Below are positions 1 through 24,919 of a stretch of 24,919 bases of DNA, in pieces; positions within the stretch are counted from its first letter, which is position 1; each line of letters starts with the position of its first letter. A program made the position numbers and the translations under genes. The stretch lies in the NCBI GenBank assembly GCA_934593275.1, contig CAKTQE010000032.1, positions 1 to 24,919 of the forward strand, read 5' to 3'. The notes under the pieces were generated by a model. That model saw nothing but the letters and a program-made list of their open reading frames with translations. It was not told the origin of the DNA and did not search any database. This DNA is from an uncultured Oscillospiraceae bacterium. Lineage in GTDB: Bacteria > Bacillota > Clostridia > Oscillospirales > Oscillospiraceae.

Positions 1-73
1 GCTTAAACAATTCCATTAATTGTCCAAGGTGTTATAGTTTGTCTTTACGTTATTCAATTTACAAGATGCAGCC

Positions 74-90
74 GTCATCCAGTGGATGAC
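74..90 (-). other. 5'-end hairpin of the leftward transcript
   Basis: A perfect 7-bp inverted repeat (GTCATCC/GGATGAC, 3-nt loop) begins about 7 bp downstream of the -10 box of the promoter at 97-125. It would therefore sit at the very 5' end of that transcript. Terminal stems of this kind can stabilise a 5' end. The repeat is seen directly; its role is inferred. Apart from this and the two promoters, I see no gene in 1-228, which is AT-rich. Confidence 0.4.
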
Positions 91-96
91 TTTTTA

Positions 97-125
97 ATAC
101 TATCACAGAGCGTTTCATTTGTCAA
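97..125 (-). promoter_or_regulatory. Sigma-A promoter P2, reading leftwards
   Basis: On the minus strand there is TTGACA (120-125), a 17-bp spacer and TAGTAT (97-102), with an extended TGA just before the -10. It points out of the left edge, so the gene it drives is not visible. It is the downstream member of a tandem pair with 188-216. Confidence 0.75.
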
Positions 126-187
126 GAACTTTTAACATTCTTTTTCAAATTTCGACATTTGTTTGTCGCGCTCCGGAAAGCTTGGAT

Positions 188-216
188 ATACTATCATAGG
201 TGAGAAGCTTTGTCAA
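188..216 (-). promoter_or_regulatory. Sigma-A promoter P1, reading leftwards
   Basis: On the minus strand there is TTGACA (211-216), a 17-bp spacer and TAGTAT (188-193), again with TGA before the -10. Both hexamers and the spacing are identical to the promoter at 97-125, about 90 bp downstream. Tandem consensus promoters with a non-coding leader are typical of stable-RNA operons or very highly expressed genes. Confidence 0.75.
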
Positions 217-228
217 TAGTTTTTTAAG

Positions 229-268
229 AATTTTTTAAAAGCCCAGCCCCTTGTCCGGGGCTGGGCTG
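229..268 (-). terminator. Rho-independent terminator of hpf
   Basis: The stem GCCCAGCCCC/GGGGCTGGGC (241-250 and 257-266) has a 6-nt loop. On the minus strand it is followed by a T-rich tract (229-240). It begins 20 bp past the hpf stop codon and separates hpf from the tandem promoters. Confidence 0.85.
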
Positions 269-286
269 AGAAACGCTATTTTCCTT

Positions 287-823
287 TTACTTCACATCAT
301 CGATCAGGCCATAGCCGCCATCGTTTCTGCGGTATACCACCGCAAAGCATCCGCCGTTGTCTTCATCCCGGAAAGCAAAGAAATCATGGTTCAGCAGTTC
401 CATCTGTAGGACCGCTTCTTCTCTGGTCATGGGACACATATAGAAATGCTTTTCCTTGGTGATGGTGATCTTGCCCTCTTCCTGCTCCGGTACGAACGAG
501 GTGGTTTCAACGGTACGGCTGAACGCGTCCTGACGAAGGCGACGGGCCAGGCGGGTCTTATTCTTGCGGATTTGCCCTTCGATGGTTCCTACCGCCGCAT
601 CGATGGAGGCGAACATATCAGAAGTACTCTCACTGGCACGGAACCAGGTACCTGCTCCATGCACCGTAAGCTCTGCCTTATTCTGATTTTTCTCTACAGA
701 AAATACGATGAGTGCCTCCGCGTCATCCTCAAAGTACCGAGCCAGCTTCATAACCTTTTTCTCGGCATAATCATGGACGTTGTCAGGCAGTTTCACTTTC
801 TTTTCACTGTACTGAAATTTCAT
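287..823 (-). CDS. hpf: Ribosome hibernation-promoting factor, long form
   Basis: This 178-residue protein is a long-form HPF (also called YfiA/RaiA family), which binds the decoding region of idle ribosomes and pairs 70S particles into inactive 100S dimers in stationary phase. The N-terminal S30AE/sigma-54 modulation domain covers about residues 1-100. A variable basic and acidic linker follows. The C-terminal dimerisation domain, about 123-178, carries KHFYMCPMTREEAVLQMELL and a GGYGLI end, as in Firmicute long HPFs. I chose the ATG at 823 because an AAAGGAG site lies just upstream and the HPF fold starts at MKFQYSEK; the open frame runs further upstream but without family similarity. Its own promoter (869-897) overlaps the stop of the upstream DUF4364 gene, and a terminator follows. 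Confidence 0.93.
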   Translation of the reverse strand: MKFQYSEKKVKLPDNVHDYAEKKVMKLARYFEDDAEALIVFSVEKNQNKAELTVHGAGTWFRASESTSDMFASIDAAVGTIEGQIRKNKTRLARRLRQDAFSRTVETTSFVPEQEEGKITITKEKHFYMCPMTREEAVLQMELLNHDFFAFRDEDNGGCFAVVYRRNDGGYGLIDDVK

Positions 824-868
824 AATCGGCAACTCCTTTCGTATAACCGGTCCTTCCGGTGTATACAA

Positions 869-897
869 ACTATACCACGATTTACCGATTTCGACAA
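869..897 (-). promoter_or_regulatory. Promoter of hpf
   Basis: TTGTCG (892-897), a 17-bp spacer and TATAGT (869-874) lie on the minus strand directly after the DUF4364 stop codon, about 46 bp before the hpf start. It would let hpf be transcribed separately from the gene upstream. No terminator separates the two genes, so read-through is also possible. Confidence 0.6.
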
Positions 898-900
898 GGG

Positions 901-1443
901 TCACTCCCCTGCTTTGTCATCCTCATCCAGCAGCTCCGCCATGGTCAGATTGTAGATATTCTCTGCCTTTCGCTCAAAAAGCTTGCTCAGCCGCACAGCC
1001 TGACGTTGGTTGGGTGCCAGAAGCTCCAGCGTCATCAGATTGCCCACCTCATCATCCAGGGCCATGATTACGGAAAAGTCGCCGTTTTCCCGGGGAATGA
1101 CCTGGGTTTTTACAAAGCTGGACCGACGCTGAGCGCGATTGAACCGGGATACCGCATTTTCGGCCTTGCACTTGACGGTATAGGCCACGGAGTCTTCCGT
1201 AAGGGCACCGTCGGCACGGCCCTTGTCGGTGATCTCATAGGTCTGGTCCTCCAGTTCCCGCAGATGGCCGCTTTCCACCATCTCCGGCACGGCTGTGCAG
1301 ATGTCAAAATAGCTCAGGCATTCGTCCTGGAAGCACAACTCGTAGAGCTGCTGAATGTTGATCGGATAGCTCACCCGCGCCATGACAAACAGCACCAGGA
1401 CCTTGACGTCCATCATATCATGAATAAATCCCAATCTCTGCAT
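901..1443 (-). CDS. DUF4364 family protein
   Basis: This 180-residue protein matches the DUF4364 family, widespread in Clostridia and without an established function. The N-terminal part (FIHDMMDVKVLVLFVMARV, then a region predicted as helices and a YEITDKG turn near residue 72) resembles a winged-helix module like those of small transcriptional regulators. The C-terminal half is mixed alpha/beta and ends in an acidic tail. I chose the ATG at 1443: AGAGGTG lies 6-7 bases upstream, whereas the possible GTG start at 1452 falls inside that ribosome binding site. A promoter is seen at 1464-1491, and hpf follows 77 bp downstream on the same strand. A DNA-binding role is inference from the fold-like N-terminus only. 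Confidence 0.85.
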   Translation of the reverse strand: MQRLGFIHDMMDVKVLVLFVMARVSYPINIQQLYELCFQDECLSYFDICTAVPEMVESGHLRELEDQTYEITDKGRADGALTEDSVAYTVKCKAENAVSRFNRAQRRSSFVKTQVIPRENGDFSVIMALDDEVGNLMTLELLAPNQRQAVRLSKLFERKAENIYNLTMAELLDEDDKAGE

Positions 1444-1463
1444 TTGCTTCACCTCTTGGTATC

Positions 1464-1491
1464 ATTATACGAAATCTTTGATAAAAATCAA
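1464..1491 (-). promoter_or_regulatory. Promoter of the DUF4364 gene
   Basis: TTGATT (1486-1491), a 16-bp spacer and a perfect TATAAT (1464-1469) lie on the minus strand, about 20 bp before the chosen start. It sits in the divergent region shared with dpaA. Confidence 0.65.
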
Positions 1492-1540
1492 GCACCTGTT
1501 GTACCTCTTCCGCATATTTTGGAGCAAAGGAGGAATCATC

Positions 1541-2278
1541 ATGCCAAAAATTTGGGTGCAGGGTACAACGCCCTCCCATAAGGTCGCCTGTAAGGTATTG
1601 AGGGAAAGCGGTTTTCAGCTTACGGATACGCCCTCCAAAGAGATACAGGGCGTTTTTCTGGATATTCCCAGTTTCCGCTCATCGGTTTTCACCCCTACGG
1701 AGCTTTTACATCTCCTTCCGAATGGGGCTGCCGTCATCGGCGGCGGGCTGTCTTCGCTGATTGGACAAGGGCATCCCCTATTGGATCTTTTGGAGGATGC
1801 CGATTTTACCGCGCAAAACGCCGACATCACCGCCCGCTGCGCCATCCGGTTGGCATCTGACCAGCTGGATGTGACTTTCCGGAACCTTCCGGTGCTGATT
1901 CTGGGCTGGGGCAGGATCGGAAAAGTCCTAGCAAGACTTCTGCAGGCCTTGGACGCCCAGGTATGGGTTTATGCCCGAAAAGAGGCAGACCGGGCCATGC
2001 TCCGGACACTGGGTTATCGCACGGTCAACGCACTGTCGGAGAATACCGATTTAAATCGGTTCCGGGTGATTTTTAACACCGTTCCCGCCCCTATGCTGTC
2101 TACAGCCAAAACCGATCTTCTGCCAGACTGTCTTTTGCTGGACCTTGCCTCCGTATCCGGTCTTGCAGGAAACAGGGTGGTTCCGGCAAGAGGACTGCCA
2201 GGGCTTCTGGCTCCCGAAAGTGCCGGCGTACTGATTGGAAAAACCGTCATCCGGCTTTGGGAGGAGGGTCGTCTATGA
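1541..2278 (+). CDS. dpaA: Dipicolinate synthase subunit A
   Basis: DpaA (SpoVFA) and DpaB together make dipicolinic acid from dihydrodipicolinate in the mother cell; the acid is then loaded into the spore core. The protein has 245 residues, about 50 shorter than the B. subtilis protein, with the difference in the N-terminal domain. The dinucleotide-binding motif GWGRIG lies at 122-127 after a hydrophobic strand (VLIL), followed by NTVPAP at 179-184 and the family signature GLPGLLAPESAG at 218-229. The ATG at 1541 has AAAGGAGG seven bases upstream; longer in-frame starts lack a site. It overlaps dpaB by 4 bases (ATGA), indicating translational coupling. Its presence argues for a spore former. 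A sporulation sigma promoter is expected, but I could not assign one confidently. Confidence 0.88.
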   Translation: MPKIWVQGTTPSHKVACKVLRESGFQLTDTPSKEIQGVFLDIPSFRSSVFTPTELLHLLPNGAAVIGGGLSSLIGQGHPLLDLLEDADFTAQNADITARCAIRLASDQLDVTFRNLPVLILGWGRIGKVLARLLQALDAQVWVYARKEADRAMLRTLGYRTVNALSENTDLNRFRVIFNTVPAPMLSTAKTDLLPDCLLLDLASVSGLAGNRVVPARGLPGLLAPESAGVLIGKTVIRLWEEGRL

Positions 2279-2850
2279 ACATTGGATTTGCTTTTTGCGG
2301 CTCTTTTTGTACATATGCCCAGGTTTTTCCTGTTTTGGAAGCTCTTTCAAAGTGTCATCGGGTGACGCCCATTTTTTCCGCCGCCTCGGCTTCCACCGAC
2401 AGCCGGTTTGGCCTTGCCAAGGATTTTATGGCCCGGGCAGGTTCTATATGCGGTGTGCCGCCTTTGACGACCCTGGAAGAAGTGGAACCCATCGGCCCAA
2501 AAGGGCTGCTGGACTTGCTTGTCATTGCGCCCTGCACCGGAAATACCCTGGCAAAGCTTGCCCACTCCGTTGCAGACGGTCCTGTCACCATGGCTGCCAA
2601 AAGCCAGCTAAGAAACGGCAGACCCATTCTGCTTGCCGTCTCTACCAACGATGCCCTGGCCGGTGCCGCAGAGAACATTGGCAGGCTCCTTCCCAGACGG
2701 CACTATTATTTTGTCCCTTTCCGTCAGGATAACTGGGTGAAAAAGCCCACCTCCATGGTTGCGGATTTTTCCCTGATTCCCGCCGCCGTGGATGCCGCCC
2801 TGGTGGGCCAGCAACTGCAGCCCATCCTGCTGCCGGGGGAGCCAACATAA
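2275..2850 (+). CDS. dpaB: Dipicolinate synthase subunit B (flavoprotein family)
   Basis: This 191-residue protein is DpaB (SpoVFB), the flavoprotein-like partner of DpaA. Visible family blocks are GFAFCGSFCTYAQVFPVLEAL (residues 4-24), VIAPCTGNTLAKLA (83-96), VTMAAKSQLRNGRPILLAVSTN (104-125) and the KKPTSMVAD block (156-164), which are close to the B. subtilis sequence as I remember it. The length is near the usual 200 residues. The start codon overlaps the dpaA stop, and GGAGGG upstream (2260-2268) lies within the end of dpaA. A hairpin follows the stop and the neighbouring nadE gene converges on it. Confidence 0.9.
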   Translation: MNIGFAFCGSFCTYAQVFPVLEALSKCHRVTPIFSAASASTDSRFGLAKDFMARAGSICGVPPLTTLEEVEPIGPKGLLDLLVIAPCTGNTLAKLAHSVADGPVTMAAKSQLRNGRPILLAVSTNDALAGAAENIGRLLPRRHYYFVPFRQDNWVKKPTSMVADFSLIPAAVDAALVGQQLQPILLPGEPT

Positions 2851-2885
2851 CAGCGCACCCGGCTTTTCCATAGAGCCGGGTGCTG
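2851..2885. terminator. Hairpin between convergent dpaB and nadE
   Basis: The arms CAGC-GC-ACCCGGCT (2851-2864) and AGCCGGGTGCTG (2874-2885) form a 12-bp stem with a 2-nt bulge. It sits exactly between the two convergent stop codons. Neither side has a clean T-run, so it may be a weak terminator for both genes. Confidence 0.5.
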
Positions 2886-2895
2886 TTGCACGATA

Positions 2896-4842
2896 TTATA
2901 GATTTTCGATTTCTTGGAGCCAGATTCTGCCGCTGGCATCGCTGGGCATGCGCCAGTCTCCACGGGGGCTGAGACAGACAGAACCGACTTTCACGCCGTC
3001 CGGCAGGCAGCTTCGTTTGAACTGCTGGGTGAAGAAGCGGCGGTAGAACGCTTTCATCCACTTTTGAATGGTCTGTGGCTCAAATTCTTCCCGGAACGCC
3101 CGACATGCCAATGCGTAGATTTTTGTGGGAGAGAAGCCGAAGCGCAGCATATAATAGAGGAAGAAATCATGCAGGGCATAGGGTCCCACCAAGTCCTCCG
3201 TGTATTGGCTGATTTTCCCGGCGGCATCCGGGGGCAGCAGTTCCGGGCTGATGGGGGTATCCAGAATATCTTCCAGCACCTCCTTTGCCTGGGAGAAATG
3301 CTCATTTTCCGCAATGGAGGCAATCATCCAGCGGATCAGGGTCTTGGGAATGGAGGCGTTGACACCGTACATGCTCATATGGTCTCCATTGTAGGTACAC
3401 CAGCCCAGTGCCAACTCGCTGAGGTCCCCGGTTCCAATGACGATGCCCCCAACCACGCTGGCATAATCCATTAAAATCTGGGTCCGCTCCCGGGCCTGGG
3501 CATTTTCATAGGTGCCGTTCAAAACGCTCTTATCATGGCCAATGTCCCGGAAGTGGCCGTCAACCGCCTGGCGGATATTGATTTCCTTTACGGAAATGCC
3601 CAATTTTTCCATCAGGTCCAAGGAATTGCGATAGGTTCTGTCCGAGGTACCGTAGCAGGGCATGGTAACGCCCCATACATCTGTTGCGGGACGGCCCAGC
3701 TGGGCCATGGCTTCCACAGCTACAAGCAGCGCAAGGGTGGAATCCAAGCCACCGGAAATGCCCACCACCGCCTTGCAGCCTAGGATTTCCAGCCGGCGGC
3801 GCAGTCCCGCCACCTGCATTTGAAAAATTTCCATGCAGCGTTCATGCCGGTCCTGTTGGCCGGAGGGTACAAAGGGCAGCTTCTCCAGGTGATACAAGTT
3901 TCCGTCAGAGCGAAGAGGTTCCCGGCTTCCCGGAATCACCTTTTGGGAAAGCATAGGCGCAAAGGCCGCCGCATTATCAGAAAAAGTTTTGTTCTTCCGG
4001 CGGTCTGCCCGAATCTGCCCCAAATCGCAGTCCCGGATCAGTAAAGTCTCTGAGACCATAGCCTCCTGGGTCTGGCCCAGCAGGGTGCCATTCTGGGCGA
4101 TCAGGCACTGACCGGAGAAAATCAGGTCCTGGGTACTCTCTCCCGTTCCCGCAGAGGCATAGGCATAAATGGAGGTCGTAGCGGCAGACTGATGCTTTAC
4201 CAAATCCCGGCGATAGGCCCGTTTTCCGATGGTCTCATTGGAGGCGGAGAGATTCACGATCACCTCTGCACCGCTGAGGGCCAGGACAGAGGAGGGCGGC
4301 ACCGGTGTCCACAAATCCTCGCATATCTCCACCCCCAGTTTGACCCCCTCCCCCAGCAGGAACAAGGACTTGGCGGAAATGGGAGCTTGGATGCATCCCC
4401 GGTGGGGCAATTCCAGGACTGCCATATCGGTACGCAGCTGGTTTCCGGAAGCAAACCAGCGTTTTTCGTAGAATTCATTGTAGTTGGGCAGATAGGTCTT
4501 CGGCACCAGGCCCAACAGTTTTCCCCCGGAAATCACCGCCGCACAGTTATAAAGTTCCCCGTTTAAAGATAGCGGCAGACCCACCAGGGCCGTTACTCCA
4601 GGGCAGGACTCCGAACATTCCAAGACCATTTCCAGGCCCCGCAGGGTTTTCGCGTAAAGCGTCGACTGAAAAAACAGGTCCTGGCAGGTATACCCCGTCA
4701 AACTCAATTCCGGAAATACCAGTACATCTGCCTTTTGCCCGTCTGCGGTTTGAAGAATGGTACAGTGGTGTTCCGCATTTTGAATTGGGTCCGCCAAATG
4801 TACCGGCGGCACCGCACAGGCCACACGAATAAAATCCAGCAT
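2896..4842 (-). CDS. nadE: Glutamine-dependent NAD+ synthase
   Basis: This 648-residue enzyme makes NAD+ from deamido-NAD+, ATP and glutamine in the cytoplasm. The N-terminal nitrilase-type glutaminase (about 1-270) shows the Glu-Lys-Cys triad: E45 in FPELSLTGY, K115 in VPKTYLPNYNEFYE and C174 in GVEICEDLWTP. The C-terminal synthetase (about 330-648) has the N-type ATP pyrophosphatase loop SGGLDS (363-368), and TGDLSELALGWCTYNGDHMS (471-490), which binds the deamido-NAD and ATP. Size and layout match the large two-domain NadE class (as in Mycobacterium), not the short ammonia-dependent form. The ATG at 4842 has GGAG nine bases upstream. It lies alone between the metK terminator and the convergent dpaB, with a probable promoter at 4876-4904. 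Confidence 0.95.
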   Translation of the reverse strand: MLDFIRVACAVPPVHLADPIQNAEHHCTILQTADGQKADVLVFPELSLTGYTCQDLFFQSTLYAKTLRGLEMVLECSESCPGVTALVGLPLSLNGELYNCAAVISGGKLLGLVPKTYLPNYNEFYEKRWFASGNQLRTDMAVLELPHRGCIQAPISAKSLFLLGEGVKLGVEICEDLWTPVPPSSVLALSGAEVIVNLSASNETIGKRAYRRDLVKHQSAATTSIYAYASAGTGESTQDLIFSGQCLIAQNGTLLGQTQEAMVSETLLIRDCDLGQIRADRRKNKTFSDNAAAFAPMLSQKVIPGSREPLRSDGNLYHLEKLPFVPSGQQDRHERCMEIFQMQVAGLRRRLEILGCKAVVGISGGLDSTLALLVAVEAMAQLGRPATDVWGVTMPCYGTSDRTYRNSLDLMEKLGISVKEINIRQAVDGHFRDIGHDKSVLNGTYENAQARERTQILMDYASVVGGIVIGTGDLSELALGWCTYNGDHMSMYGVNASIPKTLIRWMIASIAENEHFSQAKEVLEDILDTPISPELLPPDAAGKISQYTEDLVGPYALHDFFLYYMLRFGFSPTKIYALACRAFREEFEPQTIQKWMKAFYRRFFTQQFKRSCLPDGVKVGSVCLSPRGDWRMPSDASGRIWLQEIENL

Positions 4843-4875
4843 AAAAGGACACTCCGTTCTCGTTTCGTTTTCCTT

Positions 4876-4904
4876 AGTGTATCATGGATGGTGCAAAAAA
4901 ACAA
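4876..4904 (-). promoter_or_regulatory. Probable promoter of nadE
   Basis: On the minus strand there is TTGTTT (4899-4904), a 17-bp spacer and TACACT (4876-4881), with an extended TGA before the -10. It overlaps the T-run of the metK terminator, so the two signals are nested. The -10 is imperfect. Confidence 0.45.
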
Positions 4905-4933
4905 CAAGAGCGGTCTGTGAAAACCGCCCTTGT
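4895..4933 (-). terminator. Rho-independent terminator of metK
   Basis: The arms ACAAGGGCGGT and ACCGCTCTTGT (minus strand; 4923-4933 and 4904-4914) pair with one G-T wobble and are followed by a run of seven T's (4895-4901). It lies 35 bp past the metK stop. Confidence 0.85.
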
Positions 4934-4967
4934 TTCATATTTTTTGACCGTTGGTTTGGTCGTCTGC

Positions 4968-6113
4968 TTAAATTCCCGCCAGCTTCCGCAGTTCCTCGGC
5001 AATGTCGGTTTCTTCCCAGGTCTTTCCGGGAACGCCAAAATGGCCCTTGGCGGCGGTAGAGGAATAGATGGGCTTGCGCAAATCCAGCTTGCGGATGATC
5101 CCGGCGGGGGTCATATCGCAGACCTGGCGCAGAAGCTCCGTCAGACGTTCGTCAGAGACCTTGCCGGTTCCATAGCTGTCCACCCGGACGGAAACCGGCT
5201 CCGCCACACCGATGGCATAGGCCAGCTGCACCTGTACCTGTTCGGCCAGGCCCGCCGCCACCAGGTTTTTGGCCATATACCGGGCCATATAGGCAGCACT
5301 GCGGTCCACCTTGGTGGGGTCTTTTCCGGAGAAAGCACCGCCGCCATGGGAGAAATAGCCGCCGTAGGTATCCACGATGATTTTTCGTCCCGTAAGACCC
5401 GTATCTCCGTTGGGTCCGCCGATGACAAAGTTACCGGTGGGATTGATAAAGATATGGGGAACATCCTCCTCCCGGAACCCGTAGTCTCTCAAAACCGGGG
5501 CAATGACCTGACTCCGCACATAGGCCCGCAGCTGTTCCATCGGAAAGTCGGCACTGTGCATAATGGATACCACCACCGTATCCACGCCCACGACCTTTCC
5601 CTGGTCGTCAAACTCCACGGTGACCTGGGTTTTTCCGTCGGGCCGCAGCAGCTCATTTTCCTGAACGCACTCCGTAAGTCTGTTGCACAAGGCCCGGCTC
5701 AGGGCAGCGGGCAGAGGCATCAGCTCCGGCGTCTGGCTGCAAGCACCACCAAACATCATGCCCTGATCTCCGGCACCGCCCACTTCATCGTTGGTACCCA
5801 GAGCAATGTCCGCAGACTGGGTATGGATGCGGCACTGAATGTTTACGGTATCCACATCAAAGCCGTCGCCGGGATGGGTGTAGCCAATGGCACGAATGGC
5901 CTTGCGGGCCACGGCCTCGTAATCCACCTTGGCCTTGGTGGTGATCTCGCCGCAAATCAGGCAGAAATCCGTAGTGACCATGGTCTCACAAGCCACCCGG
6001 GAGCCGGGGTCCTGGGCCAGGCACGCATCCAGAATGGCATCAGAGATGGAGTCCGCCACCTTGTCCGGGTGGCCGTTGGTAACGCATTCAGAGGTAAATA
6101 ATCTTTTTTCCAT
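4968..6113 (-). CDS. metK: S-adenosylmethionine synthetase
   Basis: MetK makes S-adenosylmethionine from methionine and ATP. The 381 residues match the usual length of about 380-400. Signature motifs are all present: [15 protein letters not shown] (7-21, with H15 of the active site), GAGDQG (113-118) and the phosphate-binding loop [19 protein letters not shown] (257-275). I chose the ATG at 6113 (MEKRLFTSE); AAAGGAA lies about ten bases upstream, and the open frame further upstream runs through the riboswitch and is not coding. Expression is controlled by the SAM-I riboswitch and terminator at 6151-6290, so high SAM should stop transcription. A strong terminator follows the gene. Confidence 0.97.
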
Positions 6114-6150
6114 GTTTTGTTTTCCTTTCTCGCTAGTCCTGTTTTGGATA

Positions 6151-6183
6151 AAGAAAAACCGCACACCGAAGACCCGATGTGCG
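6151..6183 (-). terminator. Expression-platform terminator of the metK SAM-I riboswitch
   Basis: On the minus strand a 9-bp stem (CGCACATCG/CGGTGTGCG, one T-G pair, 6-nt loop, 6160-6183) is followed by GTTTTTCTTT. It lies between the aptamer and the metK ribosome binding site, as expected for the OFF state when SAM is bound. Confidence 0.85.
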
Positions 6184-6200
6184 AAAAGCGTAAATCGAAT

Positions 6201-6290
6201 CCTCATCTTTCGTCTGCCGCCGGATTTGGCACCTTGATAAACAGGTTGCCGGGTTTCATCGGGCCGTTCCCTCCACCACTCTTGATAAGG
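6201..6290 (-). promoter_or_regulatory. SAM-I (S-box) riboswitch aptamer
   Basis: The minus strand carries the S-box core in order: CTTATCAAGAG, GGTGGAGGGA, CCGATGAAACCCGGCAACC, then GGTGCCAAATCC and a closing GATGAGG. P1 pairs CCTTATC (6284-6290) with GATGAGG (6201-6207). SAM-I aptamers sense S-adenosylmethionine and usually terminate transcription of methionine/SAM genes, which fits metK directly downstream and the terminator at 6151-6183. Confidence 0.95.
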
Positions 6291-6312
6291 CTTTGTATGC
6301 AGTTTTTCCAGT

Positions 6313-6341
6313 ATTCTACAAAGGTTTTGAAAAAATGTCAA
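6313..6341 (-). promoter_or_regulatory. Promoter of the metK riboswitch transcript
   Basis: A consensus TTGACA (6336-6341), 17-bp spacer and TAGAAT (6313-6318) lie on the minus strand about 22 bp before the aptamer. The transcript would start a little upstream of P1. Confidence 0.8.
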
Positions 6342-6382
6342 GAGGTTTTTCTTCACCACTTTCAAAGTTAACATTTCGGCCA

Positions 6383-6411
6383 TAGACAAACGGTTCATTC
6401 CCTGTTAAAAT
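6383..6411 (+). promoter_or_regulatory. Promoter of the rhomboid-like gene
   Basis: TAGACA (6383-6388), a 17-bp spacer and TAAAAT (6406-6411) lie on the plus strand, 29 bp before the chosen start. It diverges from the metK promoter about 40 bp away. Confidence 0.65.
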
Positions 6412-6440
6412 AGGCGCAAACACCGAAGGAGTTGACCCTA

Positions 6441-7295
6441 TTGAAAAACTGGCGAAGAAATTTTGAGCGGTTCTGCTACCGCAACCGGGGCAAAGGAATT
6501 CCCAACCTGATGCTGTATATTGTCCTCGGCAATGCCGTAGTGTACCTGATCAGTGCCATGGCCGGAAACTACACCCTATATTATCTGCTGCGGTTTAACC
6601 GTACCGCCATCCTCCATGGCCAGGTCTGGCGGCTCATAACCTATCCCCTGACCCTGATGAACAGCAATATTCTCTTCATGCTGATTTCACTTTTGTGCTA
6701 CTACTCCCTGGGCAGTGCCATGGAGCGGCTTTGGGGTACTTTCAAATTCAATCTGTTCTATTTTTCCGGCGTTCTGCTCATGGACCTTTACGGACTGATT
6801 TTTGGCTGCAACGCAGATGTGTACTATCTGAATATGAGCCTGTTCCTGGGTTTTGCCACGCTGTATCCCCAGTCTGGATTTCTGCTGTTCTTCATCATTC
6901 CCGTAAAAGCCTGGGTGTTTGCCCTGTTTGACCTGGCGGTCATCTTTATTGGCCTGTTTCAAACGCCCTTTACCGCCTACAATCTGTTTCCCTTGGTGGC
7001 CCTGGGGAATTACTTCCTGTTCTTTGGAAAGGACGTATTGAATGTTGTCCCCCTTTCCTGGCAGAACAAGCTGCGAAAGCTGTTCCGCAAGGCTCCCAAG
7101 CAGCCCAAGGTTATTCAGTTCCATGTAAGCCAGCAGCCCAAGAAGGCGGATACACCGGCCTATACCCACAAATGCTCCGTCTGTGGCCGGACGGATGTAT
7201 CGAACCCGGAGCTGGAATTCCGGTACTGCTCCAAGTGCAACGGCTATTACTGCTATTGCGAGGATCACATCAATAACCACACGCATATCCAGTAA
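6441..7295 (+). CDS. Rhomboid-like membrane protein, probably not a protease, with Cys/His tail
   Basis: This 284-residue protein has about six membrane segments between residues 21 and 197, and recognisable rhomboid landmarks: GQVWRLITY (60-68, the GxxWR signature) and ERLWGTFKF (95-103). The catalytic region is altered. The GxSG motif reads NMSL (131-134), and the later segment where the catalytic His should lie reads NLFPLVALGNYF (181-192) with no His. It is therefore probably a pseudo-rhomboid. The soluble tail holds CSVC (245-248), CSKC (263-266), CYC (271-273) and His 276, 280 and 282, a likely zinc site. The TTG at 6441 is preferred: GGAG at 6428-6431 gives nine bases of spacing, whereas the TTG at 6432 abuts that site. 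Rhomboid-like proteins of this kind, as I recall, are common in Clostridia; the function is unknown. Confidence 0.75.
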   Translation: MKNWRRNFERFCYRNRGKGIPNLMLYIVLGNAVVYLISAMAGNYTLYYLLRFNRTAILHGQVWRLITYPLTLMNSNILFMLISLLCYYSLGSAMERLWGTFKFNLFYFSGVLLMDLYGLIFGCNADVYYLNMSLFLGFATLYPQSGFLLFFIIPVKAWVFALFDLAVIFIGLFQTPFTAYNLFPLVALGNYFLFFGKDVLNVVPLSWQNKLRKLFRKAPKQPKVIQFHVSQQPKKADTPAYTHKCSVCGRTDVSNPELEFRYCSKCNGYYCYCEDHINNHTHIQ

Positions 7296-7331
7296 ACAGT
7301 TCAAAGGCAGCCTGGACAATTGCATCAACGC

Positions 7332-7365
7332 AACACGGGGGTCGCAATTTTGCCGCCCCCGTGTT
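7332..7365 (+). terminator. Hairpin after the rhomboid-like gene
   Basis: A perfect 10-bp stem (AACACGGGGG/CCCCCGTGTT, 7332-7341 and 7356-7365) encloses a smaller GCAA/TTGC pairing. It lies 36 bp after the stop. No proper T-run follows, so termination would be inefficient. It could equally act as an mRNA 3' stabiliser. Confidence 0.45.
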
Positions 7366-7440
7366 ATCAGTTTGGAGATTTCTGATGTCCTCCTCTGCAC
7401 GTGTTTGATTGTATGGACACAGGGCTGTCAATGATGGGAT

Positions 7441-7469
7441 GTTCTGTTTGTCCATGGGGCGCATAGAAT
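7441..7469 (+). promoter_or_regulatory. Possible promoter of the SSB-like gene
   Basis: TAGAAT (7464-7469) is a good -10, but the hexamer 17 bp upstream (GTTCTG, 7441-7446) is a poor -35. The 200-bp gap between 7296 and 7502 holds no gene that I can see, only this and the hairpin at 7332-7365. Confidence 0.3.
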
Positions 7470-7502
7470 GTGCTATCCTACGATCACTTAGGGGTGGTAC
7501 TT

Positions 7503-8102
7503 ATGGAATATCCAACAAATCAGGTCGTTTTACGAGGAAATCTTTTGGAAATGCCCGTGTTTTCCCACGAAAGTCAGGGGCAGAAATTTTATAAGTTCTT
7601 TTTGCGGGTTCCCCGGCTGTCCGGTGCGGTGGATACCCTGCCGGTGATTTTAAGGGAACGGCTGTTTTGGGAGGGAGACCTTTCCGGCGGTGATAACATC
7701 ACCGTTTCCGGCAGCATCCGCTCCCACAATCTGCATACGCCCCAGGGGCGGCGGCTCCTGATTTTTCTCTTTGCGGATACGCTTTTGGCAGAAGACGGCC
7801 CAGCCCTGAATGAGGTCACCCTCTGCGGCAATCTCTGCCGGGAGCCGAACTACCGCAGAACCCCTCTGGGCCGGGAGATTTGCGATGTGATGCTGGCAGT
7901 GCCTCGCCCCTCCCGAAAAGCAGACTACCTGCCCTGTATCCTCTGGGGCAGCATGGCCCAAAAGGGGGCGCAGTGCCATGTAGGAGAAAAGCTCTGGCTG
8001 CAAGGGCGGCTGCAAAGCAGAATTTACACCAAGCTCACCCCGGAAGGAGCCCAGGAGCGAACGGCCTATGAAATTTCCGCCCTGACAGCGGAAACGGAAT
8101 AA
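7503..8102 (+). CDS. SSB-like protein with two OB-folds
   Basis: This 199-residue protein carries two consecutive single-stranded-DNA-binding OB-folds. The first (about 7-92) is divergent: NQVVLRGNLLEMPVFSHE, then FYKFFLRVPRLSG. The second (about 105-192) is closer to bacterial SSB: NEVTLCGNLCREPNY, a T-x-x-G-x-x-I-C-x-V strand, LAVPRPSRKADYLPCILWG and LWLQGRLQSRIY. There is no acidic DDDIPF-type C-terminal tip, so it is probably not the main replicative SSB; it ends in a short TAETE. The ATG at 7503 is preferred because AGGGGTGG lies seven bases upstream. It precedes nth, but a promoter separates them. Likely role: auxiliary ssDNA binding in replication or repair, inferred from the fold. Confidence 0.75.
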   Translation: MEYPTNQVVLRGNLLEMPVFSHESQGQKFYKFFLRVPRLSGAVDTLPVILRERLFWEGDLSGGDNITVSGSIRSHNLHTPQGRRLLIFLFADTLLAEDGPALNEVTLCGNLCREPNYRRTPLGREICDVMLAVPRPSRKADYLPCILWGSMAQKGAQCHVGEKLWLQGRLQSRIYTKLTPEGAQERTAYEISALTAETE

Positions 8103-8111
8103 CTTCCCGGA

Positions 8112-8140
8112 TTGCAAAACCCTTTTTTCTGTGTTATTCT
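8112..8140 (+). promoter_or_regulatory. Promoter of nth
   Basis: TTGCAA (8112-8117), a 17-bp spacer and TATTCT (8135-8140), with an extended TGT before the -10, lie 57 bp before the nth start. Confidence 0.55.
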
Positions 8141-8196
8141 ATCACTGGTAAGAAAACACCGGCATGATTCTGACACAAAGACAAGGATGGATGTTC

Positions 8197-8832
8197 ATGG
8201 AAGAAAAAGTACAGGCTATTTTGGATATTCTGGAAGCCCGGTATCCGGAATCCATGTGCGCCCTGCATTATAAAAAGGATTACGAACTGATGATCGCCGT
8301 GCGGCTGTCTGCCCAGTGTACGGATGCCCGGGTCAATCTGGTGACCCCCGGGCTTTTTGCCGCCTATCCCACCCTGGAAGCCATGGCTGCGGCCCCCATT
8401 GAGGATGTGGAAAACCATGTGCGCTCCTGTGGCTTTTACAAGCACAAGGCCCGGGACATTGTACTGGCCTGCCAGATGCTGCTGCGGGATTACGGCGGAA
8501 AAATCCCCGATACCATGGAGGAGCTTTTGAAACTTCCCGGGGTGGGCCGCAAAACCGCCAATCTGCTGCTGGGCGACCTCTACCAGGTCCCCGGGAGTGT
8601 GGTGTGCGACACCCACTGTATCCGCATCTGCGGCAAGCTGGGGCTGAGCCAGGGAAAAGAACCGGAAAAGGTAGAGCGGCAGCTGCGCTCCATTCTGCCA
8701 CCGGAAAAAAGCAATGATTTCTGCCACCGGCTGGTTCTCTTTGGCAGGGAAATCTGCACTGCCCGGAATCCCAAATGCGGACAGTGTCCCTTGAGTCCTT
8801 TCTGCAGAGAGGCAAACGGCAGCACAAAATGA
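8197..8832 (+). CDS. nth: Endonuclease III (DNA glycosylase / AP lyase)
   Basis: Nth removes oxidised pyrimidines and nicks at abasic sites in base-excision repair. The 211 residues equal the E. coli length. The helix-hairpin-helix LPGVGRKTAN (113-122) carries the Schiff-base lysine K119, and VCDTH (136-140) carries the catalytic D138. The [4Fe-4S] ligands follow the classical C-x6-C-x2-C-x5-C pattern (C187, C194, C197, C203). The LSAQCTDARVN block (38-48) matches the family. I chose the ATG at 8197: AAGGA (8183-8187) gives nine bases of spacing, while the ATG at 8191 is too close. A terminator directly follows, and its stem contains the ribosome binding site of the next gene. Confidence 0.95.
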   Translation: MEEKVQAILDILEARYPESMCALHYKKDYELMIAVRLSAQCTDARVNLVTPGLFAAYPTLEAMAAAPIEDVENHVRSCGFYKHKARDIVLACQMLLRDYGGKIPDTMEELLKLPGVGRKTANLLLGDLYQVPGSVVCDTHCIRICGKLGLSQGKEPEKVERQLRSILPPEKSNDFCHRLVLFGREICTARNPKCGQCPLSPFCREANGSTK

Positions 8833-8838
8833 ATTCTT

Positions 8839-8883
8839 CCCCCCTTGTCCGCATAGACTGTGGACAAGGGGGGTGGATTTTTT
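8839..8883 (+). terminator. Rho-independent terminator of nth, overlapping the next gene's RBS
   Basis: A perfect 12-bp stem (CCCCCCTTGTCC/GGACAAGGGGGG, 8839-8850 and 8862-8873) is followed by T's at 8878-8883. The right arm contains AAGGGGGG, the only Shine-Dalgarno-like sequence for the gene starting at 8882. Confidence 0.8.
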
Positions 8884-10384
8884 GTCCCGAAAAATACCAC
8901 TTTTTTACAGTGCCATTTTGTTGACCTCCGTAAACCTGGTTCTGCGGATGGTCGGTACGGTCTTTGGGATTTATCTCTCCCGAAAAATCGGAGCCGAGGG
9001 GATCGGTCTTTTGCAGTTGACCATGTCTGTTGGGGGACTTGCCACGATTGCCGGTATCGGCGGTATTCGCACCGCCGCCATGTATCTGACCGCCGAGGAG
9101 TTGGGCTTCCACCGTCCCCAGGGTTTAAGGCGGGTGCTGTCCGGGTGCATGGTGTACAGTCTGGCGTGCAGTTTGTTTGTTGGGGTCCTTTTGTATCTGT
9201 TTGCGCCTAAAATCGCCCGGGACTGGATTGGAAACGCCGCCGCGGCAGCACCGCTGAGGCTGTTTGCGTTTTTCCTGCCAACCAGCTGCCTATGTGCCTT
9301 GATGACGGGTTTTTTTACCGGTCAAAACCGCATTGGCACCCTGGCAGTGGTAGAAATCGGAGAGCAGCTGGTGACCATGGCTGTCACCGTGGGGCTGCTG
9401 CGCTTCTGGGCAGGGACGGATGCAGGGCGGGCTTGCTGCGCCGTGATTCTGGGAAACGCCCTGGGGACCTGCGGGACCTTGACCGTATTGATCACCCTCT
9501 TTCTGCTTCAGCGCAATCCTTTAGGGCCGAGGCTTCCCATGGCCAGACGGGTCTTGTCCGCCGCCGGGCCGTTGGCCCTGGCAGATACCGCCAAATCCGG
9601 TATTTCAACCCTGGAAAACCTGATGGTCCCCAAGCGGCTGGCATTGGCCGTAACAAATCCTTTGGCACTGTTCGGCGTTCTCACGGGGATGGTTTTTCCG
9701 GTACTCATGTTCCCTGCCTGTATTCTCTTTGGTCTGTGCGAATTGTTGATTCCGGAGGTGGCCCGATGCCGGTGCAGCGGGCAGGAAAAACGGATCCGAT
9801 ATTTGCTGCACAAATCCTTAAAGCTGTCTCTACTGTACGGGCTTTTCTTTGGGGGGCTACTGTTTTTGCTGGCTCCAACGCTCTGTTCCCTGCTTTACCA
9901 CAATGACACCGCGGGAACCCTCCTGCGGCTGTTTGCTCCACTGGTTCCGATGCTCTACTGCGATGCCATCACCGATGCCCTGACCAAGGGGCTGGGGCAG
10001 CAGCAATGGGCCATGCGGTTTAATATTTTTACCAGTGCTTTGGATGTTGCCATGCTGTTTTTCCTGTTGCCGGTATACGGTGTCCGAGGGTATTTTGCAA
10101 GCTTTCTCATTTCCCATGCCATCAACTTCTATCTGTCCATTCGGCATCTCCTGCACATCACTGGGGAAAAAATCTCCTGGTATGTGGTGGGAATGAGCTT
10201 TTTGTGCGGTGCGGGCAGTCTGTATGCCGCCGGTTTGGTGCCGACCCGGCCGGGGGTTCTTTGCTTTTTGATCCTCTTTCCCGGCGGGCTGTACCTGGCA
10301 AACGTTGTAGCCGACCAGGAACTCCGCTGGTTCCGGCATCTGATTCGGAGAAAGCCAAAAAACATACCGGCTTCCGAGCCATGA
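8882..10384 (+). CDS. SpoVB-like polysaccharide flippase (MOP/MVF superfamily)
   Basis: This 500-residue, very hydrophobic protein has about 12-14 membrane segments and belongs to the stage V sporulation protein B / oligosaccharide flippase group. The N-terminal block (LFYSAILLTSVNLVLR, then GIYLSRKIGAEGIGLLQL) and the following GIRTAAMYLTAEELG are typical of clostridial SpoVB-like proteins. In B. subtilis, SpoVB is needed for spore cortex synthesis and relatives flip lipid-linked sugars. The TTG at 8882 is chosen because AAGGGGGG (8866-8873) lies eight bases upstream; the in-frame GTG at 8873 falls inside that site. The site is buried in the nth terminator stem, which may limit translation of read-through mRNA. 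No separate promoter was found. Substrate unknown. Confidence 0.82.
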   Translation: MSRKIPLFYSAILLTSVNLVLRMVGTVFGIYLSRKIGAEGIGLLQLTMSVGGLATIAGIGGIRTAAMYLTAEELGFHRPQGLRRVLSGCMVYSLACSLFVGVLLYLFAPKIARDWIGNAAAAAPLRLFAFFLPTSCLCALMTGFFTGQNRIGTLAVVEIGEQLVTMAVTVGLLRFWAGTDAGRACCAVILGNALGTCGTLTVLITLFLLQRNPLGPRLPMARRVLSAAGPLALADTAKSGISTLENLMVPKRLALAVTNPLALFGVLTGMVFPVLMFPACILFGLCELLIPEVARCRCSGQEKRIRYLLHKSLKLSLLYGLFFGGLLFLLAPTLCSLLYHNDTAGTLLRLFAPLVPMLYCDAITDALTKGLGQQQWAMRFNIFTSALDVAMLFFLLPVYGVRGYFASFLISHAINFYLSIRHLLHITGEKISWYVVGMSFLCGAGSLYAAGLVPTRPGVLCFLILFPGGLYLANVVADQELRWFRHLIRRKPKNIPASEP

Positions 10385-10403
10385 AACATAGCTGCTTCCC
10401 CGG

Positions 10404-10432
10404 TTGCTTTTTGAAGTCGGGGCTGATATAAT
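10404..10432 (+). promoter_or_regulatory. Promoter of the 77-residue protein gene
   Basis: TTGCTT (10404-10409), a 17-bp spacer and a perfect TATAAT (10427-10432) with extended TGA lie 30 bp before the start codon. Confidence 0.7.
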
Positions 10433-10462
10433 AAAGGAAATTTATGCAAGGAGCCTGATACC

Positions 10463-10696
10463 ATGCGTCTGGAAGCCATTCAATCTTGTCTGCACGGCAA
10501 GAACATTCCTTTTGAATACTGGGAAGAGGGAGACTGCGGCAGCATTTCCTTTCTCCACCGGGGGCTGAGCTACCACATCTGGGAGTATCCGGCACCGGAA
10601 CGGGGTGCGGAAAGCAATGTGCGCACCGCCGGACGGAGCGAGGATTACGAGGGAGACTACGAGGCCAAAATTATTGAGATCTTGCAGGATTTCTGA
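10463..10696 (+). CDS. Small conserved protein of unknown function
   Basis: This 77-residue acidic protein has its own promoter and a clean AAGGAG nine bases before the ATG, so it is very likely expressed. It is probably a single small alpha/beta domain: an N-terminal helix (LEAIQSCLHGKNI), strands around CGSISFLHRGLSYHIWEYP (residues 25-43), a glycine- and acid-rich loop (AGRSEDYEGDYE, 56-67) and a C-terminal helix (KIIEILQDF). Similar small proteins are, as far as I recall, common in gut Clostridia. I see no catalytic, DNA-binding or membrane motif, and no function is assigned. It stands between the flippase gene and the oadB promoter. Confidence 0.75.
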   Translation: MRLEAIQSCLHGKNIPFEYWEEGDCGSISFLHRGLSYHIWEYPAPERGAESNVRTAGRSEDYEGDYEAKIIEILQDF

Positions 10697-10707
10697 TCAA
10701 TTTCTCA

Positions 10708-10736
10708 TTGACTTTTTCTTCCTTTTCGCATAGAAT
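10708..10736 (+). promoter_or_regulatory. Promoter of the oadB leader
   Basis: TTGACT (10708-10713), a 17-bp spacer and TAGAAT (10731-10736) begin 11 bp after the preceding gene. Transcription should start near 10743, immediately before the riboswitch-like structure, leaving a leader of about 165 nt before oadB. Confidence 0.8.
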
Positions 10737-10745
10737 AAAGGGCAA

Positions 10746-10840
10746 GATAAAAGGGAGTAAAGGGCGGGTTCGGCCCCGCTGCAAGATCTCGTCATCACGG
10801 CGTTTGCCCGGGGTTTTGCGTTATGCTTGAGACTTTTATC
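10746..10840 (+). promoter_or_regulatory. Riboswitch, yybP-ykoY (Mn2+) type by eye
   Basis: The leader folds as follows. P1 pairs GATAAAAG (10746-10753) with CTTTTATC (10833-10840). GGGAGTA (10753-10759) follows. Then comes a GCGGG/CCCGC hairpin (10764-10768, 10775-10779). Next is an outer helix GCAAGA/TTTTGC (10781-10786, 10814-10819) enclosing CGTCA (10790-10794), a small GGC/GCC hairpin and CGGGG. This order of GGGGAGUA loop, P2, CGUCA loop and CCGG return strand is that of the yybP-ykoY Mn2+ riboswitch. The P1 3' strand is also the 5' arm of the terminator at 10830-10875, so ligand binding would allow read-through, the usual ON logic of that class. Family assignment is from memory. Confidence 0.62.
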
Positions 10841-10875
10841 ACAGTTTTGTGCTGTGATGAAGGTCTTCTTTTTTT
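10830..10875 (+). terminator. Leader terminator controlling oadB
   Basis: A stem of about 15 bp (10830-10844 with 10852-10866, 7-nt loop, three T-G wobbles) is followed by TTCTTTTTTT. It lies 33 bp before the oadB start and shares bases 10833-10840 with riboswitch P1, so the two structures exclude each other. Confidence 0.85.
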
Positions 10876-10907
10876 CCTTCACGCAGCGAATTTCAAGGAG
10901 GAATACT

Positions 10908-12029
10908 ATGGAAATCGCAAGCGTATTCGCAAATCTCTTGAATCTGACTCCCCAGATGCTCATCATGTATGCTCTGGGCGGATTCCTCATCTATCTGGCC
11001 ATTGCCAAAAAAATGGAGCCAAGTCTTCTGCTCCCCATGGGCTTTGGCACCATTCTGGTGAATCTCCCCCTGTCCGGAGCCATCACCCAGGGGGATGTAC
11101 CCGGGGCCTTAAGCGTGCTGTTTCAGGCGGGGCTGTCCAACGAGCTGTTTCCCCTGCTGCTGTTTATCGGCATCGGTGCCATGATCGATTTTGGGCCGCT
11201 GCTGGAAAAGCCCTGGTTGATGCTCTTTGGCGCGGCGGCTCAATTCGGCATTTTTGCCACCCTGATTCTGGCTGGCTTCTTCTTTGACCTGAAAGATGCG
11301 GCCTCCATTGCCATTATCGGCGCGGCAGACGGCCCCACCGCCATCTTTGTGGCCAATGTGCTGGGTTCTAAGTATTTAGGTGCCATTCTGGTGGCCGCCT
11401 ACAGCTATATGGCACTGGTACCCATTTTACAGCCCCCGGTGATCCGGCTGGTCACTACCAAGAAAGAGCGGATGATCCGGATGCCCTATCAGAAAGGCAA
11501 CGTTTCCAAGCGCACCCGGATTTTGTTCCCCATTCTGGTCACCATGCTCTCCGGCCTGGTGGCTCCTGCCAGTGCGGCCCTTGTGGGCTTTTTGATGTTC
11601 GGTAACCTCCTGCGGGAGTGCGGTGTGCTGAACGCCCTGTCGGAAACCGCCCAGACCACCCTGGCAAACCTTATTACCATTGTTCTGGGTCTCACCGTTT
11701 CCAGCCAGATCACCGCCGATGCTTTCTTGCGTCCGGATACCTTGCTGATTCTGGCTCTTGGCGGTCTGGCCTTTATTGGAGATACCATTGGCGGCGTGCT
11801 GTTTGCCAAGTTCGTCAATCTCTTCCTGCCCCAGGACAAGAAAATCAACCCCATGATCGGTGCCGCCGGAATTTCTGCTTTCCCCATGAGTGGCCGGGTG
11901 GTAAATCAGATGGGACTAAAAGAAGACAATCAGAATTTCCTGCTGATGTATTCCATCAGTGTCAATGTCTCCGGTCAAATTGCCTCCGTCATTGCCGGTG
12001 GCCTGATCCTCACCCTGATGGGTGTTTAA
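10908..12029 (+). CDS. oadB: Sodium-translocating decarboxylase beta subunit
   Basis: This 373-residue membrane protein is the beta subunit of the oxaloacetate/methylmalonyl-CoA/glutaconyl-CoA decarboxylase Na+ pumps. The beta subunit decarboxylates the carboxybiotin intermediate and exports Na+. The key motif IIGAADGPTAIF (136-147) contains D141, equivalent to the essential Asp203 of the Klebsiella enzyme. NPMIGAAGISAFPMSGRVV (314-332) is the second conserved block. About nine to eleven membrane segments are present. The ATG at 10908 has AAGGAGG upstream; the open frame upstream lies in the leader. Transcription passes through a riboswitch and terminator. A 40-residue gamma-like protein follows 13 bp later, but no alpha (carboxyltransferase) or biotin-carrier gene is nearby, so the substrate cannot be named. 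Confidence 0.92.
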   Translation: MEIASVFANLLNLTPQMLIMYALGGFLIYLAIAKKMEPSLLLPMGFGTILVNLPLSGAITQGDVPGALSVLFQAGLSNELFPLLLFIGIGAMIDFGPLLEKPWLMLFGAAAQFGIFATLILAGFFFDLKDAASIAIIGAADGPTAIFVANVLGSKYLGAILVAAYSYMALVPILQPPVIRLVTTKKERMIRMPYQKGNVSKRTRILFPILVTMLSGLVAPASAALVGFLMFGNLLRECGVLNALSETAQTTLANLITIVLGLTVSSQITADAFLRPDTLLILALGGLAFIGDTIGGVLFAKFVNLFLPQDKKINPMIGAAGISAFPMSGRVVNQMGLKEDNQNFLLMYSISVNVSGQIASVIAGGLILTLMGV

Positions 12030-12042
12030 GGAGGTGAAGAAA

Positions 12043-12165
12043 ATGCCCTATCCAAACGCTCTTGTTGAAACCCTGCCCATGCTGGTAAAGGGGATGCTCG
12101 GAATTTTCCTGGTGATCAGCACCATCGCTCTGATCACATGGCTTTTTAATAAACTTTTCCACTAA
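12043..12165 (+). CDS. Mini gamma-like subunit of the sodium pump decarboxylase
   Basis: This short gene encodes 40 residues and starts 13 bp after oadB, behind a perfect AAGGAGGTGA (12028-12037) eight bases from the ATG. The product is one membrane helix: a short polar start (MPYPNALVETLP), then LVKGMLGIFLVISTIALITW (14-33) and a basic/aromatic end (FNKLFH). The GM-x-G-x-x-F-L-V pattern is that of the N-terminal helix of OadG-type gamma subunits, which anchor alpha to beta. The rest of OadG (the Pro/Ala linker and Zn-binding tail) is absent. A strong terminator follows immediately. The gene is seen directly; the OadG relationship is inferred from position and helix pattern. Confidence 0.7.
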   Translation: MPYPNALVETLPMLVKGMLGIFLVISTIALITWLFNKLFH

Positions 12166-12176
12166 ACACCAAAAAG

Positions 12177-12221
12177 GCCCCCAGGAATCAGCAGCAGTTG
12201 ATTCCTGGGGGCAAATTTTTT
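12177..12221 (+). terminator. Rho-independent terminator of the oadB operon
   Basis: A perfect 14-bp stem (GCCCCCAGGAATCA with its complement, 12177-12190 and 12199-12212, 8-nt loop) is followed by six T's. A run of A's on the left would also allow function on the other strand. Confidence 0.9.
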
Positions 12222-12243
12222 GCAAAGGCATGGGGTTCCCATA

Positions 12244-12272
12244 TTGTTTTTTCTTTGCAAAAAAGCTATAAT
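12244..12272 (+). promoter_or_regulatory. Promoter of xpaC-telA
   Basis: TTGTTT (12244-12249), a 17-bp spacer and a perfect TATAAT (12267-12272) lie 27 bp before the xpaC start. Confidence 0.75.
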
Positions 12273-12299
12273 AGCCTCAGACAGGATTGGAGGGATACT

Positions 12300-13517
12300 A
12301 TGGCGAAGGACTACCAGGACTGGGACGCTTTGGGCCACAGCATCGAAGACATTATTGACCAGGCCATTAAATCTAAAAATTATCAGGAACTGAGCCGAAC
12401 CATTACACATACCATTGACAAGGCCACATCCGCCGGGTCTGACGCCCTGTGGAAAGCACTGGACCTTTCCGGCACCATGCGCGCCCGTTCCAGCACCCAA
12501 AAAACAACGGTAACAACGACTACCACAACCGCTTCCCCGCAACCTCCAAAGGCCCAGCTGCCCGCCCTTTACGGCAGCCCCAACGGGCAGACGGCGACGG
12601 GCATTCTGAAAACCGTTTTTGGCGGTATGTTGACCATTGCCGGATTTACCCTTTCCCTGATTTCCGGTATTTTTGCATTGGTCGGCATGGCCGGTTCCTT
12701 TGTGGTCCCTTTGTGCTTTGGGGTGGGTTCTCTTGGCCTTGGCAGCTGGCTTTTGACCGGCGGCATCCGGGTTTTGGGTAGGGTCAGCCGTTATAAGGTT
12801 TACCTGAAAACCCTGGGACAGAAAACCCACATGAGCCTGGAACGTCTGGCCAGAAGCGTGGGAAAAAACGAGAAGTTTGTCCGCAAGGAACTGTCCGGCA
12901 TGATCGATGAGGGGCTGTTTCTGGAAGGACACTGGGACAAGGAGCAACAGAACCTGATTACCAGCAACGAAACATTCCAGAGCTTTGAGAAAAGCCGCAT
13001 GGAGCTGGAAGCCCGGCAGCGGGAGGAAGCCGCAAGGGCGACTGTGACGGCTCCGGCAAAAACCGTTTCCCCCAAGGTTCAGGAGGTCCTGGACCGGGGC
13101 AATGCCTATTTGCAGGAAATTCGGCGGTGTAACGATGAGATTCCCGGAGAGGAGATTTCCGCAAAAATTGACAGGATGGATGCCATTGTCCTGAGAATTT
13201 TTGAGCGGGCGGAAGCCCACCCGGAGATCATTCCGGATCTGAAAAAGCTGATGGACTATTACCTGCCCATGACCATCAAGCTTCTGAATGCCTATGCGGA
13301 CATGGACCGACAGCCCATCCAGGGCGAGACCATTCTGGCCTCCAAGCAGGAAATTGATGCCACCCTGGACACCTTGAATCTGGCCTTTGAAAAGCTGCTG
13401 GATTCCGTTTTCCAGGACACGGCCATGGACGTATCCAGCGACATTTCCGTATTGCACACCCTTTTGGCCCAGGAAGGGCTGACTGGGGATGATTTTAAAA
13501 ATAACGTAAAGGAGTAA
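12300..13517 (+). CDS. XpaC-like protein (5-bromo-4-chloroindolyl phosphate hydrolysis family)
   Basis: This 405-residue membrane-anchored protein fits the XpaC family, which usually sits beside telA. Its parts in order: an N-terminal helical region (1-60), a Thr/Pro-rich linker (65-100), two membrane segments (about 104-126 and 130-158), a winged-helix-like stretch (MSLERLARSVGKNEKFVRKELSGMIDEGLF, 178-207) as seen in this family, and a long helical C-terminal domain (255-400). The family name comes from a B. subtilis phenotype and does not establish an enzyme activity; I see no phosphatase motif. The ATG at 12300 follows GGAGGG. It is separated from telA by 4 bp, so the two are cotranscribed and probably act together at the envelope. 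Confidence 0.8.
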   Translation: MAKDYQDWDALGHSIEDIIDQAIKSKNYQELSRTITHTIDKATSAGSDALWKALDLSGTMRARSSTQKTTVTTTTTTASPQPPKAQLPALYGSPNGQTATGILKTVFGGMLTIAGFTLSLISGIFALVGMAGSFVVPLCFGVGSLGLGSWLLTGGIRVLGRVSRYKVYLKTLGQKTHMSLERLARSVGKNEKFVRKELSGMIDEGLFLEGHWDKEQQNLITSNETFQSFEKSRMELEARQREEAARATVTAPAKTVSPKVQEVLDRGNAYLQEIRRCNDEIPGEEISAKIDRMDAIVLRIFERAEAHPEIIPDLKKLMDYYLPMTIKLLNAYADMDRQPIQGETILASKQEIDATLDTLNLAFEKLLDSVFQDTAMDVSSDISVLHTLLAQEGLTGDDFKNNVKE

Positions 13518-13521
13518 CCCC

Positions 13522-14667
13522 ATGGAACACGAATTTGAAAACCAGGAATCGGTTCCCACTCTGACTCTGGAACCGGAGCTGGAAGAAGTCCAACTTGCCC
13601 CCAAGGAAGAAACCGCCCCCGTGGAGGCTCCCATTCCTCAGCCGGTGCTAACCCCTCAGGAGCAGCAAATGGTGACGGACTTTGCCGCCAAAATTGATTT
13701 GGAAAACACCAACCAGGTGCTTCAATACGGCGCAGCCGCCCAGAAGAAAATGGCGGACTTCTCCGATGCCGCCCTGGCCAATGTCCGCACCCAGGATTTG
13801 GGGGAGATCGGTGACCTGATTGTGAATGTGGTGGGAGAGCTGAAAGGCTTTGACAAAGAGGAACCCAAGGGTTTTCTGGGCTTCTTCAAAAAGCAAAGTG
13901 ACAAATTGGAGTTGATGAAAAGCCGCTACGACAAGGCCGAGGTCAACGTAGAGAAAATCAGTGATGCTTTGCAGCAGCACCAGGTTCGGCTCTTAAAGGA
14001 CTCTGCGGTGCTGGACAAAATGTACGAGCAGAATCTGGCCTACTTCAAGGAATTGACCATGTATACCCTGGCCGGCAAGCAAAAGCTCCAGGAGGTACGG
14101 GAGGGCAAGCTGCGGGACTTGGAAGCCACCGCCCAGCGGACGGGCCTTGCCGAGGATGCCCAGGCCGCCAGGGACTTGGCTGAAAAATGCAACCGGTTTG
14201 AAAAGAAAATCTATGACCTGGAACTGACCCGCACCATCTCCATCCAGACTGCTCCGCAAATCCGCATGATTCAGAACAACGACACCGTGATGGTGGAGAA
14301 AATTCAGACCACCCTGGTAAATACCATTCCTCTGTGGAAAAACCAGATGGTTCTTGCCCTGGGTATCGCCCATTCTACGGAAGCGGCCCAGGCCCAGCGG
14401 CAGGTCAATGACGTGACCAACGCACTGCTGAAATCCAATGCCGAGAAGCTTCGCCTGGCCTCCACGGAAACCGCCAAAGAGGCGGAACGGGGCATCGTAG
14501 ATCTGGAAACCCTGAAACAGACCAACGCCCAGCTCATTCAGACCCTGGATGATGTGATGAAAATCCAGTCCGATGGCCGCGCCCAGAGACAGGCCGCCGA
14601 AACGGAAATGGCAAAAATGGAGCAGGAGCTTAAAAACAAGCTGCTGCAAATCCGAAACGGGAAATAA
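13522..14667 (+). CDS. telA: TelA-family protein (toxic anion resistance)
   Basis: This 381-residue soluble protein belongs to the TelA family (toxic anion resistance, PF05816), linked in various bacteria to tellurite, cell-wall antibiotic and colicin resistance, usually beside an XpaC-like gene. It is almost entirely helical. It has an acidic N-terminus (1-45), then the core with GFLGFFKKQSDKLELMKSRYDKAEVNVEKI, the helices MYEQNLAYFKELTMYTLAGK and LELTRTISIQTAPQIRMIQNNDTVMVEKI, the NTIPLWKNQMVLALG block typical of TelA, and a C-terminal coiled coil (about 310-377). The start has AAAGGAG upstream and lies 4 bp after xpaC. The biochemical role is not established for the family. A terminator follows. 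Confidence 0.9.
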   Translation: MEHEFENQESVPTLTLEPELEEVQLAPKEETAPVEAPIPQPVLTPQEQQMVTDFAAKIDLENTNQVLQYGAAAQKKMADFSDAALANVRTQDLGEIGDLIVNVVGELKGFDKEEPKGFLGFFKKQSDKLELMKSRYDKAEVNVEKISDALQQHQVRLLKDSAVLDKMYEQNLAYFKELTMYTLAGKQKLQEVREGKLRDLEATAQRTGLAEDAQAARDLAEKCNRFEKKIYDLELTRTISIQTAPQIRMIQNNDTVMVEKIQTTLVNTIPLWKNQMVLALGIAHSTEAAQAQRQVNDVTNALLKSNAEKLRLASTETAKEAERGIVDLETLKQTNAQLIQTLDDVMKIQSDGRAQRQAAETEMAKMEQELKNKLLQIRNGK

Positions 14668-14676
14668 AAATAGTAC

Positions 14677-14716
14677 AAAAAACTCGGGTGGTTCGTTGAA
14701 ACCGCCCGAGTTTTTT
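14677..14716. terminator. Bidirectional terminator between telA and the LRR protein gene
   Basis: AACTCGGGTGGTT pairs with AACCGCCCGAGTT (6-nt loop), flanked by six A's and six T's, so it works on both strands. It serves telA (plus) and the convergent surface-protein gene (minus). Confidence 0.9.
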
Positions 14717-14719
14717 ATA

Positions 14720-16333
14720 TCATTCTTCGTTTGTTGTCATAAGAAGCTTTTGCAGCAGCATCAAATCCATCAAATCAATTTTTCCGTCAGCGTTCAGGTC
14801 GGCGTTTCCGGTTTCCACCGGGATATTCTGGCCCGCCAGGTAGCGGCGCAGACGTAACAGATCTGCGGAGGTAATGCGTCCGTCACCGTTGACATCACCG
14901 GGAATGCCCACGGTGACCTGCACGGAACCGGCACTGGTATCCACCGCCACAAGCTCTGCCTGGGCGTTGACACCGGAAGCCTCCGTCAGTGTGACAGGAA
15001 TTTCCCCCTGGGGGGCATCCTGGGCGATTCTGAAATCCAGGGTCAGAACCACGCCGTTTTTGTCCGTTTCATCGGGCTGGAGCCACAGGGCCTTTTCGCC
15101 CTCGCCAATGCCCACCGTCCAATCGCCCAGGGCAAAGGTCTCGGAAGTGCAGTCAAAATCCTCCAGGGTCAGGCGGCTTTTGTCGTAGTCGATCTGGAAA
15201 TTTAGGCCGCACAGGCCGGGGTTGTCAGTCAGGGTGATTTCCAACCGGACTTTCTGCCCCGGCTGGGCACTGGCCTGGGCCACCGTCAGCAGGGGTACCT
15301 GGGTCCGGGTCTTGCCGGATGTCTCGGTTTTCGTTGCATCGGTGGTTTCCTCTGGGACGGTGGTTTCGGCATTCTCTGCTCCGTCATTCTCGGACGGCTC
15401 CGCCGAGTCATCCTGAGGTGCCGTTTCTTCTGAAAGCTCCGAAGACTCCAAGACTACAAATTCGATGTTCCGTTCCTTGGCAAAGGTTTCCGCCGCAGTA
15501 CCGATAAAGCCCATGATTTGTTGGGCGTCATCCAGCGCATCCTCATCAATTTCTTCAATGGACTCCGGAAAAGTCACCGTAGATAGCTTCCGGCACAGGG
15601 TAAATGCCCCGGCGTCTACTGCCGTGATCCCCTCTTCCAGAATAACGTCCGTAATATCTCCCCGCATCTCGTCCCAGGGGTAGTAACGCTGCCCCTCCGG
15701 CAGTGCCACTGCGCCGGTACCCGTTACCGTCAGCACACCGCCGCTGAGCTGCCAGGTGCCGCCGGACCAGCTGCCCGCGCCATCCCGGAGCTTGCGGCTG
15801 TCGATTTGGTGGAATTTGCCGCCGCTGGCGGTTATGTAGTCCTGAACCCCTGTACCGGCAGTACAGTTGATGATGGTTGCCTTTTCAAAGGCGTTATCCC
15901 CTACCCAGGCAACACTTCCCGGAACGAATACGCTGGTCAGACCTGTACACCCGGAAAAGGCCTTTTCTCCAATGCCCACAAGGCCCTCCGGCAATGTCAC
16001 CCAGTTGATGGCGGCGCAATTTTCAAAAGCACTGTCATGGATATACCGCAACCCCTGGGGAAGGGTCACAGAGGAAAGGGCCGTACAGTCCTTCAGGGCC
16101 TCCGCCTGGATGGCGGTAATGCCGTCATCCACCCGCAGGCTCTTGATTTCCTCTTTCCGGTCCTCCCAAGGGAAGGGCTGGGCAAAATCCATTTCCCCCT
16201 GGCCGGTGATGCACAGCACCCCCTCTTCCAGAGACCAGCCCTGTTCCGGCTCCTCCGCCGCTGCCCCTGCCGCCAGCAGGAACAAAACGGAAACGCACAA
16301 GACGGCGGACAGTATCGCTTTCAAACTTCTCAT
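14720..16333 (-). CDS. Secreted leucine-rich-repeat protein with cohesin and dockerin domains
   Basis: This 537-residue protein is exported. A signal peptide (1-26: basic start, hydrophobic core, cut likely after AGAAA) leads into BspA-type leucine-rich repeats (about 60-180 and 225-275; e.g. AFENCAAINWVTLPEGL and AFSGCTGLTSVFVPGSV). An acidic/Thr-rich linker (297-345) follows. A cohesin-like domain (about 346-475, with LNFQIDYDKSRLTLEDFD) comes next. A type I dockerin ends the protein (479-532), with the two calcium loops DVNGDGRITSADL and DLNADGKIDLMDL. The ATG at 16333 has GGGGGAG four bases upstream. It starts 21 bp after ftsH with no visible promoter, so it is probably cotranscribed. Its role is likely scaffold or surface adhesion. 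Having both cohesin and dockerin is like a small adaptor scaffoldin. Confidence 0.85.
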   Translation of the reverse strand: MRSLKAILSAVLCVSVLFLLAAGAAAEEPEQGWSLEEGVLCITGQGEMDFAQPFPWEDRKEEIKSLRVDDGITAIQAEALKDCTALSSVTLPQGLRYIHDSAFENCAAINWVTLPEGLVGIGEKAFSGCTGLTSVFVPGSVAWVGDNAFEKATIINCTAGTGVQDYITASGGKFHQIDSRKLRDGAGSWSGGTWQLSGGVLTVTGTGAVALPEGQRYYPWDEMRGDITDVILEEGITAVDAGAFTLCRKLSTVTFPESIEEIDEDALDDAQQIMGFIGTAAETFAKERNIEFVVLESSELSEETAPQDDSAEPSENDGAENAETTVPEETTDATKTETSGKTRTQVPLLTVAQASAQPGQKVRLEITLTDNPGLCGLNFQIDYDKSRLTLEDFDCTSETFALGDWTVGIGEGEKALWLQPDETDKNGVVLTLDFRIAQDAPQGEIPVTLTEASGVNAQAELVAVDTSAGSVQVTVGIPGDVNGDGRITSADLLRLRRYLAGQNIPVETGNADLNADGKIDLMDLMLLQKLLMTTNEE

Positions 16334-16354
16334 GGTTCTCCCCCCGATCGTTCT

Positions 16355-18256
16355 TTACGGGTTTTCTTTCTCCTGTGCCTCAGGTGCCTGTTCCGGCTCC
16401 TGGGCAGCATTGACATAGGCCATCAACTCTTCGCCGGTAATGGTTTCCTTTACCAGCAGATATTCCGAAATTTCGTCCAGCAATCCCCGGTTTTCCGTCA
16501 GAATCCGGGTGGCGTCAGCGAAAGCACCGTCCAGAAGCTTCTGAACCTCTTTATCCACCTGGGCCGCCGTATCCTGGGAACAATCCATATAGGCCTGGCC
16601 GTCCAGGTAGCTGTTCTGCACGGTGGCGGTGGTCATCAAACCCAGTTCCTTGCTCATGCCATACTGGGAGACCATGTTTCTTGCAAGGGAGGTAGCCCGC
16701 TGCAAATCGTTGGCCGCACCTGTTGTTTGGGCACCGAATACCAGCTGCTCCGCCGCCCGGCCGCCTACCAGGCTCTTGAGTTCCACTTCCAGCTCCTGCC
16801 GGGTGGACAGGAACTTTTCTTCCTCCGGCAGATACATGGTATAGCCCAGTGCGCCGGAGGTATGGGGTACGATGGTAATTTTAGAAACGGGCTGGGCATG
16901 TTTTTCCAGAGCGGAAACCAGAGCATGGCCCACCTCATGGTAGGCAACCAGCCGTTTTTCCGTTTCCGTCAGCACCGTGTTCTTCTTTTCGGTTCCTGCG
17001 ATGACCGTTTCAAAGGAAACCAGCAGGTCCTCCTGGTTCACAGCTTTCCGGCCCATACGCACTGCCCGAAGAGCCGCCTCATTCACCAGGTTCGCCAGGT
17101 CCGCACCGACTGCACCGGCAGTGGCCTGGGCAATTTTCTTCAAATCCACATCCTCTGCCAGCTTGATTTTCCGGGTATGGACCTTTAAGGTATCCAACCG
17201 TCCCTGATAGTTGGGCCGGTCAACAATGATCCGCCGGTCAAACCGACCGGGGCGCAGCAGGGCCTTGTCCAGAATCTCCGGCCGGTTGGTAGCCGCCAGA
17301 CACACAATGCCCTTGGACGGCTCAAAGCCGTCGATCTCACTTAAAAGCTGATTGAGGGTCTGCTCCTGCTCGGAATTATTGCCGTAGCGGTTATCTCTGG
17401 CCCGGCCTACCGCATCGATCTCATCAATGAAGATGATACAAGGCGCAACCTTTGCAGCCTGCTGAAACAGGTCTCTGACCCGGCTGGCACCCATGCCTAC
17501 AAACATTTCCACGAAGTCCGAGCCGGAAATGGAGAAGAACGGCACGTCCGCCTCTCCCGCCACAGCCTTGGCAAGCAGGGTCTTACCGGTACCGGGAGAG
17601 CCTACCAGCAATGCGCCCTTGGGAAGTCTGGCACCGATTTCCGCGTATTTCTGGGGATTATGGAGAAAATCAATGATTTCTTTCAGGGATTCCTTGGCCT
17701 CGTCCTGGCCGGCCACATCCTTAAAGGTCACGCCGGTCTGCTTTTCCATGTAAACCTTGGCCTTGCTCTTGCCAAAACCGCCCATCATGCCGTCACCGCC
17801 CATGCGCTTGGTCAGAGTCCGCATAAACAGGAACAAAATGGCAAAGGTAATGCCGTAGTACAGGATCATCAGGATCATGGAATTGTCTTCCTGCACCTGC
17901 CAATCCGGCACGACCCCTTCTTCCACCATGGCATTGTACATAGACAGCCAGTCGCCGCTGGGCATACCGGTGTAGCAAGCCCGCTGCTGGGAGGCGGGTT
18001 TGGCTGCCTCTTCCTTGGTAAGGTAGTAAATGCGCGCCCCACGTCGCTGGACCTCGGCCAGCTCATGGTTGGTCATTGCCGAATAAAAATCCGCATAGGT
18101 GGTTTCCGTATACTGGCTGTCAGATACCATATTGTAGATCCAGCCAAACAGCAGCACCAGGGCCAGAGCAATGATCAGGGGCGTCCAAAAATTTTTCTTG
18201 GGATTGTTCCCACCGGGCTTTTTTTCATTTGGCCCGTCTTTTTGTTCGTAGCTCAT
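16355..18256 (-). CDS. ftsH: ATP-dependent zinc metalloprotease FtsH
   Basis: FtsH is the membrane AAA+ protease that removes misassembled membrane proteins and some regulators. The 633 residues show two membrane helices (about 24-43 and 127-146) flanking a short extracytoplasmic domain. The AAA module has Walker A GSPGTGKT (219-226; most FtsH have GPPGTGKT), pore loop FVEMFVG (248-254), Walker B IIFIDEID (274-281) and the second region of homology [21 protein letters not shown] (321-341). The peptidase has HEVGH (440-444) and the third zinc ligand D517 in ANDLQRAT. The C-terminal tail is acidic and Gln/Pro-rich. The ATG at 18256 has GAGGAGG ten bases upstream and a promoter at 18291-18319. 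The LRR/dockerin gene follows. Confidence 0.96.
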
Positions 18257-18290
18257 ATATTTAATGCCTCCTCAGGCTTATTCACAGGGT

Positions 18291-18319
18291 ATCATATCAC
18301 ATTTTTGCACCGCTGGCAA
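18291..18319 (-). promoter_or_regulatory. Promoter of ftsH
   Basis: TTGCCA (18314-18319), a 17-bp spacer and TATGAT (18291-18296) with an extended TGA lie on the minus strand, 35 bp before the ftsH start. Confidence 0.7.
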
Positions 18320-18391
18320 TGAATGATTCCCGGTTTGCGGTAAATTTTCTGTGAATGCCTGGGATTCACCGGAATTTACGAAAAATAAGAG

Positions 18392-18420
18392 TTGTGAAAT
18401 GAGAGAAAATCTGATATAAT
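18392..18420 (+). promoter_or_regulatory. Promoter of the rlmB operon
   Basis: TTGTGA (18392-18397), a 17-bp spacer and a perfect TATAAT (18415-18420) with an extended TGA lie 50 bp before the chosen start. It diverges from the ftsH promoter about 70 bp away. Confidence 0.8.
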
Positions 18421-18469
18421 ACGGAATAAATATGTATAACTCAAAAGACGAATACTGGAGATGAACCCA

Positions 18470-19279
18470 ATGAACGATAAAAGAAACGACCGTTTTCGCC
18501 GTCCCCGGGAGGGGCAGCGTCCCCAGGAAGTCCCCCAGGAGGAAACCGAGGGCCAGTTGGAGGGCCGCAACGCCATCCAGGAAGCCCTGAAAAGCGGACG
18601 GACCATTGACAAGCTCTTTATTGCCTCCGGCGATACCGACAAGGGCTTGCAGCGTCTGGCCGCCCAGGCCAAAGAGGCCGGGGCCGTAGTAGTGCCGGTG
18701 GACCGCCGGAAGCTGGATGCCATGTCCTTTACTCGGTCCCACCAGGGCGTGATTGCCCTGGCCGCCGCCCATGAATACTACTCCATTGACGATATTCTGG
18801 CTGAGGCCGCCCAGCGGGGGCAAGCTCCCCTCATCGTGATTTGCGACGAGCTGTCTGACCCCCACAACTTAGGTGCCATTCTCCGGTCTGCCGAGTGTGC
18901 CGGTGCCCACGGCGTCATCATCCCCAAGCGACGCAGTGTGGGCCTTACAGCCACCGTTGCCAAGGCCTCTGCCGGAGCCATGGAATACATGAAAGTGGCC
19001 CGGGTCACCAATATCAACGCTGCCATGCAGGAACTCAAGGACAAGGGTGTCTGGATTTTTGGCACCGCCGCTGAAGGGGCCATCCCCATGTACCGGGCGG
19101 ATTTGAAAGGCCCCACCGCCATTGTCATTGGCAACGAGGGCGTGGGCATGAGTCCCCTGGTCCGTAAAAACTGCGATGTAACGGTTTCCATCCCCATGGC
19201 AGGAAACATCAGCTCCCTGAACGCCTCTGCCGCCGCTTCCATCTTGCTGTATGAGGCGGTGCGCCAGCGACTGGGATAA
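18470..19279 (+). CDS. rlmB: TrmH/SpoU-family RNA 2'-O-methyltransferase, RlmB type
   Basis: This 269-residue enzyme is a SPOUT methyltransferase that 2'-O-methylates a ribose in RNA; the layout matches RlmB (23S rRNA Gm2251). The N-terminal L30e-like substrate-binding domain (about 28-102, LEGRNAIQEALKSGR and FTRSHQGVIA) precedes the knotted catalytic domain. The catalytic domain has motif 1 LSDPHNLGAILRSAECAG (128-145, N133 and R139), motif 2 IVIGNEGVGMS (218-228) and motif 3 IPMAGNISSLNASAAASI (241-258). The first 28 residues are charged and low-complexity. The ATG at 18470 is preferred: GGAG (18457-18460) gives nine bases, whereas the ATG at 18461 touches it. It is cotranscribed with the large membrane protein 15 bp downstream. 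Exact rRNA target is inferred. Confidence 0.88.
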   Translation: MNDKRNDRFRRPREGQRPQEVPQEETEGQLEGRNAIQEALKSGRTIDKLFIASGDTDKGLQRLAAQAKEAGAVVVPVDRRKLDAMSFTRSHQGVIALAAAHEYYSIDDILAEAAQRGQAPLIVICDELSDPHNLGAILRSAECAGAHGVIIPKRRSVGLTATVAKASAGAMEYMKVARVTNINAAMQELKDKGVWIFGTAAEGAIPMYRADLKGPTAIVIGNEGVGMSPLVRKNCDVTVSIPMAGNISSLNASAAASILLYEAVRQRLG

Positions 19280-19294
19280 GCCCGGAGGTAGCAT

Positions 19295-21373
19295 ATGGAT
19301 AACCAAGAAAACCTGGAAGAACTTCAGGAATTTGACCTGGAAGCCATTTTAAATGAATTCCACGAGGACCCGGAAGATACGCAGGAAACTGGGCAAGACA
19401 GCCCCGTCTCCCCCACACTCCCCTCTCTGGATGATACAGAGGAAGTTCTGGAAATTCAGGAGACCACGGAAGCTTCGGAAGAAGCAGACACCGCTTTTGA
19501 CGATGAACTCTCCGATTTGCTGGGCGACCTGGGCGATTTGGAAGAACCGGAGGTTGCCGAAAAGGCAGACCTGGAGGATACGCAGATTTTTGATGTGACC
19601 GAGGTCTCTCCAAAATCCCAGGAGGATGCCGCTTCCGTAAGCCAAGACACCTTGCGCTTTGGTGAGGAACTGCCCCTCAAGCAGGAGAACACCGAAAAAG
19701 AGGAACCCATTCCCATTCGCACCGGTCTGCGGGAGTTGCGGCGAAAAATTATTGCGGGTCCGGAAAAACGGTACTATGAATTGGCCGACCAGGGGGTGTT
19801 CTCCCTGCAAATCGCCATTGTGCTGAATCTGTTGCTGGTGGTCTTCTGCATTGGCTCCAGTGCCATGTTTGCCGCCGGTGTGATTCCCGAAAACCGTCTG
19901 CGGTTTGTGATTTTCACCCAGGTGCTGTCCATGCTCTTATCGGCCCTGCTTGGCTGCTACCAGCTGCTGGACGGGCTGGGAGAGCTGCTCCACGGGCGAT
20001 TCACCATTAACACCTTGCTCTTTTTCACACTGGTTTCCTGCTGTGTGGATGCGGTTTTCTGCTTCCAGGAACTGCGGATCCCCTGCTGCTCCGGCTTCGG
20101 GCTGCAAATGACCTTTGCGCTGCTGGCCCGGTATCATCGCAGGACCACAGAGACCTATCAGATGGACACCCTGCGAAAGGCCAACCATTTAAATGCCACT
20201 GTAAAAGAGGCCAACTATTTAGACGGCAAGCCCGCATTGCTGCGGACTCCGGGAGACGTAGACGCCTTTACGGAGAATTATCAGAAGCCCTCCCGTCCTG
20301 AAAAACTTCAGGGACTGTACTGTCTGCTGAGTCTGCTGGTCTGCCTGGGGCTTGGGGCCTTGGCGGGAACCAAATACTCCCTGAGCCTGGGCGTTCAGGT
20401 ATTGTCCGTCTCCCTGATGGCCGCCGTACCCGCCAGCTTCTTCGTGACACTGACCCGGCCCGCCTGTATTCTGGAACATCGGCTGCATATGGTGGGCAGC
20501 GTGATCTGCGGTTGGCAGGGCGTGACCAAGCTCCGCGGCAAGGCCTGCTTTCCCCTGACTGATGATGACCTGTTTCCCATTGGCTCTACCAAGCTCAATG
20601 GCGTAAAGTTCTACGGCAACCGGGAGCCGGAACAGATTTTGTCCTATGCCTCCTCCCTGATTTCCGCCGCCGGTGGCGGACTGGTGCCTCTGTTCCAGAA
20701 TATGCTGAAAAACCGGGGCGGCAGTGAATACCCAGTCACGGAATTCCGGGACTACGGTTTGGGCGGCGTCGGCGGCGTGATCCGTGGGGAAGCCGTGCTG
20801 CTGGGCAACCTGGAATTTCTGCAAAGCATGGATGTATATATTCCCCAGGGTACCACCGTATCCCAGGCCGTGTATATGTCCATTGGAGGGGAACTCAGCG
20901 CGGTGATCGCCATTTCCTACGCAAAAATGCGCTCCTCTTCCGCAGGACTTACCTCCCTTGGAGGCTACCGGAAAGTGCAGCCCGTGATGCTGACCGAGGA
21001 CTTTATGCTCACCGGCGAGTTCCTGCACAACAAGTTCTCCATCAACACCAGAAGATTCCTCTTCCCGGACCGGGAAACCAAAAAAGCACTGGCGGCGCAC
21101 CGTGCTGACCCGGAGGCAGTGCCGCTGGCCCTCTCCACCCGGGACGAGCTGGTAGGTGCCGTTTACCCCATCACCGGTGCCAACGCCCTGTATACCGCTT
21201 GCCGGTTGGGAATGCTGATCCACGTTTTGGGCGGCATTGTAGGAATGCTCATTATGTTCGCCCTGGCTTTCCAGGGAAGCACCGAATTGCTGACCCCCAC
21301 CAATGTACTGCTGTATCAGCTGATCTGGATGGTTCCCGGAATGCTGGTAACGGAGTGGGCAAGAACCGTATAA
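19295..21373 (+). CDS. Membrane protein resembling a catalytically dead P1B-type ATPase
   Basis: This intact 692-residue protein has a long acidic, disordered N-terminus (1-140) and about eight membrane segments. Four lie between 168 and 280, two at about 338-358 and 365-388, and two at about 632-660 and 669-686. This is the 4+2+2 pattern of heavy-metal P-type ATPases. AAVPAS (376-381) sits where P1B pumps have the CPx motif, and the 400-630 region follows the order of their P and N domains: ASSLISAAGGGLVPLF, a GLGGVGG...VLLGNLEFL block (488-509) and MLTEDF (565-570). But DKTGT is replaced around FPLTDDDLF (419-427), no TGES actuator domain is present, and GDGxND is missing. I infer a pseudo-ATPase; function unknown. 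It has GGAGG upstream and follows rlmB by 15 bp. Confidence 0.6.
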   Translation: MDNQENLEELQEFDLEAILNEFHEDPEDTQETGQDSPVSPTLPSLDDTEEVLEIQETTEASEEADTAFDDELSDLLGDLGDLEEPEVAEKADLEDTQIFDVTEVSPKSQEDAASVSQDTLRFGEELPLKQENTEKEEPIPIRTGLRELRRKIIAGPEKRYYELADQGVFSLQIAIVLNLLLVVFCIGSSAMFAAGVIPENRLRFVIFTQVLSMLLSALLGCYQLLDGLGELLHGRFTINTLLFFTLVSCCVDAVFCFQELRIPCCSGFGLQMTFALLARYHRRTTETYQMDTLRKANHLNATVKEANYLDGKPALLRTPGDVDAFTENYQKPSRPEKLQGLYCLLSLLVCLGLGALAGTKYSLSLGVQVLSVSLMAAVPASFFVTLTRPACILEHRLHMVGSVICGWQGVTKLRGKACFPLTDDDLFPIGSTKLNGVKFYGNREPEQILSYASSLISAAGGGLVPLFQNMLKNRGGSEYPVTEFRDYGLGGVGGVIRGEAVLLGNLEFLQSMDVYIPQGTTVSQAVYMSIGGELSAVIAISYAKMRSSSAGLTSLGGYRKVQPVMLTEDFMLTGEFLHNKFSINTRRFLFPDRETKKALAAHRADPEAVPLALSTRDELVGAVYPITGANALYTACRLGMLIHVLGGIVGMLIMFALAFQGSTELLTPTNVLLYQLIWMVPGMLVTEWARTV

Positions 21374-21386
21374 ATTCCTATTACAA

Positions 21387-21430
21387 AGCCCCGGGCTGCC
21401 ATAGCGGCGGCCCGGGGCTATTTGTTTGTT
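21387..21430 (+). terminator. Terminator of the rlmB operon
   Basis: A perfect 10-bp stem (AGCCCCGGGC/GCCCGGGGCT, 21387-21396 and 21410-21419) is followed by ATTTGTTTGTT. It lies between convergent genes and ends at the stop codon of the MATE gene. Confidence 0.8.
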
Positions 21431-22818
21431 TACAGTGCGGTAACAGGGGCTTCTTCCCGGGGAATTGCTTTTCCCAGGGCGTAGTAGGCGGCAAAGAGCG
21501 CAAACAGTGTCACATTATGGCCGATCATACAGCCCCAGGCTGCCACCAGGCCCAGGCCCAGAATTCTGGTACAGATGAACGTTCCAAAAATACGGATACA
21601 CCACATGCCCAGGATGTTAAACACAAAGGGCGGCACCGTGCGGCCAATGCCCTGCATAATGCCTTCCAGCACAATGGGAACTCCGTAGAATGGCTCGGAA
21701 ATGGCCACCATCCGCAATACCGTTGTCCCCAGAGCCTTGACCTGGGGGTCTTTGGTGAAAATAGACATGAGCTGAGGGGCGAAAATCAGCAGCAGACCTC
21801 CGGTCACCACCATGAGACCTACTTCCAGAGGGAGAATGGTCCCAGCCAGGGACTTGAGTTTCTTATGGTCCCTGGCTCCCAGAGCATTTCCGGCCAAGGT
21901 AGCCGCGGCGGTCTGCATACCCCAGCCGGGTACATAGAACAGCGACTCTACCGTATTGGCAATGGTATGGGCAGCGGTGGAGGTATCCCCCAGGGCGTTG
22001 ATCATGGCCGCAAAGGCCACATAGCCCAGAGAGGTTCCGAAGCGTTGGAGCATATTAGGAAAGGCCACGTGCCAACAGGGCTTCAAAATCTCCCCGTCCG
22101 GCAGGAACCGCTGGCCCTTGGGGGAAAGCTCCGGATGCTTCCACAGCCGGATGGTCATGGCAACGCCGCCGTAAACATAGGCCACCGCACTGGCCACCGC
22201 CGCGCCGTTGATGCCCCAGCCCGCACCCCACATGGGGATGGACAGGCCGAAAAAACGCACCTGGCGGCTGGAATAGATCAGCAGGTAGTTTAAGACAATA
22301 TTGATCAGGTTCATGTTCAGGCTCACCCGCATGGGGGTACGGGTGTCCCCCACGGAGCGCAGTACCGTGGCAAAAATAATACTGGCCGCCCGGAAAAGCA
22401 TGGGAGAATACAAAATGAGAAAATACTGAGAGGCCTGGTCCCGGATGGACACATCCACCTGCATCCAGCGGGTGATTTTTCCGCTAAGCCCGGTGGTCAC
22501 AGCGGTAAACAGCAGCCCCACCAGCAAGGTCACGGTCACGGCCTGGGCAGATGCCCGTTTGGCCCGCTGCTGGTCCCCTGCCCCATAGCACTGGGAAATC
22601 AAAGCCAGAAAACCAACGCCCACGGCGGAAACCGTACTGCCTACCAGCCAGGAGACCGTAGCGGTAGCACCCACCGCGGCGGTGGCCTGGGTTCCCAGGG
22701 TGCCTACCATGGCCGTATCGATGTATTGTACTGCCGTTTGCATCAGCTCTTCCAGCATGGTGGGCCATGCCAGGGTGAAAATCAAAGCCAGCATCTTTCT
22801 ATCCAATCTTCTGTTCAT
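21430..22818 (-). CDS. MATE family efflux transporter
   Basis: This 462-residue protein has about twelve membrane segments in two similar halves, as expected for MATE (multidrug and toxic compound extrusion) antiporters, which expel organic cations using Na+ or H+ gradients. Visible family blocks are LAWPTMLEELMQTAVQYIDTAMVG near the N-terminus, SQCYGAGDQQRAKRAS and, in the second half, LAGNALGARDHKKLKS; the QYIDTAMVG and GARD-type loops are MATE hallmarks. I chose the ATG at 22818 with AAGGA seven bases upstream; an in-frame start at 22884 lies within the promoter region. It has its own promoter at 22855-22884, directly after the thrS terminator. The substrate cannot be told from sequence. 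Confidence 0.92.
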   Translation of the reverse strand: MNRRLDRKMLALIFTLAWPTMLEELMQTAVQYIDTAMVGTLGTQATAAVGATATVSWLVGSTVSAVGVGFLALISQCYGAGDQQRAKRASAQAVTVTLLVGLLFTAVTTGLSGKITRWMQVDVSIRDQASQYFLILYSPMLFRAASIIFATVLRSVGDTRTPMRVSLNMNLINIVLNYLLIYSSRQVRFFGLSIPMWGAGWGINGAAVASAVAYVYGGVAMTIRLWKHPELSPKGQRFLPDGEILKPCWHVAFPNMLQRFGTSLGYVAFAAMINALGDTSTAAHTIANTVESLFYVPGWGMQTAAATLAGNALGARDHKKLKSLAGTILPLEVGLMVVTGGLLLIFAPQLMSIFTKDPQVKALGTTVLRMVAISEPFYGVPIVLEGIMQGIGRTVPPFVFNILGMWCIRIFGTFICTRILGLGLVAAWGCMIGHNVTLFALFAAYYALGKAIPREEAPVTAL

Positions 22819-22854
22819 CTTTCTATCCTTCCTGGGCGTTGTGCCTGAATTTGT

Positions 22855-22884
22855 ATTATACACAGATTGCCCCGGTTCCGTCAA
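22855..22884 (-). promoter_or_regulatory. Promoter of the MATE transporter gene
   Basis: TTGACG (22879-22884), an 18-bp spacer and a perfect TATAAT (22855-22860) lie on the minus strand, 36 bp before the start and immediately beyond the T-run of the thrS terminator. Confidence 0.75.
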
Positions 22885-22886
22885 GG

Positions 22887-22925
22887 CAAAAAAACGCTCC
22901 GAGCCGTTTCGGCGGCTCGGAGCGT
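22887..22925 (-). terminator. Rho-independent terminator of thrS
   Basis: A perfect 13-bp stem (ACGCTCCGAGCCG with its complement, 22913-22925 and 22894-22906) with a 6-nt loop is followed on the minus strand by about seven T's. It begins 13 bp after the thrS stop. Confidence 0.95.
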
Positions 22926-22938
22926 CTGTATTAATGGC

Positions 22939-24726
22939 TTAGTGCACCCGGGTTTCGATTTCTTTCAGAACTTTCTCAATGAACGCCTGAAGCTGCATAG
23001 TCTCCGTCTCGTCGGTATCCCGGTTCCGAACGGAAATGGTACCCTCCTCGGCCTCCTTGGCACCCAGAATCAGCATATAGGGCGCGCGGTCAATCTGGCG
23101 GGCCTCCCGGATTTTATAGCCGATCTTCTCGCTGCGCTCGTCCAGCTGGGTGCGGATGTTGGCATCTTCCAGAGCCTGGTTGACCTGACGGGCATAGTCC
23201 ATGGTCTTTTCGGAAACCGGCAGGACCTTGACCTGCAGGGGGGCCAGCCACACGGGGAACTTGCCCTTGGTCTCCTCGATCATATAGGCCATGAAGCGGT
23301 CCAGAGAACCCAGGATGGCCCGGTGCAGCACCACAGGGGTCTGCTCGACACCGTTGGAATCCACATACTTGAGGTCAAACTTGGCAGGCAGACAGAAGTC
23401 CAGCTGGCAGGTAGACAGGGTGTACTCCGCACCTACGGCGGGCTTTACGTTGACGTCCAGCTTGGGGCCGTAGAAGGCGGCCTCACCGATTTCCTCGGTG
23501 AAGTGGATGCCCAGCTCCGTCAGCACCTCCCGCAGAGCAGACTCGGCCTTCTCCCACATGGCATCATCCGGATGGTACTTGACCTTGTCGGCAGGATCCC
23601 GCAGGGACAGGACACAGCGATAATCGGTAATGCCAAAATCCTGGTAGACATCGGAAATCAGCTTGACCACCCGGGCCACCTCGTCCTTGATCTGGTCAGG
23701 GGTCACAAACAGGTGGGCATCGTTCTGGCAGAAATGACGGCCACGTTCAATGCCTTTCAGGGTGCCGGAGGACTCATAACGGAAATCGTGGGCGATCTCA
23801 CCGATCCGGATGGGCAGTTCCCGGTAGGAATGGGGCCGGTTGGCGTAGATCATCATGTGATGGGGGCAGTTCATGGGACGCAGGACAAAGCTCTCGCCAT
23901 CCACTTCCATGGCGGGGAACATATTGTCTTTATAGTGCGCCCAGTGACCGGAGGTCTGGTACAGGGCCACGGTACCCACGCAGGGGGTCATGACGTGCTG
24001 ATAGCCCAGCTTCCGTTCCTTTTCCTTGATATAGTTTTCCAGCTCCTGCCAAACCGTATAGCCTCTGGGCAGGAACATGGGAAGACCCCGGCCCACCAGC
24101 TCATCGGTCATAAACAGGCCCATTTCCTTACCGATCTTCCGGTGGTCTCTGGCCTTGGCCTCCTCCTGCTGCTTGAGGTACTCGTCCAGCTCCTCCTGGG
24201 AGGCGAAAGCAACGCCGTTGATACGGGTCAGCATCTTGTTGCTGGCATCGTTTTTCCAGTAAGCACCGGACTGCTGGGTGATTTTAAACGCTTTCAGGCC
24301 CTTGGTGTAGGTCATGTGGGGTCCGACACACATATCGATATAGTCGCCCTGCTGGTAGAAGCTGATAATGGCATCCTCAGGCAAATCCCCGATATGCTCC
24401 TCTTTATACTTGGCGTGACGCTCCTGCATGAGCTTGATGGCGTCGGCTCTCGGCAGGATAAAGGGCTTGATGGGCAGATTGGCCTTGACGATCTTCTTCA
24501 TCTCTTTTTCAATGGCCAGCAAATCCTCATCGGTAAGCTTCTTGTCACCAAAGTCTACATCGTAGTAAAAGCCCTTTTCCGTGGCAGGGCCGTAGGCAAA
24601 GTCCGCATCGGGGTAAAGATGCTGGATGGCCTGGGCCATGATGTGGGCCGCGGTGTGCCGCAGAACGTGCTGCACTTCCTCGGCAGGGCATTCGGCAACG
24701 GTTCCGTCATTGTAAATGATTTTCAT
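22939..24726 (-). CDS. thrS: Threonyl-tRNA synthetase without the TGS domain
   Basis: This 595-residue enzyme charges tRNA-Thr. The editing domain has HTAAH (24-28) and C133/H137 in DMCVGPHM, which remove mischarged serine. The class II core shows the zinc ligands C287 (MNCPHH), H338 (NDAHLF) and H468 (VVLHRAILGS), motif 2 around RYESSGTLKGIERGRHF (316-332) and the C-terminal anticodon-binding domain (about 495-590). The roughly 60-residue N-terminal TGS domain of the E. coli enzyme is absent: only MKIIYNDGTVAECP precedes the editing domain. The ATG at 24726 has AAAGGAG nearby, and the frame further upstream is the T-box terminator. Transcription is governed by that T-box. Confidence 0.96.
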   Translation of the reverse strand: MKIIYNDGTVAECPAEEVQHVLRHTAAHIMAQAIQHLYPDADFAYGPATEKGFYYDVDFGDKKLTDEDLLAIEKEMKKIVKANLPIKPFILPRADAIKLMQERHAKYKEEHIGDLPEDAIISFYQQGDYIDMCVGPHMTYTKGLKAFKITQQSGAYWKNDASNKMLTRINGVAFASQEELDEYLKQQEEAKARDHRKIGKEMGLFMTDELVGRGLPMFLPRGYTVWQELENYIKEKERKLGYQHVMTPCVGTVALYQTSGHWAHYKDNMFPAMEVDGESFVLRPMNCPHHMMIYANRPHSYRELPIRIGEIAHDFRYESSGTLKGIERGRHFCQNDAHLFVTPDQIKDEVARVVKLISDVYQDFGITDYRCVLSLRDPADKVKYHPDDAMWEKAESALREVLTELGIHFTEEIGEAAFYGPKLDVNVKPAVGAEYTLSTCQLDFCLPAKFDLKYVDSNGVEQTPVVLHRAILGSLDRFMAYMIEETKGKFPVWLAPLQVKVLPVSEKTMDYARQVNQALEDANIRTQLDERSEKIGYKIREARQIDRAPYMLILGAKEAEEGTISVRNRDTDETETMQLQAFIEKVLKEIETRVH

Positions 24727-24755
24727 AGCGATTCTCCTTTTTGAGTGTAGGGACG

Positions 24756-24786
24756 CAAAAAAGCACCCCTGGATTCCCAAGGGTGC
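24756..24786 (-). terminator. T-box leader terminator of thrS
   Basis: A 10-bp stem (GCACCCTTGG/CCAGGGGTGC, 24777-24786 and 24763-24772, one T-G pair) is followed by six T's on the minus strand. It lies between the T-box sequence and the thrS ribosome binding site, so it is the terminator that uncharged tRNA-Thr should disrupt. Confidence 0.9.
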
Positions 24787-24919
24787 CTTGAAAGCACGGT
24801 TCCACCTTGATTTTTCACTCATCACCCACTGTCGCAGGGTTCCCCTCGGCCCGCTTGCGCCAACGGCTTTCTCACGGGCAGCTCCGGAGTGGTATCACCC
24901 AAGGCACCGGGACACGCTT
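24787..24919 (-). promoter_or_regulatory. T-box leader of thrS (partial, runs off the right edge)
   Basis: The minus strand contains the T-box antiterminator sequence AAGGTGGAACCGTGC (24794-24808), eight bases before the terminator stem. Upstream lie GC-rich helices and GGTGATACCAC; its ACC (24891-24893), a threonine codon, is a candidate specifier. Only part of stem I is inside the window and the promoter is beyond it. Uncharged tRNA-Thr should pair with the leader and allow thrS transcription. The T-box is certain; the specifier is tentative. Confidence 0.9.

Follow-up and report, generated by a model that had tools for sequence, protein, structure and literature searches.

Why would a gene for the beta subunit of a sodium-pumping decarboxylase lie behind a leader RNA that resembles a manganese riboswitch? 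The question arises in the window, by which we mean the whole stretch of 24,919 nucleotides that was analysed, where a promoter, a folded leader and a terminator precede an oadB paralog and a second, much smaller reading frame. Taken as a whole, the locus is quite likely to be a terminating ON riboswitch of the yybP-ykoY (Mn2+) class that controls oadB together with a truncated oadG. The elements involved are listed below with the evidence for each; A1 is an alignment of the window leader with its 22 closest relatives (23 rows), and R1 and R2 are covariance models described further on.

10708-10736, + strand: sigma-70-type promoter, TTGACT - 17 nt - TAGAAT (sequence and shuffle comparison)
10745-10841, + strand: predicted riboswitch aptamer of the yybP-ykoY (Mn2+) class (covariation; R1 92.5 bits and R2 83.5 bits, both models having the window leader in their training sets)
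10746-10753, + strand: 5' strand of P1, the switch helix, GAUAAAAG (98.9% of cells paired in A1)
10754-10759, + strand: 5' strand of L1, GGAGUA (GAGUA invariant in 62 of 62 aligned leaders)
10760-10762, + strand: putative 5' strand of P2, partner 10826-10828 (alignment A1)
10765-10778, + strand: P3 hairpin (covariation)
10781-10819, + strand: P4 stem (10781-10790 with 10810-10819), bearing L3 and the inner hairpin (covariation)
10791-10798, + strand: L3, GUCAUCAC, containing A10794 (sequence and alignment)
10799-10808, + strand: inner hairpin GGC-GUUU-GCC above L3 (97.1% of cells paired)
10829-10832, + strand: 3' strand of L1, GAGA, opposite GGAGUA (AGA invariant in 62 of 62)
10833-10840, + strand: 3' strand of P1, CUUUUAUC, also part of the terminator 5' arm
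10829-10875, + strand: intrinsic terminator, hairpin 10829-10867 with T tract 10869-10875
10895-10901, + strand: ribosome-binding site AAGGAGG (sequence)
10908-12029, + strand: oadB paralog, 373 aa, sodium-translocating decarboxylase beta subunit family (PF03977, TIGR01109)
12043-12165, + strand: single-helix protein, 40 aa, truncated OadG-like (position, and OAD_gamma matches of relatives)

The preliminary description of this DNA had claimed a consensus promoter, and the pattern is indeed present, once in the window against a mean of 0.2 in shuffled sequence. The two loops also stand in the order it had assigned to a yybP-ykoY aptamer, GGAGUA (10754-10759) preceding CGUCA (10790-10794). P1 is best read as GAUAAAAG paired with CUUUUAUC, 10746-10753 with 10833-10840. 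The region 10737-10875 folds more stably than 200 of 200 shuffles (z -3.93); the terminator hairpin reaches -23.2 kcal/mol and, counted alone, the terminator is not unusual (1 against a shuffle mean of 0.4). As had been proposed, the 5' arm of the terminator takes up the 3' strand of P1: 10833-10840 lies inside the arm, and the same holds in 35 of 36 leaders, with hairpins of -13.4 to -34.2 kcal/mol, the sole exception (L039) being a case where the search pattern clipped the hairpin. Overlapping reading frames from 10823 and 10827 start inside the aptamer and were set aside, having no gene evidence.

The leader precedes oadB in 36 of 80 related loci, 35 of them recognised by the upstream pattern GGAGTA...CGNCA...RAGACTYTT and one more (L055) by model. 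Pattern and model search found no leader at the other 44 oadB loci, among them L064, which lacks upstream DNA; the gene can therefore do without the riboswitch. Across the 29 pairs of P1 to P5 in A1, 73 cells are changed on both sides relative to 29.8 in shuffles, and standard pairs fill 87.6% of cells against 77.8%; 0 of 500 shuffles reach the observed value on either measure. When the structure is slid along A1 as a control, both-side-changed cells number 5-18 and pairing falls to 33.6-51.7%. A larger leader alignment, which was fitted to the model (alignments made after the RNAalifold run lean towards the models), holds 817 both-side-changed cells against 264.5 in shuffles and 97-174 in slid controls. 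RNAalifold on a wide MAFFT alignment recovered P1 only, because hairpin lengths differ among the leaders. These data confirm a structured, conserved leader before oadB.

The least regular helix is P2, a stem of four pairs that is paired in 93.6% of cells over 86 leaders and in 75.0% within the clade of the window. Of the 23 rows of A1, 9 pair at its columns 18-110 and 14 at 19-109, while an extension of P3 (columns 17-57 and 18-56; 10761-10762 with 10779-10780 in the window) pairs in 23 of 23 rows with both-side changes present. The broken P2 pairs and the P3 extension are mutually exclusive, and the latter fits the window's clade better, so this clade may have shortened P2. In L1, the first G of GGAGUA is G in 60 of 62 rows, with one A and one gap.

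Does this leader belong to the manganese class? Rfam 15 gave no match to the window leader at gathering threshold and, at E up to 10, five matches of chance level with RF00080 absent; in a scan of 20 such leader loci it named RF00080 in none. The Rfam 15 model of RF00080 (177 positions, cut-off 45 bits), run over 21 whole genomes with a leader-linked oadB, returned 14 loci, none above the cut-off. The six mntP leaders of related genomes score only 12.1-24.0 bits with it, and the consensus printed for it shows both P1 and P2 unpaired. Since RF00080 also misses these mntP leaders and its consensus has neither pairing, its silence on the window is a weak test.

R1 was built from the 23 oadB leaders of A1 alone. 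It recovers every one of 14 oadB leaders kept out of its training set (E 1e-11 to 4e-4). Out of the 14 loci found by RF00080, it picks exactly those six whose following gene, by tblastn, is mntP, the Mn2+ exporter (E 4e-5 to 5e-3, 592 kb searched). R2, a second model built from alignment A6, which omits the worst-aligned leaders (L034, L036-L038, L055, L060, L063, L071, L075, L077 and L124), matches the same six at E 8e-10 to 2e-6. On the E. coli control, R2 finds alx at its exact place (4373-4502 of L130, coding sequence from 4581, E 0.046) and misses mntP; R1 finds neither at E 1. By this homology the leader RNA is predicted to be a divergent yybP-ykoY (Mn2+) riboswitch that RF00080 leaves undetected. 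The class proposed by the preliminary description thus gains support from kinship with mntP leaders and from the kept nucleotides of the Mn2+ site described below. That description had looked to an Rfam covariance match and to loop conservation in homologous leaders as its tests: the match is absent, with a model that is weak here, whereas the loops are conserved.

The metal site can be compared nucleotide by nucleotide with solved structures. According to the available portion of PMC6754395, Mn2+ is bound by five phosphoryl oxygens and by N7 of an adenosine that never varies, numbered A48 in X. oryzae (ACA48U49ACU52) and A41 in L. lactis (UCA41AU43UC), an adenosine of L1 makes an A-minor contact to a C-G pair, and L1 has a sarcin-ricin-like role. 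In our alignment 61 of 62 rows have A at the position of the L3 adenosine and one has a gap, a few rows (e.g. L038) being out of register, and A10794 appears to correspond to the invariant Mn2+-contacting A41/A48. The C-G pair beside L3 (10790-10810 in the window) is present in 84 of 85 rows with letters. Available passages of PMC9190785 give the site nucleotides as G9, U39, C40, A41, U44 and C45 and describe the L. lactis riboswitch as a Mn2+-specific ON switch. The L3 of the window, UCA(10794)UCAC, keeps U39, C40, A41 and C45 and has A in place of U44; G9 would be kept too if A10 of L1 is, as we suppose, the A of GGAGUA. One oadB leader (L196) and one ATPase leader (L243) carry UCAAUUC, identical to L3 of L. 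lactis. Because the L. lactis riboswitch, whose L3 is of UCA type, is Mn2+-specific and the metal-site nucleotides are largely kept, Mn2+ is favoured as the ligand of the window riboswitch, and probably is that ligand.

Mechanistically, an ON switch is predicted because the 3' strand of P1 overlaps the terminator arm, the anatomy on which the preliminary description had relied, and because of the precedent of L. lactis, where, as stated in the accessible part of PMC11087558, Mn2+ holds P1.1 and prevents the terminator. The review PMC11477304, in the text available, calls Mn2+ riboswitches OFF switches, against the other papers cited here. When the ligand is scarce, the nascent RNA would fold the terminator (10829-10867) and transcription would end before oadB. 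A cation, most likely Mn2+, would bridge L1 and L3 and keep P1 closed; the 3' strand of P1 would then be kept out of the terminator, and the polymerase would continue into oadB and the truncated oadG. The product would serve cation balance: it would export Na+ and so aid metal/Na+ exchange, or it would itself be a cation exporter. We infer, then, Mn2+ as the ligand, expression that is switched on by it and a role of the product in cation balance; most likely, Mn2+ turns oadBG on.

The genes that follow other members of this riboswitch family give the locus its context. At E 0.1, R1 matches 39 of 300 genomes of the family; at E 0.01, R2 matches 201 of 394 genomes of the order and 198 of 391 of the class, these two samples sharing some genomes and the search filters losing weak matches. 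Downstream genes, sought on the strand of the RNA, were assigned at 125 loci: OadB 47, P-type ATPase 29, Na_Ca_ex 23, CitMHS 10, NaPi 4, MntP 2, GDT1 1, TerC 1 and others 8. The first 85 of these loci are top-scoring and the other 40 were hand-picked from the middle of the list. The 30 best R1 loci comprise OadB 11 (one of them in G001, the genome of the training locus L001), CitMHS 7, Na_Ca_ex 6, P-type ATPase 3, NaPi 1, NfeD 1 and one unknown. The 55 top R2 loci, whose genes were mostly assigned by blastp to seeds (L216 separately), comprise OadB 29, P-type ATPase 10, Na_Ca_ex 9, NaPi 3, CitMHS 3 and HlyD 1. The 40 mid-score loci comprise P-type ATPase 16, Na_Ca_ex 8, OadB 7, MntP 2, M48 peptidase 2 and one each of GDT1, TerC, K_trans, Band_7 and TetR. 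The counts lean to oadB because the models are rich in oadB leaders and the loci are top-scoring or hand-picked; oadB is a leading partner of this riboswitch family in Clostridia.

The pairing of L3 type with partner gene bears on the ligand. By a pattern test, GNCA in L3 marks 80 of 82 OadB, 22 of 22 Na_Ca_ex, 9 of 10 CitMHS, 4 of 4 NaPi and 26 of 29 ATPase leaders, and AACA marks 7 of 8 MntP, the single GDT1 and 3 of 29 ATPase leaders. The remaining leaders are unclassified, and a few listed strings, e.g. GGCAGGCC, are clearly not L3. The mntP and oadB leaders differ in L3 type, so the latter could have another ligand: the GNCA loop would mark a variant of the yybP-ykoY fold that responds to a different ion, for instance Ca2+ or some other divalent one, a ligand less fitting for MntP than for Na+/Ca2+ exchangers and Ca2+-type ATPases. 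That the loop type tracks the gene, that both types coexist in 6 of 21 genomes, and that the review PMC7266159, in the part available and citing work in preparation, holds common yybP variants probably to sense other divalent ions, all agree with such a variant. However, the crystallised, Mn2+-responsive aptamer of L. lactis (as described in the sources quoted above) itself has a UCA-type L3, identical to that of the oadB leader L196, the adenosine that donates N7 is kept, and the loop type may mark descent only. We consider a non-Mn2+ ligand unlikely.

Two further readings would do away with the Mn2+ class altogether. A Na+-sensing leader, either of the Na+-I/DUF1646 type that the preliminary description had offered or of a new Na+ class, would give a Na+ pump feedback from its own ion, and riboswitches of the Na+-I class are known upstream of oxaloacetate decarboxylase genes, pycB of A. 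cellulolyticus being one example (PMC9337991, in its available text). Nevertheless, none of the five chance-level Rfam matches up to E 10 is to a Na+ class, and the homology with mntP leaders is clear, which makes Na+ sensing highly improbable. A plain attenuator or a protein-bound leader that senses no ion would explain the strong terminator, yet L1 and L3 rank with the most invariant parts although a bare terminator has no use for them, and the helices covary; we regard this as very unlikely too. The yybP-ykoY riboswitch with Mn2+ as ligand remains our preferred reading.

What, then, would the riboswitch control? The reading frame that begins with the ATG at 10908 is OAD_beta, as the OadB-like assignment had it (PF03977, 476.9 bits, E 4.6e-143; TIGR01109, 403.7 bits), and among the relatives fetched its closest named one, from Pseudoflavonifractor sp. 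MSJ-30, is 89% identical. The 40-aa protein that follows has itself no Pfam or NCBIfam match. A frame of 37-68 aa stands after most linked oadB genes where a sensible frame was called (in several rows the script chose another frame or none), and at the corresponding place OAD_gamma is matched over positions 2-53 in G012 (E 4e-6) and 2-41 in G013 (E 0.008). As the matches are limited to the first part of OAD_gamma, the tail of OadG is missing in the window's kind.

The 21 genomes with a linked oadB have two to three oadB genes each at >=350 bits, that is, of at least 350 bits. A tree of 114 proteins separates 28 oadB of a second kind from 86 of the window's kind by a branch with 100% support, showing that the riboswitch precedes one oadB clade, set apart from the second kind; within the window's kind, presence of the riboswitch changes 13 times, and at least 5 of these changes are forced by well-supported branches (by a quick method). 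Full-length OadG lies just upstream of the second kind in 21 of 21 genomes, in frames mostly of 92-161 aa. Alignment to 6iva gave the positions of seven residues that we take to be important in OadB: D203, Y229, N373, G377, S382, R389 and N412. All 48 linked, all 39 unlinked and all 28 second-kind copies retain every one of them, which rules out a loss of these pump residues in the window's oadB kind. Directly behind G377, all 89 window-kind proteins have A and all 28 second-kind proteins have S. Residue count and tree cover proteins of 330-480 aa (L011, L012, L017 and L072 are among those outside); the tree also omits L095, L153 and L157, and L095 duplicates L001 in the residue count.

We also asked where the alpha subunit lies. 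A tblastn search, resting on two OadA queries and one MmdA query (the other five being antisense frames), detected neither OadA nor MmdA, whether in the window or within flanks of up to 3 kb around the 36 linked loci. Among the 44 unlinked loci of the window's clade, four (L065 and L067-L069, all Erysipelotrichaceae-like) have OadA some 1.4 kb upstream, and this clade can therefore live with an alpha subunit, which the riboswitch copies may borrow from another place in the genome. For the second kind, tblastn places OadA within about 1.5 kb in 9 of 28 loci, and in wider regions of 13-15 kb in one of seven. PYC_OADA occurs in one copy in 20 of 21 genomes and in none in G008. In G001 it adjoins the second oadB kind, so the idea that this kind is the copy of a decarboxylase operon is true there, but with OadA near only 9 of 28 loci it was not retained; standing apart from the alpha subunit is thus not special to the riboswitch copy. 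Searching for an MmdA-type partner with TIGR01117 gave sub-cut-off matches only, in 19 of 21 genomes, those of about 450 aa lying mostly on the contig of PYC_OADA.

Globally, the interpretation in the preliminary description is partly supported. It had missed two things: that this oadB falls in a clade whose OadG is truncated, apart from a second kind, and that riboswitches of this family stand before many other cation-transporter genes as well. The surprise is the partner, since an OadB clade with a cut-down OadG here sits where RNAs of this type otherwise precede known metal exporters, which would tie the decarboxylase sodium pump family to metal-ion control. R2 recognises a leader in roughly half of the genomes sampled, yet Rfam 15 named RF00080 in none of the 20 loci scanned. 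An oadB paralog of gut bacteria (e.g. Faecalibacterium, Gemmiger) gains a testable role, and the two L3 types within one genome form natural pairs, by which an altered specificity of yybP variants becomes directly testable. Our search found no literature linking the yybP-ykoY or manganese riboswitch to oadB, although the class-defining papers of 2015 may list it. As a tentative and rather doubtful proposal, the riboswitch-run OadB and its shortened OadG could form an unrecognised, alpha-free efflux system for manganese or another divalent ion, interchangeable with ATPases, Na+/Ca2+ exchangers, TerC and GDT1, whose GNCA aptamer may sense an ion other than Mn2+.

Compared with known systems, the locus shares features with several. 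The Na+-I (DUF1646) riboswitch likewise stands before oxaloacetate decarboxylase genes (PMC9337991, in the portion available), but its model has no match here. RF02617, SSRC10 (Streptococcus sRNA 10), is filed as an sRNA; it matches 3 of 20 such leaders at 31.6-36.7 bits, below its cut-off of 56, and its consensus contains GGGAG, CGUCaaU and gaGaC, like these leaders. The OadB/OadG oxaloacetate decarboxylase (6iva) has in common with the window's oadB the seven aligned functional residues, whereas the latter belongs to a clade separate from the second kind, has a truncated OadG and no adjacent alpha subunit. With RF00080, the leader shares P1 and L1, followed by a putative P2, the side hairpin, the P4-L3 arm and P1 as antiterminator, as well as GGAGUA with RAGA and CA with the conserved adenosine in L3; it differs in carrying GNCA in L3, where the RF00080 consensus as we read it has AACA, and in regulating an oadB paralog. 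The L. lactis yoaB Mn2+ riboswitch (PDB 4Y1I), as far as the available sources describe it, likewise has an L3 of 7 nt starting with UCA and is a transcriptional ON switch in which P1.1 competes with a terminator; L3 is UCAUCAC here and UCAAUUC there, P2 is weak here, and its gene product is a P-type ATPase, unlike the oadB of the window.

Immediately 3' of the oadB unit, comprising the oadB paralog and its truncated OadG-like reading frame, the window carries a gene for a PF10112 protein next to one for TelA (PF05816), which belongs to toxic-anion resistance, and then a gene on the opposite strand. A SAM riboswitch also lies elsewhere in the window, and the minus-strand gene behind it reads, from its sequence, like metK.

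6200-6291, minus strand, SAM riboswitch (RF00162, 76.6 bits)
12294-14667, plus strand, PF10112 protein and TelA (PF05816)
14720-16333, minus strand, leucine-rich repeats, cohesin domain and dockerin domain combined in a single protein

At loci in other genomes, the riboswitch family of the oadB leader also precedes M48 peptidase, K+ transporter and Band_7 genes (L237, L247, L229, L230). Two loci each contain two copies on the same strand, spaced by about 1.2 kb.

L170, 1501-1593 and 2752-2844, one strand, riboswitch copies
L204, 1501-1601 and 2653-2750, one strand, riboswitch copies

The riboswitch is absent before some Faecalibacterium oadB genes (L011, L012, L013, L017, L024, L029, L072), which, as judged by eye, seem to share a different, GC-rich leader.

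Regarding the alpha-subunit-type profile PYC_OADA, in most of the genomes G002-G021 its matches, on the contigs that have them, lie near a protein, roughly 450 aa long, that resembles MmdA. These neighbours sit apart from the oadB genes, as if the two formed a separate carboxyltransferase pair.

Finally, three leaders (L166, L185 and L199) match Rfam RF02617 SSRC10 with 31.6-36.7 bits, below its cut-off. Rfam describes this entry as a Streptococcus sRNA; it may instead be a misfiled Mn2+-type riboswitch.
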